Positions 1-64,000 of a stretch of 64,000 nucleotides of DNA are shown piece by piece. A program made the position numbers and the translations under genes. Positions within the stretch are counted from its first letter, which is position 1. Every line of letters starts with the position of its first letter. The notes beneath the pieces were generated by a model. That model ran no database searches. It had not been told where the DNA came from and saw nothing but the letters and a program-made list of their open reading frames with translations. Source of the DNA: Paludibacteraceae bacterium (GTDB lineage: Bacteria; Bacteroidota; Bacteroidia; Bacteroidales; Paludibacteraceae); the NCBI GenBank assembly GCA_017503075.1, contig JAFVTU010000001.1, positions 1-64,000 of the forward strand, in the 5' to 3' direction.

Positions 1-53
1 TCAAACAGATTGATCATTGGTTCAGTTTCAATATCATAACTATCAGTAATCAT
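1..53 (-). CDS. 5' end of an unidentified gene (partial)
   Basis: A leftward reading frame opens with ATG at position 53 and runs off the window after 17 codons (MITDSYDIETEPMINLF). It starts 11 bp after the stop of the nucleotidyltransferase gene and in the same direction, so it could be the next gene of that transcript. Too little is present to name a family. Confidence 0.35.
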   Translation of the reverse strand, partial: MITDSYDIETEPMINLF

Positions 54-64
54 AGCATATTGAA

Positions 65-565
65 TCAGATGTGAGTTTTATATTGCTCCGGTATCTCAAG
101 ATTGAAAGTTCTGCATAACAACAGAACGTCATGGACATCATTTTCATCGTATTCATATCCAAGATGGAACTGTACCTGTGCCTCCGGGTTTATGCATGTT
201 ACCTCAATATTCCCGATATTTCCTTTACCTGAGAAAGTGTCGCTTGGAAAAGTGTATCCCTCATATAGGATTCCATCTTCAACATATTCGAAACTATGTA
301 GATCGATTATTCTTCCGTTGTAATCTTTCCAGACAGTATGGCTGTCGGTCGTATAGTCCATTATAACTTCTCTGTATCCCTTCCCTGTAATCACGGATAT
401 GGTTATACAGTAGTCTTTCTTCTCTACGAACAGATCGATGTCGTTATGTGTTCTTGTTTCCCTGCCTATAAGTGCATCGACACCCCAACCGCCGTCCAGA
501 AACACCTTTACAGATGCTTCAGACAGCATTTCAAGAATCTCACATACATCAAAACAAGTTACCAT
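65..565 (-). CDS. Nucleotidyltransferase-fold protein, lincosamide/aminoglycoside adenylyltransferase-like
   Basis: A 166-residue protein with the minimal nucleotidyltransferase signature near the N-terminus: GGWGVDALIGRETR at about residues 25-38, followed by HNDIDLFV at about 40-47. The GGWGVDAL and DxD elements are those that bind nucleotide and metal in small drug-modifying nucleotidyltransferases of the LinA/Lnu and ANT(2'') type, which attach AMP to an antibiotic hydroxyl. Length fits that group (about 160-180 aa). Many chromosomal relatives have unknown substrates, so resistance is not established. It lies 27 bp downstream of a GNAT acetyltransferase in the same direction, and such pairs are common in accessory DNA. 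No mobile-element ends are visible. Confidence 0.72.
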   Translation of the reverse strand: MVTCFDVCEILEMLSEASVKVFLDGGWGVDALIGRETRTHNDIDLFVEKKDYCITISVITGKGYREVIMDYTTDSHTVWKDYNGRIIDLHSFEYVEDGILYEGYTFPSDTFSGKGNIGNIEVTCINPEAQVQFHLGYEYDENDVHDVLLLCRTFNLEIPEQYKTHI

Positions 566-592
566 AAAATTCGAATTTATGATGGTTCAGAG

Positions 593-1129
593 TTATACCT
601 CCTCTGCCTGCATAGGCTTGTATACCGTGTCTACCACTCTGCGCTGGCATTCGTCGGCATCGGAAAGAGGGTGGGTACTGATAAGCATAAGGACACAGGA
701 GGGGTCGAGGTGTGCGTCATTCAGGATTCTGGGATCCTCCAACTCAACATGAAAACCGTTACGCTCGTAGAAGGCGATGCGTCGGCGTGTGATGTCATCA
801 GTTGGAGGCTCCACTTCCCCGATTATCGGCAGATTGGTCTCTTCCCTCAGGAGTTTCAGCGTCAATGCGCCCAAACCCTTGTTACGGTGGATGTCAAGCG
901 TAGCCAAATACAGGAGATAACGACATATGCCTAATTCAAATACTACAGCCATACCGCAGAAGTCGTCATCTTCAGTGATGGCATAAAAAGACATTTCCTG
1001 GCAGTGGTCTATCATCCACAGGAAACGTTCAGTGTCAGTTCTCTCCGCTTCGGGAAAAGCAGACTCGTAGAGCTCTGGAACTTGCGCTATCAGCGGGTCT
1101 TTGCTTGACTGTATTTTTATCAGTTTCAT
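593..1129 (-). CDS. GNAT-family N-acetyltransferase
   Basis: A 178-residue protein with the GNAT layout. An N-terminal helix region carries PELYESAFPEAER at about residues 18-30. The central strands (FYAITEDDDFCGMAVVFE) are followed by an acetyl-CoA-binding segment at about 83-93 (HRNKGLGALTL), matching the R/Q-x-x-G-x-G/A loop. Near residues 118-125 is RIAFYERNGF, the usual 'FYxxxGF' motif of the family. The substrate is unknown. It probably shares a transcript with the nucleotidyltransferase that follows 27 bp later. The C-terminal tail after the fold is weakly structured. Confidence 0.8.
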   Translation of the reverse strand: MKLIKIQSSKDPLIAQVPELYESAFPEAERTDTERFLWMIDHCQEMSFYAITEDDDFCGMAVVFELGICRYLLYLATLDIHRNKGLGALTLKLLREETNLPIIGEVEPPTDDITRRRIAFYERNGFHVELEDPRILNDAHLDPSCVLMLISTHPLSDADECQRRVVDTVYKPMQAEEV

Positions 1130-1205
1130 GCTAACCCTATTGTTATAATGAGAATATTCCTTGTCTTATTTTACATAATCCAAATTAGCGACCCTTTGGA
1201 ATAAT

Positions 1206-1256
1206 AATTATATAAGGAGAAGTTCAAGTATAATGCAACTTACTCCTTATATAATT
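1206..1256 (-). terminator. Hairpin downstream of aspS
   Basis: A perfect 14-bp inverted repeat (1206-1219 with 1243-1256, arm AATTATATAAGGAG) encloses 23 nt, whose ends can add five more pairs around a bulge. It begins 12 bp beyond the aspS stop and is A/T-rich on the leaving side. The 1130-1267 gap otherwise holds only the upstream region of the GNAT gene, with no gene seen. Confidence 0.6.
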
Positions 1257-1267
1257 AGGGTGTTTAA

Positions 1268-3055
1268 TTACTCAGCTTTTACTTCGCGGAGATCGATAAA
1301 CAATTCATCTAGTTGTTTTTGATCTACAATGCCAGGAGCGCCGAGCATCACATCGCGTCCTTGGTTGTTCTTTGGGAATGCAATGCAGTCGCGGATGCTG
1401 TCCAAACCAGCGAACAAGCTCACGAAGCGATCCAAGCCATATGCCAAACCGCCGTGAGGTGGCGCGCCGAACTTGAAGGCATTCATCAGGAAGCCGAACT
1501 TCAGTTGTGCCTCTTCTGGTGTGAAGCCAAGGATCTCAAAGGTTCGTTGTTGTAAAGCTGCATCGTGGATACGGATACTACCGCCACCAACCTCTACACC
1601 GTTGATAACCATGTCGTAAGCGTTGGCGCGTACAGCTGCTGGATTGGTGTCCATCAATGGAATATCCTCTGGTTTTGGACTGGTAAATGGATGGTGCATA
1701 GCCATCAATCGTTGCTCCTCGTCGCTCCATTCGTACATTGGGAAGTCCACAATCCAGAGGCATGAGAACTTCTTAGGATCACGCAAACCGAGTTGCTTGC
1801 CGACCTCCAGACGAAGCTCACACAATTGCTTGCGGGTCTTCATTGCGTCGTCGCCAGAGAGGATCAAAATCAAGTCACCTGGCTGTGCATTCATCGCCTT
1901 AGCCACCTCTTGCAATTGCTCTTGGTTGTAGAATTTATCTACACTTGACTTCACATTGCCGTCAGCCTCTACGCGGGCATAAACCATACCTTTGGCGCCA
2001 ATCTGTGGGCGTTTTACGTAGTCGGTCAATGCATCCAATTGCTTGCGGGTATATGTTGCGCAACCTGTCGCGCAGATACCGCCAATATAAGTAGCATTAG
2101 CAAATACGCTGAACTTCTCCTCTTTCTGTTCCTCAATAGCGTGGAAAAGGTCATGCAACTCCACGAACTCCATGCCGAAGCGTGTATCTGGCTTGTCGCT
2201 ACCATAATATTTCATCGCGTCTGCCCATGTCATACGTGGGAAATCTGGCAGGTCGATATTGAGAATAGACTTGAATAGGTGTTTAGACATCCCTTCGAAG
2301 AGTTGGAGCACATCTTCTTGCTCCACGAACGACATCTCGCAGTCTATTTGTGTAAACTCTGGTTGGCGGTCTGCACGAAGGTCCTCATCGCGGAAGCATT
2401 TCACGATTTGGAAGTAACGGTCAAAGCCGCTGACCATCAGTAGTTGCTTCAAGATCTGTGGCGATTGTGGCAAGGCGTAGAACTGTCCTGGGTTCATACG
2501 GCTTGGCACGATAAAGTCGCGTGCGCCTTCAGGTGTAGAGTTCACCAATACTGGAGTCTCTACCTCCAAGAAGCCTTTCTCATCCAAGTAACGGCGCACC
2601 TCAAACGCCATTTTGTGGCGCAACTCAAGGTTCTTTCTTACGCAGTTGCGACGAAGGTCTAAGTATCTGTATTTCATACGAATATCATCGCCACCGTCGG
2701 TCTCGTCCTCGATAGTGAAAGGAGGAGTTACGGCTGCGTTGAGGATATTCATTTGGGCTACTTTAATTTCGATTTCGCCTGTAGGAATTTGTGTGTTTTT
2801 GCTTTGACGTTCAATGACTTCGCCTGTTACTTGTAGTACAAACTCGCGCCCTACCCCATTGGCTTTCTCCAGCAAAGCGTCTTGTTCTGCGCTGCCGTCG
2901 GATTGGAAGGCGAGTTGTGTGATACCATATCGGTCACGAAGGTCGATGAAAGTCATACCGCCCATTTTGCGGATTCGTTGTGCCCACCCTGCGAGGGTGA
3001 CTGTTTTGCCTGCATCGGCGAGTCGAAGCTCGCCACAAGTGTTGGTTCTAAACAT
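1268..3055 (-). CDS. aspS: Aspartate--tRNA ligase
   Basis: Class II aminoacyl-tRNA synthetase charging tRNA-Asp in the cytoplasm. The 595-residue length matches bacterial AspRS (about 590), which carries an extra GAD domain. The N-terminal OB-fold anticodon-binding region spans about 1-105 ([21 protein letters not shown]). The catalytic core follows, with class II motif 2 at 221-236 ([16 protein letters not shown]) and motif 3 near 540-550 ([10 protein letters not shown]). The GAD insertion lies roughly at 280-420. No residue needed for catalysis looks altered. It is a single-gene unit with its own promoter at 3122-3154. The ATG at 3055 directly precedes the conserved FRTNTCGEL start and leaves a leader of about 60 nt. 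Confidence 0.98.
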
Positions 3056-3121
3056 AATATATTGTGTAGTATAATTATTTCTATTTCAACTCTCCTCTAC
3101 TCTCATCTGCACAAAAAGCCC

Positions 3122-3154
3122 GCAAAGGTACAAAAAAATACGCATATATGCAAA
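3122..3154 (-). promoter_or_regulatory. aspS promoter (Bacteroidetes type)
   Basis: On the minus strand the -7 box TACCTTTGC (3122-3130) lies 20 bp from a TTTG -33 element (3151-3154). The -33 is part of the longer palindromic string TTTGCATATATGCG and is followed by a run of T. This is one of the clearest examples of the extended -33 element described in the findings. Confidence 0.8.
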
Positions 3155-3170
3155 TGTTATGCAAAATTCC

Positions 3171-4619
3171 TTACAAGCTCTCGCCGAAGTCCTCTTTGAA
3201 CTTCGATACCAACTCCTCTTGCCAGTGACCAATCTCTTTGAGTCGTCCGAAGAAGAAACGTAGTACTTGTGGCTCCTCTACCCACTTCAATCCACCTATC
3301 AATTGGCGGTTATCCCACAGCCATTTCACGCGGTCTGCCACATACTTTATTTGCGAAAGTGTATATACACGGCGAGGCATTGCTAGTCGCATCAACTCTA
3401 GTTCCGCAAAGCGTTCTGTACCGTCTGGTTCGCGTTGCTCAGAGAGTGTTCCGCGCTCCATACCACGGATACCACCTGCGATATACAAGGCGGTTGCTAC
3501 AGCCGCTGCTGGGTACTGATCATGTGGCATATCAGGCACAAACCCCTGACAATCAATGTGTGCACCCAATCCGCCCGCAGGCTTGATCATTGGTACGCCG
3601 TAGGCATCTAGCTCATTTACTAAGTAGTTGATAAACTCTGGTCCGTGGCTCAAATAATCCATGTCTAGCGACTCGTATAAACCTTCTGCCATGGCCTCAA
3701 TGGAGCGCACGTCAATACCGCCGTAGGTCAAGAATCCCTCATACAATGGGATAAACTCCATCATACTCTTGATGAGTTCAGTATTATGGCTGATAATCGC
3801 ACCACCGCGAGCAAAACCCAATTTACGCGCCGAGAAATAGATGATATCCATTTTGCCTGCCAGCAGGTGGTAAATCTCTTTTGGCGTCATGTATTTGCAT
3901 TGCGCCTCGCGGGTCTTCATGAAGTAGATATTGTCTTGCAGCAAGGATGCATCCAATATACTTGGCACGCCAAACTCGTGGCATATATCGGCTACTGCCA
4001 GCATATTCTCCAAGCTAACTGGCTGACCACCAATCAAGTTCGTACCTGCCTCCACGCGCACATATGCCACTTTCTCAGGTCCGTATTCGGTAATCACGCG
4101 GCGCAACTCTTGCAAGTCCATATCGCCCTTGAATGGGTCATCGCTCTGTGGAATCAAACCTTTCTTATGCAGCACCTCCACCACTTCGCCGCCACAGCGA
4201 GTCACGTGGGCTTTGGTTGTCGTAAAGTGGAAGTTCATAATGGCAATCATGCCTGGTTTTACAAAGCGCTCTGCCAATATATTCTCGCAGGCACGACCTT
4301 GGTGCGCTGGCAATACATTGTCGGTGCCAAACACTTCTTTCATAGCTGCTTTCAGACGGTTGAAGGTCTCACTACCGGCGTAGCTATCGTCAGCCAAGTG
4401 CATTGCCGCTGTCTGACGGTCGGACATGGCGTTCACGCCCGAGTCGGTCAGCATATCGAGGTAGATATCTTTGTTTTGCAACAAGAAGGTGTTATTACCC
4501 GCCTTTTGAATAGCGCGAAGGCGCTCATCCACTGGCAATAGATTCAGCTTTTGTACCACGCGAACCTTGTGCATCTCCAATGGCACTTGGTTCTCTGATT
4601 TGTAGAATTTGACAGACAT
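3171..4619 (-). CDS. PLP-dependent beta-eliminating lyase of the tyrosine phenol-lyase/tryptophanase family
   Basis: A 482-residue fold-type I PLP enzyme. The family cleaves tyrosine to phenol, or tryptophan to indole, plus pyruvate and ammonia. Visible landmarks are LTDSGVNAMSD (57-67), HQGRACEN (106-113), GGQPVS (197-202), the PLP lysine in SARKLG (K266), and the carboxylate-binding region MRLAMPRRVYT. At the positions reported to separate the two activities it has Thr in HFTTTKAH (tyrosine phenol-lyase-like; tryptophanases have Asp) and Arg in GMERG (tyrosine phenol-lyase-like). However, the PLP-contacting DATR motif is DASL (223-226), so the usual Arg is Leu. Substrate is therefore uncertain. 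ATG 4619 is chosen because the alternative upstream TTG overlaps the -7 promoter box. Confidence 0.85.
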   Translation of the reverse strand: MSVKFYKSENQVPLEMHKVRVVQKLNLLPVDERLRAIQKAGNNTFLLQNKDIYLDMLTDSGVNAMSDRQTAAMHLADDSYAGSETFNRLKAAMKEVFGTDNVLPAHQGRACENILAERFVKPGMIAIMNFHFTTTKAHVTRCGGEVVEVLHKKGLIPQSDDPFKGDMDLQELRRVITEYGPEKVAYVRVEAGTNLIGGQPVSLENMLAVADICHEFGVPSILDASLLQDNIYFMKTREAQCKYMTPKEIYHLLAGKMDIIYFSARKLGFARGGAIISHNTELIKSMMEFIPLYEGFLTYGGIDVRSIEAMAEGLYESLDMDYLSHGPEFINYLVNELDAYGVPMIKPAGGLGAHIDCQGFVPDMPHDQYPAAAVATALYIAGGIRGMERGTLSEQREPDGTERFAELELMRLAMPRRVYTLSQIKYVADRVKWLWDNRQLIGGLKWVEEPQVLRFFFGRLKEIGHWQEELVSKFKEDFGESL

Positions 4620-4645
4620 AATCGTATTTATTTTCAAATGAAGCT

Positions 4646-4654
4646 GCAAAAGTA
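4646..4654 (-). promoter_or_regulatory. -7 box for the beta-eliminating lyase gene
   Basis: TACTTTTGC on the minus strand, about 27 bp before the ATG at 4619. Its position rules out the more upstream TTG as a translation start. Confidence 0.65.
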
Positions 4655-4703
4655 GTAAAAAAGATATGAATACGCAAATAAATCAGAAGATTTTTTACAC
4701 CCA

Positions 4704-5084
4704 CTACCCTACTTTCATTGCTTTAAGCACTTGTGCAGCGATATAGCACTGCAGTTTAATATACTGTTTCTCGCCTTTTTTGGGCTTGTCCAATTGCTCC
4801 TCAAACAGTGTTTGCCAATATACCAATCGCTCAGGATCATTCATTTCTGCGATAGCTTGCTTCTGCGCCACTTTAAATAGCTCGCGATGAGAAGTGATGG
4901 CGGGCGACCAAGCTCCTTTGTGGAAATGATAGACATACATTTCTTTGGGACCGAGGCGGGGTGTGCCGTTTTTGGTTTTACCAAAGCATTTGCGACGAGT
5001 GACCATGACAGAGTCATTGCCACGATTGAGGCATTGTTTGCCACGCACCTCACTGACGGGTGCCATGTAAGTAACTTGTGACAT
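4704..5084 (-). CDS. Uncharacterised small basic protein, copy A of a duplicated cassette
   Basis: A 126-residue protein I do not recognise. It is real: a paralogue at 44194-44577 shares most of its length, and protein similarity is stronger than in the leaders. Shared features in order are MSQVTYMAPVSEVRGK at the N-terminus, a basic centre with TRRK and GKTKNGTPRLGPKEMYVYH (about 28-53), a probable helical segment SHRELFKVAQ (about 65-74), MNDPERL, and a basic C-terminus GEKQYIKLQCYIAAQVLK. It has no signal peptide or membrane segment, so it is likely cytoplasmic. The net basic charge would suit nucleic-acid binding, but that is inference. The layout recalls other small uncharacterised Bacteroidales proteins with an N-terminal 'RG' motif. 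It is monocistronic, with a 185-nt leader. Confidence 0.8.
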   Translation of the reverse strand: MSQVTYMAPVSEVRGKQCLNRGNDSVMVTRRKCFGKTKNGTPRLGPKEMYVYHFHKGAWSPAITSHRELFKVAQKQAIAEMNDPERLVYWQTLFEEQLDKPKKGEKQYIKLQCYIAAQVLKAMKVG

Positions 5085-5278
5085 AGATAGTTAAAGTTTT
5101 AAAAAAAAAGTAAAAGTGTTAGATATGATTTTAATAGGTTCTATGAGAGTAAGGAATTGTAAGGTTATTGTATGGTTATTGTATGGTTATTGTATGGTGC
5201 GTGCAGGGAATCTGTGGGCTATTGGCGACATGAGTTATAGACACATTATAGTTGGTTTAGCAATTTTCTGCAAAGATA
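5085..5278 (-). promoter_or_regulatory. Promoter and conserved 5' leader of small protein copy A
   Basis: The -7 box TATCTTTGC lies at 5270-5278 and is followed by a leader of about 185 nt before the ATG at 5084. Blocks shared with the leader of copy B (44578-44794) include CCAACTATAAT then CTATAAC just after the promoter, three tandem 11-bp repeats, and TTTAACTATCT directly before ATG. Long conserved leaders are unusual for this genome, so the leader may carry regulation. No riboswitch family is recognised. Confidence 0.6.
5163..5198. repeat. Three 11-bp tandem repeats in leader A
   Basis: Three perfect copies of GGTTATTGTAT (plus strand; ACCATACAATA in the transcript) followed by a further GGT. 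The same array with T/C variation lies at the equivalent place in leader B (44679-44714). Confidence 0.9.
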
Positions 5279-5396
5279 CAACAAAATTTTCAAATTTCCA
5301 AATTTTTCGAGCACTTTTTTCTAAAAAAGTAATCTACTTACAACTCAGTTCGCATAAAGAAATAAAAGGTAACCAAAACTAAGTATAAAAAGAAAA

Positions 5397-5421
5397 AGAT
5401 CTCCCTGTTTCAGGGAGGTCT
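5397..5421 (-). terminator. Rho-independent terminator of fabD
   Basis: Minus strand stem AGACCTCCCTG / CAGGGAGATCT with a 3-nt loop, followed by a T-rich tract. It lies 49 bp after the fabD stop. Between it and the small-gene leader (5279-5396) nothing else is seen apart from AT-rich DNA with AAATTTCC motifs shared with copy B. Confidence 0.85.
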
Positions 5422-5469
5422 ATTAGTTATAAAAAAGATAGAATTTAAGCCAAGAATGTATAGCCAATC

Positions 5470-6339
5470 CTAACCAATCTCCACTTCAGGATTGATCTTA
5501 CGGATGAGTCCTTTGAGCACATCACCTGGTCCAAACTCATAGAAAGAGTCAGCCCCATCAGTTATCATCTGTTGAACCGATTGTGTCCAACGAACAGGCG
5601 AAGTCAATTGCTCCAACACTTGGCGTTGGATAGTATCCTTATCCATCTCGGCCTTAGCACTAACGTTTTGATATACAGGGCATTTTGGCGCATGGAAAGT
5701 AGTAGCCATGATAGCCGCTTGCAATCGCTCGGCTGCAGGTTGCATCAATGGCGAGTGGAAAGCACCACCTACGGGCAATTTCAAAGCACGCTTAGCACCC
5801 GCTTCCTTCAAAGCTTTGCACGCCGCATCTACTCCACTCAATGAGCCAGAGATTACCACTTGACCAGGGCAATTGAAGTTAGCTGCCACCACAATATCCT
5901 CAATACTACCACATACTTCCGCCACTTTATCATCAGCCAATGCCAACACGGCAGCCATAGTTCCTGGTTGTAATTCGCATGCCTCTTGCATAGCTTGTGC
6001 ACGTTGGCTAACAAGGCGCAAACCATCTTCCCAATGCAACGCTTCGGCTGCTACCAAAGCAGAAAACTCACCCAGACTATGACCCGCTACCATATCAGGA
6101 CGAAGAGTTGTCATCAAGCGAGCAGCTACAATAGAGTGTAGGAAAATTGCAGGTTGGGTGACACGTGTTTGGCGAAGAGCTTCATCTGTACCTTCGAACA
6201 TTACTTCGGTAAGATTAAAGCCCAAAACTTCATTCGCACGCTGCATCATGGTGCGTGCCTCAGGATATGCGTCATATAGTTCTTTGCCCATTCCAGAGAA
6301 TTGGGCACCCTGACCAGGAAATACAAATGCTGTCATCAT
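5470..6339 (-). CDS. fabD: Malonyl-CoA:ACP transacylase
   Basis: Transfers malonyl from CoA to acyl carrier protein, supplying extender units for type II fatty-acid synthesis. Counting from the second Met of the start doublet, the conserved FVFPGQGAQ is at 4-12, the nucleophile motif GHSLGE at 85-90 (Ser87), the arginine of SQRAQAMQ at 112, and the catalytic His in GGAFHSPL at 194. Length (about 289 aa) is normal for FabD. Translation begins at ATG 6339 or ATG 6336, adjacent codons; the reading frame open upstream lies in the leader. It is not next to other fab genes and is transcribed divergently from lysS. Confidence 0.96.
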   Translation of the reverse strand: MMTAFVFPGQGAQFSGMGKELYDAYPEARTMMQRANEVLGFNLTEVMFEGTDEALRQTRVTQPAIFLHSIVAARLMTTLRPDMVAGHSLGEFSALVAAEALHWEDGLRLVSQRAQAMQEACELQPGTMAAVLALADDKVAEVCGSIEDIVVAANFNCPGQVVISGSLSGVDAACKALKEAGAKRALKLPVGGAFHSPLMQPAAERLQAAIMATTFHAPKCPVYQNVSAKAEMDKDTIQRQVLEQLTSPVRWTQSVQQMITDGADSFYEFGPGDVLKGLIRKINPEVEIG

Positions 6340-6396
6340 TGTGTTGTGTAGTATTGTATAATGTAGAGCATTGTAGCACAATGCACAAAAAACGGT

Positions 6397-6405
6397 GCAA
6401 AGGTA
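6397..6405 (-). promoter_or_regulatory. fabD -7 box
   Basis: TACCTTTGC on the minus strand, about 58 bp before the fabD start. A TTTTG at a suitable upstream distance (about 6422-6428) could serve as the -33. Confidence 0.7.
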
Positions 6406-6454
6406 CTAAAAAAATATGATTTGACAAAATATCGTAAAGTTTTATTTATTTTAC

Positions 6455-6485
6455 TTGCATATGTGCATTTTTTGTAGTACCTTTG
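6455..6485 (+). promoter_or_regulatory. lysS promoter
   Basis: Extended -33 TTGCATATGTGCA (6455-6467), then a T-run and -7 TACCTTTG (6478-6485). The start codon is about 58 nt further on. Confidence 0.8.
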
Positions 6486-6543
6486 TACCCAAATTGCGTA
6501 TTATGCGCACACATGCACGAAATATTTTAAGAACAAAAAAGAT

Positions 6544-8106
6544 ATGGAACTCAGTGAACAAGAAGTAATCCGCAGAGAAAGTCTGCAAAAAATGCGTGAT
6601 TTGGGTATCAACCCCTATCCTGCTGATGAGTATGTAGTTACAGGTTATTCTACCGATATCAAGGCCACTTTTGTGGATATAGAAGGCGAAGAAGAAGAGG
6701 AAATTGATGCCGAGTGGTACACGGGCAAACCAGTGCGTATTGCAGGTCGATTGATGTCGCGTCGTATCATGGGTAAGGCATCGTTCGTAGAGATTCAAGA
6801 CTCTAAAGGTCGAATCCAAGTATATGTGAGCCGCGATGATATCCAAGCCCCTGTACCAGAGGGTGAGACAGCTACCACCGCAGAGCAACAGATGTACAAC
6901 GTCGTATTCAAGAAGTTGCTCGATATAGGCGACTTCGTGGGTATCGAGGGCTTTGTCTTCCGCACACAGATGGGTGAGATCAGCGTACACGCACAAAAAC
7001 TGACCGTGTTGGCAAAGAGCCTCCGTCCATTGCCTATCGTGAAATACAAAGATGGTGTGGCATACGACGGTTTCAACGACCCAGAACAACGCTATCGCCA
7101 ACGTTATGTGGACTTAGTGGTGAACGAGGGTGTGAAAGATGTCTTCCTCAAGCGTGCAACCATCATCCGCACTATGCGTCAGGTGTTTGACGAAGCGGGT
7201 TATACTGAGGTGGAGACCCCAATGCTACAAGCTATTGCTGGTGGCGCATCGGCTCGTCCGTTCATCACGCACCACAACGCATTGGATGTGGATATGTATA
7301 TGCGTATTGCTACCGAGCTCTACCTCAAGCGCCTCATCGTAGGTGGTTTTGAGGGTGTGTATGAGATTGGTCGTAACTTCCGCAACGAGGGTATGGACCG
7401 CACCCACAACCCAGAGTTTACCTGCATGGAGCTCTACGTGCAATACAAGGACTACAACTGGATGATGTCCTTCACCGAGCAATTGCTGGAGAAAATCGCC
7501 ATCGCTGTCAATGGTACTACTGAGGTGAAGATTGGCGACAATATTGTGAACTTCAAGGCACCATACCGCCGTCTGCCTATCTTAGAAGCTATCCAAGAGA
7601 AAACGGGCTACGACCTAAGCACGATGACCGAAGATGAGATTCGTCAAGTGGCTAAGAAATACGGTGTAGAGGACACCGACAAGATGGGCAAAGGCAAACT
7701 CATTGATGAAATCTTCGGCGAGACATGCGAAGGTACCTTTATTCAACCAACCTTTATTACCGACTACCCTGTAGAAATGTCGCCACTAACCAAGATGCAC
7801 CGCTCCAAACCAGGACTGACCGAGCGTTTCGAGCTGATGGTAAACGGCAAAGAGTTGGCTAACGCCTACAGCGAGCTCAACGATCCTATCGACCAATACG
7901 AACGTTTCGTGGAGCAAATGAAGTTGGCTGACAAGGGCGACGACGAGGCAATGATTATCGACCACGACTTTATGCGTGCATTGGAGTACGGTATGCCTCC
8001 TACATCGGGTATTGGTATAGGTATCGATCGCCTCGCTATCTTCATGACGGGACAACCATCTATCCAAGATGTACTCTTGTTCCCAACCATGAAGCCAGAG
8101 AAATAA
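6544..8106 (+). CDS. lysS: Lysine--tRNA ligase (class II)
   Basis: A 520-residue class II LysRS charging tRNA-Lys. An N-terminal OB-fold anticodon-binding domain spans about 60-170 (VRIAGRLMSRRIMGKASF). The catalytic domain has motif 2 around 277-297 (GRNFRNEGMDRTHNPEFT) and motif 3 around 488-500 (GIGIGIDRLAIF). Between them lies an insertion of about 40 residues (TGYDLSTMTEDEIRQVAKKY) typical of bacterial LysRS. The start at 6544 sits 58 nt after the promoter box and gives the usual MELSEQEVIRRE beginning. It is monocistronic: a strong hairpin embraces the stop codon. Confidence 0.97.
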   Translation: MELSEQEVIRRESLQKMRDLGINPYPADEYVVTGYSTDIKATFVDIEGEEEEEIDAEWYTGKPVRIAGRLMSRRIMGKASFVEIQDSKGRIQVYVSRDDIQAPVPEGETATTAEQQMYNVVFKKLLDIGDFVGIEGFVFRTQMGEISVHAQKLTVLAKSLRPLPIVKYKDGVAYDGFNDPEQRYRQRYVDLVVNEGVKDVFLKRATIIRTMRQVFDEAGYTEVETPMLQAIAGGASARPFITHHNALDVDMYMRIATELYLKRLIVGGFEGVYEIGRNFRNEGMDRTHNPEFTCMELYVQYKDYNWMMSFTEQLLEKIAIAVNGTTEVKIGDNIVNFKAPYRRLPILEAIQEKTGYDLSTMTEDEIRQVAKKYGVEDTDKMGKGKLIDEIFGETCEGTFIQPTFITDYPVEMSPLTKMHRSKPGLTERFELMVNGKELANAYSELNDPIDQYERFVEQMKLADKGDDEAMIIDHDFMRALEYGMPPTSGIGIGIDRLAIFMTGQPSIQDVLLFPTMKPEK

Positions 8107-8125
8107 AGCGTTGGCGCTTTATTTC
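8100..8125 (+). terminator. lysS terminator hairpin containing the stop codon
   Basis: An 11-bp perfect stem GAAATAAAGCG / CGCTTTATTTC with a TTGG loop. The lysS TAA lies inside the left arm. There is no long T-run beyond the intrinsic TTTATTTC. Confidence 0.65.
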
Positions 8126-8126
8126 T

Positions 8127-8169
8127 CAGTTTAGAGGACGCGCCTTTGGCGCTACAGTTTAAAAGTTTA
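8127..8169. repeat. Dispersed intergenic hairpin repeat, copy 1
   Basis: Reads GTTTAGAGGACGC, a GC-rich hairpin core GCGCCTTTGGCGC, then CTACAGTTTA. It belongs to a family of five copies (see 19799, 21698, 22850 and 45062) with consensus GTTTAG-N-G-R-ACGC, a short palindrome, CTA and GTTTA. It occupies most of the 76-bp gap between lysS and gpsA. Confidence 0.75.
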
Positions 8170-8182
8170 AAGGCAAGAGTAT

Positions 8183-9166
8183 ATGAGAGTAGCTATACTA
8201 GGTTCAGGTAGTTGGGCGACAGCCCTTGCCAAGATAGTGATGCACAATGTACCAGAAATCAATTGGTACATCCGCAAACAAGAAACAATCGACGAGTTTA
8301 TAGAAATTCGTCGAAATCCCAACCACTTGGAATGGGCATATTTTGACATATCGCGCATCAACTTCTCCGCAGATATCAACGCGGTAGTAGATCAATCCGA
8401 TTTGATTATTTTGGCTATTCCTTCTCCTTATATCAAACAAAGTTTGGATGATATAAAGATTGATATGTCTCAAAAATGCGTCATATCCGCTGTGAAAGGA
8501 ATGATCCCAGATGAGAATATGCTAGTGACTGATTATTTGCATGCACACTACAACATACCAGAAGAAAATTTAGGTGTGATTACTGGTCCATGTCATGCGG
8601 AAGAAATTGCATTGGAGCGCTTGAGCTATCTGACAATTGGTTGTAAGGATTCGGAAAAAGCCAACGAATGGCAACAGTTGTTCGACACGCCATACGTTCG
8701 CACCACCCCAAGCAATGATATGGAAGGATTGGAGTATGCGAGCATCATGAAGAATATCTATGCTATCGCGGCAGGCATATGCAAGAGTTTGCATTACGGA
8801 GATAACTTCCAAGCCGTATTGCTGACCAATGCGATGCATGAGATGATGCGTTTCGCCAAAGCTAAATCGGATATTCCACGCGACATTACAGATAGTGGTT
8901 ATCTAGGCGATGTGTTAGTGACTGCCTACTCCAACTTCTCTCGCAATCGCCAGTTCGGACAAATGATTGGCATGGGATATAGCGTAAAAGCTGCGCAAAC
9001 AGAAATGGAAATGGTGGCAGAAGGTTACTACGGCACGAAAGCCATTTGGCTTGCCAACCAAGATACACAAGTGGATTTACCTATTGTGGAAGCGGTATAC
9101 CAAATTCTATATAATAGGAGATCTGCAAAAACAGTCATTCGAGAATTAACTAAAAAATTTCAATAA
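8183..9166 (+). CDS. gpsA: NAD(P)-dependent glycerol-3-phosphate dehydrogenase
   Basis: Reduces dihydroxyacetone phosphate to sn-glycerol-3-phosphate for phospholipid synthesis. The 327-residue length matches GpsA. The Rossmann loop [13 protein letters not shown] is at residues 3-15. Conserved SAVKGM (about 92-97) and the substrate-binding segment [16 protein letters not shown] (about 183-198), carrying the second catalytic lysine, are present. It is followed only 5 bp later by pgi, so the two form an operon. No promoter of the TAnnTTTG type is obvious in the 76-bp gap, so some transcription may come from lysS read-through. Confidence 0.96.
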
Positions 9167-9171
9167 GCAAG

Positions 9172-10500
9172 ATGAATAATATTCAATTTTCCTATGGTAC
9201 AGCAGTTGCTGCAGAAGCAATCCATGCGTACAAACAGCAAGTAGCTCAAGCACAAGAGCAATTGGTAAATGGTACTGGTCTAGGCAATGACTTCCTCGGT
9301 TGGATGAACTTGCCAGCCGACATCCGTCCACAATTAGACGATATTCAAGCTACAGCAGACTTGCTGCGCAAAGAATGTGAAGTGATTGTATGCATTGGTA
9401 TTGGCGGTTCGTATCTTGGAGCTAAAGCCGTGATTGATGCCCTGACCAGCAGTTTTGCATGGTTGGAAGGCGAGAAACCAGCCATCGTATATGCAGGACA
9501 AAACATCGGCGAGGACTACCTCTATGAGTTGCAAGCTCTCCTCAAGAACAAGAAGTTTGGTATCATCAGCATTTCCAAGTCAGGTACTACCACCGAGCCA
9601 GCGTTGGCATTCCGCCTACTGAAGACTCAACTGGAAGAGCAACAAGGCAAGGAAGCTGCTAAACGCCTCATTGTATGTATCACCGATGCCAAACGCGGTG
9701 CACTCCGCACATTGGCTACCCAAGAGGGATACAAGACATATGTGATTGAAGATAATATCGGCGGTCGTTTCTCTGTGCTTTCGCCTGTAGGATTATTGCC
9801 TATTGCTTGCGCAGGATTGGATATCAAGGCCCTGATTGATGGTGCAGAACAGATGATGCAACAATGTGGTATTACTACCCCATTCGAGGAAAACCCAGCA
9901 GCTATCTATGCGGCTGCACGCAATAGTCTTTATCAAGAGCAAGGCAAGAAAGTAGAACTATTGGTAAACTTCCACCCAAAATTGCATAACATCAGCGAAT
10001 GGTGGAAGCAACTCTATGGCGAGTCTGAAGGTAAGGATGGCAAAGGTATCTTCCCTGCTAGTGTGGACTTCACCACCGACCTCCACTCTATGGGACAATA
10101 TATCCAAGATGGCGAACGCCACTTGTTTGAGACAGTGATTTCGGTGCTTGAGCCCAATCACACAGTGCCTTTCCCACACGATGATGCTAACCTCGACGGT
10201 TTGAACTTCTTGGCAGGTAAGCGCGTGGACGAGGTAAATAAGATGGCAGAGTTAGGCACGATGCTTGCGCATATTGATGGTGGTGTACCAAATATGAAGA
10301 TCACACTGCCTAAACTCAACGAATACTATATCGGACAATTGCTCTATTTCTTTGAGCGTGCGTGCGGTATCTCTGGCTATATCTTGGGTGTCAATCCATT
10401 CAACCAACCTGGCGTAGAGGCATACAAGAAGAACATGTTTGCTTTGCTCGACAAACCGGGCTACGAAGCAGAATCCGCTGCCATCAAAGCACGTTTATAA
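9172..10500 (+). CDS. pgi: Glucose-6-phosphate isomerase
   Basis: Interconverts glucose-6-phosphate and fructose-6-phosphate. At 442 residues it belongs to the short bacterial PGI type (about 440-450) rather than the 550-residue enterobacterial form. The nucleotide-free sugar-phosphate site shows [11 protein letters not shown] (76-86) and the phosphate-binding loop SKSGTTTEP (135-143). [11 protein letters not shown] (about 197-207) is the PGI signature, and the C-terminal helix holds the conserved lysine region [10 protein letters not shown]. It is co-transcribed with gpsA and ends at a strong terminator. Confidence 0.97.
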
Positions 10501-10530
10501 AATACTAGGCCCTCCTTGAGAGGTTGCTAG

Positions 10531-10571
10531 AAATAATAAAGGGACCGCAAACTGCAGTCCCTTTATTATTT
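10531..10571. terminator. Bidirectional terminator between pgi and the MATE gene
   Basis: A perfect 15-bp stem AAATAATAAAGGGAC / GTCCCTTTATTATTT with an 11-nt loop, giving a T-rich exit on both strands. It serves two convergent genes. Confidence 0.85.
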
Positions 10572-10593
10572 GTAATAGGTTTAGTATGGTATC

Positions 10594-11928
10594 TCATATC
10601 GCCTTTTGTACTGTCTTCCACGCAAAAGTAAGGTATAACACTCGCGCTGCTAAGTGGGCAAAGTAGGCGATATAGATAGATATGACATCCAATATTTGAT
10701 ATGTCGCAAGATAACCTATTACAAATGCCAATGCTGCATAGACCATGCCATTGCGAATTTGCTTGCCTGCTGTAGCACCCGTATAAATACCATCCCACAT
10801 AAATGCCAAGGTAGATACAATTGGCATAGCAATCAACCAACTAGTGTAATCGGCTAAACGCCCCAAAACAATGGAATCAGAAGTCATGGCACGATAAAAT
10901 TCTCCCGACCAAAGGGCAAAAATCAACGTAAAGACTACACCTACTCCTAAAGACCAGACAAATAACAAACGAACAACACGAGATATATCTGATTTATCTT
11001 GGTTCTTGTTTCCTGACTCCTGACCCAAACCCACATATTTTCCCACCAACGCTTCACCTGCATAGGCAAAACCATCTACGAAATAGGAGAAGAGCATAAA
11101 GAGTTTCATCATGATGGTGCTGACTGCCAATTCCACATCACCATATTTAGCTGCCAACGAAGTAAAACCTACATAGACCACCATGAAGCATAATGAACGA
11201 ATAAATATATTACCATTGAGCGTAAGCAAGCGACGCATGCCCTTCCCATCAAACGCCAAATGCCAAGGCGATAGCCCCTTCCAAAGATGGCGATATTTCG
11301 CTACTAGTATAATCGCAGCCACTGTCAAACCAGTAAATTGTGCGACCACCGTTCCTAATGCCACACCCAATGCGCCCATTGGCGTATAGACTGCCAACAC
11401 ATAACTGACCACCATATTCACCACATTGACTACAATATCCGTAACCATTGGGCTAATAGTATCTTGCATACCAATAAACCACCCCTTGAAAGCCATCAGC
11501 GACAAAGTGGCTGGGGCAGCCCATACACGAATAAAGAAGTACTCACGTGCAAAACTCGCTACCTCAGGAGAACACGGTACTAACATCAATACCAAATTCA
11601 CAAACAGCCACTGAATCAGCCAGATAAGTATGGCACCTATCAGCGCTATACCTATACTTTGGCTGAAAAGTCGTGCACACTCCACCCTATCTCCACGACC
11701 AAAAGCTTGCGCCGTCATACCACTTGTTCCTACGCGCAAGAAGCCAAAATTCCAATAGAGCAAATCAAACAGCATCGTGCCGATAGCTATACCGCCAATA
11801 GCAGTAGCATTGGAGATATGACCTACAATAGCCGTATCCACCAATCCAACCAATGGAATGGTGATGTTTGCTAAAATGCTTGGAATAGCAAGGCGCAATA
11901 TTTGATAATTAAGTGACTGTGATTTCAT
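10594..11928 (-). CDS. MATE-family efflux transporter
   Basis: A 444-residue inner-membrane protein with about twelve predicted hydrophobic segments arranged as two similar halves, as in MATE (DinF/NorM-like) cation-coupled drug and metabolite exporters. The start region SLNYQILRLAIPSILANITIP followed by LVGLVDTAIVGH (TM1-TM2) is characteristic, with the conserved aspartate in VDTAIVGH. The start is placed at ATG 11928 (MKSQSLNY). An upstream frame extension would run through the promoter. The transcription start predicted from the -7 box would lie at or next to the ATG, so the message is nearly leaderless. The substrate cannot be told. Confidence 0.9.
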   Translation of the reverse strand: MKSQSLNYQILRLAIPSILANITIPLVGLVDTAIVGHISNATAIGGIAIGTMLFDLLYWNFGFLRVGTSGMTAQAFGRGDRVECARLFSQSIGIALIGAILIWLIQWLFVNLVLMLVPCSPEVASFAREYFFIRVWAAPATLSLMAFKGWFIGMQDTISPMVTDIVVNVVNMVVSYVLAVYTPMGALGVALGTVVAQFTGLTVAAIILVAKYRHLWKGLSPWHLAFDGKGMRRLLTLNGNIFIRSLCFMVVYVGFTSLAAKYGDVELAVSTIMMKLFMLFSYFVDGFAYAGEALVGKYVGLGQESGNKNQDKSDISRVVRLLFVWSLGVGVVFTLIFALWSGEFYRAMTSDSIVLGRLADYTSWLIAMPIVSTLAFMWDGIYTGATAGKQIRNGMVYAALAFVIGYLATYQILDVISIYIAYFAHLAARVLYLTFAWKTVQKAI

Positions 11929-11932
11929 GGCA

Positions 11933-11964
11933 CAAAGGTACAAAAAAAAATGCACATACACAAA
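11933..11964 (-). promoter_or_regulatory. MATE gene promoter, almost abutting the start codon
   Basis: The -7 box TACCTTTG (11933-11940) ends 4 bp before the ATG. A TTTGTGTATGTGCA element (11951-11964) with a T-run stands at -33. Confidence 0.75.
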
Positions 11965-11996
11965 CGGTATGCGCATTTTCCAATACTTTTCAATAT

Positions 11997-12035
11997 CCGA
12001 TATTCGATAACCGATACCCGATAACCGATACCCGG
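11997..12035. repeat. Short tandem repeat after the acyl-CoA synthetase gene
   Basis: About three imperfect copies of CCGATAYYCGATAA. The repeat lies immediately downstream of the acyl-CoA synthetase stop and fills most of the gap to the MATE promoter. Confidence 0.8.
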
Positions 12036-12036
12036 A

Positions 12037-13689
12037 TTAACTATACAAGAATCGTTTGATACTACGCTTTGGAGTCTTCTCGAACTCTTTCTCTACCACC
12101 TCAATAGCAGTCACTTGGCTATATTGAGGCAATTGCTTATTAAGCTCCTGACGATTGCTATCCATCACCTCAAAGATATTTTTGCCAGCCAATTGCTTTT
12201 TAGCTGCCTCTGAGTTGTCTGGATAAACCAATGCTACCAATTTTTGGTCGCGTTGCACTACCACTGACTCTAGTACGAATGGCAAACTATTGAGTTTGTC
12301 CTCAATCTCCTCTGGGTAAATATTTTGTCCGCTAGGACCAAGCAACATATTCTTGCTACGACCGCGAAGGAAGAGGTTACCCTCTTTATCAATGATACCT
12401 AGGTCACCCGTACGCATCCATCCATCTTCGGTAAACGCTTCTTTAGTGGCTTCTTCGTTCTTATAGTAACCCATCATCACGTTTACGCCGCGTACTTGCA
12501 ACTCACCCTCTTTGGTAGCAGGATCTTCCGAGTCAATACGCATTTCCATGCCCACAATACCTTTACCGCATGAGCGATATACATACTTGTACCAATCTTC
12601 GTAAGTGATAAGCGGAGCGCACTCGGTCATACCATAACCTACGCAATACATGAAGTGCATATCATGCATACATTTCTCCACTTCCTCGTTGAGTGCTGCA
12701 CCACCAATAATCAAGAAACGCAACTTACCACCGAAGGCTTGCAACAAAGTATTACCCACTTTCTTATGCAATAGTTTGTTGATACCTGGCGTTTTCCAAA
12801 GTACTTTCATCAATGGTTTATTGATTACAGGCAACACTTTACCCTTGATAATCTTCTCGATAACCAAAGGTACAGTCAAAATCATAAATGGATGCACTTG
12901 TGCAAATGCGCGCATCAAAACCGATGGAGTTGGTGCTTTGGTCAAGAAATACACCTCTGCGCCATCGCATACTTGGTACAAGAACTCAAACATCAAACCA
13001 AACATATGCGCGATAGGCAACATACTCAGCACTTTATCACCTGCTTGGTGAGGAATACGTTTCACAGCAAAGTCGATATTTCCACTCAAGTTCTTATGGC
13101 TAATCATCACGCCCTTAGGATTACCAGTCGAGCCAGAAGTATAATTGATCAATGCTAATTCATTGATATTGTCAGTAGGATAATTCAAATCCTCTGCCTT
13201 CACGCCATTTGGGTATTCTTTCTTAAATACCTCATCCACAGCAGCGTACTTCTTCTCCACCTCTTCGGATGCAGCATGTTTCAACGAGAAATCATCCATG
13301 AATACCATTGCTGTTAGACCAGGCATTTCGTTGGCATCAACCTTCTTCAACACATTAGGTCCTACATATAGCAACTTTGCCTCAGAGTGGTTAACCAATG
13401 CATGCACGCCTTCAGCAGTAAAGTCTGGCAGAATACTTACAGCAACTGCCTTATAAGTCTCAACAGCCAAGAATGTCAAACCCCAATTAGCGCAGTTGCG
13501 ACCGCAAAGTGCAATCTTATCGCCTTCCTTAAGACCCAGTTCGCGGAAAGTAGTGTGCAAACGAGCTATTTCGTTCGCCACTTCACCATATGTATACGAT
13601 GTATTACCATCTAAATCCTTCATTGCCAACACGTCCCACTTGTTGACAATCGTGTTTTGGAGATACTCCAAATAATGTTTTAATTCCAT
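12037..13689 (-). CDS. AMP-binding long-chain acyl-CoA synthetase-like protein
   Basis: A 550-residue member of the adenylate-forming family that activates carboxylic acids as acyl-AMP and then acyl-CoA. The P-loop signature INYTSGSTGNPKGVM is at 181-195. GYGMTECAPL (mid-protein) and GWMRTGDLGI are motifs A5 and A7, and the C-terminal lysine is in KTPKRSIKRFLY. The sequence resembles FadD/ACSL-type long-chain enzymes rather than acetyl-CoA synthetase. A palindrome at 13735-13752, nearly identical to one upstream of the neighbouring SDR gene, suggests control by the adjacent TetR regulator. With the SDR and aldehyde dehydrogenase it could complete conversion of fatty alcohols or aldehydes to acyl-CoA. 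Confidence 0.92.
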   Translation of the reverse strand: MELKHYLEYLQNTIVNKWDVLAMKDLDGNTSYTYGEVANEIARLHTTFRELGLKEGDKIALCGRNCANWGLTFLAVETYKAVAVSILPDFTAEGVHALVNHSEAKLLYVGPNVLKKVDANEMPGLTAMVFMDDFSLKHAASEEVEKKYAAVDEVFKKEYPNGVKAEDLNYPTDNINELALINYTSGSTGNPKGVMISHKNLSGNIDFAVKRIPHQAGDKVLSMLPIAHMFGLMFEFLYQVCDGAEVYFLTKAPTPSVLMRAFAQVHPFMILTVPLVIEKIIKGKVLPVINKPLMKVLWKTPGINKLLHKKVGNTLLQAFGGKLRFLIIGGAALNEEVEKCMHDMHFMYCVGYGMTECAPLITYEDWYKYVYRSCGKGIVGMEMRIDSEDPATKEGELQVRGVNVMMGYYKNEEATKEAFTEDGWMRTGDLGIIDKEGNLFLRGRSKNMLLGPSGQNIYPEEIEDKLNSLPFVLESVVVQRDQKLVALVYPDNSEAAKKQLAGKNIFEVMDSNRQELNKQLPQYSQVTAIEVVEKEFEKTPKRSIKRFLYS

Positions 13690-13717
13690 ATTATTTGTAT
13701 TTTATGAATTATCGGCT

Positions 13718-13726
13718 GCAAAGATA
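13718..13726 (-). promoter_or_regulatory. -7 box of the acyl-CoA synthetase gene
   Basis: TATCTTTGC on the minus strand, about 29 bp before the ATG at 13689. The palindrome at 13735-13752 lies just upstream, between this box and a TTTG at 13751-13754. Confidence 0.7.
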
Positions 13727-13734
13727 CTATATAT

Positions 13735-13752
13735 TTTTCGAACACGCGTTCA
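13735..13752. promoter_or_regulatory. Putative TetR operator 1
   Basis: TTTTCGAACACGCGTTCA, with core GAAC-N4-GTTC. It matches operator 2 (14500-14517, read on the minus strand) at 16 of 18 positions and overlaps the -33 region of the acyl-CoA synthetase promoter, a position suited to repression. Confidence 0.6.
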
Positions 13753-13818
13753 AAAATATACAATTATGTTATTTTTTTTGAAATATAATATATTTTTTTT
13801 TATAAAATGTATAAAAAA

Positions 13819-14421
13819 TTAAGATTTTTGCTTCTTTATTAATTTATATAGGTAATTATATTGTTGTGGAAACATATCAAAATTGATAGGAACACTACTT
13901 CTGCCAGGATCCCATCCATCTTTTATATGAAGGAACATCTGAGCAGTAGTCTCAATTTGCACATCACCACGTATCTCGCCCGCGCGCATACTATTTTTAA
14001 TAGCTTGTATCCACAAACTCAATTCGTGTTCATACAACTTACGGGCTTTTTTATGTAGTTCAGGAAAACGACTATATGCAGTGTACATCACTGTCACCAC
14101 ATTTGAAATATTGATATTTTTATTTTCAACTAGATTGTAGATATCTTGTAACTGATTGATGTAGTACAACATAGTATCTATCATCTCAGGGATGGTATCA
14201 GTATCCTTTACTCTACTCAAGGCACGTTGTTTAGGTTGGATAAGATACATACTTACAGCCTCCTGAAATAGTTCCTCTTTATCCTTAAAATAGTAATACA
14301 ACGTACCACGCCCCATGTTCAACGCTGCTTGCAAGTCTGTGATTGACACATTGGCATAGCCCTCGATCATATACAATTCGATTGCTTTCAGCAGTATTTT
14401 TTCTCGTCTATCTTCTACCAT
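13819..14421 (-). CDS. TetR/AcrR-family transcriptional regulator
   Basis: A 200-residue one-component regulator. The N-terminal helix-turn-helix occupies about 1-50: ILLKAIELYMIEGYANVSITD, then LNMGRGTLYYYFKDKEELF, the recognition helix with the family's YYYF. The remaining helices form a ligand pocket with little sequence conservation. It sits between the acyl-CoA synthetase gene and a divergent SDR-aldehyde dehydrogenase pair. Similar palindromes stand upstream of both target units, so it probably senses a fatty acid, fatty aldehyde or acyl-CoA. ATG 14421 is used; the frame extension upstream contains the promoter box. The 3' gap 13753-13818 is A/T-rich and holds no gene. Confidence 0.9.
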   Translation of the reverse strand: MVEDRREKILLKAIELYMIEGYANVSITDLQAALNMGRGTLYYYFKDKEELFQEAVSMYLIQPKQRALSRVKDTDTIPEMIDTMLYYINQLQDIYNLVENKNINISNVVTVMYTAYSRFPELHKKARKLYEHELSLWIQAIKNSMRAGEIRGDVQIETTAQMFLHIKDGWDPGRSSVPINFDMFPQQYNYLYKLIKKQKS

Positions 14422-14450
14422 AATGCATTCGATTTTATGCTTTTTCGGCT

Positions 14451-14483
14451 GCAAAGGTATTAAAAATATTTTATACTCGCAAA
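14451..14483 (-). promoter_or_regulatory. TetR gene promoter
   Basis: -7 TACCTTTGC (14451-14459 region) and -33 TTTG (14480-14483), separated by 20 bp. The operator at 14500-14517 lies immediately upstream. Confidence 0.7.
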
Positions 14484-14499
14484 TTTTTTTGCAAAAAAC

Positions 14500-14517
14500 T
14501 GAACGTTTGTTCGAAAA
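14500..14517. promoter_or_regulatory. Putative TetR operator 2
   Basis: TGAACGTTTGTTCGAAAA. Its reverse complement TTTTCGAACAAACGTTCA matches operator 1 at 16 of 18 positions. It covers the -33 TTTG of the SDR promoter and borders the regulator's own promoter, allowing control of both directions. Confidence 0.6.
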
Positions 14518-14533
14518 TAATGCACTACTTTTG
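14505..14533 (+). promoter_or_regulatory. Promoter of the SDR-aldehyde dehydrogenase unit
   Basis: TTTG (14505-14508) and TACTTTTG (14526-14533), 17 bp apart. The -33 lies inside operator 2. Confidence 0.6.
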
Positions 14534-14584
14534 TCGCCGATTTGGTACAGAAATTGTAGTAATATTAATAAAAACTATTTTAAT

Positions 14585-15388
14585 ATGAAAATCAAGAATA
14601 CAAATATACTGATCACGGGAGGTGCATCAGGAATAGGAAAAATAATGGGGCGTCTTGCTCTGGAGAAAGGCGCGAAGTCACTGATTATATGGGATATCAA
14701 TCCAGATAACCTCGAGTCCACCAAAGCCGAGTTTGCCACTTTAGGCACGGTCTTTACCTATGCCGTGAATGTGGCAGATAGCGATGCGGTCATCGCTGCA
14801 TACCAACGTGTAAAAGAGGAGTGTGGCAATGTGGACATACTCATCAACTGCGCAGGTATTGTTCGCGGTAACAATACGTTTGACCACCAAACTATCCAAG
14901 ATATCCGCCTCACGATGGACGTCAATACTGTCGCACCCATGGTGCTCACCTTGCAAGTATTGCCCGATATGCTCAAGCGCAATCGTGGACATATCTGCAA
15001 TATTGCTTCGGCAGGAGGCATGTTAGGTAACCCTAAAATGTCGGTCTATGGTGCTAGCAAATGGGCAGTGATCGGTTGGAGTGAGAGCATGCGCATCGAA
15101 TTACAGCAACGCAAAGCTAATGTACATGTGACCACCGTCGCACCTTACTTCATCAGCACGGGCATGTTCCAAGGTGTGCGTTCTATCTTCCCTATCCTCA
15201 AGCCCGAACCAACGGCAAAGAAGATTATCCGTGCCATCGAACGCAATACCATCTTTGCAGGCATACCTTTTGGCTATCATTTCATACGTTTCTGGCAAGC
15301 TATTCTGCCATTGCGCGTATTCGACTGGCTCTTTGGCACAGTTTTTGGCATCTATCGTACAATGGATAATTTCACAGGACGTAAATAA
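14585..15388 (+). CDS. Short-chain dehydrogenase/reductase, retinol/fatty alcohol dehydrogenase-like
   Basis: A 267-residue classical SDR. The coenzyme loop TGGASGIG is at 11-18, and the N-terminal NCAG at 88-91. The catalytic Ser, Tyr and Lys are Ser142, Tyr155 and Lys159 (YGASK). The C-terminus has an extra hydrophobic stretch (FIRFWQAILPLRVFDWLFG, about 239-257), as in membrane-associated SDRs acting on lipid alcohols and retinoids. Acidic residue D37 after the second strand favours NAD. ATG 14585 follows the promoter by about 50 nt; earlier in-frame codons lie upstream of the transcript start. The aldehyde dehydrogenase gene follows after 8 bp, so alcohol-to-aldehyde oxidation is a reasonable inference. 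Confidence 0.9.
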   Translation: MKIKNTNILITGGASGIGKIMGRLALEKGAKSLIIWDINPDNLESTKAEFATLGTVFTYAVNVADSDAVIAAYQRVKEECGNVDILINCAGIVRGNNTFDHQTIQDIRLTMDVNTVAPMVLTLQVLPDMLKRNRGHICNIASAGGMLGNPKMSVYGASKWAVIGWSESMRIELQQRKANVHVTTVAPYFISTGMFQGVRSIFPILKPEPTAKKIIRAIERNTIFAGIPFGYHFIRFWQAILPLRVFDWLFGTVFGIYRTMDNFTGRK

Positions 15389-15396
15389 ATATACTT

Positions 15397-16755
15397 ATGC
15401 AACAATATATTTCCACCACTCGACAAAAGCAAAAAGCTTTCTTCCACTCTGGCGCTACCCTTGCGCTACCTTTCCGCAAGCAAATGCTTCGCAAGTTATC
15501 CGACGCCATGCACCAATATAAGAAGCCACTTGCTGAAGCCCTTTGGACAGACTTGCACAAGTCCTACGAGGAGGCATACCTCACCGAACTAAGCATTGTC
15601 TATGGTGAGATACGCAATCACCTCAAGCATATGCGCCGTTGGGCGCGCCCCGAACGCAAATGTTCGCCTATTGCGATTATGCCTGCTACCAGCAAGGTTA
15701 TCAAAGAGCCGCTTGGCAATACGCTCATCATTGCGCCATGGAACTACCCTGTGCAATTGCTGCTCAACCCATTGGTAGGTGCCATTTCTGCTGGCTGTAC
15801 AGCCATGCTCAAGCCCTCGCCATACGTACCACACGTATCGGCAGTACTCACTGAGATGATTCGCGCCACTTTCCCCGAGGAGTATATCGCTATTGTTGAG
15901 GGAAACCGTCAGGTTAATCAAATGCTGCTTGCTGAGCGATGGGACTTAATATTCTTCACAGGCAGCCCTTCGCTAGGAAAGATGGTCATGGAAGCAGCCT
16001 CGAAGCACCTCACTCCTGTTGTGCTGGAGTTGGGTGGCAAGAGTCCATGTATCATTGACAAGTCCGCCGACCTTAAAGTGGCAGCCAAACGCGTGGCATG
16101 GGGCAAAGCCCTCAATGCAGGACAAACATGTATTGCACCTGATTATCTGATGATTCATGAGGACGTAAAAGATAAGTTCCTCAAACTATTGGTCAAAGAG
16201 TGGAAACACCTACTAACCAAAGACCCACAAAAGGCAAAACACTTTGTCCGCATCGTCAGCGACAAAGCATTGGAGCGTTTGATTGGCTATATGGATAATG
16301 GAACTATTTATCATGGCGGTAAGTACGATAAGGAAACACGCTACCTCAGCCCAACCATACTGACTAATGTATCGGAGGACGCTCCAGTGATGCAAGAGGA
16401 GATTTTCGGTCCAATCTTCCCCGTGCTGACATTCAAGGAGATTGATGAGGTTATCACTTTTGTTACCGACCGTGAGAGGCCATTGGCATTGTATTATTTC
16501 GGCACCAATGGCGATTATGTATTGCGCCACACATCTTCAGGCGGTGCTTGTGTGAACGATGTGATTATGCACATAGTGAATCACGACGTGCCCTTTGGTG
16601 GTGTAGGCAATTCGGGCATGGGGGCATATCATGGCAAGGAGAGTTTCATGACTTTCTCTCACCGCCGTTCGGTAGTCTCTACCCCAACCTTCGTGGACAT
16701 GCCTTTCCGCTACATGCCGTATAAGCTATTCAAACTCATAAAGAAAATGGTGTAG
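15397..16755 (+). CDS. Aldehyde dehydrogenase, family 3-like
   Basis: A 452-residue NAD(P)-dependent aldehyde dehydrogenase of the short ALDH3 type, which includes fatty aldehyde dehydrogenases. Motifs are APWNYP with the oxyanion Asn at 116, FFTGS (186-190), the general-base Glu211 in ELGGKSP, and the nucleophile Cys245 in NAGQTCIAP. EIFGPIFPV and the C-terminal HGKESFMTFSHRRSV are typical of family 3. It is the second gene of a two-gene unit with the SDR and ends in a terminator hairpin that contains its stop codon. Predicted role: oxidising long-chain aldehydes to acids for the acyl-CoA synthetase. Confidence 0.93.
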   Translation: MQQYISTTRQKQKAFFHSGATLALPFRKQMLRKLSDAMHQYKKPLAEALWTDLHKSYEEAYLTELSIVYGEIRNHLKHMRRWARPERKCSPIAIMPATSKVIKEPLGNTLIIAPWNYPVQLLLNPLVGAISAGCTAMLKPSPYVPHVSAVLTEMIRATFPEEYIAIVEGNRQVNQMLLAERWDLIFFTGSPSLGKMVMEAASKHLTPVVLELGGKSPCIIDKSADLKVAAKRVAWGKALNAGQTCIAPDYLMIHEDVKDKFLKLLVKEWKHLLTKDPQKAKHFVRIVSDKALERLIGYMDNGTIYHGGKYDKETRYLSPTILTNVSEDAPVMQEEIFGPIFPVLTFKEIDEVITFVTDRERPLALYYFGTNGDYVLRHTSSGGACVNDVIMHIVNHDVPFGGVGNSGMGAYHGKESFMTFSHRRSVVSTPTFVDMPFRYMPYKLFKLIKKMV

Positions 16756-16772
16756 CAATTTTGCTACACCAT
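16747..16772. terminator. Terminator between the aldehyde dehydrogenase and NUDIX genes
   Basis: A perfect stem of 11-12 bp, ATGGTGTAGCAA / TTGCTACACCAT, with a tiny loop. The left arm contains the aldehyde dehydrogenase stop codon. The genes are convergent, so it may act in both directions. Confidence 0.7.
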
Positions 16773-16798
16773 TCCCAAAACCATAAACACTAAACGCA

Positions 16799-17350
16799 CT
16801 ACTGCGCAAAATACTTCCACAGTGGCGCAGCATGCAGTGCCTGAACTATCTCTCCCGTTTCTAGCAGTTGCTTCACTTCCTCCCGCTTCAGCACATGCAC
16901 TCGGATATCTTCTGTAGGCTCTTGATGTTGATCTCGCAATCGCTCTACTTCCGTCGCTAAGAACGTATAACTCAGATTCTTATGATTAGTTGGGTTAGGC
17001 GATAAGGTCATAAATAGTTGCCACTCTCCCCCACCAAATCCTGTCTCTTCGCTTAGTTCCCTCTGGGCGGCTTGCAAAGGTGTTTCGCCTGGGTCAATCA
17101 CACCTGCCACCAATTCATAATGCGTCTCTCCTAGACCATGACGGTATTGATCTTCCATCACAAAATCGCCATCCTTGGTAATCGCTATCACATTGATCCA
17201 ATCGGGAAAATCCAACACAAACCATGTCGGAATCTGCTTACCCGAAGGCAACTCCACCAACTCTTGGCGCACATTCAACCATGGACCAAGATTCAATATA
17301 TTCTCCGACTTGAGTACTTTCCAAACTCTATTTTCTAGTTTCTCAATCAT
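16799..17350 (-). CDS. NUDIX hydrolase, ADP-ribose pyrophosphatase-like
   Basis: A 183-residue NUDIX enzyme. The Nudix box G-x5-E-x7-REUxEExGU fits residues 83-105 (GVIDPGE ... RELSEETGF). The N-terminal beta region and the VMEDQYRHGLGE segment (64-75) resemble the ADP-ribose/ADP-sugar pyrophosphatase subgroup, which yields AMP plus a sugar phosphate. It is the last gene of a long leftward run; the SDR stop is only 1 bp upstream of its start, so the two are translationally close. The exact substrate is not readable from the sequence. Confidence 0.88.
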   Translation of the reverse strand: MIEKLENRVWKVLKSENILNLGPWLNVRQELVELPSGKQIPTWFVLDFPDWINVIAITKDGDFVMEDQYRHGLGETHYELVAGVIDPGETPLQAAQRELSEETGFGGGEWQLFMTLSPNPTNHKNLSYTFLATEVERLRDQHQEPTEDIRVHVLKREEVKQLLETGEIVQALHAAPLWKYFAQ

Positions 17351-17351
17351 A

Positions 17352-18119
17352 TCAAAATATTTTCAGTTTACGAATCAATCTAAGCACACATGTAGGTATC
17401 AATGCCACAAAAAACAGCAATATACTATTCCACACACCAGGCACCGAAACTTTTGCCCTACCCTTCATCATTGCTCTCACACCACGGCGAGCTAAATAAT
17501 CAGGTTGTACGATATAGCCCAACACCAATCCCATCTTTGTGAGCCACGGACGAATATTGTACAATCCCGTATTGATAGCTCCTGGAGTGACGTTGGTCAC
17601 ATATACTCCTTTTTCTTTCAATTCGATATGCACCGAACGGGTGAAGTTGCTCAAAAACGCTTTGGTTGCACCATAGGTGCTCAAACGTTGCACGGCAATA
17701 TCCGCAGTGATGGAACACATATTGAGGATATATCCTTTGCCTCGTTTCACCATGTCTTGAGCGAAATGGTACATCAACATAGCGGGCGTATGCATGTGTA
17801 GGTTAAAGATGAGTTGGTTAAAGGCCTCTGAGTCAGCCAAGAAATCGCAATCGTGATATACCCCTGCGTTGTTGATGAGTACTTCTACTTGTATGTTTGC
17901 TGCCTTGCAATAGTCGTATAGTTCTTTGGCAGCATCTTGTACTCCCAAATTGCGAACCAACGAAACCACCTCCACACCAAAATCTTGGCGAAGAAGCAGT
18001 GCTTTGTCGTGTATTGCTTCTTCATTGCTGACTATGAGTAGTTTGTATCCTTTCTGTGCCATTATTCGGGCATATTCATACCCACAACCCGAACTAGCTC
18101 CTGTAACTAATGCAAACAT
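17352..18119 (-). CDS. Short-chain dehydrogenase/reductase with membrane-like C-terminus
   Basis: A 255-residue SDR with TGASSGCG (6-13), NNAG (83-86), Ser136, Tyr149 and Lys153 (YGATK). The variant 'GCG' replaces the more usual GIG in the coenzyme loop. The C-terminal end VWNSILLFFVALIPTCVLRLI followed by basic residues looks like a membrane anchor, similar to lipid-acting SDRs of the 17-beta-HSD/3-ketoacyl reductase type. It lies between a YidE-like transporter (12 bp upstream) and a NUDIX gene. It is a second SDR within 3 kb, not closely related to the one at 14585. Confidence 0.88.
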   Translation of the reverse strand: MFALVTGASSGCGYEYARIMAQKGYKLLIVSNEEAIHDKALLLRQDFGVEVVSLVRNLGVQDAAKELYDYCKAANIQVEVLINNAGVYHDCDFLADSEAFNQLIFNLHMHTPAMLMYHFAQDMVKRGKGYILNMCSITADIAVQRLSTYGATKAFLSNFTRSVHIELKEKGVYVTNVTPGAINTGLYNIRPWLTKMGLVLGYIVQPDYLARRGVRAMMKGRAKVSVPGVWNSILLFFVALIPTCVLRLIRKLKIF

Positions 18120-18131
18120 ATATGTACGTAT

Positions 18132-19793
18132 TTACGAACAGAATATCAATACTAGCAATTGCCCCGCCATCACACGCAGAAACATCGTCAACGGATATAC
18201 CGTAGCATATACCACCGATGCTTGGTCATTGTGCGACGAAAGACTCTCCGCATATCCTAATGCTGGCGCACCAGTCATAGCACCTATCAACAGACCCACC
18301 ACCTTAAAGAAGTTGATCTTCATTCCTTTATAGGCTATCAATCCTACGACTACGAGCGGTATCATGGTAATCAACACACCATACACCACCCACATATACC
18401 CCCCATCCAAAATGGTATTCACGAAGCCATCACCTACGCTCAATCCCACTGCTGCCAAAAACATTGTTAAACCCACCTGACGCAACATCATATTGGCACT
18501 TGTCGTGGCAAATGTCACCATACTATAATACGGACCAAAACGACCAATCAACAATGCTACTATCAGTGACCCACCTGCCAAACCCAACTTGAAGGACTGG
18601 TTCATACCTGGTATCGCAATTGGCAGAGAGCCCAACAATACACCCAAGAAGATGCCAAAGAAGATGGGCATCAAGTTAGGCAAATCCAAACGCTTGAGCT
18701 CATTACCAAACATCTCCGCCACATGGCGTACATCTTCCTTATCGCCCACCACCATAATACGGTCGCCCAGTTGCAATACGAAATCTGGAGTTGCCAACAA
18801 CTCTACACCCGCACGATTAATACGTGTGATAGTGGCATGATAGCGGTGACGAACGTCAAAACTGCTCAATCGCTTGCCATTACACTCAGTGCGAGTCACC
18901 ACCACGCGGCGCGAAATCAAGTGGTCGGAGCGTTCGCGACCACGAAAACCGTAATGCGTCACCTCACCTAATACCTGCAAGTCTTTCTCATGACGCTTAT
19001 CACTCACGATACGAATCACATCATTGGGATACAATACAGTACTACCATCCACCAGTTCATCGCGACCATCTGCACGGGTCACACGGCTCACCAACAGATT
19101 ATCCACACCACACAGGGCATGCAACTCTTTCAACGTGATGGCAGAAGCCACCGATAAACGAATATCCACGCAAATAGGATCATCATCCGACACATGTTCC
19201 TCGCGCAATTTAGCATCCTCTTCACGTAAGTTCACACGGCAGCAAAAACGTATCAACTCAAACGACAATATCAAACCCACGATACTGAGCGGATAAGCCA
19301 AAGCATAACCCATCGCTATATCGGGCGACACTTCACCCATCATATCTGCTGCCGTCTGTTGCACTGCACCCAGCGAAGGGGTGTTCATCACCGCACCCGA
19401 CATGATACCCGCCATGGTCGTCATCTCAATACCTGTGATATAGTGCAGAGCGATGGTAATACCACAACCCAGCAACACGATTGCCACTGCCAACATATTC
19501 AATCGTAACCCACTCTTGCCAAAGGGTGAGAAGGAAGGTCCAACTTGCAAGCCGATGGAATAGACAAAGAGTATCAGTCCGAAGTTCTTGGCAAAATGGC
19601 TAACCTGCGGATCAATCGTAATGCCAAAAGACGAGAAGATAATACCCACAAACAGTATCCACGTGATACCAAGCGAGAAGTTTTTGATACGCAAATGTTC
19701 CCCTGCCCACAGACCAAGGCATACAACCAATGTGAGCAACACAATAGATTGCGTCACCGAAGGTACTAAAAACAATTCTCGTATATATTCCAT
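18132..19793 (-). CDS. YidE/AspT-family putative transporter with two TrkA-C domains
   Basis: A 553-residue membrane protein. Five hydrophobic segments at the N-terminus (TQSIVLLTLVVCLGLWAG and on to about 180) and five at the C-terminus (about 375-553) flank a cytoplasmic middle with two regulatory TrkA-C (RCK-C) domains. One contains STVLYPNDVIRIVSDK (about 240-260) and the other FVLQLGDRIMVVGDKEDV. This is the AAEx (aspartate:alanine exchanger/YidE) architecture. In characterised members it exchanges amino or dicarboxylic acids; here the substrate is unknown. The start lies 27 bp after the cinA stop, and a dispersed hairpin repeat fills that gap. Confidence 0.88.
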   Translation of the reverse strand: MEYIRELFLVPSVTQSIVLLTLVVCLGLWAGEHLRIKNFSLGITWILFVGIIFSSFGITIDPQVSHFAKNFGLILFVYSIGLQVGPSFSPFGKSGLRLNMLAVAIVLLGCGITIALHYITGIEMTTMAGIMSGAVMNTPSLGAVQQTAADMMGEVSPDIAMGYALAYPLSIVGLILSFELIRFCCRVNLREEDAKLREEHVSDDDPICVDIRLSVASAITLKELHALCGVDNLLVSRVTRADGRDELVDGSTVLYPNDVIRIVSDKRHEKDLQVLGEVTHYGFRGRERSDHLISRRVVVTRTECNGKRLSSFDVRHRYHATITRINRAGVELLATPDFVLQLGDRIMVVGDKEDVRHVAEMFGNELKRLDLPNLMPIFFGIFLGVLLGSLPIAIPGMNQSFKLGLAGGSLIVALLIGRFGPYYSMVTFATTSANMMLRQVGLTMFLAAVGLSVGDGFVNTILDGGYMWVVYGVLITMIPLVVVGLIAYKGMKINFFKVVGLLIGAMTGAPALGYAESLSSHNDQASVVYATVYPLTMFLRVMAGQLLVLIFCS

Positions 19794-19798
19794 ATTTG

Positions 19799-19840
19799 TG
19801 TTTAGTGAACGCCCTGCGGGCTATTGTTTAGTGTTTAGTG
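19799..19840. repeat. Dispersed intergenic hairpin repeat, copy 2
   Basis: GTTTAGTGAACGCCCTGCGGGC, then CTATTGTTTAGTGTTTAGTG. The cinA stop codon (minus strand, 19821) lies within it, so the last codons of cinA are encoded by the repeat. Confidence 0.75.
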
Positions 19841-21122
19841 ATTTGATTAGTTCTACCAAAGCAGCAGTGACTGCACGCTGGGTGATTTGTTCGCGTTCAC
19901 GCGCAACACCAAATTGATAACACTCTGCCGTCGTACCATCGGGTGTAGCCCATGCTATCCATACTGTACCTACGGGCTTGTCTGGTGTACCGCCTGTTGG
20001 ACCAGCTATACCTGATGTGGCTATTGCATAATCCGTGTTCATTAGTGCGCGAACACCCTCGGCCATCTCACGAACAGTTTGTTCGCTTACCGCACCGTAT
20101 TTTTCCAATGTGTCATGCTTCACGCCCAGCACTTGCTCTTTGATTGTATTGTCGTATGCCACTACCGAACCCATATAATATGCCGATGCGCCCGACTGCG
20201 CATTGAGTGCGGCTGCCAAACGGCCACCTGTGCAACTCTCTGCCGTGGCAATGGTCTGATGACGCGCTTTGAGTTGATTGCCCAATATCGTCTCCAAAGG
20301 CAGATCTTCGGTGGCTATCAGATAGTCTGCTATCAGTGGCTTGAGATTGGCTAATTGCTGCTCTATTTCTTCGTTGCTTGCTTCTCCATAACTACTCAAT
20401 CGCAAGCGAATAATGCCATCTTTGGGCAAGTATGCCAAATGCATTGATTGTGGCAAAGCATTCTCCCATTCCTCAATACGGATAGCCAACGTCGATTCCG
20501 CTATGCCATACAACATCATCGTGCGATGAATAATCTCACCGCTCACCTCTAACCTCTCACCTTTAACCTTTAACCTTATATACGGCATTACCTGCTCTGT
20601 CATCGCAATCTTCATCTCATACGGCACACCGGGCATTGCAAAAAGGAATTTTGAATTTTGTCCCTCGCCTCTAACCTCTAACCTTTCCCCTCTAACCTCA
20701 TTCTCAAACACCATAATCGGTGCGCTACCTACCCGATTAGGCAGTATGGTAGCCGATTCGGGAACGAGCCATTGGGTAGCAGTTAAGCGATTGAGCACAT
20801 CAGGGCGCTCCTTATACAACTCGTGTATATGCTCACGCACGCGCGAATCTTCCACCAGTGTAGTGCCAAAATATTCGCACATGACGTGCTTGGTGATATC
20901 ATCTTTGGTAGGACCTAATCCTCCTGTGGTCAGGACAATATCTGCACGCGAGAAGGCCTCGTCTAATGCCTTCAGTATATGTTCTCGGTCGTCGTGCACA
21001 GATGTGATTTGGTAGAGTTCAATCCCTGCCTCATTGAGTCGCTGTGCCATCCATGCCGAATTGGTATCCACCACCTGCCCAATCAGCAATTCATCGCCTA
21101 TTGTAATTATTTCTGCTCGCAT
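19821..21122 (-). CDS. cinA: CinA-family nicotinamide mononucleotide deamidase / competence-damage protein with repeat-encoded insertions
   Basis: About 433 residues in two parts: an N-terminal MoaB/COG1058 domain (RAEIITIGDELLIGQ at the start) and a C-terminal CinA domain (ATAESCTGGRLAAALN, then ATSGIAGPTGGTPDKPVGTVWIA). The latter deamidates NMN in pyridine nucleotide recycling. Unusual: around the conserved FAMPGVPYEMK, two segments rich in R-G-E-R-L-E-V (NEVRGERLEVRGEG and KVKGERLEVSGE) interrupt the usual sequence. They are encoded by short tandem DNA repeats (20536-20578 and 20661-20702). The frame is kept, so the gene is probably functional. ATG 21122 fits the family start; ATG 21134 is possible. 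The start overlaps the end of the DUF3109 gene. Confidence 0.9.
   Translation of the reverse strand: MRAEIITIGDELLIGQVVDTNSAWMAQRLNEAGIELYQITSVHDDREHILKALDEAFSRADIVLTTGGLGPTKDDITKHVMCEYFGTTLVEDSRVREHIHELYKERPDVLNRLTATQWLVPESATILPNRVGSAPIMVFENEVRGERLEVRGEGQNSKFLFAMPGVPYEMKIAMTEQVMPYIRLKVKGERLEVSGEIIHRTMMLYGIAESTLAIRIEEWENALPQSMHLAYLPKDGIIRLRLSSYGEASNEEIEQQLANLKPLIADYLIATEDLPLETILGNQLKARHQTIATAESCTGGRLAAALNAQSGASAYYMGSVVAYDNTIKEQVLGVKHDTLEKYGAVSEQTVREMAEGVRALMNTDYAIATSGIAGPTGGTPDKPVGTVWIAWATPDGTTAECYQFGVAREREQITQRAVTAALVELIKSLNTKQ
20536..20578. repeat. In-gene tandem repeat 1 (cinA)
   Basis: About four imperfect copies of TAACCTYTCACCTYTAACC-like units inside cinA, encoding KVKGERLEVSGE. The same unit recurs at 20661-20702. 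Confidence 0.8.
20661..20702. repeat. In-gene tandem repeat 2 (cinA)
   Basis: Copies of CTCTAACCTCTAACC and a CCCC variant, preceded by GAATTTTGAATTTTG. They encode NEVRGERLEVRGEGQNSKF. Confidence 0.8.
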
Positions 21123-21691
21123 TGTTTTTTCCATTCAGAAGCGACTAACGAAAGTTCATCATACCACTCTTGTCCAAAGCGGCGAATAAGTGGTTCTTTC
21201 AGAAATTGATAGATAGGCAGATGCAGTTTCTTGCCCAATTGTCGTGCGCAATGGCAAATATCCCAACGATGGTACTCCACCCCAATCATATCGCCCACTT
21301 TGTTCAATCGTATAGGATATAAATGACAAGAGATAGGTTTTTTGAAATCAATCTTGCCTGCGTTGTATGCTTTTTCTATCAGGCAGTAGCACCACCCATT
21401 GTGGTCAGTTCGGGCGAAGACACAGTCTTTGTCGTTAACGATAGAAGTCACTTTTTCGCCTGAAGGGTCGAGGTACGATAACCCTTGTGTTTCTACTACA
21501 GCACGTGCTTCTTTAGTCATGTCGGGCAGCAGTATAGGTAGTATCTCGCGTATTTTCTCCTCTTCTTCATCGGTCAGTGGCGCGCCAGCATCGCCTTCTA
21601 TACAGCAACACCCGCGACATTTATCCAAATCACAACAAAAGTCTTTCTCCAAGACATCCAAACTAACTAATGTATTCTGAATCAAAAACAT
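21107..21691 (-). CDS. DUF3109 family protein
   Basis: A 194-residue protein of a Bacteroidetes-typical family of unknown function. It is cysteine-rich: CCDLDKCRGCCC near residues 18-29, CVFARTDHNGWCYC in the middle, and CHLYPIRL plus ICHCARQLGKKL towards the end. These are the positions expected for metal binding as in the YkgJ/CxxCxxCC zinc- or iron-chelating group. No signal peptide is present. It sits between mntP and cinA in a leftward operon, and its 3' end overlaps the cinA start by 16 bp. Confidence 0.88.
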   Translation of the reverse strand: MFLIQNTLVSLDVLEKDFCCDLDKCRGCCCIEGDAGAPLTDEEEEKIREILPILLPDMTKEARAVVETQGLSYLDPSGEKVTSIVNDKDCVFARTDHNGWCYCLIEKAYNAGKIDFKKPISCHLYPIRLNKVGDMIGVEYHRWDICHCARQLGKKLHLPIYQFLKEPLIRRFGQEWYDELSLVASEWKKQCEQK

Positions 21692-21697
21692 ATTTTT

Positions 21698-21741
21698 GTG
21701 TTTAGAGAACGCGCCATAGCGCTACCTGTTGAGTGTTTATA
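21698..21741. repeat. Dispersed intergenic hairpin repeat, copy 3
   Basis: GTTTAGAGAACGC, core GCGCCATAGCGC, then CTACCTGTTGAGTGTTTA. The mntP stop codon (21737) lies in its right end. Confidence 0.75.
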
Positions 21742-22303
21742 GGATTCCTTCAAGAAAAATTTTCACACCAATAAGAATAAGTATCACTCCACCGAGAATT
21801 GTTACATTCATTCTCAGTCGAGCGCCTACTAAATGACCAATAACAAAACCCGTCATAGAAAACAAGAAACATGTCGCTGCTATAATGCCCACAGCTATCC
21901 ACAATACTTCTGGATGAGGAATAAAAATCACACCTGTTGCCAAAGTATCCATTGATGTGGCAAATGCCAATGACAACAAACCCAAGAAAGAGAAATCGGC
22001 TAAATGCGTTTCATCATTGTCCTCTTTCAAGGAATCGTAAATCATCTTTCCACCAATAAAACCAAGCAATAGCAGTGCTATCCATGGCGCAAAGCGCTCG
22101 AAGAACGAGGCAAACAGACTGCCAGCGAAATAGCCAATCAGCGGCATGCCCGCATGGAACACGCCGAAGAGCAATGCCATAAGCATGGGTTTGATATAGC
22201 GAGGCACATAGCCATGAGGCGAAGTCAATCCCTTGCACACCGATACGGCAAAGCAATCCATGGCAAGACCTATAGCTAACAGTATGATTGTGAGAATACT
22301 CAT
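21737..22303 (-). CDS. mntP: Manganese efflux pump MntP
   Basis: A 188-residue, six-segment inner-membrane protein of the MntP (DUF204) family that exports Mn2+. Conserved charged residues sit in the membrane segments: GLAMDCFAVSVCKG (Asp16) and, in the second repeat, FATSMDTLATGV, reflecting the internal duplication of the family. Length is normal. The ATG overlaps the last 4 bp of def, suggesting translational coupling. In other bacteria mntP is under a yybP-ykoY riboswitch or MntR control; neither is visible here, as the gene is internal to an operon. Confidence 0.93.
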   Translation of the reverse strand: MSILTIILLAIGLAMDCFAVSVCKGLTSPHGYVPRYIKPMLMALLFGVFHAGMPLIGYFAGSLFASFFERFAPWIALLLLGFIGGKMIYDSLKEDNDETHLADFSFLGLLSLAFATSMDTLATGVIFIPHPEVLWIAVGIIAATCFLFSMTGFVIGHLVGARLRMNVTILGGVILILIGVKIFLEGIL

Positions 22304-22848
22304 CGTTTGGTGCGATAGCGAGCGGCTACTTTGCCTTTGGCGATGTTGGTGAGCTTGGTCTTGACGAACTGACGACGGATAGGCGAAATACGGTCAGTAA
22401 AGACATGCCCCTCAAGGTGATCATACTCGTGCTGGATGATACGAGCAGCAAAACCATCATAGGTCTCCGTATGCTCGGTGAAGTTCTCATCCATGTAGCG
22501 AATCGTGATGCTGGCAGGACGGATGACATTCTCGGATATACCAGGCAACGAAAGACATCCCTCGGCGAAAGTGGCATCATCTTCGCTTTCCTCTATAATC
22601 TCTGGATTGATAAAGACCTTCTTAAAATCCTGACACTCAGGATAATCTTCTGCCAATTCAGTACCATCCACAATAAACAATCGGATGGATTTGCCAATCT
22701 GCGGTGCAGCCAATCCACAACCCTCAGCTACAGCAAGCGTATCCCACATATCGGTGAGCAATTGCTTGAGATCAAGCGATTCGGGAGTAATGTCTTCTGT
22801 GGGCTTGCGCAACACAGGTTGACCGTATAAATATATTGGTAAAATCAT
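22300..22848 (-). CDS. def: Peptide deformylase
   Basis: Removes the formyl group from nascent N-terminal methionine; an iron/zinc hydrolase. All three motifs are intact: GCGLAAPQIG at 43-52, EGCLS at 96-100 (Cys98 metal ligand), and HEYDH at 140-144 (two His ligands and catalytic Glu141). At 182 residues it is a normal-length PDF. It lies downstream of ruvX, separated by a dispersed hairpin repeat, and overlaps mntP by 4 bp. Confidence 0.97.
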   Translation of the reverse strand: MILPIYLYGQPVLRKPTEDITPESLDLKQLLTDMWDTLAVAEGCGLAAPQIGKSIRLFIVDGTELAEDYPECQDFKKVFINPEIIEESEDDATFAEGCLSLPGISENVIRPASITIRYMDENFTEHTETYDGFAARIIQHEYDHLEGHVFTDRISPIRRQFVKTKLTNIAKGKVAARYRTKR

Positions 22849-22849
22849 T

Positions 22850-22901
22850 GTGTTTAGAGTTTAGTGAACGCGGCAGAGCCGCTACTGTTTAGTAATTAGT
22901 G
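22850..22901. repeat. Dispersed intergenic hairpin repeat, copy 4
   Basis: GTTTAGAGTTTAGTGAACGC, core GCGGCAGAGCCGC, then TACTGTTTAGTAATTAGTG. It fills the whole def-ruvX gap and contains the ruvX stop codon at 22896. Confidence 0.75.
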
Positions 22902-23309
22902 AAGGCTATCCAAATATCCTTCGAGAATGATGCAAGCAGCTAGTTTATCCACCACGGATTTGTCTTGGCGTTGGCTTTTCTTCATTCCGCCCGCAATCAT
23001 GGCTTGGTGGGCAATCACCGAAGTGAAGCGCTCGTCATATTCCTTCAAAGGCATATTGGGAAACACTTTGCGAAAGCGGTTGATGAAAGGTTGGATATAC
23101 TGCATTGACTCAGAGTCTTCGCCATTCATCTGGTAGGGATGTCCAATCACTACCTCATCCACAGTCTCTTTTGCGAAATAATCCTTCAGCCATGCTTCCA
23201 ATGTATGCGTGGGGATAGTAACAAGCGGATTAGCCGTTATGCGGAGCATGTCCGTAACGGCTAATCCTGTTCGTTTGCGTCCATAGTCAATTGCTAGGAT
23301 GCGTCCCAT
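22896..23309 (-). CDS. ruvX: Holliday junction resolvase-like RuvX/YqgF
   Basis: A 137-residue RNase H-fold protein of the YqgF family, implicated in pre-16S rRNA maturation and proposed as a Holliday junction resolvase. The N-terminal acidic loop ILAIDYGRKRTGLAVTD (4-20), the central VVIGHPYQMNGEDS, the YDERFTS motif (about 99-105) and the C-terminal KSVVDKLAACIILEGYL are all typical. It starts 3 bp after the TPR gene stop, so the two are co-transcribed. Confidence 0.95.
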   Translation of the reverse strand: MGRILAIDYGRKRTGLAVTDMLRITANPLVTIPTHTLEAWLKDYFAKETVDEVVIGHPYQMNGEDSESMQYIQPFINRFRKVFPNMPLKEYDERFTSVIAHQAMIAGGMKKSQRQDKSVVDKLAACIILEGYLDSLH

Positions 23310-23312
23310 ATA

Positions 23313-24563
23313 TTAGTCAGCCAAAGCCTCGTACTTATCGTTCATACCAAGACGGTAATAGAGCGAACGCAGCGAGTGCTTGAAGCTCTCATTATCTGGC
23401 TCCAATTCGTATGCCTTCTCAAAGTAAGGCAATGCATTTTTGTAAGCAGCATCAATCTCTACTTTTGCCTTAGCATATGCTGTGTTATCCAAGTATGTAG
23501 CATCTTCGTTAAGTTTGTTGCCAAGATCTACATATGCGAAGCCTAAACTCTCAAGGAAGAGTGCGTTGTTTGGCTCCAACTCAATTGCTTTTGCAAAAGC
23601 TGCAAATGACTCATCGAAACGACCAATACGAGCCAAGATTGAACCCTTAGAGTTGTAGTATTGACCTACGTTTGGCTCACGGTTGATAGCAATATCCAAA
23701 TACTCAATCGCATTATCCTCTTGACCAGAGTTGATATAGAGGTTGATGAGGTTTTGCATAAACCATGGCTCCTCTGGGAAGAGGTCAATACTTTTCTTAA
23801 TCGACTCTACAGCCTTTGCAGTATCGCCTTGCTCAATATAAATTTGATAAATATACTCGTTAGCGAAGATAATCTCTTTGCGAAGAGCATTCTTGTTAGC
23901 ATGTTCGCTATTCATACGGTCTAATGTAGCAATAGCATCACCATAGCGCTTTGCCTCGTATGCGAAACGACCTGCATAATACATGCATGTGTAGTAGCTA
24001 GTATCACGAACCAATTCAGCCAATGCCTCAGGATTATCCTGATAAATCTTCATATCAGGGATATTGCAGTGGGTGATAAACAAATCATATGCCATAGATG
24101 GATCGTTGTTCTCATATGCTGTAAAACCTGCAATAATCAATGGTTGGTGTAGGAAATACTCATGCATTTTGGGCAAGATATTTTTTGGAGTACGAGTATC
24201 ATACTTTGCTCGACCTTTCTTGTCATAAGTAGGTATTTGTGATAGGTCATATGCCTTTGCCCAATAGTTTACTGACTCTTGCACAGCTGCACCCCATTGC
24301 ATAACATCAATATTACGACCCATCTGACGGTTCAAGTTGGTATTATCAAACTCTTTGTAACCTACATATCCTGCTACATACCAAGTGTTAGCCTGGTCTT
24401 TAGTTTCATCGTTGACCAATGCATCCTCGATTGCTGCGCGAGCACCTGCATAATCTGGAGTCTCTGCATCTGCTAAATTACGAGCCTTGCTCACATTGCT
24501 TTTTTGTGCAAAGCAGCCTGTACCTATCAGCACAAGGGCTGCAAGAAAAATTGATTTTTTCAT
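23313..24563 (-). CDS. Periplasmic TPR-repeat protein
   Basis: A 416-residue exported protein. A signal peptide (MKKSIFLAALVLIGTGCFAQ) contains a cysteine at 17, but the region looks more like a type I site after AQ. The rest is helical repeats. TPR motifs are best seen around 205-380 (YEAKRYGDAIATLDRM, GDTAKAVESIKKSIDLFPEEPWF, GRFDESFAAFAKAIELEPNNALF, ALPYFEKAYELEPDNESF). The role is probably as a scaffold in the envelope; no enzymatic domain is seen. It follows gyrA by 20 bp in the same operon, an arrangement with no obvious functional logic beyond co-expression. Confidence 0.85.
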   Translation of the reverse strand: MKKSIFLAALVLIGTGCFAQKSNVSKARNLADAETPDYAGARAAIEDALVNDETKDQANTWYVAGYVGYKEFDNTNLNRQMGRNIDVMQWGAAVQESVNYWAKAYDLSQIPTYDKKGRAKYDTRTPKNILPKMHEYFLHQPLIIAGFTAYENNDPSMAYDLFITHCNIPDMKIYQDNPEALAELVRDTSYYTCMYYAGRFAYEAKRYGDAIATLDRMNSEHANKNALRKEIIFANEYIYQIYIEQGDTAKAVESIKKSIDLFPEEPWFMQNLINLYINSGQEDNAIEYLDIAINREPNVGQYYNSKGSILARIGRFDESFAAFAKAIELEPNNALFLESLGFAYVDLGNKLNEDATYLDNTAYAKAKVEIDAAYKNALPYFEKAYELEPDNESFKHSLRSLYYRLGMNDKYEALAD

Positions 24564-24583
24564 TTTATAAAAGGTTTTGTTTG

Positions 24584-27154
24584 TTATTCTATTGAATTTT
24601 GAGTTTCTTCAGTTGCCATTTCTGGAGTTGCCTCTGTGTCTTCTACGACCTCTTCAACTTCTTCTTTTGGTACGGTGCAACCGAACATGAGCGTATCGTT
24701 GCGCTTTTGGAGTTCAATGAGTTTCACGCCTTGTGTTGCACGGCCCAACACGCTTATCGCGCTCATTGCCATACGGATAGCTGTACCTGACTTAGTAATC
24801 AACATCAAGTCTTGCTCATCTGTAACTGCCTCAAGACCAATCAGATTACCAGTCTTATCAGTAAGATTCATCGTCTTCACACCTTTACCGCCACGGTTGG
24901 TGATGCGATAGATAGCTTCACCGTTATCATCATCCAGAGCAGTACGTTTGCCATACCCCTTCTCCGAGATTACGAGCACAGTCTCCTTACTACCTTCCTC
25001 CACACAAATCATACCAATAGCGCGATCCTTGCCATCTTCATCTAATTTTATAGCACGTACACCCGTAGCTGTACGACCCATAGGACGGATAGTATTTTCA
25101 GGGAAGCGAACCAACTTTCCATTGTACGAAGCCACCAACATTTGACTATTGCCATCGGTTAGTGTCACGCGAATCAAGCGATCATCTTCGCGCAAGCCCA
25201 ATGCAATAATACCATTGGCACGTGGACGGCTATATGATTCCAATGTAGTCTTCTTCATCAAACCGTTCTTGGTCGCAAAGATTAGATAGTGGTTTTGGAC
25301 ATATTCTTGGTCATTCAAGTTCTTCACGTGGATGAATGCACATACTTTATCGCCCTTTTGAATATTGATCATATTCTGCAATGCGCGACCCTTCGATTGA
25401 CGATTACCCTCTGGAATCTCGTACACCTTAATCCAGTACAAACGACCTTGCTCCGTGAAGAACATCATGGTTGAGTGCATATTTGCTTGGTGCACATACT
25501 CAATAAAGTCCTCATCACGAGCTGCACTCGCCTTCGCGCCTACACCACCGCGACCTTGCTGACGGAATTCGGTCAATGGAGTACGCTTGATGTAGCCTAG
25601 GTGTGAGATAGTAATCACCATATCATCGTCGGCATACATATCCTCTGGATTGAACTCTGTAGCCATCTTAATGATACGAGTGCGACGCTCATCTGCATAT
25701 TTTTCCTTCACCTCAACTAATTCATTCTCAATTACTTCATAACGCATAACTTCACTAGCCAGCAATGCTTGCAAGTGTTGGATTAGCTGTTGCAATTTCT
25801 CATATTCTTCTTTCAACTCCTCAATCTTCAGACCTGTCAATTGCGACAAACGCATATCCACTATCGCCTTCGATTGCAAGTTATCCAAACCGAAGCGAGC
25901 CTCCAAATTAGCTTGTGCATCTGCTGGAGTACGGCTTGCGCGGATAATCTTCACCACCTCATCGATGTTATCCACAGCTACAATCAATCCCTCCAAGATA
26001 TGTGCACGCTCTTCAGCTTTTCTAAGCTCAAACTTTGTACGACGAACCACCACTTCCATGCGGTGCTCAATAAAGTTCGCCACCATATCATGTAGGTTCA
26101 GCAACTGTGGACGACCTTTCACCAATGCAATACTGTTCACAGAGAAACTTGATTGCAATGCTGTGTACTTATACAATTTATTCAGTACTACTTGTGCATT
26201 TGCATCACGTTTAATCTCTATAATAATGCGTACATCGCTCTTAGATTGATCGCTAATACCCGAGATTCCTTCGATTTTCTTATCATTTACCAAGTCGGCA
26301 ATATTCTTCACCAAGTCAGATTTCACCACACCGTATGGTAACTCACCTATCACGATGCGCTCACGACCATTATCCTCGGTCTCAATCTCTGCTTTCGAAC
26401 GAATCACAATGCGACCACGCCCCGTCTCATACGCATCGCGCACGCCTTGATAACCGTATATTGTACCACCTGTTGGAAAATCTGGCGCTTTGATATACTC
26501 CATCAATTCTGCCACACTGATTGGCTCCACCTCTGGATTATTCACGCGTTCTACTGCATTCCTCACATATGCTACACAGCCGTCAATTACCTCGCCTAAA
26601 TTGTGCGTAGGCATATTCGTTGCCATACCCACGGCAATACCACTAGCACCATTCACCAATAAGTTAGGGAAACGACATGGCAACACCACTGGCTCGCGCA
26701 ACGAGTCGTCAAAGTTTGGCTGCATATCCACTGTATCTTTCTCAATGTCACGGAGCATCTCCTCCGCCAATTTAGACAAGCGTGCCTCTGTATAACGCAT
26801 AGCGGCTGCACCATCGCCGTCCACCGAACCGAAGTTACCTTGACCATCTACTAGTACACTACGCATGTTCCATGGCTGCGCCATACGAACCAATGTACCA
26901 TAGATACTACTATCACCGTGTGGGTGGTACTTACCCATTACCTCACCCACAATACGAGCAGATTTCTTAGTTGGCTTATCGCTTGTATTACCCAACTCGT
27001 GCATACCAAATAGTACGCGACGGTGTACAGGTTTAAAACCGTCACGCACATCGGGCAATGCGCGTGCCACAATTACACTCATCGAATAATCGATGTACGA
27101 GGTTCGCATCTCCTCGTCAATCTTTACAGGAATAATTCTGTCGTTCTCAATCAT
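24584..27154 (-). CDS. gyrA: DNA gyrase subunit A
   Basis: Catalytic breakage-reunion subunit of gyrase. At 856 residues it is of typical length. The N-terminal winged-helix domain carries the active-site Tyr121 (AAAMRYTEARLS). The tower and coiled-coil follow. The C-terminal beta-pinwheel carries the GyrA box QGRGGVGAK and ends in an acidic tail (EEVEEVVEDTEATPEMATEE). In the quinolone-determining region HPHGDSSIYGT (77-87) the serine equivalent to E. coli Ser83 is Ser82, but the position of E. coli Asp87 is Gly86. The gene heads a ten-gene leftward run. Confidence 0.98.
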   Translation of the reverse strand: MIENDRIIPVKIDEEMRTSYIDYSMSVIVARALPDVRDGFKPVHRRVLFGMHELGNTSDKPTKKSARIVGEVMGKYHPHGDSSIYGTLVRMAQPWNMRSVLVDGQGNFGSVDGDGAAAMRYTEARLSKLAEEMLRDIEKDTVDMQPNFDDSLREPVVLPCRFPNLLVNGASGIAVGMATNMPTHNLGEVIDGCVAYVRNAVERVNNPEVEPISVAELMEYIKAPDFPTGGTIYGYQGVRDAYETGRGRIVIRSKAEIETEDNGRERIVIGELPYGVVKSDLVKNIADLVNDKKIEGISGISDQSKSDVRIIIEIKRDANAQVVLNKLYKYTALQSSFSVNSIALVKGRPQLLNLHDMVANFIEHRMEVVVRRTKFELRKAEERAHILEGLIVAVDNIDEVVKIIRASRTPADAQANLEARFGLDNLQSKAIVDMRLSQLTGLKIEELKEEYEKLQQLIQHLQALLASEVMRYEVIENELVEVKEKYADERRTRIIKMATEFNPEDMYADDDMVITISHLGYIKRTPLTEFRQQGRGGVGAKASAARDEDFIEYVHQANMHSTMMFFTEQGRLYWIKVYEIPEGNRQSKGRALQNMINIQKGDKVCAFIHVKNLNDQEYVQNHYLIFATKNGLMKKTTLESYSRPRANGIIALGLREDDRLIRVTLTDGNSQMLVASYNGKLVRFPENTIRPMGRTATGVRAIKLDEDGKDRAIGMICVEEGSKETVLVISEKGYGKRTALDDDNGEAIYRITNRGGKGVKTMNLTDKTGNLIGLEAVTDEQDLMLITKSGTAIRMAMSAISVLGRATQGVKLIELQKRNDTLMFGCTVPKEEVEEVVEDTEATPEMATEETQNSIE

Positions 27155-27204
27155 ATATTTAAGTTTCTATTTATTTTCTTTATTCTGGCGTCGCCATTTG
27201 GCGA

Positions 27205-27212
27205 CAAAGGTA
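27205..27212 (-). promoter_or_regulatory. gyrA -7 box
   Basis: TACCTTTG on the minus strand, about 50 bp before the gyrA ATG. The 27155-27546 gap is shared with the divergent DUF2851 gene and otherwise holds T-rich DNA, a CG-alternating stretch near 27358-27380 and the tandem repeats at 27419-27476. Confidence 0.7.
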
Positions 27213-27418
27213 CAACTTTTTTTTTATTCCACCAAATTTTTTGTGCGTTTTTTTGCTTTTTATTGTTTTTTATGCATTATCCGATTTTTTACCCTCATCT
27301 TCTTAAATCGCAAATTCTTAACGTTTACGCCAATTTCCCATTACCTTACACATAACCGCGCACGCTCGCGCGCGTAACAACCATAAACCACACTACACCA
27401 TCATATACCACCAGCATT

Positions 27419-27476
27419 AATTAGTAATTACATAGTTATTAGTTAGTGATTAGTTAGTTATTAGTTAGTGATTGCT
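27419..27476. repeat. AT-rich tandem repeat between gyrA and DUF2851
   Basis: Imperfect copies of TTAGTTATTAGTTAGTGA over about 58 bp. It is similar in spirit to the GTTTAGTGTTTAGTG ends of the dispersed hairpin family, but without a hairpin core. Confidence 0.75.
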
Positions 27477-27494
27477 AATATTTTGCTAGTATAA

Positions 27495-27526
27495 TTTGCA
27501 TATTTCCGCAAAAAGTACTACCTTTG
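27495..27526 (+). promoter_or_regulatory. DUF2851 gene promoter
   Basis: TTTGCATATTTCC (27495-27507) at -33 and TACCTTTG (27519-27526) at -7. The ATG is at 27547, about 15 nt past the predicted start of transcription. Confidence 0.7.
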
Positions 27527-27546
27527 TACGCGATAATAATAAGGCT

Positions 27547-28803
27547 ATGCCAGAGATACTCCTGCATTACATATGGCAGAAGCGCATTTGGGCAGGTTTT
27601 CCGCAAACAACAACAGATGGAAAGCCTATTGAAGTTGTGTCTGTAGGGCAATACAACATACACGCAGGACCAGATTTCAGCAATGCACATATTCGCATTG
27701 ATGGACAAGACTGGGTGGGAAATATCGAGATACATGTATGTGCTTCCGACTGGTATAAGCATCGCCATCATATGGATGCTGCATACGACACCACTATTTT
27801 GCATGTGGTAGCTAAAGCCGATAAACAAACCCTCAACTCGCGAGGAGAACACATTCCCCAATGTCAGTTACAATATCCGCACAACAAGGATTATCTCACA
27901 GACCTTTTTAATCACAATTCACTAGAGCATATTCCTTGCTACAAGCAATTAGCACTAGATCCTACTCTTTTGACTGAAAATTGGAAAACTATTTTGTTGC
28001 AAAAACGACTAGAGGCCAAACGCGATTCTATTATGCAACTACTCGCCATCACACAACAAAGTTGGGCTCACGCTTTCTATATTACACTCGCACACAATTT
28101 TGGCTTTCACACCAATGGTTTGCCTTTCGAGTTGCTAGCTTTACACACTCCACTTTCATGCCTGCTCAAACATCGCAATAGTCTCTTCCAAATCACTGCT
28201 ATCCTACTTGGGCAATCTGGACTCCTTAACCCTAAAACACTGACAACCAATGAACATAATGCACTCTGGAGTGAGTATTGCTTTTTACAAAAGAAATTCT
28301 CACTTACGCCTCTGCAAGCAAGTCAATGGAAGATGGCTCGAATGCGTCCTCAGTCCGCGCCCGAAGTGCGAATACGGCAGTTTGCGCATTTACTTTTCCA
28401 GTCGGAGCATATATTTGCACAACTAATGGATGCACAGACTATGGAAGAGATGGCACAAATACTCACATTAAAATACGCTGAAACAGAGGTATATTCACGC
28501 CTACAACGTCCACTACCAATAGGTAAAAAATCGATTGATATACTTCTTATCAACACCGTTATTCCTTATAAATACGCATACACACAAAGCAATATCAATG
28601 ATGCAATAGCTTGGTTAGAGAAAATTAAAAAGGAAAATAATAACATCATTCGCCAATGGACAATGTTGGGACAAAAGATACATTCGGCAGCAGACACACA
28701 AGCCCTCATACATCTTTATCAAAACTATTGCCAACCACACCTTTGTTTCAATTGTCACATTGGGCATCAAGTATTCACATACAAACAACTGGAATTATTC
28801 TAG
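27547..28803 (+). CDS. DUF2851 family protein
   Basis: A 418-residue cytoplasmic-looking protein of a Bacteroidetes-specific family of unknown function. The N-terminal block MPEILLHYIWQKRIW, then GQYNIHAGPDFSNAHIRIDG and GNIEIHVCASDWYKHRHH (about 35-80), is the conserved part. The His/Asp/Glu-rich pattern (H-x-GPDF, IEIH-x-ASDW) is suggestive of a hydrolase-like site, but no activity is established. The start is placed at ATG 27547, after the promoter box; a longer frame begins inside the promoter. It is separated by 45 bp from the first GH13 gene. Confidence 0.88.
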   Translation: MPEILLHYIWQKRIWAGFPQTTTDGKPIEVVSVGQYNIHAGPDFSNAHIRIDGQDWVGNIEIHVCASDWYKHRHHMDAAYDTTILHVVAKADKQTLNSRGEHIPQCQLQYPHNKDYLTDLFNHNSLEHIPCYKQLALDPTLLTENWKTILLQKRLEAKRDSIMQLLAITQQSWAHAFYITLAHNFGFHTNGLPFELLALHTPLSCLLKHRNSLFQITAILLGQSGLLNPKTLTTNEHNALWSEYCFLQKKFSLTPLQASQWKMARMRPQSAPEVRIRQFAHLLFQSEHIFAQLMDAQTMEEMAQILTLKYAETEVYSRLQRPLPIGKKSIDILLINTVIPYKYAYTQSNINDAIAWLEKIKKENNNIIRQWTMLGQKIHSAADTQALIHLYQNYCQPHLCFNCHIGHQVFTYKQLELF

Positions 28804-28848
28804 TCACAATAAAGCAAACAAATAAAAAACAAAATACTATAAAAAATC

Positions 28849-30894
28849 ATGAAAAGAATTATTTTATCCTTTATGGCAATTGCTTGCCTAGTAGCTTGCA
28901 ACACCACAGAAAAAGTGACGGTAGTTGATCGCAATGCTGCCACACAAAATCCAATTATGCCTATCATCTACAGTGGCGGTGATGATTTTACAGAGACATA
29001 TCACCTTACCGATTACTTACCACAGGTAAAATGTTTTGATAGCCTCGTCTTCACTACCGAACCTAGCTATCAAGTGGTAAAGGTAGAAAATGGACTACTC
29101 ACTCTGACTGGCGATCATACACTATCGATTCTCTCTGTAGAAGACAAGACAACAGGTATCAAGTATGATATTCCTATCATGCCTAAATCTAGTTACGAAG
29201 TGGGTCTAGCTACTAAAGCATTCACTGACTCTACTATCACCATTAGCGTACTTAACGACTACGAGCACCTACAATTCCGCATCTTGTGGCAAGATACACG
29301 CGCAACAAAGTATGTTAACTATGGTCAATATGACCCTGAAGCCACCATCACAATCGAACAAGCATGGCGTGAAAGCAAAGGGCGTACTTTCATCCGCATC
29401 TATGCCTTTGGAGACGGCAAACAACTCAACGACTTGCTTATTCCATTAGAGAATGGCAAAGTAGTTAGCGATGTCAAAGATCTTACTCGCCATGATGACC
29501 ATGCGCAAGTGCTTTACTCACTTATGATTGACCGTTTCTACAATGGAAACAAAGCCAATGATTGGAAAATGAATAGCCCCGAGGTTCTTGACATCGTAGA
29601 TTATCAAGGTGGAGATATCGCGGGTATTACGCAAAAAATCAAAGATGGTTTCTTCAATGATCTAGGCATCACCACTATCTGGATCTCACCTATTACTCAA
29701 AACCCTATGGACGCGTGGGGCTACTATCCTTTTAAAAATGGCAACAAATATGACAACACCAAGGCATACACCAAATTCTCTGGCTACCACGGTTATTGGC
29801 CAATCTACGCCACTAAAGTAGAAAAGCGTTTCACTACCGAAAAAGAACTCCACGAAATGCTCTCTGTGGCTCACGAACACGGCCTCAATGTCATCCTTGA
29901 CTATGTTGCCAACCATATGCATATCAATTCTCCTACCCTACGAGAGCACCCTGATTGGCACACTGATAGCATCTTACCTGATGGACGTCGCAACTTCGAA
30001 CTTTGGGACGAAGCACGACTCACCACTTGGTTTGATGTACATATCCCTACTCTCGACCTAGAACGCCCTGAAGTATGCAATCCTATGACTGACTCCGCAC
30101 TTGTATGGCTTGAGCAATTTGATTTTGATGGTTTCCGCCACGATGCTTGCAAACATATTCCTCTCAACTACTGGCGAGAATTGGGAGCAAAAATGAAGCA
30201 ACGATACCCCAACCGTCATATTTGGATGATTGGCGAGACATATGGTGATCCTCAATTGATTGGCTCATATGTCAAGACGGGTATGCTCAACTCGCAGTTC
30301 GACTTTAATATCTACCACACTGCTATTGATGTCTTTGGAAAACCAGAGCAATCCCTCAAGCGCATCAACAGTACTATCCTTGAATCATTACACGCATATG
30401 GCGCACATCACACTATGGGTAATATCTCTGGCAACCACGACAAATGCCGTTTCATTTCTCTCGCAGGTGGGGCTGTCAGTTGGAACGAGAATGACAAGGC
30501 TGCTGGCTGGGAGCGCGAGATTCACGTAACAGCCGATGGTAATGCCGCCAAAGAAGAACAAGCTTACAAAGCTGCGATGCTACTCGAAGTCATCAATCTC
30601 ACCATTCCAGGGGTACCTTGTATCTATCAAGGTGACGAATATGCAGAAGCAGGTGCCAACGACCCTGACAATCGCCATATGATGAAGTTTGATGGACTTT
30701 CAGAGCGTCAACAGCAATTCCGCAACGAAGTGCAAGCTCTCGTACAATTACGTCGCAACTCACTGCCACTCATATACGGAGACTATGTCCCAGTCACTGT
30801 AACCGATGACAAACTCGTCTTCGACCGCATTTATATGGGCGAAAAAGTGCGCGTGACCATTGACCTCGCGAACCTTGCATATACCATCGAATAA
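28849..30894 (+). CDS. GH13 alpha-amylase-family lipoprotein with N-terminal accessory domain
   Basis: A 681-residue exported glycosidase acting on alpha-glucans. A lipoprotein signal has lipobox LVAC (Cys17). Residues about 40-210 form beta-rich accessory domains without catalytic motifs, like the N-terminal E-set/CBM region of neopullulanase-type enzymes. The (beta/alpha)8 barrel from about 220 shows region I DYVANH (351-356), region II DGFRHDACK with nucleophile Asp432, region III IGETYG with acid/base Glu463, and region IV GNHDK with Asp531. It is probably surface- or periplasm-facing. A second, shorter GH13 lipoprotein follows after 44 bp; no susC/susD pair is nearby. Confidence 0.93.
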   Translation: MKRIILSFMAIACLVACNTTEKVTVVDRNAATQNPIMPIIYSGGDDFTETYHLTDYLPQVKCFDSLVFTTEPSYQVVKVENGLLTLTGDHTLSILSVEDKTTGIKYDIPIMPKSSYEVGLATKAFTDSTITISVLNDYEHLQFRILWQDTRATKYVNYGQYDPEATITIEQAWRESKGRTFIRIYAFGDGKQLNDLLIPLENGKVVSDVKDLTRHDDHAQVLYSLMIDRFYNGNKANDWKMNSPEVLDIVDYQGGDIAGITQKIKDGFFNDLGITTIWISPITQNPMDAWGYYPFKNGNKYDNTKAYTKFSGYHGYWPIYATKVEKRFTTEKELHEMLSVAHEHGLNVILDYVANHMHINSPTLREHPDWHTDSILPDGRRNFELWDEARLTTWFDVHIPTLDLERPEVCNPMTDSALVWLEQFDFDGFRHDACKHIPLNYWRELGAKMKQRYPNRHIWMIGETYGDPQLIGSYVKTGMLNSQFDFNIYHTAIDVFGKPEQSLKRINSTILESLHAYGAHHTMGNISGNHDKCRFISLAGGAVSWNENDKAAGWEREIHVTADGNAAKEEQAYKAAMLLEVINLTIPGVPCIYQGDEYAEAGANDPDNRHMMKFDGLSERQQQFRNEVQALVQLRRNSLPLIYGDYVPVTVTDDKLVFDRIYMGEKVRVTIDLANLAYTIE

Positions 30895-30938
30895 TACTTA
30901 AAACTTTTAAAATCCTTAAAACGTTTAAAACTATTGAT

Positions 30939-32291
30939 ATGAAACAAATTCTTTTTTCCGCACTGGCACTACTCACTTTAGTGTCTTGTACCCCTAAGCA
31001 ACAATGCGATGCTCGCCATACTAGCTGGGCATACGATGCTACTATTTACGAGCTCAACACCCGTCAACTTACCACAGAAGGTACTTTTGCTGCAGCAGAA
31101 GTTCTCCTTCCTGAGATTAAAGAAAGTGGTGTGGACATCATCTGGATTATGCCTATTCAACCTATCGGCGTTCTTGAACGCAAAGGTACTTTAGGTAGTT
31201 ACTACGCAATCAGCGACTATTGTGCTTTCAACCCTGAGTTTGGTACTCGAGCAGATTTCGAGTCTTTCCTTGCTAAAGCACATGAGCTTGGTATGAAGGT
31301 TATCCTCGACTGGGTTGCTAATCACACAGCTCCAGATAGCGAGTGGACTAAGAACGAAGGCTGGCACTACCGCGATAGCCTCGGCAACCTTATGGTACAA
31401 TACGATTGGACCGACATTTCAAAACTCAACTACGACAACCAAGATATGCGTGCTGAGATGAAGAAAGCAATGCACTGGTGGATGGATACTATCGGCATAG
31501 ATGGTTTCCGTTGTGACGTAGCAGGCGAGGTTCCTACAGATTTCTGGAACGAAGCTATGGCTGAAATCCGCGCTAAGCACCCAGATATGTTCACCCTCGC
31601 AGAGGATGAGGACAAAGCGCAAGAGCTCACCGAGACGGCTTTCGACATGTACTATGGCTGGACTCTCCACCATCTCATGAACGGCGTAGCGCAAGGCAAA
31701 AACACCGTAGAAGATCTTTGGGGGTACTTTGCGAAAGTGGATACTACTATCCGCCAAGAAGCTATCCGCATGAATTTCACATCTAATCACGACGAAAACT
31801 CTTGGAACGGTACCGAGTTCGAGCGCATGGGCGATGCTACCGACCTCTTCGCTGCATTCACATACATTGTGCCTGGCATGCCAATGATTTACACGGGTCA
31901 AATGAGCGGCAACCACCATCGTCTCGAATTCTTCGAGAAAGACGTGATTGATCGTGTAGAGAATGCACCACAAAAAGCATTATACAAGGGGCTCAATGAT
32001 CTCCGTGCGGCTAACCGCGCACTCTGGAGCAACGAGAAAGGTGCACCTATGGTTCGCATCACTGCTGATAATGACAACGTCTTCGCTTGCGTACGCCAGA
32101 AATCATGCCCTAAACATGGGGATAATACTGTTATCGCAATTATGAATATGTCTGCAGAGCCACAAACTGTCACTCTCGACCTCACTAACCTAACAGGAGA
32201 ATACAACTGCCTCTGCGGCAAGACCATGAATCTCGAAGCCACTCAAACCTTCGAACTCACTCCTTGGAAGTACATCATACTTACCAAATAA
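30939..32291 (+). CDS. GH13 alpha-amylase-family lipoprotein (short form)
   Basis: A 450-residue lipoprotein (lipobox LVSC, Cys17) with only the catalytic barrel and a short C-terminal beta domain. Region I DWVANHT (124-130), nucleophile Asp193 in DGFRCDVAGEVP, acid/base Glu222 in FTLAEDED and Asp285 in TSNHDEN are all present. It lacks the accessory N-terminal domains of its neighbour, so the pair probably divides labour on alpha-glucans or maltodextrins (for example debranching against linear cleavage). The two share a transcript: the 44-bp gap has only short CTTAAAAC repeats and no promoter box. A terminator follows 18 bp after the stop. Confidence 0.93.
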   Translation: MKQILFSALALLTLVSCTPKQQCDARHTSWAYDATIYELNTRQLTTEGTFAAAEVLLPEIKESGVDIIWIMPIQPIGVLERKGTLGSYYAISDYCAFNPEFGTRADFESFLAKAHELGMKVILDWVANHTAPDSEWTKNEGWHYRDSLGNLMVQYDWTDISKLNYDNQDMRAEMKKAMHWWMDTIGIDGFRCDVAGEVPTDFWNEAMAEIRAKHPDMFTLAEDEDKAQELTETAFDMYYGWTLHHLMNGVAQGKNTVEDLWGYFAKVDTTIRQEAIRMNFTSNHDENSWNGTEFERMGDATDLFAAFTYIVPGMPMIYTGQMSGNHHRLEFFEKDVIDRVENAPQKALYKGLNDLRAANRALWSNEKGAPMVRITADNDNVFACVRQKSCPKHGDNTVIAIMNMSAEPQTVTLDLTNLTGEYNCLCGKTMNLEATQTFELTPWKYIILTK

Positions 32292-32309
32292 AAATAATGT
32301 CAATTTTGT

Positions 32310-32352
32310 AAAAAACAATAGGGTGCTTGAATTATGCACCCTATTGTTTTTT
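32310..32352. terminator. Bidirectional terminator between GH13 and Ntn-hydrolase genes
   Basis: A perfect 17-bp stem AAAAAACAATAGGGTGC / GCACCCTATTGTTTTTT with a 9-nt loop and T-runs on both strands. The right arm reaches the stop codon of the converging gene. Confidence 0.92.
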
Positions 32353-33430
32353 AATAGACTTCTATCTGTTCTATCTTTTCATCACGACTAACATCTAACG
32401 GCTTAAACTGAAATTCCACACGATCAAAATCTATCGTTTTTAAATCTATGCAACGAATAGTCGAATTATACATCGTCCGGTAATATAGACGGCGCTCTGA
32501 CAAATCTGTGACAATAGTTATCTGAGTTGCACTTGGCATATTAGGTACTAAATCAATATCGCTAAACTGTAGCCCCACGGGGATGTCAAAATTATTCAGT
32601 ATATGAAACGCTTGTACCACAGTCTTATCGCTACTCTCCAATCTTGGCGCTGTACTTTGAAAAAATGCAGCACGCACAAAGCGCGAAGGAGGAGTCATAT
32701 CACCTGGCAACCCATGCAAACCACTGCCACCACCAAAAGCCCTTAAATCCAAAGAACCCACTTGACGATGATTGATAGAACCCGACATTAGATTCACATA
32801 ATTGTTGAGATTAGTCAAATGCCAAGTAAACTCAGGCGAATTGGTCAACACTCCCAATGGATTTTCGTGAATCATTACTTGCCCACCAACTATTTCCACT
32901 ACAACTTGCCTTCCAGATGGCTCAGTCACACGCCAATGTACAGTAGATGCACGAGAATCAATACCTATCACACGAATAGTTGGTATCAAAGCTATCATCT
33001 CATCAATTGTGGCACTAGTACTCAGCACCCAAGCCACAAACTGCATATCTCCTACACTGATTGCCTTATCTGCAACCTCATAAGGCATATACTCACCATA
33101 CTCAGGAAAATAAAACAATCCAACTGATAAACCGGCTTCGTTGATACCTTCCATCACAAATTCATCATTCTCTACAGCAATACCTACATAGCCATATTCA
33201 GCAACAAAGGATTTTCCTTTAAGTGTACCATCTGGCAACCACGAACGCTGTTCTTTTCCCCGCGGAACAATCACATACATCGCATTCAATGGCTCCGATG
33301 CCCATTCAATAGTTCTGGCAGTAATCATCATACTGTCTGCTGTTTGCAGAGTTATACCCGTACATGCTTCTGCTCTTGGTAAACTCAACACACTGGTCAT
33401 CAATATGACCAATAGAAATACTTTTTTCAT
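32351..33430 (-). CDS. Choloylglycine hydrolase/penicillin V acylase-family Ntn-hydrolase
   Basis: A 359-residue secreted linear-amide C-N hydrolase. A signal peptide (MKKVFLLVILMTSVLSLPRA) ends directly before Cys23 in EACTGITL; cleavage would expose this N-terminal nucleophile. Other family residues visible are Arg in ARTIEW (pocket Arg), the Asn/Asp region MEGINEAGLSVGLFYFP, VLTNSPEFTWHLTNLNNY, and Arg near SRFVRAAF. Members cleave conjugated bile salts, penicillin V or other N-acyl amides. This subgroup, with PRG, PPSRFVRAAF and ILNNFDIP, is common in Bacteroides, and its natural substrate is not settled. The start is set at ATG 33430 for the signal peptide. Confidence 0.9.
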   Translation of the reverse strand: MKKVFLLVILMTSVLSLPRAEACTGITLQTADSMMITARTIEWASEPLNAMYVIVPRGKEQRSWLPDGTLKGKSFVAEYGYVGIAVENDEFVMEGINEAGLSVGLFYFPEYGEYMPYEVADKAISVGDMQFVAWVLSTSATIDEMIALIPTIRVIGIDSRASTVHWRVTEPSGRQVVVEIVGGQVMIHENPLGVLTNSPEFTWHLTNLNNYVNLMSGSINHRQVGSLDLRAFGGGSGLHGLPGDMTPPSRFVRAAFFQSTAPRLESSDKTVVQAFHILNNFDIPVGLQFSDIDLVPNMPSATQITIVTDLSERRLYYRTMYNSTIRCIDLKTIDFDRVEFQFKPLDVSRDEKIEQIEVY

Positions 33431-33461
33431 AGTTGTTAGGAATTTAGAAAATGGTTTATAT

Positions 33462-33938
33462 TTATAATAGTATATCATTCCCGCGATGATACCTTTTGGC
33501 TCTTATTCGCATGCGAATGTAATGAGTGGTAGCAACAACCAATATCACAAACGCAATTACTATGGGTATAACATAAGCTTGTATACCATGTTCTACAAAC
33601 AAATCTTGATACATAGATGTAATACAACTAATAAACAATACTATCATCCATACTAAATACGAATGTGGAAGCATCATCAAATGCCTATGCTTATTCCATT
33701 TACCTATCATACAAATAATCACATACACATATATCAATAATAAGGTAGAGACTATCAACATCTTAATTATTCGATACGACAGAGTACCAGTTACCAAGTC
33801 ATACATCGGTAATAGGAATAATAAGTTCATAGTCAGCACAAATAGGATTCTAACAAGACGAGAGGTTGTAGCTCGATGCAAGCGCTCAAATAGGAAGGCT
33901 TGATACGGCGTCGTTTGCTCATGATAATCGTGTGTCAT
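33462..33938 (-). CDS. Uncharacterised four-segment membrane protein
   Basis: A 158-residue protein with four hydrophobic stretches at about 28-46, 58-78, 90-107 and 118-138, separated by basic loops (IGKWNKHRHL and RMRIRAKRYHRG), so both ends are probably cytoplasmic. I do not recognise a family. It lies 31 bp upstream of the Ntn-hydrolase gene in the same direction and likely shares its transcript. The -7 box at 34010-34018 gives it its own promoter. Confidence 0.75.
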   Translation of the reverse strand: MTHDYHEQTTPYQAFLFERLHRATTSRLVRILFVLTMNLLFLLPMYDLVTGTLSYRIIKMLIVSTLLLIYVYVIICMIGKWNKHRHLMMLPHSYLVWMIVLFISCITSMYQDLFVEHGIQAYVIPIVIAFVILVVATTHYIRMRIRAKRYHRGNDILL

Positions 33939-34009
33939 AATTATTCATTTTTCTAATAGGTGGTTGAGGTTGGGTTTAATGGCAGCGATTATTTGCTATC
34001 AAATTCGCT

Positions 34010-34018
34010 GCAAAATTA
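34010..34018 (-). promoter_or_regulatory. -7 box for the four-segment membrane protein
   Basis: TAATTTTGC on the minus strand, with TTTG at about 34031-34034 as a possible -33. Confidence 0.55.
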
Positions 34019-34048
34019 GTGCCATTTTTTCACAAATCACAACAAACA

Positions 34049-34101
34049 ACAATATTGCTATTTCCCCACAATCCAAACTGTAGCAAAAATAGCAATATTG
34101 T
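34049..34101 (-). terminator. Terminator of the TerB-like regulator gene
   Basis: A 15-bp perfect inverted repeat ACAATATTGCTATTT / AAATAGCAATATTGT enclosing 23 nt. It starts 22 bp after the stop at 34123. Confidence 0.7.
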
Positions 34102-34122
34102 TATCTTTTCCTTGTGTAGTCC

Positions 34123-35532
34123 TTATTTCAATGTTTTCCACAGAGGATAATCTACAAACATCATATCACCCGAAGCGGTATGCATAAAAATCTTTGTAGA
34201 TTCTATAGCTATATAATAGCGTGATTTATCAGTAGTATCTTGTGGAGTATAGAAGTTCACATCTTGATCGTCAATATGATGGGCTATAGCTGTACGAATA
34301 CGCGCAATATAGCCGCGTATATTCTGCACATCTTCTAGATATGACCGTGCTTCTGCTATAGGAGTCTCCCTAAATAGATTGCATATCGCATGATAAGTAT
34401 TTCCCAAACGCTGTACATCTTTTTCTGACAAAGGATAATGCTGCCCTGCCTTCACCAAGCCACCATGATGTGTACAGAATGTTTGGTGCATAATAAAGAC
34501 ATATGTTGCCAATTGAGTAGCACTCATCTGTACTTCCACTCCTCGCATCCATATACGACGTGCTGGTAAATCTATCAATATACGATTTTCTTCACCATTG
34601 GTGTGATGACGTGCCAAAAAGTCAAATAACTGCTTGTAAAAACCATGATAATGAAATAATGTTTTACCCCGTTTAGGACGATGATATTCTGGCTCTGTAA
34701 TAAAGGTTTCGTATTCATCCAAGAACTTACGTACCTCATTCAATACACTATTAGGTTCATCATCCAGTCGAATCGTCAAAAAGTTGATAAAATAAGTATC
34801 TTGTTGAGTTGCTACAGATGCTGGTACATGCGATTTTCCCACATTAATCAATAGCGATGGCTCTATATCATAAAAATGATTCTGATGCGATGAATTAGCC
34901 AAATAATCGCGTGTAAAACTCTCTGTCGTAAAATTAATCAGTCGATCATATAGCGTATTGAGCATCTCATTCGATAAACGCGGATTCATATAGCGAATAA
35001 TATCACACAGATAGCCACGATCCATTTCGCGAAGAGATTGACACACTTTAGGAATATAAATAAACTCAAATTTCCATAGATGTAATAGGTTTGCTATCAT
35101 TTCATATTGCTGCATGATTTCTTCATTAATGGCTGGCATATAGTCACTCTCAATATATACTACATATTTCTCCTGATGTTGCCAGCCTTTCATCAATACC
35201 GATAACAAATAATATTTATCACGCGTATCATTAAGCAAGAGCGACAATGTCTGCAATAGCAATGCCTCACGTGCCACACACGAATTATCCGCATAAGCTG
35301 CTTGTTGTAAAATAGAATATATCTTTTTCTGTTCAGCAGGAATCATATGCTTGATATAGCCCACAGCTTCTGCCTGCGAAATAAACTGAGCTTCATACAA
35401 TTCATCTTGAGAAATATCAAAACTGCTAATAATCTGGTTGTATAGCGAAATTTCTTCCTTACATATTACATCATCAGATTTGATAAGGTCTGATATCAGA
35501 CGCGCAATTGCTATTTTCTGGTGGTGTCGCAT
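34123..35532 (-). CDS. Uncharacterised protein: TerB-like N-terminus and winged-helix-like C-terminal region
   Basis: A 469-residue cytoplasmic protein that I cannot assign with certainty. Residues about 1-115 (HHQKIAIARLISDLIKSDDV, then EEISLYNQIISSF and AAYADNSCVAREALLLQTL) resemble the helical TerB fold of tellurite-resistance and stress proteins. The middle (120-300) has no recognised domain. Around 320-360, ILIDLPARRIWMRGVEVQMS then ATQLATYVFIMH reads like the first strands and helix of an OmpR/PhoB-type winged helix. RGYIARIRTAIAHHI followed by SRYYIAIES fits its recognition helix and wing. It could thus be a regulator with a TerB sensor. It is monocistronic, with its own promoter and terminator. 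Confidence 0.6.
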   Translation of the reverse strand: MRHHQKIAIARLISDLIKSDDVICKEEISLYNQIISSFDISQDELYEAQFISQAEAVGYIKHMIPAEQKKIYSILQQAAYADNSCVAREALLLQTLSLLLNDTRDKYYLLSVLMKGWQHQEKYVVYIESDYMPAINEEIMQQYEMIANLLHLWKFEFIYIPKVCQSLREMDRGYLCDIIRYMNPRLSNEMLNTLYDRLINFTTESFTRDYLANSSHQNHFYDIEPSLLINVGKSHVPASVATQQDTYFINFLTIRLDDEPNSVLNEVRKFLDEYETFITEPEYHRPKRGKTLFHYHGFYKQLFDFLARHHTNGEENRILIDLPARRIWMRGVEVQMSATQLATYVFIMHQTFCTHHGGLVKAGQHYPLSEKDVQRLGNTYHAICNLFRETPIAEARSYLEDVQNIRGYIARIRTAIAHHIDDQDVNFYTPQDTTDKSRYYIAIESTKIFMHTASGDMMFVDYPLWKTLK

Positions 35533-35564
35533 AATAATTTAAAATATATTAAATAATCTGTTGG

Positions 35565-35573
35565 GCAAAGGTA
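35565..35573 (-). promoter_or_regulatory. -7 box for the TerB-like gene
   Basis: TACCTTTGC on the minus strand, about 33 bp before the ATG at 35532. CAAA-type -33 candidates follow a long A-run. Confidence 0.65.
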
Positions 35574-35627
35574 CTATATTTTTCTGAATACGCAAAAAAA
35601 ACGATACAAAATATGTTGTTAAACAAT

Positions 35628-35666
35628 AAAAAAAATGGAAAGAGCAGTACTTCTTTCCATTTTTTT
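35628..35666 (-). terminator. Terminator of the V/A-ATPase operon
   Basis: An inverted repeat of 15 bp or more, AAAAAAATGGAAAGA / TCTTTCCATTTTTTT, with an 8-nt loop and a U-rich exit on the minus strand. It lies 43 bp after the ntpK stop. Confidence 0.85.
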
Positions 35667-35708
35667 ACGAAACGACAAACGTCTTTCGTTAATCTTGCTG
35701 CCTTTGGC

Positions 35709-36324
<616 letters not shown>

Positions 36325-38076
36325 CTAACTTTTCTTACTAAATGGTTGATACAACGTACCTTTACCTTCGTAACCTGCGTTCTTGAAATACTCTACGAAG
36401 CTCAAACGCAATGGGTGAACAAACGCACCAAGCGCTGACATCGCCAAGTTCAATACGTGGCCCAACACGAGAATCAGCACGAATGGCAACCATTGCCAGG
36501 TAGCACCTTCGGTAGTGCCACCCATAACCATCAAGCCCAAGTTGTTGAACGCTGCACCCAACATACCACCTGCCAAGCCGAGGGCATACAGACGGATATA
36601 CGACAGCACGTCACCCAAGATACCAGTGGCCATATTGTAGGTATCCCACAAACCTGCACCGATGTTAATCAATGGGTTACGACCTGGTGTATTGAAGATA
36701 TAGATAGCCAATGCAGATACTGCACCTACCGTTATCAACGCCCACTTAAACACGTTCTCTGGCAATACGGTCAAGCCCAATATAGCCACAATCAGACCGC
36801 CTACGATGAGCAACAACCAACCCCAAGTAGCAATATTCTCCTTGAAGCCAAATTGCTTGGTATAGCAGATAGCTTTCACCACCATCGCCAAACAGATATG
36901 GAACACACCTATGCAGAGTGCCAATACCATTTGAATATCGTAGCCCATCACATTGCCCTTGATCATCACATTCTTCAACGCCTGAGGTACCCACTCTGCG
37001 TTGTAAAGGTCAATACCCATGAATGTGCCAAGGAAGAATCCTACTACCGTAGTACCCACACCCAGCACAGTAATGATAGGACCAAGCCCCTCGAACATAG
37101 CGATATTGAGTTTCTTCTTTGCAATCAGCAAACCAATGATAATGAGCAAGATACCATATCCGCAGTCGCCCATACACATTGCGAAGAACAACAAGAAGAA
37201 TGGTGCCAAGATAGGTGTAGGATCAAACTCACCATAGTTAGGCCAACCATACATACCAGTCAGACTCTCAAAGAGTTGGGTAAACTTGTTGTTACGCAAC
37301 TTGATTGGTGTATTGTCTTCTGCTGTTGGGTCTTCGACTTGGTAATATACCTCTTGCTTTTGGAGCATAGCGTCCAATGCAGCCACTTGGTCAATTGGAC
37401 AGAAACCTTCCAAAACCTTCAAACTGCCGTCTGCTTCAGATGCTGTGTTGAGTGTAACTCGCTTCCAGTCAATCTGTTGTTGCAGTTCGTTGAGTTCGTT
37501 CTCCAATGCAGGGATATTCTCTTTTGCCCAGAGTTCGATACGTGCATTTTGCGCTACGAGCAAACCGTTCAAGCCCTCTACATCCTTTTGCAAGTCAGCT
37601 GCAGACTTTTCATTCAAGTATTGCTCCTGGCAGTTTTCTGGTGCTTCGTCGGTATTATTCACCTGTACAAAGTACACTGTCGTTCCTTGCTCTGCTACTA
37701 CGATACCCCACTCTTCTTGGAAGAGTTTCTTTGGGCATGTAAAATAGCGGAGAGTATAACCTGCTTCTTTCAATTGAGCAATGCGTTCAGCCGAAAAGTC
37801 GCCCCAGATAGCCATCTTATTGACCTCTTTTTGGGTAGCAGCAATACGGCTTTCGAGCGCAGCTTTCTCTTGCAACAATTGATCAGGAGCACCTTGTGCG
37901 ATGAGTTTACGAGCGTTGTCGGCTTTAGCCAGCAGTTCTTGCAAATGTGCATCTTCTGCCATACCTGCCGCTTTCTCAGTCACATGCACTACTCCCACCT
38001 CGCGCAACTGCTCGAGGAAGGTCTCATACTCGCGATGGAACACCAAGAAGGTGTATTTCTTCATTTGCGTAATCAT
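36325..38076 (-). CDS. ntpI: V/A-type ATPase subunit I (membrane stator, a-subunit-like)
   Basis: A 583-residue protein. The N-terminal half is a soluble stalk with coiled-coil segments (about 1-300, with QLREVGVVHV and LQKDVEGLNGLL). The C-terminal half has about seven membrane segments starting near FFLLFFAMCMGDCGYG (about 285-300), which contains the conserved G-D-x-G-Y-G of the family. The key membrane Arg is expected in LSYIRLYALGLAGG. It forms the ion half-channels against the K ring. The ATG overlaps the ntpD stop as ATGA, indicating coupling. A long antisense open frame over this gene is a shadow. Confidence 0.95.
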   Translation of the reverse strand: MITQMKKYTFLVFHREYETFLEQLREVGVVHVTEKAAGMAEDAHLQELLAKADNARKLIAQGAPDQLLQEKAALESRIAATQKEVNKMAIWGDFSAERIAQLKEAGYTLRYFTCPKKLFQEEWGIVVAEQGTTVYFVQVNNTDEAPENCQEQYLNEKSAADLQKDVEGLNGLLVAQNARIELWAKENIPALENELNELQQQIDWKRVTLNTASEADGSLKVLEGFCPIDQVAALDAMLQKQEVYYQVEDPTAEDNTPIKLRNNKFTQLFESLTGMYGWPNYGEFDPTPILAPFFLLFFAMCMGDCGYGILLIIIGLLIAKKKLNIAMFEGLGPIITVLGVGTTVVGFFLGTFMGIDLYNAEWVPQALKNVMIKGNVMGYDIQMVLALCIGVFHICLAMVVKAICYTKQFGFKENIATWGWLLLIVGGLIVAILGLTVLPENVFKWALITVGAVSALAIYIFNTPGRNPLINIGAGLWDTYNMATGILGDVLSYIRLYALGLAGGMLGAAFNNLGLMVMGGTTEGATWQWLPFVLILVLGHVLNLAMSALGAFVHPLRLSFVEYFKNAGYEGKGTLYQPFSKKS

Positions 38077-38705
38077 GCTAGTGCCCCCTTTCTTTCTAAT
38101 TCCTCAGCCATACGTGCTTCTGCCTCACGTTTGGATTTTACAATCTTTTGCGATGACTTGCTGAGGTTCTCTTCATCTTCCATAAAACGCTTAATCTTAC
38201 GAATAGCGTCTTGATAACCAGGTATTTGCACTTTCTCAAAGAGGTTCACCTTTTGGGTGGTCTTCTTACGTGCATAGTCCAAGAGCTCCACCTTACGGCG
38301 AACAAACTCCTGACGAATACCTACATCTGCAATGGCTTTGAGTTGGTTGAAACCGTCCGCAAACCATTTTGGGCTTGAGAAGATGCTAAACTCTTTGGTT
38401 GAGTACACCACCTCTTCCAATACGGGTACGCGCACGCCTGCGATCTTTTTAATAGACATGCGCACGTCGTCCACATGGATAAGCGAGGTGTCAAACTCGC
38501 CCCATAGAGCCAACATCTGGTCGTAGTCCTTGATTCGGCGGTCCACCTCCTCATCCAGCGCCTTGATCTCGTCCTTTGCACGCTTCACTTCCAGTCGAAG
38601 AGCCGACTCTTTGCTCTGAAGCGTAGGCAGAGTACGTTGGCGCATTTTGAGGTCCTTCTCAAGTGCCTGCAACGATGTTTTATTAAATTGATATGTTATT
38701 GCCAT
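38073..38705 (-). CDS. ntpD: V/A-type ATPase subunit D (central stalk)
   Basis: A 210-residue protein made almost wholly of long helices (NKTSLQALEKDLKMRQRTLP at the start and RKIKRFMEDEENLSKSSQKI at the end), as expected of the antiparallel coiled coil of the rotor shaft. Length fits subunit D. Its stop overlaps the ntpI start. It follows a 217-bp repeat-rich gap after ntpB. Confidence 0.93.
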   Translation of the reverse strand: MAITYQFNKTSLQALEKDLKMRQRTLPTLQSKESALRLEVKRAKDEIKALDEEVDRRIKDYDQMLALWGEFDTSLIHVDDVRMSIKKIAGVRVPVLEEVVYSTKEFSIFSSPKWFADGFNQLKAIADVGIRQEFVRRKVELLDYARKKTTQKVNLFEKVQIPGYQDAIRKIKRFMEDEENLSKSSQKIVKSKREAEARMAEELERKGALA

Positions 38706-38922
38706 AATTTCTGTTCACTTTATTCACGTTTTTGGTTCGCGTTGCTCACGAAAATGATTCGCTACGCTCATGAAAATGGTTCGTTTCACTCACGAGAGTG
38801 GTTTCCGTTATTTACGTCGAAGACTATTTTTCGCTTTAGCCACTTTCACGGCAATGCCGCCATTTTCGCACCTTTGGTGCCACTTACGCAAGCTGTGCTT
38901 GCCATCTACGTGCCTTCGGCAC
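38706..38922. repeat. Repeat-rich gap between ntpB and ntpD
   Basis: Successive imperfect units such as GTTCGCGTTGCTCACGAAAAT, ATTCGCTACGCTCATGAAAAT and GTTCGTTTCACTCACGAGAGT, each about 21-22 bp. They are followed by small GC hairpins (GCACCTTTGGTGC, GTGCCTTCGGCAC, CAAGCTGTGCTTG). No gene is seen. Confidence 0.7.
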
Positions 38923-40248
38923 TTATTTTGGCCAATATTTATCCACCAATGCTTGCTTGATATTTGCCTCTTCTGGTTTGAAGTACTTAGCAAACAAAGT
39001 CCAAGCTACATCCAACATCTGTGTGGTGTTGATATTCACATCGATAGCCAAAATTTGGCTAGAGTAGTCCTTTGCAAACTCAAGGCAACGCTCGTCGTAA
39101 TTGGTGAGGTCGAAACCGTTCTCTTGCTTTGTTTTTGCGTTTGCAGCATCAGCGTAGAGGCGAACGGCAGCGTTCATCACTTGTGGGTGGTCTTCGCGCG
39201 TCTTCTTACCTGCCACTAACTGTTTCAAACGAGATAGTGAACGGAATGGGTCAACGATTACCTTACCGATATCACTATCACGACGCAAGTACAACTGACC
39301 CTCGGTGATATAACCCGTGTTATCTGGAATAGCGTGGGTAATATCGCCACCAGACAAGGTGGTCACAGCGATAATGGTGATTGAACCACCACCTGCTTCC
39401 TCTGGGAATTGTACGGCTTTCTCGTAGATCTTAGCAAGGTCAGAATAGAGTGAACCTGGCATAGAGTCCTTTGATGGAATCTGATCCATACGGTTACTTA
39501 CGATAGCCAATGCATCGGCGTACAAGGTCATGTCGGTCAAGAGCACCAACACTTTCTCATGCTTTTGTACCGCGAAGTACTCAGCTGCGCACAATGCCAT
39601 ATCTGGAATCAACAGACGCTCTACTGGTGGGTTCTCAGTGGTGTTAACGAAAGACACGATGCGGTCCAATACACCTGCGTTAGAGAACACGTTTTTGAAG
39701 TACAAATAGTCGTCGTTGGTCAATCCCATACCGCCCAAGATAATCTTATCTGCCTCTGCACGCAGAGCCACATTTGCCATCACTTGGTTGTATGGTTGGT
39801 CTGGGTCAGCAAAGAATGGAATCTTTTGTCCAGATACCAATGTGTTGTTCAAATCGATACCTGCGATACCAGTAGCGATGAGCTCAGATGGTTGTTTACG
39901 GCGAACTGGGTTCACACTTGGACCACCAATCTCCACCTCTTGACCCTCGATAGCTGGTCCACCATCGATAGGATCGCCGTAGGCGTTGAAGAAGCGGCCA
40001 GCCAATTGCTCGCTCACCTTCAGTGATGGAGCTTTACCGAGGAACACTACTTCTGCATTGGTTGGGATACCCTCTGTACCCTCAAACACCTGCAATGTCA
40101 CATCGTCGCCCATAATCTTAACGACCTGTGCGAGTTTGCCATTCACGGTAGCGAGCTCGTCGTTACCTACACCTTCAGCTTTCAATGAGCAAGTAGCCTT
40201 GGTGATAGCTGTGATTTGTGTATAAATCTTTTGAAATGCTTTTGCCAT
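38923..40248 (-). CDS. ntpB: V/A-type ATPase subunit B (non-catalytic)
   Basis: A 441-residue nucleotide-binding regulatory subunit of the V1 head. It is homologous to subunit A but lacks the Walker A lysine loop (the region reads LVSGQKIPFFADPDQPYNQV). Family motifs NPVRRKQPSELIATGIAGID, VERLLIPDMALCAAEYFA and SGGDITHAIPDNTGYITEGQ are present. It lies 5 bp after ntpA. Length is slightly short of the usual 460 but complete at both ends. Confidence 0.95.
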   Translation of the reverse strand: MAKAFQKIYTQITAITKATCSLKAEGVGNDELATVNGKLAQVVKIMGDDVTLQVFEGTEGIPTNAEVVFLGKAPSLKVSEQLAGRFFNAYGDPIDGGPAIEGQEVEIGGPSVNPVRRKQPSELIATGIAGIDLNNTLVSGQKIPFFADPDQPYNQVMANVALRAEADKIILGGMGLTNDDYLYFKNVFSNAGVLDRIVSFVNTTENPPVERLLIPDMALCAAEYFAVQKHEKVLVLLTDMTLYADALAIVSNRMDQIPSKDSMPGSLYSDLAKIYEKAVQFPEEAGGGSITIIAVTTLSGGDITHAIPDNTGYITEGQLYLRRDSDIGKVIVDPFRSLSRLKQLVAGKKTREDHPQVMNAAVRLYADAANAKTKQENGFDLTNYDERCLEFAKDYSSQILAIDVNINTTQMLDVAWTLFAKYFKPEEANIKQALVDKYWPK

Positions 40249-40253
40249 AGTCG

Positions 40254-42011
40254 TTATGCTTTGATTTGTTTCTCAGCGAGAAGGTCGTTGAGTTGTTGTT
40301 GATATTGGTTGAATGCCTCGCTCTTGAACTCAGCGTAGTTCATCTGCTTGCAGAGGTTAATCACGCGCTTGAAGTATTCGCTTACGTCAAGGAAGTTGGT
40401 GAAGTTGTAGTCGTGCTTGCAGATATCCATCACGAGGTTGAGGATATATTGTTGACGCTCCAATGGGCACACAGCATCGATCTTGTCGAATGCATCTTGT
40501 TGCAGTACCACGAAGTCGATTACCTCTGATTTCCAGAACTCCTCGTGATAATCTACTGGCACACCGTCGTCACCCAAGATGTTGATTTGCTCTTGAATCT
40601 CCTTACCGCGTTGCAAGTAGGTCTTCATATCATTCACTTTGCCGAGCCACTTATCGTCGATGATACCAGCGATATACTCCTCAAACTCAGGATATTCGAT
40701 ATACTTTGAGTATGAGTCAATTGGGTTCACAGCAGGGTAACGCTTACGGTCAGCACGTGCTTGCTCCAGTGCGTAGAAGCAGCGTGCCACTTTCTTTGTA
40801 CCTTCAGTCACTGGCTCCTTCAAGTTACCACCAGCAGGTGATACAGTACCCAAGAAGGTTACTGAACCTGTCTTACCGTTATTAAGGTACACATAACCCG
40901 CGCGCGCATAGAACGCACCGATGATTGCCGACAAGTCCATTGGGAACGCATCTTGACCTGGCAACTCCTCCAAACGGTTAGACATCTCACGCAACGCTTG
41001 TGCCCAACGTGAAGTAGAGTCAGCCATCAACAATACGCGCAAGCCCATCGAACGGTAGTACTCTGCAATTGCCATAGAGGTATATACAGATGCCTCACGC
41101 GATGCCACAGGCATGTTAGATGTGTTGGCGATAATGATGGTACGCTCCATCAACTTGCGACCTGTATGTGGGTCTTCCAATTCAGGGAACTCGGTAAATG
41201 TCTCCACTACCTCGTTTGCACGCTCACCGCAGGCAGCGATAATCACGATGTCTGCCTCAGCTTGCTTAGAGATAGCGTGTTGGAGCACGGTTTTACCTGT
41301 ACCGAAAGGACCAGGGATAAATCCTGTACCGCCTTCGCAGATTGGGTTAGCGGTGTCGATTGTACGCACACCTGTCTCAAGCAACTTAAATGGACGTGGT
41401 TTGCTCTTGTATGCAAGAACTGGCTTTTTCACTGGCCATTTTTGTACCATGGTCACATTGTGGTCATTGCCTTCAGCGTCGGTCAAGACAGCGATGGTGT
41501 CGTGAATTTTGTACTCGCCAGCAGCCACGATGCTCTTCACGGTGTATGTGCCTTCGAATACAAATGGCACCATGATCTTGTGTGGTTGGTAGTTCTCATC
41601 TACCTCACCCAACCATGCAGCAGCTTCCACTTTATCGCCCACTTTGGCAAGTGGCTCGAACTTCCATAGTTTTTCCTCATCGAGTGGGAAATTGTACTCA
41701 CCACGTTGGAGGAAAACGCCAGTCAACTTATCGAGGTCGTTTTGCAGACCATCGTAGTTACGGCTCAAAAGACCAGGACCGAGGGTTACCTCCAGCATGT
41801 GTCCTGTAAACTCTACGGTATTGCCGACTTTCAATCCACGGGTGCTCTCAAACACCTGTACATAGACATTGTCGCCAATCACCTTAATGACCTCTGCCAT
41901 CAATCGGGTCTCGCCGAGCTTGATGTAGCAGATTTCGTTTTGTGATACAGGTCCATCTACCACCACAGTCACCAGGTTGGCGATGATACCTTTTACTTTT
42001 CCTGTTGTCAT
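40254..42011 (-). CDS. ntpA: V/A-type ATPase subunit A (catalytic)
   Basis: A 585-residue catalytic subunit. Walker A GPFGTGKT lies at 234-241. The non-homologous bulge insertion (about 110-200) is characteristic of V/A-type rather than F-type. Further motifs are CGERANEVVETFTEFPEL, LLMADSTSRWAQALRE (Walker B) and SPAGGNLKEPVTE. In anaerobes without a complete respiratory chain this complex usually either hydrolyses ATP to pump ions or makes ATP from an ion gradient; the direction cannot be read from sequence. It is followed by ntpB after 5 bp. Confidence 0.97.
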   Translation of the reverse strand: MTTGKVKGIIANLVTVVVDGPVSQNEICYIKLGETRLMAEVIKVIGDNVYVQVFESTRGLKVGNTVEFTGHMLEVTLGPGLLSRNYDGLQNDLDKLTGVFLQRGEYNFPLDEEKLWKFEPLAKVGDKVEAAAWLGEVDENYQPHKIMVPFVFEGTYTVKSIVAAGEYKIHDTIAVLTDAEGNDHNVTMVQKWPVKKPVLAYKSKPRPFKLLETGVRTIDTANPICEGGTGFIPGPFGTGKTVLQHAISKQAEADIVIIAACGERANEVVETFTEFPELEDPHTGRKLMERTIIIANTSNMPVASREASVYTSMAIAEYYRSMGLRVLLMADSTSRWAQALREMSNRLEELPGQDAFPMDLSAIIGAFYARAGYVYLNNGKTGSVTFLGTVSPAGGNLKEPVTEGTKKVARCFYALEQARADRKRYPAVNPIDSYSKYIEYPEFEEYIAGIIDDKWLGKVNDMKTYLQRGKEIQEQINILGDDGVPVDYHEEFWKSEVIDFVVLQQDAFDKIDAVCPLERQQYILNLVMDICKHDYNFTNFLDVSEYFKRVINLCKQMNYAEFKSEAFNQYQQQLNDLLAEKQIKA

Positions 42012-42065
42012 ATCTTTTATTAATTCATGTTTTTTCTCACTTTGTTCGTAAAACCATTCATGATG

Positions 42066-42140
42066 GTTACTTTGTGAAGAGTTACTTTGTGAAGAGTTAC
42101 TTCATGAAGAGTTACTTCGTGAAGAGTTACTTCGTGGTAG
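42066..42140. repeat. Five 15-bp tandem repeats, left flank of the four-helix-bundle gene
   Basis: Five units GTTACTTYRTGAAGA (42066-42140, the last diverged). Two more units stand on the other side of the gene (42521-42550). Confidence 0.88.
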
Positions 42141-42141
42141 G

Positions 42142-42501
42142 TTATTGGTTAAGAGATTTTATCAATGCTCCTATTTTATAGTCTAAATCCACACAAACAT
42201 TGCGTAGTTTTTTACATATATCTTCATCAATATATTTCAAATACTCTGCAATATAAAGCATACTTTTAACTTCACCACAAGAACCATACGCATAATTTAA
42301 ATAGAGCGTAAAAGTTTTGTTGTCTTTTGTATTTTTGTGGCGTTGAAACCCTTCGGCTATATTATTCATAATAGATATGGATGCCCTTTGAATTTGATCT
42401 CGAAAGCCAAAATCTTTAACTTCAGACAACGAAGAATAAATCTCCTGAGTCAAATCTCGAGCTATTTGCCAAATTACCAACTCCTCAAAATTATAAACCA
42501 T
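42142..42501 (-). CDS. Four-helix bundle protein (23S rRNA intervening-sequence type) inside the ATPase operon
   Basis: About 119 residues from ATG 42501 (MVYNFEELVIWQIARDLTQE). Hallmarks of the family are the N-terminal [NHYF]-x-[FE]-L-x-[IV]-W-x-x-[AR] segment, FGFRDQIQRASISIMNNIAEGF and YAYGSCGEVKSML. The family is found in 23S rRNA intervening sequences and at many scattered chromosomal sites; its function is unknown. An in-frame extension to 42564 would add HEVTLHEVT, which is simply translation of the flanking 15-bp repeats, so the shorter start is preferred. Its position between DUF2764 and ntpA is an intrusion into an otherwise compact operon. Confidence 0.85.
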   Translation of the reverse strand: MVYNFEELVIWQIARDLTQEIYSSLSEVKDFGFRDQIQRASISIMNNIAEGFQRHKNTKDNKTFTLYLNYAYGSCGEVKSMLYIAEYLKYIDEDICKKLRNVCVDLDYKIGALIKSLNQ

Positions 42502-42520
42502 GTTTTTAAACTGCGTGATA

Positions 42521-42646
42521 GTTACTTCGTGAAGGGTTACTTCGTGAATATTCATTGCAAGCAATGGGTTTCAGCCCAAAGGGCTAACTATTCAGCGTAG
42601 CCAATTTTTCAGCGAAGCTTGCGATGCTAACTCTTCATCTCTCGTT
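42521..42646. repeat. Right-flank 15-bp repeats and AGCGNAGC repeats
   Basis: Two GTTACTTCGTGAAKR units (42521-42550), then a tract with TTCAGCGTAGCC and TTCAGCGAAGC motifs like those before ntpK. There is no separate gene. Confidence 0.75.
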
Positions 42647-43366
42647 TTACGCGAGATTGATTCCTTTTTTCATATCACTCACCAACTCTCTAAAGACCTT
42701 CTCACCCTGTTCTACTGTGAGGAGAGCCCAACGATTCAGCATCTCTGCTTGCAAGTAGTAAGCCAATACATTTTCTATCGAGAAGTTCACGAATAGTGTC
42801 TTCTCTTCCAACCATGCAAAGCGGATGGCGTCCATCTGTTTCTCACGCTCCATGAGGTTATCAATCTCCACGAGCGCCATCACTTCCGACAGATTATCCA
42901 TTACGCCTGCCAAGCCAAAATCCTTTTGTGGCAAATCCTTACGCAAGATCTCAGCCACAGGGTTATGCCCAACGATTGCCTTACGCACATCAAAACCGTG
43001 ACGACGACAAATAGTTGCTGCCAACACATTGTTCATGTCTTGGTTGAACGCAAACCATTTGCGAACGAACGCGTTTTTGCTCGCAAGACCCATTTCGTAT
43101 AGCACCTGCGTGCGCAAGTCGGTTTCTGACAGCACTTCGCGTGCGTCTTCCCACCATGTTGGCTGATTCAAGATTGTCTCGTCATACTCGGCAATCTTAT
43201 CCAGCACTTCCTGCGCATCAGATGGCATACGTAACACGGAAAGCAGCGCGAGGTCCTTCTCGGTGAGTGTCTCACCAAAAAGCTCCAGCAGAGCGTCCAT
43301 TGACATGGGCGCTTCCCCACCCGCCTTCAAATCAGGCAAACCAGCTAATAAACATTCGTATCCCAT
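42647..43366 (-). CDS. DUF2764 family protein, V/A-ATPase-associated (probable C-like subunit)
   Basis: A 239-residue soluble helical protein. DUF2764 is a family found in V/A-ATPase operons of Bacteroidetes and some other phyla at the place where subunit C would be expected. Recognisable parts are MGYECLLAGLPDL at the N-terminus, WFAFNQDMNNVLAATICRRHGFD (about 115-137), and DLPQKDFGLAG. No canonical C, F or G/H gene is present in the operon, so a structural role linking rotor and membrane ring is the likeliest inference. It follows ntpE by 98 bp of repeats. Confidence 0.85.
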   Translation of the reverse strand: MGYECLLAGLPDLKAGGEAPMSMDALLELFGETLTEKDLALLSVLRMPSDAQEVLDKIAEYDETILNQPTWWEDAREVLSETDLRTQVLYEMGLASKNAFVRKWFAFNQDMNNVLAATICRRHGFDVRKAIVGHNPVAEILRKDLPQKDFGLAGVMDNLSEVMALVEIDNLMEREKQMDAIRFAWLEEKTLFVNFSIENVLAYYLQAEMLNRWALLTVEQGEKVFRELVSDMKKGINLA

Positions 43367-43375
43367 AATTACATT

Positions 43376-43468
43376 GTTTAGCGTTGTGTAGTGTTGTTTA
43401 GTGTTGTTTAGCGTTGTGTAACAATTCTACACCACTCTACACAATTCTACACCATTCTACACAATTAA
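43376..43468. repeat. Repeat tract between ntpE and DUF2764
   Basis: The left half has GTTGTTTAGYGTTGTGTAGT units and the right half has TTCTACACCA/TTCTACACAA units. The halves are partly complementary, so the transcript could fold into a long imperfect stem. The tract ends inside the ntpE stop region. Confidence 0.75.
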
Positions 43469-44049
43469 AACAACAAATCAATTAATTGTGGACGCAAGAA
43501 CTCTTTGAAGTACTCTACAAACTCCTTCTCACCGAAGTTCAATTTGTAGCCACCTTTCTCTGGTACGATAGCGAAATCTGTCTTGATACCTTTCACTTCG
43601 TTAATCTTCACGCCTTTTTCGAGCAAACCTTTTGCGTTAGCAGCAAAGTATTTCTTCAATGCCTCTGCATCTTTTGCCTCGATGGTCACGTTGCCGTCTT
43701 TCGCCATTTGCTCAGCGAGTTTAGCGATTACGCCTTGCATGAATTTTGCGTCAGCGGTAGCAGCTTTCACGCTGTCAGCAGCCACTTGCTCAGTCAGCAG
43801 GTTAGTCACCTCAGTCTTGAGCGCACTTACACTTTGCTCAGCGAAGAGTTTCAACTCGGCACGAGTGTTCTTGTCCATCTCTGCCAATTTTGCTTCTGCA
43901 GCAGCCAATTTCTCTGCTGCCTCTTTCTCGGCCTTAGCCACGATAGCAGCAGCTTCTTCTTGTGCTTTCTTCACGATAGCAGCTGCCTCGGCATTACCTT
44001 TCTCCACGCCTTCCGCGTAGATTTTGTTGGTCAATTCTGATAGATTCAT
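43465..44049 (-). CDS. ntpE: V/A-type ATPase subunit E (peripheral stalk)
   Basis: A 194-residue protein whose first half is an alanine/glutamate/lysine-rich coiled coil (EAAAIVKKAQEEAAAIVAKA, then AEKLAAAEAKLAEMDKN). This is typical of peripheral-stalk subunit E; the C-terminal half forms the globular head that contacts subunits A and B. It is the first gene of the operon, with a promoter about 90 bp upstream. A separate G/H stalk partner gene is not seen, so E may pair with an unlinked partner. Confidence 0.88.
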   Translation of the reverse strand: MNLSELTNKIYAEGVEKGNAEAAAIVKKAQEEAAAIVAKAEKEAAEKLAAAEAKLAEMDKNTRAELKLFAEQSVSALKTEVTNLLTEQVAADSVKAATADAKFMQGVIAKLAEQMAKDGNVTIEAKDAEALKKYFAANAKGLLEKGVKINEVKGIKTDFAIVPEKGGYKLNFGEKEFVEYFKEFLRPQLIDLLF

Positions 44050-44139
44050 TTTGTATATTTTTTATTAATTATTTCTCGTGTTTTTGCCATTCCTTAGGGC
44101 ATTTTCTACGATACTATTCACAATGCCCCAAAAATCCGC

Positions 44140-44172
44140 GCAAAATTACTAAAAATTTTCGACATACACAAA
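44140..44172 (-). promoter_or_regulatory. V/A-ATPase operon promoter
   Basis: -7 TAATTTTGC (44140-44148) and -33 TTTG (44169-44172) inside TTTGTGTATG, 20 bp apart. The start of ntpE is about 90 bp downstream. Confidence 0.65.
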
Positions 44173-44193
44173 TAATAATTGAAAATTATTGTT

Positions 44194-44577
44194 TTATTGC
44201 TGCGTTTTCAACTTTCTCAACAATTGCGCAGCAATATAGCATTGTATTTTGACATACTGTTTCTCGCCTCGTTTTGGTTTATCCAGTTGCTCCTCAAACA
44301 TCGCTTGCCAGTGTGCCAAACGCTCAGGATCGTTCATTTCGACAGTGGCTTGCTGCTGTGCCACTTTGAATAGTTCGCGATGCGAAGTGACAGCAGGAGC
44401 CCAAGCTCCTTGATACTTGTGATAGACATACATCTCTTTTGGACCAAGACGGGGTGTGCCGTTTTTGGTCTTTCCGTAAGATTTGCGACGTGTGACGATG
44501 AGTGAGTCGTTGCCACGATTGAGGGTAAGTTTTCCACGCACCTCACTGACGGGTGCCATGTAAGTGACTTGAGACAT
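44194..44577 (-). CDS. Uncharacterised small basic protein, copy B of a duplicated cassette
   Basis: A 127-residue paralogue of the protein at 4704-5084, with the same order of segments: MSQVTYMAPVSEVRGK, NRGNDSLIVTRRK, GKTKNGTPRLGPKEMYVYH, SHRELFKVAQ, MNDPERLAHWQ, EEQLDKPKRGEKQYVK, CYIAAQLL. Differences are concentrated in the loop after VYH (KYQGAWAPAV against HFHKGAWSPAI) and at the C-terminal tip. I do not recognise the family. Conservation of a highly basic, glycine- and lysine-containing centre, and of a long leader, suggests that both copies are expressed and maintained. It lies just upstream of the ATPase operon promoter but has its own. Confidence 0.8.
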   Translation of the reverse strand: MSQVTYMAPVSEVRGKLTLNRGNDSLIVTRRKSYGKTKNGTPRLGPKEMYVYHKYQGAWAPAVTSHRELFKVAQQQATVEMNDPERLAHWQAMFEEQLDKPKRGEKQYVKIQCYIAAQLLRKLKTQQ

Positions 44578-44794
44578 AGATAGTTAAATTTAAAAAAAGT
44601 TATAGAGGTTGATAAATTTTGATAATTTTAAGATTTAGATATTTTACATGGGAGTTATACGGAGGTACTGAATAGTATGGTTATTGTGTGGTTATTGTAT
44701 GGTTATTGTGTGGTGCGGAAAAAGGATTTTAGGTCTATCAGTGACGTAGGTTATAGGCAGATTATAGTTGGGTTAAGAATTATGTGCAAAGATA
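44578..44794 (-). promoter_or_regulatory. Promoter and conserved leader of small protein copy B
   Basis: -7 box TATCTTTGC at 44786-44794; leader of about 208 nt. It shares with leader A the blocks CCAACTATAAT and CTATAAC, the triple 11-bp repeat and TTTAACTATCT before ATG, plus AAATTTGGAAATT upstream of the -7 box. The middle of the leader has diverged, so the shared blocks stand out. Confidence 0.6.
44679..44714. repeat. Three 11-bp tandem repeats in leader B
   Basis: GGTTATTGTGT, GGTTATTGTAT, GGTTATTGTGT and a trailing GGT. This is the same array as at 5163-5198, with T/C changes at one position of the transcript. Confidence 0.9.
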
Positions 44795-44884
44795 CGAATA
44801 AATTGTCGAATTTCCAAATTTTCAAGGCATAATTTTCAAAAAAAGTACACACTACCATTTTTTATCATATTTTTAACCATTTTT

Positions 44885-44970
44885 GAGCAGGAGCCGTAAC
44901 CCCTTAGTATAATTTCCCCCTATACAGGGGAAATAATACATACTAAGAGGGTAAAAACACGGCTCCGCTC
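44885..44970. repeat. 86-bp imperfect inverted repeat
   Basis: The left arm begins GAGCAGGAGCCGT, continues with ACCCCTTAGTAT and ends TTTCCCC. The right arm mirrors this as GGGGAAATAATAC, ACTAAGAGGGT and ACGGCTCCGCTC, around a CTATACA loop. The outer, middle and inner blocks pair well, with small bulges between. It is the main feature of the 44795-45127 stretch, which contains no gene. It could be a MITE-like remnant or a structured RNA. Confidence 0.75.
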
Positions 44971-45061
44971 AAGTGCACATTTTTTACTCTTTGTCCGTTT
45001 CCCGCTTTCATCATTCCCTAGCTCGACGGACTCCCGTCTCGCCTGTCCCGACTCTCCTCCT

Positions 45062-45102
45062 CTAAACCTTAAACAACAGCGCCTTCGGTGCGTCCACTAA
45101 AC
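45062..45102. repeat. Dispersed intergenic hairpin repeat, copy 5 (inverted)
   Basis: On the minus strand it reads GTTTAGTGGACGC, a core from ACCGAAGGCGC, then TGTTGTTTAAGG, which matches copy 1 closely. A 9-bp hairpin AAAATCGCC/GGCGATTTT follows at 45103-45126. Confidence 0.7.
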
Positions 45103-45127
45103 AAAATCGCCCAAATTGGCGATTTTA

Positions 45128-45159
45128 TTTGCATATATGTGTTTTTTTCCGTACCTTTG
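45128..45159 (+). promoter_or_regulatory. Promoter of the HD-domain gene
   Basis: TTTGCATATATGTG (45128-45141), a T-run and TACCTTTG (45152-45159), an excellent match to the extended promoter pattern. The ATG at 45184 is 25 nt downstream. Confidence 0.8.
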
Positions 45160-45183
45160 CAGGATAAAATAAAAATTCATACT

Positions 45184-45615
45184 ATGAACCAACTTCTTGG
45201 AAAAGCTATTCGTTTTGCGCTCGCGGTACATACAGAGCAAGTGGACAAATCAGGTATGCCATACGCTGGGCATATCATGCGTGTTATGGCATCTGGTAAG
45301 ACTATTGACGAAAAAATTGTAGGTGTATTGCACGACGTGATAGAAGACACGGAATATACTTTTGACGATCTATTATCGCAGGGTTATCCTGTGTATATTG
45401 TAGATGCGTTGCGCTGCCTAACCAAATTATCAGAAGACGAACCATACGAATCTTTTATCCAGCGCGTCAAGACCAATTCATTGGCTATGGCAGTGAAAAT
45501 AAACGATTTGACGGATAATATGGATATCCGTCGTCTACAAGATATTACTGATTCAGATGTAAAGCGCTTGCGAAAATACCTGCGCGCATATCACGATTTG
45601 ACTTCGCAGAAGTAA
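45184..45615 (+). CDS. Stand-alone HD-domain protein, small (p)ppGpp hydrolase-like
   Basis: A 143-residue protein consisting only of an HD fold of the SpoT/RelA hydrolase type. Metal and catalytic residues of that group are in place: His30 (PYAGH), His50-Asp51 and Glu54-Asp55 (HDVIEDT), and Asp108 with Asn112 (KINDLTDNMD). Synthetase, TGS and ACT domains of long RSH enzymes are absent. It could be a small alarmone hydrolase removing the 3' pyrophosphate of (p)ppGpp, or a related phosphohydrolase. ATG 45184 follows the promoter; a longer frame would begin upstream of the transcript. It is followed 6 bp later by a YdeI-like gene. Confidence 0.85.
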   Translation: MNQLLGKAIRFALAVHTEQVDKSGMPYAGHIMRVMASGKTIDEKIVGVLHDVIEDTEYTFDDLLSQGYPVYIVDALRCLTKLSEDEPYESFIQRVKTNSLAMAVKINDLTDNMDIRRLQDITDSDVKRLRKYLRAYHDLTSQK

Positions 45616-45621
45616 TCCTTT

Positions 45622-45990
45622 ATGGAAATCACGCTCTTACTCGAATTCACCCACCGCGACCAACTACGCAATTGGCTGCTGGAGCACAGCGAAGAGGCAA
45701 AAGAATGTTGGATAGCCATGTATCGCGTGAAACGCCCTGCGGAGTGTGGCGATTGTTTGCCATATATCGATGTGGTGGAAGAGGCATTGTGTTTTGGTTG
45801 GATTGACTCCACCTTAAAGCGCCTACCCGATGGCAGACTAGCGCAACGCCTCTCTCCTCGCCGCAAACGCAGCCACTGGACAGAACTCAACAAACAACGC
45901 TGTGCCGACCTCGAAGCCCGTGGACTGATGACCGACGGAGGACGACGATCTCTAGCGATGGCTCAAGAAACTAGAATCATTGAACGATAA
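45622..45990 (+). CDS. YdeI/OmpD-associated-like family protein
   Basis: A 122-residue protein with the family's core VVEEALCFGWIDSTLKRL (about 51-68) followed by RLSPRRKRSHWTELNK (about 74-90) and the C-terminal helix region ARGLMTDGGRRSLA. YdeI-family proteins have been linked to envelope and antimicrobial-peptide stress in enterobacteria, but their biochemical role is unclear. It is shorter than most members (about 190 aa), keeping mainly the conserved core. It is the second gene of a unit with the HD hydrolase, closed by a terminator. Confidence 0.75.
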   Translation: MEITLLLEFTHRDQLRNWLLEHSEEAKECWIAMYRVKRPAECGDCLPYIDVVEEALCFGWIDSTLKRLPDGRLAQRLSPRRKRSHWTELNKQRCADLEARGLMTDGGRRSLAMAQETRIIER

Positions 45991-45995
45991 AGTAT

Positions 45996-46032
45996 AAAAA
46001 ATGCACTTTTCCACAAAAAAAGTGCATTTTTC
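45996..46032 (+). terminator. Terminator after the YdeI-like gene
   Basis: A strong stem AAAAATGCACTTTT / AAAAGTGCATTTTT with a short loop and a T-run, starting 6 bp after the stop. Confidence 0.88.
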
Positions 46033-46105
46033 TTTTCAATATGACAAGTTTTAGCAGGTTGATGTAGTACCTTTGCAGCCGAAATGAACTTAAAGTTAAA
46101 TGATG

Positions 46106-46137
46106 TTTGCGTATGTACATTTTTTTATGTACCTTTG
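46106..46137 (+). promoter_or_regulatory. Promoter of the DUF4062-TPR gene
   Basis: TTTGCGTATGTACAT (46106-46120), a T-run and TACCTTTG (46130-46137). The ATG at 46155 is about 17 nt after the box. Confidence 0.8.
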
Positions 46138-46154
46138 CAAAAAATTACCACATT

Positions 46155-48509
46155 ATGACTACCAATCGCAAAATAACCATCTTCCTTGCCTCTAGCGAAG
46201 AGCTTATCAACGACCGTAATAGTTTTAGCGATTTGATACGCTCGCTAGATAACATCTACGAAGATCGTGGCATACGTATTAAACTCCAAAAATGGGAGGA
46301 TTTCTTTGCCTATTGCACAGGCACTCGTACGCAAGATCAATACAACCAAGTGCTCAGTGCCAGCGATATGTGTATCTGCCTCTTCCACAAACGAGCAGGA
46401 CAATACACCGTCGAGGAGTTCCACCACGCCATAGCTGAATACCAACGCACCGGCGATCACCCCAAAACCTATGTCTATGCCCGTGCTCTGGTGGAAGGCG
46501 AGGTGGAAGAGGAAGAACTTAAGCAATTCAAAGACGAGTTGTTTAAGCAGATGGGACACTATTGGTGCAACTATGCCACCGAGGACTCCATGAAACTCCA
46601 CTTTGTCATGCAGTTCGAGCGATTGATCAACGCCAACCATGGACATAGAGAAGACAACCAAAACCTATCCATCGAACAGGGCAACGTCATGCTTCATGGA
46701 CGCAAAATAGCCGATTATAACAATATCCCTTTCGCTGCCAATAATACCGAAGTTCTCTCTCTCAAAGAGAAAATTGCCGCATTAGACAAAGACATCGTTG
46801 CTCTACGCAGTATTGGCAACGACGCACTCACGCCGATGATCAATGAAAAACTCTCCGAGCGCCACCAATACCAAGAGCATCTTGAGCAATTGGAGAAGCA
46901 ATTGCTAGATACTGCGCTTTCTATCAGCAAGATAATCAGTAGTGGTCATCCTATCAGCGAGCGCAAGCGTGCCGCCATCGAGATGTTTGAGCAGGGTAAC
47001 AACAAGGGTGTGCTGGATATGCTCAACGAAGAAGATATTGAACGCGACTACCAAAGTGCCAAGAGCAGACTATCTGCAGGAAAACAACTAGAAGAAACTG
47101 CACAAAAAGTAATCCAAGCTGCACGAGACGAGATCCGTTCGTTGGTAGATGAATATTTGCTAAAAGCCAAAACTTGGATGAGCACCTACAGCGAAGCTAA
47201 CCGCTTTGACGAGGCTTGCAAATGCTACGAACAAGCCATCGCACTAACAAGAGAAAGTTTGCCAGAAGAGAATTTAGCAGAGCGGCTGTTTGAATATGGC
47301 CTGTTTCTGCAAGATAATAATCAATATCATCAAATAGAGACATACTACCAAGAGGCATTAACTATTCGGGAGCGTTTGGCAAAGGCACACCCTGAGGCAT
47401 ATGAAGCGAAGGTAGCAATGACCTTGAATAATCTCGCGAATTTGTATCACAAAACGCAACGATTTGGCAGAGCAGAGGAGTATTTTCTACGTGCATCGGA
47501 GATTTATGAGCGTTTGGCAACTGCACACCCCGAAGCGTACGAATCGTATGTAGCAATGACCTTGAATAATCTCGCAGGTTTGTATGATGATAAGCGACGA
47601 TTCACCGAAGCAGAAGCGTATTATCTTCGTGCATTGGAAATTCGTGAGCGTTTAGCATCTGCACACCCAGAAGCATATGAATCGTATGTAGCAAACACTT
47701 TGAATAATCTCGCTGTTTTGTATTGCAATACGCAACGGTTTGATAATGCCGAAGAGTACTATCTGCGTGCATCGGAGATTTATGAGCGTTTGGCAACTGC
47801 ACACCCCGAAGCGTACGAATCGTATGTAGCAGGCACTTTGAATAATCTCGCTAATTTGTATAAAGATACGCGACGATTCACCGAAGTAGAAGCGTATTAT
47901 CTTCGTGCATTGGAAATCTATGAGCGTTTAGCATCAGCACACCCTGAAGCATATGAAGCTGATGTAGCACTGACCTTGAATAATCTTGCTATTTTGTATT
48001 CCGATACGCAACGTTTCAACGATGCAGAAGCGTATTATCTTCGTGCATTGGAAATTCGTGAGCGATTAGCATCTGCACACCCTGAAGCATATGAAGCTGA
48101 TGTAGCAGACACTTTGAATAATCTTGCTGTTTTGTATTCCAATACGCAACGTATCAACGATGCAGAAGCGTATTATCTTCGTGCATTGGAAATTCGTGAG
48201 CGATTAGCATCTGCACACCCAGAAGCATATGAATCGTATGTAGCAAACACTTTGAATAATCTTGCTAATTTGTATTCCGATACGCAACGTTTCAACGATG
48301 CAGAAGCGTATTATCTTCGTGCATCGGAGATTTATGAGCGTTTAGCATCTGCACACCCAGAAGCATATGAATCGTATGTAGCAAACACTTTGAATAATCT
48401 TGCTAATTTGTATAAAGATACGCGACGATTCACCGAAGCAGAAGCGTATTATCTGCGTGCTTTGGAAATTCGTGAGCGTTTAGCATCTGCACACCCAGAA
48501 GCATATTAA
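46155..48509 (+). CDS. DUF4062 protein with long tandem TPR array, ended by an in-array stop
   Basis: 784 residues as read. Residues 5-100 (RKITIFLASSEELINDRNSF, then DMCICLFHKRAGQYTVEEFHHAI) are a DUF4062 domain, a Rossmann-like fold related in layout to TIR/SEFIR effector domains and typically fused to NACHT/NB-ARC ATPases or TPRs in STAND-like proteins. Residues about 200-262 are a predicted coiled coil. From about 411 the protein is a run of 46-residue TPR units (HPEAYESYVANTLNNLA, then RFTEAEAYYLRALEIRERLA) encoded by 138-bp DNA repeats. No ATPase module lies between. Translation stops at TAA 48507, where sister units have GAA, and the same frame continues for another 129 codons. ATG 46155 follows the promoter; an upstream in-frame ATG would be inside it. 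Confidence 0.85.
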   Translation: MTTNRKITIFLASSEELINDRNSFSDLIRSLDNIYEDRGIRIKLQKWEDFFAYCTGTRTQDQYNQVLSASDMCICLFHKRAGQYTVEEFHHAIAEYQRTGDHPKTYVYARALVEGEVEEEELKQFKDELFKQMGHYWCNYATEDSMKLHFVMQFERLINANHGHREDNQNLSIEQGNVMLHGRKIADYNNIPFAANNTEVLSLKEKIAALDKDIVALRSIGNDALTPMINEKLSERHQYQEHLEQLEKQLLDTALSISKIISSGHPISERKRAAIEMFEQGNNKGVLDMLNEEDIERDYQSAKSRLSAGKQLEETAQKVIQAARDEIRSLVDEYLLKAKTWMSTYSEANRFDEACKCYEQAIALTRESLPEENLAERLFEYGLFLQDNNQYHQIETYYQEALTIRERLAKAHPEAYEAKVAMTLNNLANLYHKTQRFGRAEEYFLRASEIYERLATAHPEAYESYVAMTLNNLAGLYDDKRRFTEAEAYYLRALEIRERLASAHPEAYESYVANTLNNLAVLYCNTQRFDNAEEYYLRASEIYERLATAHPEAYESYVAGTLNNLANLYKDTRRFTEVEAYYLRALEIYERLASAHPEAYEADVALTLNNLAILYSDTQRFNDAEAYYLRALEIRERLASAHPEAYEADVADTLNNLAVLYSNTQRINDAEAYYLRALEIRERLASAHPEAYESYVANTLNNLANLYSDTQRFNDAEAYYLRASEIYERLASAHPEAYESYVANTLNNLANLYKDTRRFTEAEAYYLRALEIRERLASAHPEAY

Positions 48510-48764
48510 TCGTATGTAGCAAACACTTTGAATAATCTTGCTGTTTTGTATTCCAATACGCAACGTTTCACCGAAGCAGAAGCGTATTATCTCCGTGCAT
48601 TGGAAATTCGTGAGCATTTAGCATCTGCACACCCAGAAGCATATGAACCGGATATAGCAACGACCTTGAATAATCTCGCAGGGGTATATTACTATACACA
48701 TCGTTTTAACAAGGCCGAAACGTATTATCTTCGTGCATTGGAGATTTATGAACGTCTATTTTCC
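47385..48764 (+). repeat. Ten tandem 138-bp TPR-coding repeats
   Basis: The GCACACCC landmark recurs every 138 bp from 47385 (47523, 47661, 47799 and on to 48627). Neighbouring units are very similar at the DNA level, including synonymous positions, which points to recent duplication or gene conversion. Units alternate between REIRERLAS-type and SEIYERLAT-type variants. Confidence 0.9.
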
Positions 48765-48896
48765 CAATGGCCAGATTTGTATGCTTCTGGTGTGCAGATG
48801 GTACAAAAAAATCTTCGAATTTTAGAAGGAGTCAAACAAGGAACTCATAAAACAACATTGTCCTTCTGGGAAAGATTGAAAAAGTTATTCACGTGA
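48510..48896 (+). pseudogene. 3' continuation of the DUF4062-TPR gene beyond the stop codon
   Basis: In the same frame as the upstream gene: the remainder of unit 9, unit 10, a degenerate last unit (QWPDLYASGVQM) and a non-repeat C-terminus ending SFWERLKKLFT. The only break is TAA at 48507-48509 in place of the GAA found in the other units. A TTG at 48528 could allow re-initiation, but no promoter is seen. The full-length gene would be 46155-48896 (913 codons plus stop). Confidence 0.75.
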
Positions 48897-48973
48897 GCAA
48901 TAAGTTGTCTATCTTATGCAAAGTTACTAAATTTGAAGACATACCCCAACGATTATTCTGCAAGTGTAAACAT

Positions 48974-49939
48974 TCAGCTCATCTCCAACATACGTTGGAT
49001 AGGACGGATTGCATCTTGGGCAATGGATTCATCTACAAACACTTCGTTTGTTTCATTGTGAAGACAATCGTACAATTTTTGCAAAGTATTCATTCGCATA
49101 TACTCACACTCATTGCAACCGCACTGATTAGCAATAGGTTGTGCAGTACCATCCCCTACTCTCTCTGTTAATTCAGGTGGCACAGGAATGAACTCTACAT
49201 CTGGACACGATTTTTGCATTTCATGAAGAATGCCACTCTCAGTTGCCACGATAAATTGCTTCTGCTCGGGGTGCTCTTTCGCATAATTAAGTAATGCTTG
49301 AGTCGAACCAATCACATCTGCATTCTGCAACACAATCGCCTTGCACTCTGGGTGCGCCAATACTTTCGTATCAGGATATTGTTGCTTGAGCGACAATATC
49401 GCTTCCACCGAAAAACGTGCATGCACATGGCATCCACCATTCCACAAAGCCATCTTGCGCCCCGTCATTGAATTAATGTAACCACCTAAATTCTGGTCAG
49501 GGCCAAAGAGGATTGGTTTATCTTCTGGCAACTGCTTAACAATCTTCAACGCATTGCTGCTAGTCACGACCACATCGGTCAGTGCCTTCACGGCAGCACT
49601 GGTGTTCACATAGGACACTACCAGATGGTCTGGATGCTCGGCCTTCCATGCAGCCAAATCTTCCGCCTTGCAGCTATCCGCAAGGGAGCAACCTGCTGCA
49701 GGTTCGGGAATAAGCACTTTCTTATCAGGGCATAGGATCTTGGCTGTCTCTGCCATAAAATGCACACCGCACATCACAATGATGTCGGCATCCGTCTTGG
49801 CAGCTTGTTGTGCCAATGCCAACGAATCGCCCACAAAATCTGCTACGTCCTGAATCTCAGGGCGTTGGTAGTAGTGCGCCATGATGATGGCGTTCTTCTC
49901 TTTGCAGAGTTGGCGTATTTGTTCGGATAGATTATTCAT
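48974..49939 (-). CDS. nadA: Quinolinate synthase A
   Basis: Condenses iminoaspartate with dihydroxyacetone phosphate to quinolinate, a step of de novo NAD synthesis, using a [4Fe-4S] cluster. The 321-residue protein shows AHYYQRPEIQDVADFVGDS near the N-terminus, MCGVHFMAETAK with a cluster cysteine (about 81-92), the mid-protein WNGGCHVHARF with another cysteine, and CGCNECEYMRMNT near the end with the third. ATG 49939 gives the usual start; the upstream TTG in frame is not needed. nadB and nadC are not adjacent. It lies 20 bp after the endonuclease gene. Confidence 0.96.
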   Translation of the reverse strand: MNNLSEQIRQLCKEKNAIIMAHYYQRPEIQDVADFVGDSLALAQQAAKTDADIIVMCGVHFMAETAKILCPDKKVLIPEPAAGCSLADSCKAEDLAAWKAEHPDHLVVSYVNTSAAVKALTDVVVTSSNALKIVKQLPEDKPILFGPDQNLGGYINSMTGRKMALWNGGCHVHARFSVEAILSLKQQYPDTKVLAHPECKAIVLQNADVIGSTQALLNYAKEHPEQKQFIVATESGILHEMQKSCPDVEFIPVPPELTERVGDGTAQPIANQCGCNECEYMRMNTLQKLYDCLHNETNEVFVDESIAQDAIRPIQRMLEMS

Positions 49940-49959
49940 AGTTTCAACGTTACAAAATA

Positions 49960-51777
49960 TCAAGGTTTCATTGGCAGACCTAATGTATTGTAATATACTC
50001 CGTTATACTCAATGAAAAGTTGACCGTTACGGATAATCTTTGTGCCTATTTTCGATTTTTCAGGTGTAATAATAATTTCAGTAGAAGTATCTGCACATGA
50101 GGTAATGTAACGAGAGTAAACATAATTGGTAGATGTTCCAGTACCACCATTTGCTTCGATGGTGATACTGCTAAAGGCAGGACCTTCACTTGCTGTACTT
50201 GTTGGACTGGAGAAGCGCAATGCACCTACTCCAGATGGAGTAGTGATAGGCTTCCATGTATAATCTTTTAGATTATTATTATCCGCCTTCAATTCGCCTA
50301 TTTTCTTACCAGCCACTGAGAATTCAATCGTGTTGTATGACGCACCTCCCCAAGTACGCATATTGATGGTTATACTCGTGATTTGGCTTGCATCCAATGA
50401 AGGAGATTCAGCATACGAATCTTTTATCATTTTCCAGTATTTGGATTGCTGATCCAAGTTATAAAGTGTCCAACCCTGTGTGTCGTTCAAATTCATAGCG
50501 ATTGTTGCTGGAGTAGAAACTGTGGTTTCTTCCTCTTCTAATTGAGCGAATACAGCATGGAAAGTAGTATTTTGTGTAATGTCTGGAGCGTCATCAGCAG
50601 TAGAGAACAAATCAGTTGGAACATTATCTTGTGTACCATTGATTACCTCTTCGCTCCATCCAACAAACTGATTACTTATCTCATCGCAGGACTTAGGTGC
50701 AGTAGGTAGCACAGCCACTACTCCACCCTTGTTCACACTTGTCGTAGGATTGCCTACTGTGTATGCCTCGCCATTAACAAACCACGTGATAGTACATTTA
50801 GTATCAGGATCAACAGCACTACCTCCCTTCAGGTAACCATTGCTCTCACCAAGAACGAAGCGAGAGTCGTATGCTGTGATTAGATCATCCAAGTCGAGCG
50901 TTTGACCCGCCTTTTCACCCCAGATATATTCAGCGAGATAAGGATAATCAATAAACGGGTTTCGGTTGCCTTGTGTTTGCTGAATACCATTGTTGCGGTC
51001 CACTTCTTTTTGCGACACAGGGTCTTGACGGTGCCATTTCATAAGCAATGCCACACCATATTTGGTCAAACCGAAAGAGCCTGTAGAGAAGTTTGTAGTA
51101 AATGTTTTAGAACCTTCTCCATCTGTAAAAGCTTTGTCGCCTGCCCACTTGAGCAACGCACCCATATATCCACGAGCGAAGTCACCCTTGTACTCATCAC
51201 GTGGCTCAAATACTGTACCTGAAGCAGAGATAGTAGCTCCTGTATTACCTGCAATGGTATTACCACCTACGATAGTAATACTCTTGGCAGAACCTTTCTT
51301 GTTACCGTGTTTATTGTATTCTGCGCTTGCTACTTCACCAAATGGATAATTGCTGCGCTCGCCATTCACTTTACCATCAGTAGGAACAAGGTGGAAAATA
51401 TCGCAACCTGGTCCTGATGTAGTACCACCATACCAAGATTTTGGAATAGAGTGTTCACGATTATAGCAATCACACTCATCGCTGTAATTACCACAGTGAT
51501 TGGAGTTTATGCTTTTCCATGTACAATCACTGTACATATCCCAAACATATCCATTCTCGTGCAAGTCAGTATACTTATACGCACTCCAGAGACCATCATA
51601 TCCCAGCGAGGAATAGCCCGTTTTGGTTACTTTTTGCACAGCATCGAAAAGTGTTTTTCCAGATTTTCCATCAATACTCACATAGTACGCAGGCAATGAA
51701 GTTGCTGGCGTAACGGTTTTCGCAGCCATCGACAACACGAAGAAACTGCACAGAACAAATAGTAAAGTTCGTTTCAT
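49960..51777 (-). CDS. Secreted endonuclease I-family protein with additional C-terminal domains
   Basis: 605 residues with a signal peptide (MKRTLLFVLCSFFVLSMAA). Residues about 30-290 form an endonuclease I (EndA/NucM-type) domain: CDCYNREHSIPKSW with the catalytic His109, then CDIFHLVPTDGKVNGERSNYPFG and the late NPFIDYPYLAEYIWG. These enzymes cut DNA non-specifically outside the cytoplasm. Next comes a short beta domain (CTITWFVNGEAY to NTTFHAVFAQ) like the Listeria-Bacteroides repeat, then a beta-sandwich (420-545). The end IIRNGQLFIEYNGVYYNTLG resembles C-terminal sorting/anchoring segments of Bacteroidales secreted proteins. It probably serves nutrient scavenging from extracellular DNA. 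Confidence 0.87.
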   Translation of the reverse strand: MKRTLLFVLCSFFVLSMAAKTVTPATSLPAYYVSIDGKSGKTLFDAVQKVTKTGYSSLGYDGLWSAYKYTDLHENGYVWDMYSDCTWKSINSNHCGNYSDECDCYNREHSIPKSWYGGTTSGPGCDIFHLVPTDGKVNGERSNYPFGEVASAEYNKHGNKKGSAKSITIVGGNTIAGNTGATISASGTVFEPRDEYKGDFARGYMGALLKWAGDKAFTDGEGSKTFTTNFSTGSFGLTKYGVALLMKWHRQDPVSQKEVDRNNGIQQTQGNRNPFIDYPYLAEYIWGEKAGQTLDLDDLITAYDSRFVLGESNGYLKGGSAVDPDTKCTITWFVNGEAYTVGNPTTSVNKGGVVAVLPTAPKSCDEISNQFVGWSEEVINGTQDNVPTDLFSTADDAPDITQNTTFHAVFAQLEEEETTVSTPATIAMNLNDTQGWTLYNLDQQSKYWKMIKDSYAESPSLDASQITSITINMRTWGGASYNTIEFSVAGKKIGELKADNNNLKDYTWKPITTPSGVGALRFSSPTSTASEGPAFSSITIEANGGTGTSTNYVYSRYITSCADTSTEIIITPEKSKIGTKIIRNGQLFIEYNGVYYNTLGLPMKP

Positions 51778-51802
51778 ATCTAAAATATTTACAAATTAGT
51801 TT

Positions 51803-51811
51803 GCAAAATTA
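51803..51811 (-). promoter_or_regulatory. -7 box of the endonuclease gene
   Basis: TAATTTTGC on the minus strand, about 26 bp before the ATG at 51777. Confidence 0.55.
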
Positions 51812-51856
51812 CAACTTTTTTTTCAAATCTACAAGTATTTTGGATTGTTTATCAAA

Positions 51857-51892
51857 AATACATCCTCACAAATAGTTTTGCGAGGATGTATT
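51857..51892 (-). terminator. dnaA terminator
   Basis: Stem AATACATCCTC / GAGGATGTATT, extendable across a mismatch by CAAA/TTTTG. It lies 36 bp after the dnaA stop. Confidence 0.75.
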
Positions 51893-51927
51893 CTCTTTGT
51901 AAAATTGTATAACTTACTAATATTGAT

Positions 51928-53307
51928 TTATCTAGTTAAATCTCGTTCTATGGAAGCCACTTCTTGACGCAGAACAACATCATAACTCATCAAATCTTCC
52001 ATCGTATTAAGCGAATGTGCAACAGTAGCATGATCACGATGAACTACTGCACCAATTTGGGCCAACGATGAATCGGTGTACTTCTTAATCAAATACATCA
52101 CTATATTGCGTGCGCGAACCGCTTCTCGTTGACGAGTACGAGCTGTGATAATCTTTTCTGTCACATTCATATGCTGGCACACTCTAGATACAATATCCCT
52201 AGGATCAAACGACTGTGGTTTGAGAGCAACTAATCGCCCTACTACTGTCTGTGTTAATGTCATATCAATAGGGCTGTCGGTTAATGTAGAATATGCCAAC
52301 AAACTAGCCAATACACCTTCCAAATCACGCACATTATCTGTCACATGAGTCGCAATATAGGTGATAATCTCATCACTTAATTTGATTCCATCTTTGCGAA
52401 TACGATACAATAGAATATCATGACGCAATTGATAATCAGGACGAGTAATTTCTGCTGCCAATCCCCATTTGAAGCGCGATAACAAACGATCTTGTACTCC
52501 ACGTAATTCCAGTGGGCTACGATCCGATGTTAATATCAACTGCTTATGACTCTGCTGCAAGTGATTAAAAATTTGGAAGAAAGAATCTTGCGTACCTTTT
52601 AAATCAGCAAAATACTGAATATCATCCACTATCAATACATCCACCGATTGATAGAACATCAAGAAATCTGGCACACGATTATGGTTAACAGCATCTTGAA
52701 ATTGCAGTTTAAATGTATTTGCAGCTACATACAATACACGCGCTGTTGGATTTAATTTACAAATCTCATTACCTATAGCATATGCTAAGTGAGTTTTTCC
52801 CACTCCACTTCCTCCATACAAAAACAATGGGTTGAATATCGTCTTACCCGGATTCTTCACAATCTCCACTGCCACGGCACGAGCTAGCTTATTAGGTTCG
52901 CCCTTGATAAAGTTATCAAAAGTGTATTGAGGATTAAGATGACTGTCCCAATCGGCCAGCACCTCAACGCTCGGTTGCGGCGCTAGTACAGATTTGGTAG
53001 CAGATAACTTGGTTGAATCACTAGGAATATCAATGCTACTACCAGCCATCAAAATACGATACTCTAATTGTACTTGTGATCCAAATACCTTACGCAACAC
53101 ACGTGAAAGAAGATTTAAGTAATTGTCTTCGATATAATCTACTATAAATTGACTTCTCACTTGCAAGACTAACATATTGTTCTCCCATTGGATAGGTTCA
53201 ATGGGTGCAAACCATGTCTGGTATGCGCTCTGCGACAGATTATCTCTTAATATCTGCTGACATTCTGCCCACAATATATTTATATTTTCTTGCATGTTGT
53301 ATTGCAT
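51928..53307 (-). CDS. dnaA: Chromosomal replication initiator protein DnaA
   Basis: A 459-residue AAA+ initiator. Domain I (SQSAYQTWFAPIEPI, about 25-40) is followed by a short linker. Domain III has Walker A GGSGVGKT (165-172) and Walker B LIVDDIQYF. Domain IV has the DNA-binding signature RDHATVAHS near 424-432. It starts at ATG 53307 or the in-frame ATG 53295. The usual partner dnaN is not adjacent, which is common in Bacteroidetes. The 375-bp region upstream contains a promoter and a terminator but no clear DnaA-box cluster. Confidence 0.97.
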   Translation of the reverse strand: MQYNMQENINILWAECQQILRDNLSQSAYQTWFAPIEPIQWENNMLVLQVRSQFIVDYIEDNYLNLLSRVLRKVFGSQVQLEYRILMAGSSIDIPSDSTKLSATKSVLAPQPSVEVLADWDSHLNPQYTFDNFIKGEPNKLARAVAVEIVKNPGKTIFNPLFLYGGSGVGKTHLAYAIGNEICKLNPTARVLYVAANTFKLQFQDAVNHNRVPDFLMFYQSVDVLIVDDIQYFADLKGTQDSFFQIFNHLQQSHKQLILTSDRSPLELRGVQDRLLSRFKWGLAAEITRPDYQLRHDILLYRIRKDGIKLSDEIITYIATHVTDNVRDLEGVLASLLAYSTLTDSPIDMTLTQTVVGRLVALKPQSFDPRDIVSRVCQHMNVTEKIITARTRQREAVRARNIVMYLIKKYTDSSLAQIGAVVHRDHATVAHSLNTMEDLMSYDVVLRQEVASIERDLTR

Positions 53308-53411
53308 GTACTAATGTACGCGTTCTACTATATGGTATAAAATCTTGTTATTTGTGAGAAATTCACGATAAACAGACTGTAAAAAAATCAAGTGTTCATC
53401 ACAAATCGAGT

Positions 53412-53420
53412 GCAAAGGTA
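53412..53420 (-). promoter_or_regulatory. dnaA -7 box
   Basis: TACCTTTGC on the minus strand, about 105 bp before the dnaA start. The rest of 53308-53601 is A/T-rich with no recognised gene. Confidence 0.7.
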
Positions 53421-53601
53421 CTGCTTTTTTTTTATTTACCAAAATTAGAATTTTGATGATTTTTTTTCTAAAATGTATTTTCTTATTATTCAGACACTTA
53501 CAAATTAGATATTGATTTACTTTAACTTATATTTTTTACCACTCGCAAGTAATTGATAATCATACACTATATATATAATTGTTCCACGAAAATTGTTTCA
53601 T

Positions 53602-53647
53602 AAAAAATCCCCAACTCTATTGATTATCATAGAATTAGGGACTTTTT
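53602..53647 (-). terminator. Terminator of the amidase-MCE operon
   Basis: An imperfect stem (GTCCCTAATTCTATG against AATAGAGTTGGGGA on the minus strand) with a small loop and a following T-run, 36 bp after the MCE gene stop. Confidence 0.75.
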
Positions 53648-53682
53648 CAGTATTTTCTACTAATTAGACTTCTGTAAAATTA

Positions 53683-54576
53683 TTAATTCTTAGGTATTCT
53701 TTTTTTGATGAAAGGTTGCTCCTTTATAGACATTACTACAGAATCTACATTCAACACTGCTTTGTCCAAATTCTTCAATGCAGCATTGAGGTTGTCGTGC
53801 AACTCAGTATCATTGAGCAATAGACCAAGAGTGCCATCTTCCGATTGTAGCAATTCATTCAATAATCGTATAGTTTCATTCAAATCCTCTACCGTATTTT
53901 GCACATTCGCATCTTTTACATTCGTCACAATCACTTGCAACTCTGCAATCGTCGTATCAATCCTAGCAATTATACTAGGCAATTGACCATGAGTGAACTG
54001 ACGGATATCCTTGCCACTAACTTTTAGATCAGAGGTGATTTGCTCTATATTACGCAAAGTAGCATTAAGACTACCCATCTCCATCTCACTCGTGAGATTA
54101 GAGATCAAAACATTGGTTTCTGCCAATAGACTATCCAAATTAGCCAACACCCCCGCTTGCAAACTCTCCATCAGTCCAGGCACTATCGTTGTCGTCAGTG
54201 TGTCACCACCTTTATAGGCCACACCTGTATCCTCTGGCAATAGCAACTCTATCGCAGCTCCTCCAAGTAATCCATCTGCCACCAATGCCATATTGGTACC
54301 TATAGGCAAAGTAATATCATCATTGATACTCACTCCTACTGTAAACGCAGGCACACGCGTGAAGTCGTAGTTAATCGACTCCACTAAACCCACTTGATGG
54401 CCCAATATATATACTGGCGCTTGTTCTGTCAAACCATTGCTGCGCTCAAATTGACCATAATAACAATCCGTAGGAGAGAATATATTCACTCCTTTTAGGA
54501 AATTAAATCCAAAATACAATATACCAGCACACACTACTGCCAATACACCTACTTTAACTTCTCTTGCGTATTTCAT
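53683..54576 (-). CDS. MCE/MlaD-family phospholipid transport substrate-binding protein
   Basis: A 297-residue inner-membrane-anchored periplasmic protein. One N-terminal helix (VGVLAVVCAGILYFGFNFL, about 8-26) precedes a single MCE domain (CYYGQFERSNGLTEQAPVYI to ADGLLGGAAIELLL, about 38-115). A long helical tail follows (about 130-290), with ISNLTSEMEMGSLNATLRNI and similar segments. MlaD-type proteins form hexameric rings that move phospholipids between membranes with an MlaFE ABC transporter, which is not in this window. The gene overlaps the end of the amidase gene by 4 bp. Confidence 0.92.
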   Translation of the reverse strand: MKYAREVKVGVLAVVCAGILYFGFNFLKGVNIFSPTDCYYGQFERSNGLTEQAPVYILGHQVGLVESINYDFTRVPAFTVGVSINDDITLPIGTNMALVADGLLGGAAIELLLPEDTGVAYKGGDTLTTTIVPGLMESLQAGVLANLDSLLAETNVLISNLTSEMEMGSLNATLRNIEQITSDLKVSGKDIRQFTHGQLPSIIARIDTTIAELQVIVTNVKDANVQNTVEDLNETIRLLNELLQSEDGTLGLLLNDTELHDNLNAALKNLDKAVLNVDSVVMSIKEQPFIKKRIPKN

Positions 54577-55328
54577 TTCTTATAATATTTTTCAAATGCA
54601 TTAAAAATGCTATTAACTATCCCGTTTTTACCTGCTTCACTCGCTAACCACTTCTCTTCTTCTGCATTGCTCACAAATCCCATCTCCACTAATACACTTG
54701 GACAGGCCGACTGTAGCAATACCCAAAATGCTGCTTGACGCACACCTCGATTGGCACGATTTAATGTGCCTACAAATTGATTCTGTACCATTTCCGCAAA
54801 TGCCAAGCTATTGTCCATATACTGGTTTTGCATCAACTCAAAAATGATATAACTCTCTATTGAGTTTGGATCAAATCCTTGATATACTGTCTGATCCTTC
54901 TCTAGTTTCATCACAGCATTCTCGCGCATTGCTACATCCAAATTATCCTCCATACGATCAGTACCTAAGATAAAAGTCTCTGCACCTTGTGCCTTACGAT
55001 TCTCAGCTGCATTCGTATGAATACTAATAAATAAATCTGCATGATTCTTATTAACTATATCAGCACGCTGTTGCAAAGGCAAAAACACATCTGTCTCACG
55101 AGTCAAAACCACTTTCACTTCTGGATATACCGTGCGAATCTTACTAGCCAATTGTTTAGCAACTTGTAAGTTTAAATCCTTCTCCTTGACTCCATGTACC
55201 AAACCAATAGCTCCAAAATCATCTCCCCCATGACCAGCATCAATCACCAATGTAAAGGACATCAACGAACTTGCAAATATGAAAAACAATAGAGCACGAC
55301 ACACATTATTTATTCCTATTTTCAACAT
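54573..55328 (-). CDS. N-acetylmuramoyl-L-alanine amidase (AmiC type)
   Basis: A 251-residue exported zinc amidase that cleaves the amide bond between muramic acid and the stem peptide, splitting septal peptidoglycan. An N-terminal hydrophobic segment (RALLFFIFASSLMS, about 11-24) is the export signal. Amidase_3 motifs are VIDAGHGG with zinc ligand His33, VVLTRETD, a zinc His in LFISIHTNAA and the catalytic Glu in VLVEMGFVSN. The pairing with an MCE gene and 4-bp overlap is typical for Bacteroidales and implies coordinated envelope upkeep. Confidence 0.94.
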   Translation of the reverse strand: MLKIGINNVCRALLFFIFASSLMSFTLVIDAGHGGDDFGAIGLVHGVKEKDLNLQVAKQLASKIRTVYPEVKVVLTRETDVFLPLQQRADIVNKNHADLFISIHTNAAENRKAQGAETFILGTDRMEDNLDVAMRENAVMKLEKDQTVYQGFDPNSIESYIIFELMQNQYMDNSLAFAEMVQNQFVGTLNRANRGVRQAAFWVLLQSACPSVLVEMGFVSNAEEEKWLASEAGKNGIVNSIFNAFEKYYKK

Positions 55329-55356
55329 ATATCAATTGTCATTAATCTTCTCTGCT

Positions 55357-55388
55357 GCAAAGGTACAACAAAAAATGTACATATGCAA
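55357..55388 (-). promoter_or_regulatory. Promoter of the amidase-MCE operon
   Basis: -7 TACCTTTGC (55357-55365) and the extended -33 TTGCATATGTAC (55377-55388) with T-run on the minus strand. The start codon is 28 bp downstream. Confidence 0.8.
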
Positions 55389-55403
55389 CTTTTTTAGCAT
55401 GGA

Positions 55404-56597
55404 TTATTTTTCTAAGTTATATGCCTCTAGTGCTTTTTTTAGCACCAACATTGCCTTACCTAAATCTTCTTTGTTCAAAATATATGCCATTCGTACTTGT
55501 TTCTTTCCTTGTTCTGGGTTAGTATAGAAGCCACTTCCTGGCGCCATCATCACCGTTTGCCCCTCGTATTGGAAGTCAGTCAAACACCATTGGCAGAATT
55601 TATCTGTATCATCCACAGGCAGTTGCACCATCACATAGAATGCTCCCATCGGCGTCGGTGCAAACACTCCAGGTATCTGATTCAATTGGTCAATTAGGAA
55701 ATTTCGGCGAGCCAAATATTCGTCATACACCTCTTCCATATACTCCTGTGGAGTAGAGAGAGAGGCTTCTGCTATAGCCTGACCTATCAATGGTGGCGAT
55801 AGACGCGCCTGACAAAATTTCATCACCGCATTGTGCACCTCTTTGTTCTTTGTGATCAGCGCACCAATACGAATACCGCACTCCGAATACCGCTTGCTTA
55901 CCGAGTCAATCAACACCACATTCTGCTCGATATCCTCCAAGTGAAAAGCGGAGATATAGGGACGTTTCGTATAGATAAACTCACGATATACCTCATCGGA
56001 AAAGAGATAGAGATTGTATTTCTTCACAAGATCGCGAATCTGCATCATCTCTTTCTTGGAGTAGAGATAACCAGTAGGGTTATTAGGATTGCAAATCAAA
56101 ATTGCACGCGTTTTTTCGGTGATCTGCTTCTCAAACTCCTCGATAGATGGCAAACGGAAACCGTCCTCAATATCCGTCTTCACAGATTTCACCACTGCTC
56201 CACACGAAATAGCAAATGCCATATAGTTGGCATAACTTGGGTCAGTCACAATTATCTCATCACCAGGATTGAGACATGCCATATAGGCAAACATGATTGC
56301 CTCCGAGCCACCCGTTGTGATGATAATCTCATCAGGCGAAAGGTCGATGCCATATTCGGCATAGTATCCTACCATTTTTGTGCGAAGAGACTTAATGCCT
56401 TGTGATGGACTATATTCGAGCACCTCTTGGCTAAAATTCTGCAAGGCATCCATGGCGCAAGCAGGAGTTTTAATATCAGGCTGACCGATATTTAAGTGAT
56501 AGATATGCACACCGTTACGCTTAGCTGCGTCTGCATATTTCGCCAGTTTTCGGATAGGCGATTCTGGCATATTTTGCGCACGAGTAGAAATTTTCAT
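55404..56597 (-). CDS. Class I/II PLP aminotransferase (aspartate aminotransferase-like)
   Basis: A 397-residue fold-type I aminotransferase. The N-terminal SPIRKLAKYADAAKRNGVHI precedes LNIGQPDIKTP (substrate-binding Gly region). The cofactor Asn/Asp/Tyr elements are NPNNPTGYLYSK and YLFSDEVYREF, the PLP lysine is in IDSVSKRYSECGIRIG, and the carboxylate-binding Arg is in KKQVRMAYIL. Relatives in Bacteroidales are annotated as aspartate or aromatic aminotransferases; the amino-acid preference cannot be fixed here. ATG 56597 gives the conserved MKISTRAQNMPES start; the frame open upstream crosses the promoter. Confidence 0.92.
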   Translation of the reverse strand: MKISTRAQNMPESPIRKLAKYADAAKRNGVHIYHLNIGQPDIKTPACAMDALQNFSQEVLEYSPSQGIKSLRTKMVGYYAEYGIDLSPDEIIITTGGSEAIMFAYMACLNPGDEIIVTDPSYANYMAFAISCGAVVKSVKTDIEDGFRLPSIEEFEKQITEKTRAILICNPNNPTGYLYSKKEMMQIRDLVKKYNLYLFSDEVYREFIYTKRPYISAFHLEDIEQNVVLIDSVSKRYSECGIRIGALITKNKEVHNAVMKFCQARLSPPLIGQAIAEASLSTPQEYMEEVYDEYLARRNFLIDQLNQIPGVFAPTPMGAFYVMVQLPVDDTDKFCQWCLTDFQYEGQTVMMAPGSGFYTNPEQGKKQVRMAYILNKEDLGKAMLVLKKALEAYNLEK

Positions 56598-56632
56598 ATG
56601 GTCATGATTTATATTCAGGCCACAAAGGTACA

Positions 56633-56640
56633 CTTTTTTT
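56633..56640 (-). promoter_or_regulatory. -7 box of the aminotransferase gene
   Basis: TACCTTTG on the minus strand, about 35 bp before ATG 56597. Only 37 bp separate it from the nrdJ terminator palindrome. Confidence 0.65.
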
Positions 56641-56677
56641 CTGATATAAGCAAAAAATATATATAAAAAATCTTATC

Positions 56678-56731
56678 AATCATTTATACCAAGGGCGCAT
56701 ATCGCGATATGCGCCCTTGGTATAAATGATT
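56678..56731. terminator. 54-bp perfect palindrome after nrdJ
   Basis: Two 27-nt arms without mismatch or spacer (arm: AATCATTTATACCAAGGG followed by CGCATATCG). It begins 13 bp beyond the nrdJ stop, so a terminator or mRNA-protecting stem is the simplest role. There is no T-run at the exit. Confidence 0.7.
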
Positions 56732-56744
56732 ATGAACTACTTTA

Positions 56745-59300
56745 TTATCCGCCACAGCGGCTGTAGCCACACTCACGGCAGTGCATACAACCCTCTTCGA
56801 AAATAAGTGGATTACCGCAATTAGGACATACTTGACCTTGCACTACTGTGCCGTCTTGGATATACTTCTTGAGCGCACGCTCCACACCTACTTTCCAAGA
56901 GTTGATGGACTCAGAATCCATTTGGAGTGAGCTAATCATCTTGATAACTTGGTCAATAGGCATACCATAACGCAAGACGCCAGAAATGAGCTTAGCATAG
57001 TTCCAGAACTCTTTGTCGAACTTGTAGCTCAAGCCCTCCATAGTAGTCTTGAAACCACGTGAATTGACAAATTGGAAGTCATAGCGCTTGGTACCATCCT
57101 CTTGTACCACACGGATAATCTTACCTTTGGTTACTGACTTAGGCAACAAGATACCCTCCTCATCGTCTGCAAGACCAGTAAAGATTTCATATGGCACACC
57201 ATCCTTCAAACCAACAAAGGCAATCCATTTATCCTTATTATTTTGGAAGCGAACTACATCACACTCCAATTCCGCAGGACGCACGCGTACCTTATTATCG
57301 AAGCAAACGCAGTTCTTCTCATCTTTCTTGTCCTCTTTCTTCTTCTCCTTGATGCCTTCCAATACACCAGTACGTGAGCCATCGCGATAAACCGTACAGC
57401 CCTTGCAGCCACAACGCCAAGCCTCTTCATAGAGTTTGCCAACCAACTCTTCGCTCACATCGTTAGGCAAGTTGATGGTTACTGAGATGGAGTGATCCAC
57501 CCACTTTTGGATAGCACCTTGCATTTGCACCTTCTCCATCCAATCCACATCGTTGGCAGTAGCCTTGTAGTATGGCGATTTTTGCACCAACTCGTCGATT
57601 TCTGCAGGAGTATAGCGGTGAGCAGGATCATACTCATAGCCATTAGCTTGCATCCAAGTGATGAACTTATGGTGGAACACTACATACTCCTCGAAGCTAT
57701 CACCCACCTCATCCACGAGGTCCACGTGTACGTTCTTATCATTTGGATTTACCTTACGGCGACGGCGATATACAGGTTGGAACACCGGCTCTATACCACT
57801 GGTGGTTTGGGTCATGATACTAGTAGTACCTGTAGGTGCAATAGTCAAGCAGGCGATATTACGACGGCCATGTTCAACCATGAGTGCATACAACTCAGGA
57901 TCAGCCTCTTTGATGCGTTGGATATATGGGTTATTCTCCTCGCGCTTAGCATCATATACCTTGAACGCACCACGCTCCTTAGCCATCATTACGCTACTGC
58001 GGTATGCTGCTAAAGCCAATGTCTTGTGTACCTCTACTGAGAATGCAGTAGCCTCTGGTGTACCATAACGCAAGCCCATAGCAGCCAACATATCTCCCTC
58101 TGCGGTAGTGCCCACACCAGTACGGCGACCTTGAGTGGTCTTTGCCAGAATCTTCTCCCAGAGCTCGCGCTCGGTACGCTTGATAGTTTCTGCCTCAGGG
58201 TCAGAACCCACTTTAGCCAAAATCTTCTCAATCTTCTCCACCTCAAGATCAATAATATCATCCATCATACGTTGAGCTACAGCAACATGCTTCTTAAAGA
58301 GGTCATAATCGAACTCAGCTTGGGCTGTAAATGGATTCTTTACGTAACTATAGAGGTTGATAGCCAAAAGACGGCAACTATCGTATGGACACAATGGAAT
58401 CTCGCCACATGGATTGGTGCTGACAGTCTTATAACCTAAATCTGCATAGCAGTCAGGTACAGACTCACGGGTAATGGTATCCCAGAATAGCACACCTGGC
58501 TCTGCGGATTTCCATGCATTGTGAATCACTTTCTTCCACAATTTGGCAGCATCTACTTCCTTTGTATAGGTAGGATTCTCTGCATCAATTGGATATTTTT
58601 GCACATATGGCAAGTTATTGATAGCAGCTTCCATAAAATCATCGTGCATCTTCACCGACACATTGGCACCTGTGACCTTACCAGACTCCATCTTAGCATC
58701 AATAAATGCCTCGCTATCAGGGTGTTTCACACTTACGCTAAGCATCAACGCACCACGACGACCATCCTGAGCCACCTCACGAGTAGAGTTGCTATAACGC
58801 TCCATAAATGGCACCAAACCAGTAGAGGTCAATGCTGAGTTCTTCACAGGGCTACCATGAGGACGGATATGGCTGAGGTCATGCCCCACTCCACCACGAC
58901 GCTTCATCAGCTGCACTTGCTCCTCATCAATCTGGATAATCGCACCATAACTATCGGCACTACCATCCTGACCTATCACGAAGCAGTTGCTCAAACTCGC
59001 CACTTGAAAATCATTACCAATACCAGTCATAGGACTTCCCGCTGGTACGATATACTTAAAATCGCGTAATAATTCAAACAACTCTGCCTCTGACATTGGA
59101 TTGGCATACTTGCTCTCAATACGCGCGATTTCACCTGCCAAACGATGATGCATATCGTCTGGGGTCAATTCATACAAATTACCAAATGAGTCTTTCAACG
59201 CATACTTGGTACTCCAAACACGAGCAGCCAACTCATCTCCACCGAAATAACTCACCGACGCTTGTTCTGCTTCTTTTTGTGTAAAAGTCTTTTTTTCCAT
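56745..59300 (-). CDS. nrdJ: Adenosylcobalamin-dependent (class II) ribonucleotide reductase
   Basis: About 851 residues; reduces ribonucleotides to deoxyribonucleotides using coenzyme B12. Landmarks are SNCFVIGQDGS (redox Cys), MKRRGGVGHDLSHIRP, the active-site loop STNPCGEIPLCPYDSC (radical Cys in PCGEIP), CLTIAPTGTTS, and CGCKGCTVYRDGSR in the C-terminal half. A C-terminal zinc-ribbon CPNCG followed by CMHCRECGYSRC is typical of the long NrdJ subgroup (NrdJm/vitamin B12-dependent). ATG 59300 is the natural start (MEKKTFTQKEAE). No cobalamin riboswitch or clear NrdR box was seen in the short leader. Confidence 0.95.
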   Translation of the reverse strand: MEKKTFTQKEAEQASVSYFGGDELAARVWSTKYALKDSFGNLYELTPDDMHHRLAGEIARIESKYANPMSEAELFELLRDFKYIVPAGSPMTGIGNDFQVASLSNCFVIGQDGSADSYGAIIQIDEEQVQLMKRRGGVGHDLSHIRPHGSPVKNSALTSTGLVPFMERYSNSTREVAQDGRRGALMLSVSVKHPDSEAFIDAKMESGKVTGANVSVKMHDDFMEAAINNLPYVQKYPIDAENPTYTKEVDAAKLWKKVIHNAWKSAEPGVLFWDTITRESVPDCYADLGYKTVSTNPCGEIPLCPYDSCRLLAINLYSYVKNPFTAQAEFDYDLFKKHVAVAQRMMDDIIDLEVEKIEKILAKVGSDPEAETIKRTERELWEKILAKTTQGRRTGVGTTAEGDMLAAMGLRYGTPEATAFSVEVHKTLALAAYRSSVMMAKERGAFKVYDAKREENNPYIQRIKEADPELYALMVEHGRRNIACLTIAPTGTTSIMTQTTSGIEPVFQPVYRRRRKVNPNDKNVHVDLVDEVGDSFEEYVVFHHKFITWMQANGYEYDPAHRYTPAEIDELVQKSPYYKATANDVDWMEKVQMQGAIQKWVDHSISVTINLPNDVSEELVGKLYEEAWRCGCKGCTVYRDGSRTGVLEGIKEKKKEDKKDEKNCVCFDNKVRVRPAELECDVVRFQNNKDKWIAFVGLKDGVPYEIFTGLADDEEGILLPKSVTKGKIIRVVQEDGTKRYDFQFVNSRGFKTTMEGLSYKFDKEFWNYAKLISGVLRYGMPIDQVIKMISSLQMDSESINSWKVGVERALKKYIQDGTVVQGQVCPNCGNPLIFEEGCMHCRECGYSRCGG

Positions 59301-59364
59301 GATATATAATAACTTACATTTTTTCTTATCTAGATTCCTCAAAAAATTAGTCGCGAAATCGACT

Positions 59365-59397
59365 GCAAAGGTACTATATATTTATGATATGTGCAAA
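59365..59397 (-). promoter_or_regulatory. nrdJ promoter
   Basis: -7 TACCTTTGC (59365-59373). An upstream TTTGCACATATCA segment (about 59385-59397) resembles the extended -33. Confidence 0.7.
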
Positions 59398-59411
59398 TAT
59401 TTTGACAAAAA

Positions 59412-59526
59412 AAGTTTTCAACAATCATATAAAGTTATCCAAAACAAAAACACAAACAGCTGACAATCAACTGTTTGTGTTTTAAAAAAAATCAAAAAGT
59501 TTTCCAAAAAGAAAAAGTTATCAACA
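59412..59526 (+). repeat. Four direct DnaA-box-like motifs around a hairpin
   Basis: TTTTCAACA (59415), TTATCCAAA (59435), TTTTCCAAA (59500) and TTATCAACA (59518), all on the plus strand and each preceded by AAAG. Two lie on either side of the hairpin at 59446-59483. They resemble relaxed DnaA boxes (TTATNCACA) but none is exact. Confidence 0.5.
59446..59483 (-). terminator. Terminator of the lptC-thioesterase operon
   Basis: A 16-bp stem with one mismatch (AAAACACAAACAGCTG against CAACTGTTTGTGTTTT), a 5-nt loop and a T-rich exit on the minus strand, 37 bp after the thioesterase stop. Confidence 0.85.
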
Positions 59527-60297
59527 ACTCAGATTGTAAATTTGCGTAATTCTTGCATTACAACACGATATGCCATTAGCATCTACTTGCTGGTATTGTA
59601 CAGAACCTTCTTTTTCCACCACCTTCGTCACCATCAGATCATTCAAATACAATTCTTTTACATAGTTGATATCTAGACGAAATGGCTTCCTATTATTCTG
59701 CATTCTTCGAGCATTCAGCATCCATTCTAAATATTTGCACGAGTTGCAATGGCAATTGTAATCCATGTCCGAATATTGTATTACATGCTCTACTTCTTCT
59801 GCCATCAGTACATCCTCTTCCTCTTTGGCATTCTCTATGTCAATGGGCATAAGGCGCTGTGCACGCGCCATCTTAAGCACCTCACCATCTACTGTATTCG
59901 CAAACATAGGATCATCAAACACATTTACAATTTCACGTTTCGTATGGTCCAAGACAGCCCAAACTGTCTTAGCACAACCTATCATCCTCAACTCATCACT
60001 ACCCGACACCTTTATATATATACGGAAATCACGCACAGATAACATATGTGCATTTTGCTCAATCCATGTTTCTACTACTAATTCGTCACCATGAGTGGGC
60101 AAATACAACATCTCTAGATTTAAATGGGTGATAATCCATGTATAGTTGTATGGCAACAGTGCCTGAATACCAAATCCTAGTTCATCTGCTACCACGCCAG
60201 CCACATTCAGAAGATGATTCTCCAGCGTATACAAACGCATACAACGTGTATCATCCACATCTTGATACTGAACTATATAATTATATCTGTATTTCAT
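59521..60297 (-). CDS. Acyl-ACP thioesterase (tandem hotdog)
   Basis: A 258-residue protein with two hotdog domains. The first starts YNYIVQYQDVDDTRCMRLYTLENHL and continues with YNYTWIITHLNLEMLYLPTHGDELVVETW. The second contains YSDMDYNCHCNSCKYLEWML (about 174-193), which carries the Asn-His pair of plant/bacterial FAT-type enzymes, although the usual N-G-H-V-N is N-C-H-C-N here. Such enzymes release free fatty acid from acyl-ACP. The gene begins 3 bp after lptC, so fatty-acid release and LPS transport are co-expressed. Confidence 0.87.
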   Translation of the reverse strand: MKYRYNYIVQYQDVDDTRCMRLYTLENHLLNVAGVVADELGFGIQALLPYNYTWIITHLNLEMLYLPTHGDELVVETWIEQNAHMLSVRDFRIYIKVSGSDELRMIGCAKTVWAVLDHTKREIVNVFDDPMFANTVDGEVLKMARAQRLMPIDIENAKEEEDVLMAEEVEHVIQYSDMDYNCHCNSCKYLEWMLNARRMQNNRKPFRLDINYVKELYLNDLMVTKVVEKEGSVQYQQVDANGISCCNARITQIYNLSC

Positions 60298-60300
60298 CTG

Positions 60301-60885
60301 CTATTCTTTTATCGGGAAAACACCTGTTGGACGCAGAATCGTATATTGTGTCATTGATTGATTAGATCGGAAACCTACTCCTTTGATGATAGAACTCTCA
60401 CGAGTAATAACAATACTTGAGTCCGAATATACTGCTTCTGATTTTTGATCCCAAAACAACAATGGAGTTTCAAATTTTTCTCCATCTAAATTAATTGCCT
60501 TCACATTACCTCTCAGTAACCAGCGTTGAGCTAATTCATCGTAATACGCATAATCTGCCTCTATTGTGGCATTTGGTTGCAAATTCACATCAAATCGTTC
60601 CAAATATATACCATTTGGGAACTCCCAATGCGGTGTATCGGCTTTGTCAAACACTTGCCAAGTAGCTGCTTGAATTTTATAGCGTACTATTCCTGAATCT
60701 GAGATCAGTGTATTTACATCTGTTGCCTGCAACACGGCTACTTGCTTGCGATCAGCTATTACTTCTGTTGTCAAGCGTACCTCGCGACGCTTACACCCTA
60801 CAAATAAACTACACATCAACATCAAGAGAATCATTCCCATGATTCTCTTGATGATTAGATGTTGTATAGTCGTATTTTTTGCCAC
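60301..60885 (-). CDS. lptC: LPS export protein LptC (lipoprotein form)
   Basis: A 194-residue periplasmic bridge component that passes lipopolysaccharide from LptB2FG to LptA. An N-terminal hydrophobic segment ends in the lipobox-like LFVGC (Cys about 31), so it is probably lipid-anchored, as in many Bacteroidetes rather than membrane-spanning. The beta-jellyroll repeats read ISDSGIVRYKIQAATWQVFD, then PNATIEADYAYYDELAQRWLLRGNVKA and SDSSIVITRESSIIKGVGF, the last with the family's G-x-G-F. It sits in a run coaX - OMP - TPR - lptC - thioesterase with 3-bp gaps. Confidence 0.9.
   Translation of the reverse strand: MAKNTTIQHLIIKRIMGMILLMLMCSLFVGCKRREVRLTTEVIADRKQVAVLQATDVNTLISDSGIVRYKIQAATWQVFDKADTPHWEFPNGIYLERFDVNLQPNATIEADYAYYDELAQRWLLRGNVKAINLDGEKFETPLLFWDQKSEAVYSDSSIVITRESSIIKGVGFRSNQSMTQYTILRPTGVFPIKE
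60820..60853. other. Perfect hairpin inside the lptC signal-peptide coding region
   Basis: Arms CATCAAGAGAATCA / TGATTCTCTTGATG (14 bp, no mismatch) with a 6-nt loop, encoding part of KRIMGMILLMLM. The stem would form about 30-65 nt after the lptC start codon. Confidence 0.6.
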
Positions 60886-60888
60886 CTA

Positions 60889-62259
60889 TTATTCTGGTTT
60901 TGAACGGCAGACAGTATTTCTACCAATCCATCCACCCACGCGGAAAGTAGCCCCCTCATTCAAATCACGATGGAAGAAGACATCCTCCTTGCTAGGGAAA
61001 TACTGACGATAGGTAGCTATTAATTTATTGGCATCACTTGAGCATGATGCATCCACGCTCTTTGCCTTTTGGAACATATCACATGCTACCCAGAATACAG
61101 AACGAGCCAAGATAGGATCGTCATATATTTTTGCACTTGCATAGCAAATACCCATCAACAAATAGCAACGGCCATCCTCCGCATTCAGTTCCAACGCTTG
61201 TTGTGCATGAGAAACACCTTGTTGGTAGTTCTTCAATGACACATACACATTGGCTAAACGATATAAATAATCTGCCTTATCATCATTATTTGCCACCATG
61301 GTCAGCGCTTGTTTATAATACTCTACCGCACCTTCTAAGTCACCTTTCTTGATACACATTTGCGCACAACCAGCAGCTGACTCATCAGTTGGTTGCAATT
61401 TATGAGCATGCTCTGCTGCTGCAAAATACACATCACTCTCCGTACAACCCAAACGACGATAGAGTTTCATTATAGAGCCCAACTTATCAATATCATTGGC
61501 ACTTTCAGCCACAACACTTGCATACATCTGATCCATCTGACTACAATCTGCAGCACCAGATGCTGCATATAGACGATCTACATATGCCTTTTGGCTAGCA
61601 GCATGCTCTGCGTTCTTACCACCAGCAACAGCAATTTGCTCCAATGCAGCAGAAGCCATTTGATAGTCGGCTAAGAATTGTTCACCATATTGATCAGTAT
61701 TGGATTTGTAGAGATTGTAACTTACTTCTACAAACTTACGAAGTACTGTAATTTGTGTCTTCGCACCCAAAGCAGTTACAGACTCTTTCAACCAGCCATA
61801 TGCAGGCAAAGCCAATTCATCTTCTGGGAAATAAGTCAAATAATCCATCGCCTTCAAACCTAACACATAGCTATCTGGATACTTTGCCTCATCAAAATAC
61901 TTGATACGATCATCGTGCAACTGCATGATTGAATCACGCAACGCCTTGCGCACATTCTCATCAGTAGTTTGTTGATAACGATAGCCCAAAATCTCGGCAC
62001 CATCAGTATAGATGGCTTTGTTAAGATCTGGACGACTTTGGTAAACTGGCAACCAGAAGCCATAAGCCTCCTCAAATTGTTTGTTTTTAACAGATTCGTG
62101 GAAAAGCGATAAATTAATCATGCACTCCTCGTCTGTCAACGTAGTTACTACTGGCGCAACCACCTCTGGTTCAGCACCTTTCTTTTTCTTTTTTGACTTT
62201 TGCGCAAAACCCACCATTGGAATGGCAAAGCACAATGCAATTAATAATACTCTTTTCAT
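60889..62259 (-). CDS. Exported TPR-repeat protein
   Basis: A 456-residue protein with a signal peptide (MKRVLLIALCFAIPMVGFAQ) followed by a lysine-rich linker (KSKKKKKG). The rest is helical repeat. Clear TPR units near 300-400 include GDLEGAVEYYKQALTMV, KADYLYRLANVYVSLKNYQQ and GVSHAQQALELNAEDGRCY. The conserved C-terminal FPSKEDVFFHRDLNEGATF recurs in Bacteroidales homologues. It lies in the conserved coaX-OMP-TPR-lptC neighbourhood, suggesting an envelope-biogenesis role, but none is proven. Its start is 3 bp after no promoter box; transcription likely comes from upstream. Confidence 0.85.
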   Translation of the reverse strand: MKRVLLIALCFAIPMVGFAQKSKKKKKGAEPEVVAPVVTTLTDEECMINLSLFHESVKNKQFEEAYGFWLPVYQSRPDLNKAIYTDGAEILGYRYQQTTDENVRKALRDSIMQLHDDRIKYFDEAKYPDSYVLGLKAMDYLTYFPEDELALPAYGWLKESVTALGAKTQITVLRKFVEVSYNLYKSNTDQYGEQFLADYQMASAALEQIAVAGGKNAEHAASQKAYVDRLYAASGAADCSQMDQMYASVVAESANDIDKLGSIMKLYRRLGCTESDVYFAAAEHAHKLQPTDESAAGCAQMCIKKGDLEGAVEYYKQALTMVANNDDKADYLYRLANVYVSLKNYQQGVSHAQQALELNAEDGRCYLLMGICYASAKIYDDPILARSVFWVACDMFQKAKSVDASCSSDANKLIATYRQYFPSKEDVFFHRDLNEGATFRVGGWIGRNTVCRSKPE

Positions 62260-62373
62260 TTTTTTGTATTTTTATTTAAATATTAAACTTCTATCCTTGT
62301 TGCCCTTTCACCTCATCATCATTCTACCTTCCCTATTAGTGAGGAGCTGGGAGCGGCTTTTCCGCCTAATATC

Positions 62374-63591
62374 CTACAATTTCCTCTTAAAGAACCAGTA
62401 TTCTGAAATTGATGCGTTGATTACCAATCGCATGTAATTCTCGCTCAGCACATTCTTATTACCTCGCTTGCCATACTCTACTGTCGCGTTGATTACTGTT
62501 CCTGTCGTGCGTAATGGGAAACCCACACCTAAACCAACACCCCATTCTGCCTCATTATATTGATTAGTATATGCCGTAGTATAGTTCACACCTAAGCGCC
62601 AATATACCTGATCCACATATTTTCGACTCGTAGGATCATTGCAATATTCTGCGCCTATGGCCCAGCGATGACGTTGTTTCAATGTCTTCATTTGACCAAA
62701 ATAGTTTGCATTAGCCCAATCATGACACATATAATCTGCCCCTATTACTAGGCGATTAGCATATGCATAACTCAATCCAACGCCATACATCATCGGCATA
62801 TCAAAACCAGCATTAATCATACTGATCGTATCTGCTGTTGTCATTTCTATCTGCTCGTAGTCCATACGCGAAAAAGGCTGTTTATTCTCAAACAAAGCAC
62901 CCAAATTCACTGTATGTTGTCCAAAAGTATGAAACAATTGAACACCATAGCGTAAACGCAAACTATTAGCTCTTAATTTCTCTACCATCTGCACCGAATC
63001 CATCATAGCATCCGTAAAACTCAAACTTCTCGTTTGCTCTATATTACCAAACATATAATACGCATTTACACCCAATGCTACCCAATTACAAATATTCACA
63101 CTCAAACCACCATACACTTGGGTAAATCCTCCATTACCACGATATGCTTGCGAATAGTAGTAATCCGAATTTATAGAATCCGTTAATGCAAAATTATACC
63201 CCACAGCAGAATAAGGAGTCACACCTAGCGACATTGCTATATGCTGACGCCATATAGGAAACTGTATGGTCATATACTCCAAGTTACCATTCGCTTTATT
63301 GGTTTGGCCATAAGAATCGCTATAATTGGTATAAAGCACAGATCCTGCTATATCAAACATGAATGTCATAGAATCGCATGCTGTATACGATGCTGGTTGT
63401 GCAGAGTTAATCACTTTGTTCGAGCGCATACCTATACCAACTCCACCCATTGCGCGATAAGCATTGGGCAAGTTGGCATTCAATTCTCCATAGCCAAAAC
63501 GAGATGTTGGGGAAGATGTTGCATTCTGTGCACATGCTCCTATAGCCATCATCGCTACTAACACTACTAATATGTATCGTTTCAAATTCAT
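62374..63591 (-). CDS. Outer-membrane beta-barrel protein (FadL/OmpP1-like)
   Basis: A 405-residue protein from ATG 63591, with signal peptide MNLKRYILVVLVAMMAIGACAQ. The mature part begins SRFGYGELNANLPNAYRAMGGVGIGMRS, a glycine-rich plug-like start seen in FadL-type proteins. Alternating aromatic/polar strands follow to a C-terminal Phe-rich end (SEYWFFKRKL). The barrel is about 14 strands by eye. It is probably a channel or transporter for hydrophobic molecules. The 114-bp gap to the following TPR gene has no promoter box. The start of the unprocessed frame at 63621 would overlap the coaX stop. Confidence 0.82.
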   Translation of the reverse strand: MNLKRYILVVLVAMMAIGACAQNATSSPTSRFGYGELNANLPNAYRAMGGVGIGMRSNKVINSAQPASYTACDSMTFMFDIAGSVLYTNYSDSYGQTNKANGNLEYMTIQFPIWRQHIAMSLGVTPYSAVGYNFALTDSINSDYYYSQAYRGNGGFTQVYGGLSVNICNWVALGVNAYYMFGNIEQTRSLSFTDAMMDSVQMVEKLRANSLRLRYGVQLFHTFGQHTVNLGALFENKQPFSRMDYEQIEMTTADTISMINAGFDMPMMYGVGLSYAYANRLVIGADYMCHDWANANYFGQMKTLKQRHRWAIGAEYCNDPTSRKYVDQVYWRLGVNYTTAYTNQYNEAEWGVGLGVGFPLRTTGTVINATVEYGKRGNKNVLSENYMRLVINASISEYWFFKRKL

Positions 63592-63617
63592 AATTTTTAT
63601 CTCATTGCCAATCCACT

Positions 63618-64000
63618 TCACTTTAGGGAGTTCCTTTTAGGGCTCCTCCCATAATCACTCAATATCCTATCCAATCCGATCAAAACCAAGTGCGGCTCAC
63701 CCACCACATCCTTCTCTTTAATCGCATTTAAGATATAAGGTGCGTGTCCTCCCGTCACATAGGTTTTAAAGACAACCTTCTGCTCCTTTAATTGGCGCAT
63801 ATATCCCTTCACTTCAAATATCAATCCCCTCACCACACCAGCAGCCATTGCTTCTTTCGTATTTTTGCCAAACAGCGGCGTCAATGCATCAGGTTCCACA
63901 TCCACCTTCGGTAAACGCTTAGTCATCTGATTCAATGCCACCAAGCGCATTTTGATTCCTGGTGCTATATTGCCTCCTAAATAACCATGCTCGGCAGACA
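63618..64000 (-). CDS. coaX: Type III pantothenate kinase, C-terminal part (runs off the window)
   Basis: The frame is open to the window edge, so the N-terminus is missing. The visible part reads GGNIAPGIKMRLVALNQMTKR, then ITEAMAAGVVRGLI-like helices (NTKEAMAAGVVRGLIFEVKG) and VTGGHAPYILNAI, which correspond to the substrate-binding and C-terminal ATPase-like motifs of CoaX. The enzyme phosphorylates pantothenate in the first step of coenzyme A synthesis. It heads, within this window, the OMP-TPR-lptC-thioesterase run. Confidence 0.9.
   Translation of the reverse strand, partial: SAEHGYLGGNIAPGIKMRLVALNQMTKRLPKVDVEPDALTPLFGKNTKEAMAAGVVRGLIFEVKGYMRQLKEQKVVFKTYVTGGHAPYILNAIKEKDVVGEPHLVLIGLDRILSDYGRSPKRNSLK

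Follow-up and report, generated by a model that had tools for sequence, protein, structure and literature searches.

Small basic proteins of a Bacteroidales genus are encoded beside 11-bp repeat arrays that diverge with the protein and recur across the same genomes

Two loci lying some 39.5 kb apart in 64,000 nucleotides of Paludibacteraceae DNA (hereafter the window) raise the question of whether a small basic protein recognizes the short direct repeats that precede its own gene. The initial annotation, made from the letters alone, described these loci, copies A and B, as a duplicated cassette with common promoter, leader and coding region, and took the selective conservation of a few leader blocks as a sign of regulation, for example through binding of the encoded protein to its own leader or promoter DNA. 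Here we follow the protein and the repeat through related genomes and propose that the family comprises DNA-binding proteins whose cognate arrays lie both at their own promoters and at dispersed chromosomal sites.

The duplication is borne out. Copy A (positions 4704–5084, minus strand) encodes a small basic protein of 126 amino acids and copy B (44194–44577, minus strand) one of 127, both with a net charge of +11; the two proteins are 79–80% identical, and a pairwise coding comparison gives dN of 0.116 against dS of 0.90, indicating coding constraint on the pair. On the same strand, the motif TATCTTTG precedes A at 5271–5278 and B at 44787–44794; it matches TAnnTTTG, which we take to be the Bacteroidetes promoter motif, and the intervening leaders span 5085–5270 (about 186 nt from motif to start codon) and 44578–44786 (about 209 nt). 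The leader of A carries the three 11-bp repeats first noted there, exact copies of ACCATACAATA at 5166–5198, together with a fourth, degenerate unit, ACCTTACAATT, at 5155–5165 (array 5155–5198, minus strand); the array of B (44671–44714, minus strand) also has four units, the final one being ACCATACTATT. With one mismatch allowed, the 11-mer of copy A occurs eight times in the window, compared with a chance mean of 1.9, and none of 100 shuffles reaches eight. Rfam yields nothing at gathering score within the window. The other leader blocks fared differently: CCAACTATAAT and CTATAAC are indeed common to A and B, but by eye both are missing from the leaders of six close homologues (L049–L054; 78–85% identity), whereas the 11-bp array is present in all six. 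Both sites are also occupied by family genes in relatives. Copy A lies between a β-eliminating lyase gene and an acyl transferase gene, and L051 lies near the same lyase; L052 and L053 have downstream genes in common with copy B.

Nor is the cassette private to two loci. Copy A as query finds six matches in its own genome, three of them clear, and a 13-row profile finds 13 members there at E values up to 1e-6, and the remaining 197 of the 198 genomes searched order-wide yield none. In the taxonomic family, nine of 150 genomes have a match (E up to 1e-5), all in the genus of the window, and within that genus 53 of 61 genomes, which are drafts, incomplete, partly contaminated and read through simple ORF calls, contain members at E up to 1e-12. 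The six named relatives are five Paludibacteraceae metagenome-assembled genomes (MAGs) from ruminant guts and one Bacteroidales MAG. With E values up to 1e-3, a 44-row profile reaches five genomes among 295 searched order-wide (the own genome, a second from the same genus, and, from two other families, G266, G401 and G485), and a profile of short members reaches 7 of 395 class-wide genomes, the own genome counted. Members are about 100–170 amino acids long and mostly basic, with a median net charge of +10 and a minimum of −4.

The family, which the initial annotation did not recognize, is unknown to the libraries as well: Pfam, NCBIfam, PHROGs, PADLOC and the PDB give no convincing family match, and the PDB sequence search returns nothing below E 0.29. 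Weak library matches occur, each to at most one member of an alignment; those named as nucleases (PADLOC HNH_I-A at E 2e-4, NCBIfam EcnA at 0.0018 and NCBIfam PtuB at 0.0091) we judge to be chance. An AlphaFold2 model built with eight sequences suggests, at low confidence (pLDDT 51.5, pTM 0.28), a fold of three strands followed by three helices. Searches of open-licence papers list no title or abstract that describes the family or such arrays.

The array is a general feature of the family. We scored self-similarity at lags of 8–25 in up to 400 bp upstream of 98 family ORFs, picked by protein similarity rather than by their arrays and including short-type neighbours down to E 1e-4, with the maximum of 100 shuffles as threshold. 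An upstream 11-bp array was detected in 74 of the 98, with 11 as the highest-scoring lag in 66. As a control, four of 52 gene upstreams in the window pass, namely those of A and B and of two divergent genes; the latter, the only ones among 50 non-family upstreams, share a single dispersed array at 27432–27475 (plus strand), four units like TTAGTKATTAG, the type of another paralogue, between the divergent gyrase A and DUF2851 genes. Counting against our model, the remaining 24 family ORFs have no 11-bp array within 400 bp; they include the three 103-residue members and L227, a 48% relative in G201, a genome that does contain dispersed arrays. The unit itself varies by paralogue (for example ACCATACAATA, ACGCACAATAG, TTAGTGATTAG, ACGATAGATAC, AGTAGGTGATT and TTCCCGTAGAG).

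The arrays have further structure. Among the 78 arrays of type 1 (that of A and B) listed from seven genomes, four copies is the commonest number (45 arrays); in many type-1 arrays the last unit ends in ATT rather than ATA, often followed by CG, which marks the array end. Composite arrays, with two repeat types in successive 11-bp steps, occur at L192, L196, L197 and L203 (G191), L111 (G171) and L124 (G183). The short superfamily members L076 (C11), L079 (C30) and L077 (C20) adjoin one another in small clusters, mostly without 11-bp arrays. Between genes downstream of copy B, at 43374–43466 of the window, lie two adjoining arrays of 10-bp period, TTGTTTAGCG and ATTCTACACC; a 108-residue short paralogue in L079 has an upstream array with a 10-bp lag and similar CTACACAACC units, so that the period in a sister clade may be 10 bp. 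A separate 138-bp tandem repeat, in ten copies at 47364–48746 of the window, is probably within a repeat protein gene.

The repeat co-diverges with the protein of its paralogue. Over 72 genes with an array and a protein match at E below 1e-14, the set used for this and the promoter-position test, protein and repeat distances correlate with a Mantel rho of 0.55; the value is 0.51 over 47 genes at less than 70% identity and 0.54 over 29 genes at less than 50%, and in each test none of 999 permutations reaches the observed rho. Part of this correlation is shared descent, because gene and leader are linked. Linkage alone is probably insufficient, as one would not expect unconstrained leader DNA to stay so similar at less than 50% protein identity.

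Arrays of the same types also lie far from the family genes. All three own-genome types for which we searched are dispersed in that genome (G000). Type 1, matched as two tandem units with up to three mismatches, gives 34 matches there against none for the reversed-pattern control, corresponding to 14 arrays including those of A and B; type 2 gives 25 against none; and type 3, whose pattern also matches variant units within type-1 arrays (in G174, for example), gives nine against one, on only two contigs besides that of the gene. Across the 61 genomes of the genus, type 1 is found in nine, type 2 in nine (partly the same genomes) and type 3 in ten. Copy number varies widely: type 2 has 25 matches in G000, none in 52 of the 61 genomes and 117 in G183, where the reversed control (107) is invalid, the type-2 unit being almost unchanged when reversed; in seven further genomes (G158, G161, G163, G171, G174, G184 and G202) the control gives more matches than the pattern. 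Dispersed arrays occupy anything from a few to more than 20 intergenic sites in a genome; the arrays counted in G118, G183 and G191 are lower bounds (at least those listed), and some G174 arrays are split by masked bases.

Array and cognate protein tend to occur together. In the 61 genomes, type-1 arrays and a protein at 42% identity or more are both present in seven, the protein alone in one, the array alone in two and neither in 51 (Fisher p = 6e-7); the identity cut was chosen post hoc, and the corresponding counts are 7, 5, 2 and 47 when every protein match with an E value of 1e-12 or less is accepted. Counting against the model, type-1 arrays lack a close protein in G156 and G184, a 43% protein lacks ACCRY arrays in G142, and the G183 protein match is a 40-residue fragment at a contig end. 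Variants enriched in dispersed arrays also turn up in the leader of a family gene: in G183 TTAGTGATTAA is the dominant unit of both, in G191 both contain TTAACGATTAG, in G174 both contain ACCGGACAATA and a distinct flank, and in G171 both contain ACCGCACTATT. Such common variants and flanks would be the signature expected of recognition, or of copying, in trans. The match is imperfect. ACCGCACAATA, the type-1 unit most often dispersed in the own genome (13 occurrences), is absent from the leaders of A and B, which have only ACCATACAATA, ACCACACAATA and near variants, and the leader unit of L074 differs from the common dispersed type-2 form, which that of L075 matches; both points count against the model.

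The surroundings of the dispersed arrays do not point to a common function. Eighteen of 20 array-adjoining genes scanned have Pfam matches, among them RimM, a SpoU methylase, a Mur ligase, gyrase A, RsfS and exonuclease VII; because these genes are functionally unrelated, no regulon is evident, which counts against the model. Several type-1 sites are common to two to four species, for example one between two OmpH-like genes. At one shared array site (L042 and L125), two species are almost identical over the array and some 100 bp on its 3′ side but differ at the end of the upstream gene, suggesting local transfer or conversion. The intergenic region at positions 22849–22895 of the window is free of arrays, whereas its counterpart in G197, G171 and G183, flanked by the same genes, contains one of type 1; we considered a mobile-element insertion here and rejected it, the single empty site compared showing no clean cut-and-paste insertion.

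If the protein does recognize the repeats, the target could be DNA or RNA, and array position and orientation bear on the choice. In 51 of the 72 genes a TAnnTTTG motif precedes the array and no other follows it before the start codon (in 49 the distance is within 150 bp); the motif is downstream of the array in five, two of which (L052 and L074, counted here) have an upstream motif as well, and in 16 no motif was found. With the array thus usually between promoter motif and start codon, the protein might bind 11-nt repeats in its own mRNA leader and in other transcripts. The type-1 dispersed arrays lend this some support: they prefer the sense strand of the surrounding genes (21 sites ++ against 5 −−, p = 0.002, with orthologous sites merged by hand), and of the 31 that follow a gene on their own strand, 17 either overlap its stop codon or start no more than 60 nt from it. 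This strand analysis covers 45 type-1 sites, leaving out family-gene leaders and rows inside ORFs or with masked bases, and the genes around arrays are longest-ORF calls that can be wrong. Type 2 has no such bias (6 against 11, unmerged sites), a difference that counts against our model, and 16 of 39 type-2 arrays lie in divergent intergenic regions. Among pairs at 45% protein identity or more with a clear orientation call, 124 have arrays in the same orientation and 31 in the opposite one, in at least three clades. Copy A and L052, at 78% protein identity, have a repeat distance of 0.68 on the same strand and 0.09 on opposite strands, whereas A and B are at 0.09 on the same strand and 0.64 on opposite ones; the arrays of copy B and L052/L053 point in opposite directions at the same chromosomal site, and further inversions separate L246/L284 from L264/L267 and L286 from L282. 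In L080 and L081 the array lies upstream of the promoter motif. Orientation flips are tolerable to a reader of duplex DNA and not expected of a reader of transcripts; because orientation changes even among close homologues and the array can precede the promoter motif, these patterns favour duplex DNA as the probable target, and we regard control at the RNA level as quite improbable. Of the two targets first suggested, DNA is therefore favoured over the RNA leader.

We accordingly suggest, as a reading that we hold to be probable though far from certain, that the family consists of DNA-binding proteins, each controlling its own gene through the leader array and occupying the dispersed arrays in trans; both of these steps are deduced from sequence patterns. 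One turn of the DNA helix is about 11 bp. The small proteins would recognize tandem 11-bp repeats in double-stranded DNA, protomers probably lining up cooperatively along one face of the helix. Bound at the own-type leader array, usually just downstream of the promoter motif, the protein would block or tune its own transcription; same-type arrays elsewhere would be bound in trans and could serve as regulatory or chromosome-organizing sites. Paralogues would have diverged to different repeats with the 11-bp period kept, giving several largely separate protein–array pairs per genome. The regulation by its own basic protein that the initial annotation suggested thus gains support, in that arrays precede most family genes, diverge with the protein and recur in trans.

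Two other accounts have to be weighed against autoregulation with binding in trans. The dispersal could reflect a REPIN-like system, selfish or domesticated, in which the protein, alone or with host recombination, copies the array to new intergenic sites and autoregulation is secondary. The wide variation in copy number fits, as do the roughly 10–25 bp of common flank around the dispersed arrays of one genome, the unrelated genes beside them, and the one site that has an array in three genomes but not in the window. Yet that empty site gives no clean insertion, several sites are common across species, so that any array movement must be slow, and the repeats are direct, head to tail, rather than palindromic. 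The proteins offer little towards it either: among 44 members Pfam yields no transposase at E values up to 0.1, transposase or nuclease matches are weak and in at most one of the 44, and 19 of 90 proteins contain the H-hydrophobic-H pattern, the HUH motif. Viral contigs contain no match to the exact type-1 and type-2 patterns, on which ground we set aside a phage link. We regard spread of this kind as possible and clearly the less probable account.

The arrays might instead serve another host factor, or be passive minisatellites or rut-like sites, with the small protein merely travelling with one of them. Rut sites are C-rich, G-poor and spaced by 11 nt, and the sense strand of type 1 has just this character; types such as TTAGTGATTAG, however, are not C-rich, and we rejected rut sites as a general explanation. 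Passive arrays have some precedent, a minisatellite element being known in Porphyromonas gingivalis, another of the Bacteroidales (described in PMC4596501). A single host factor, by comparison, explains neither repeats that follow the paralogue nor variants common to leader and unlinked sites, and we think this account unlikely.

Outside the genus, the pattern of leader and dispersed arrays recurs in another Bacteroidales family. G401 has a 101-residue member preceded by five AAACGTARNAT-like units before the start codon and three further arrays of this unit beside unrelated genes (control 0), and G266 has 11-bp arrays at both of its members. Counting against the model, the member in G485 has no 11-bp array above null, nor do those in the class-level genomes G635, G678, G691, G785 and G852; in G864 the 11-bp lag is slightly above null (14.0 against 12.5) with a stronger 22-bp lag alongside.

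On their defining features, neither ParR/parC nor REPIN/RAYT accommodates the family, although ParR on the 11-bp repeats of plasmid R1 would be the nearest working analogue and REPIN/RAYT the nearest genomic one. In R1, parC consists of 11-bp direct repeats, at least two of which are required for ParR binding, and ParR proteins of different plasmid families do not bind noncognate parC, according to PMC9426499, which also cites a title stating that ParR autoregulates the par operon. The likeness lies in a small protein, here predicted to bind DNA, with direct 11-bp repeats at its own promoter (74 of 98 ORFs, with the motif close in 49 of 72). The present system differs in having several chromosomal paralogues per genome, dispersed arrays and no detectable sequence relation, and no actin-like ATPase is found among nine neighbour proteins scanned of A, B and relatives (lyases, an acyl transferase, methyltransferases, RhuM, DUF3990, an LRR protein and one without a match). 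ParR has a ribbon-helix-helix fold; our model of the family, with three strands and then three helices, is of too low a confidence to compare folds. RAYT genes are flanked by a repeat type dispersed in extragenic space, with several separate types per genome and co-evolution proposed (PMC3116915), and here too a gene-adjoining repeat is dispersed extragenically; REPINs are inverted pairs of palindromes rather than direct 11-bp arrays, and the family shows no sign of a Y1/HUH transposase.

Two repeat elements compare through their arrays only. BrickBuilt of P. gingivalis, a minisatellite MITE, likewise forms intergenic tandem repeats in a Bacteroidales genome, but it has a 23-bp unit rather than a period of 11 and terminal inverted repeats, and the passages describing it mention no cognate protein gene (PMC4596501); by eye, the flank consensus of our dispersed arrays has no terminal inverted repeats. 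TAACTGA heptamers of Beggiatoaceae and some Bacteroidetes are also short intergenic sets of direct repeats, mostly just before start codons and, in the main genome studied, mostly in one orientation, with S1, Csp and Csr suggested as binders (PMC4679880); that 7-bp unit contrasts with 11-bp units of other sequence here.

More speculatively, and at a confidence well short of that in the model itself, the system may be one of chromosomal addressing, in which each protein of a rapidly diversifying family reads a single repeat, has its master array at its own promoter, and brings together or marks tens of cognate arrays across the chromosome; this would resemble parallel chromosomal centromere or nucleoid-anchor systems working without cross-talk, and natural variation would reveal the code that links protein to repeat. 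If the proteins do bind their arrays, nature would provide here many matched pairs of protein and DNA repeat, 72 of which we have compared, built on no recognized domain. A recognition code could be worked out from such pairs, one class of dispersed repeats in gut Bacteroidales would have its explanation, and a testable question follows: whether these arrays serve gene control, chromosome organization or selfish spread.
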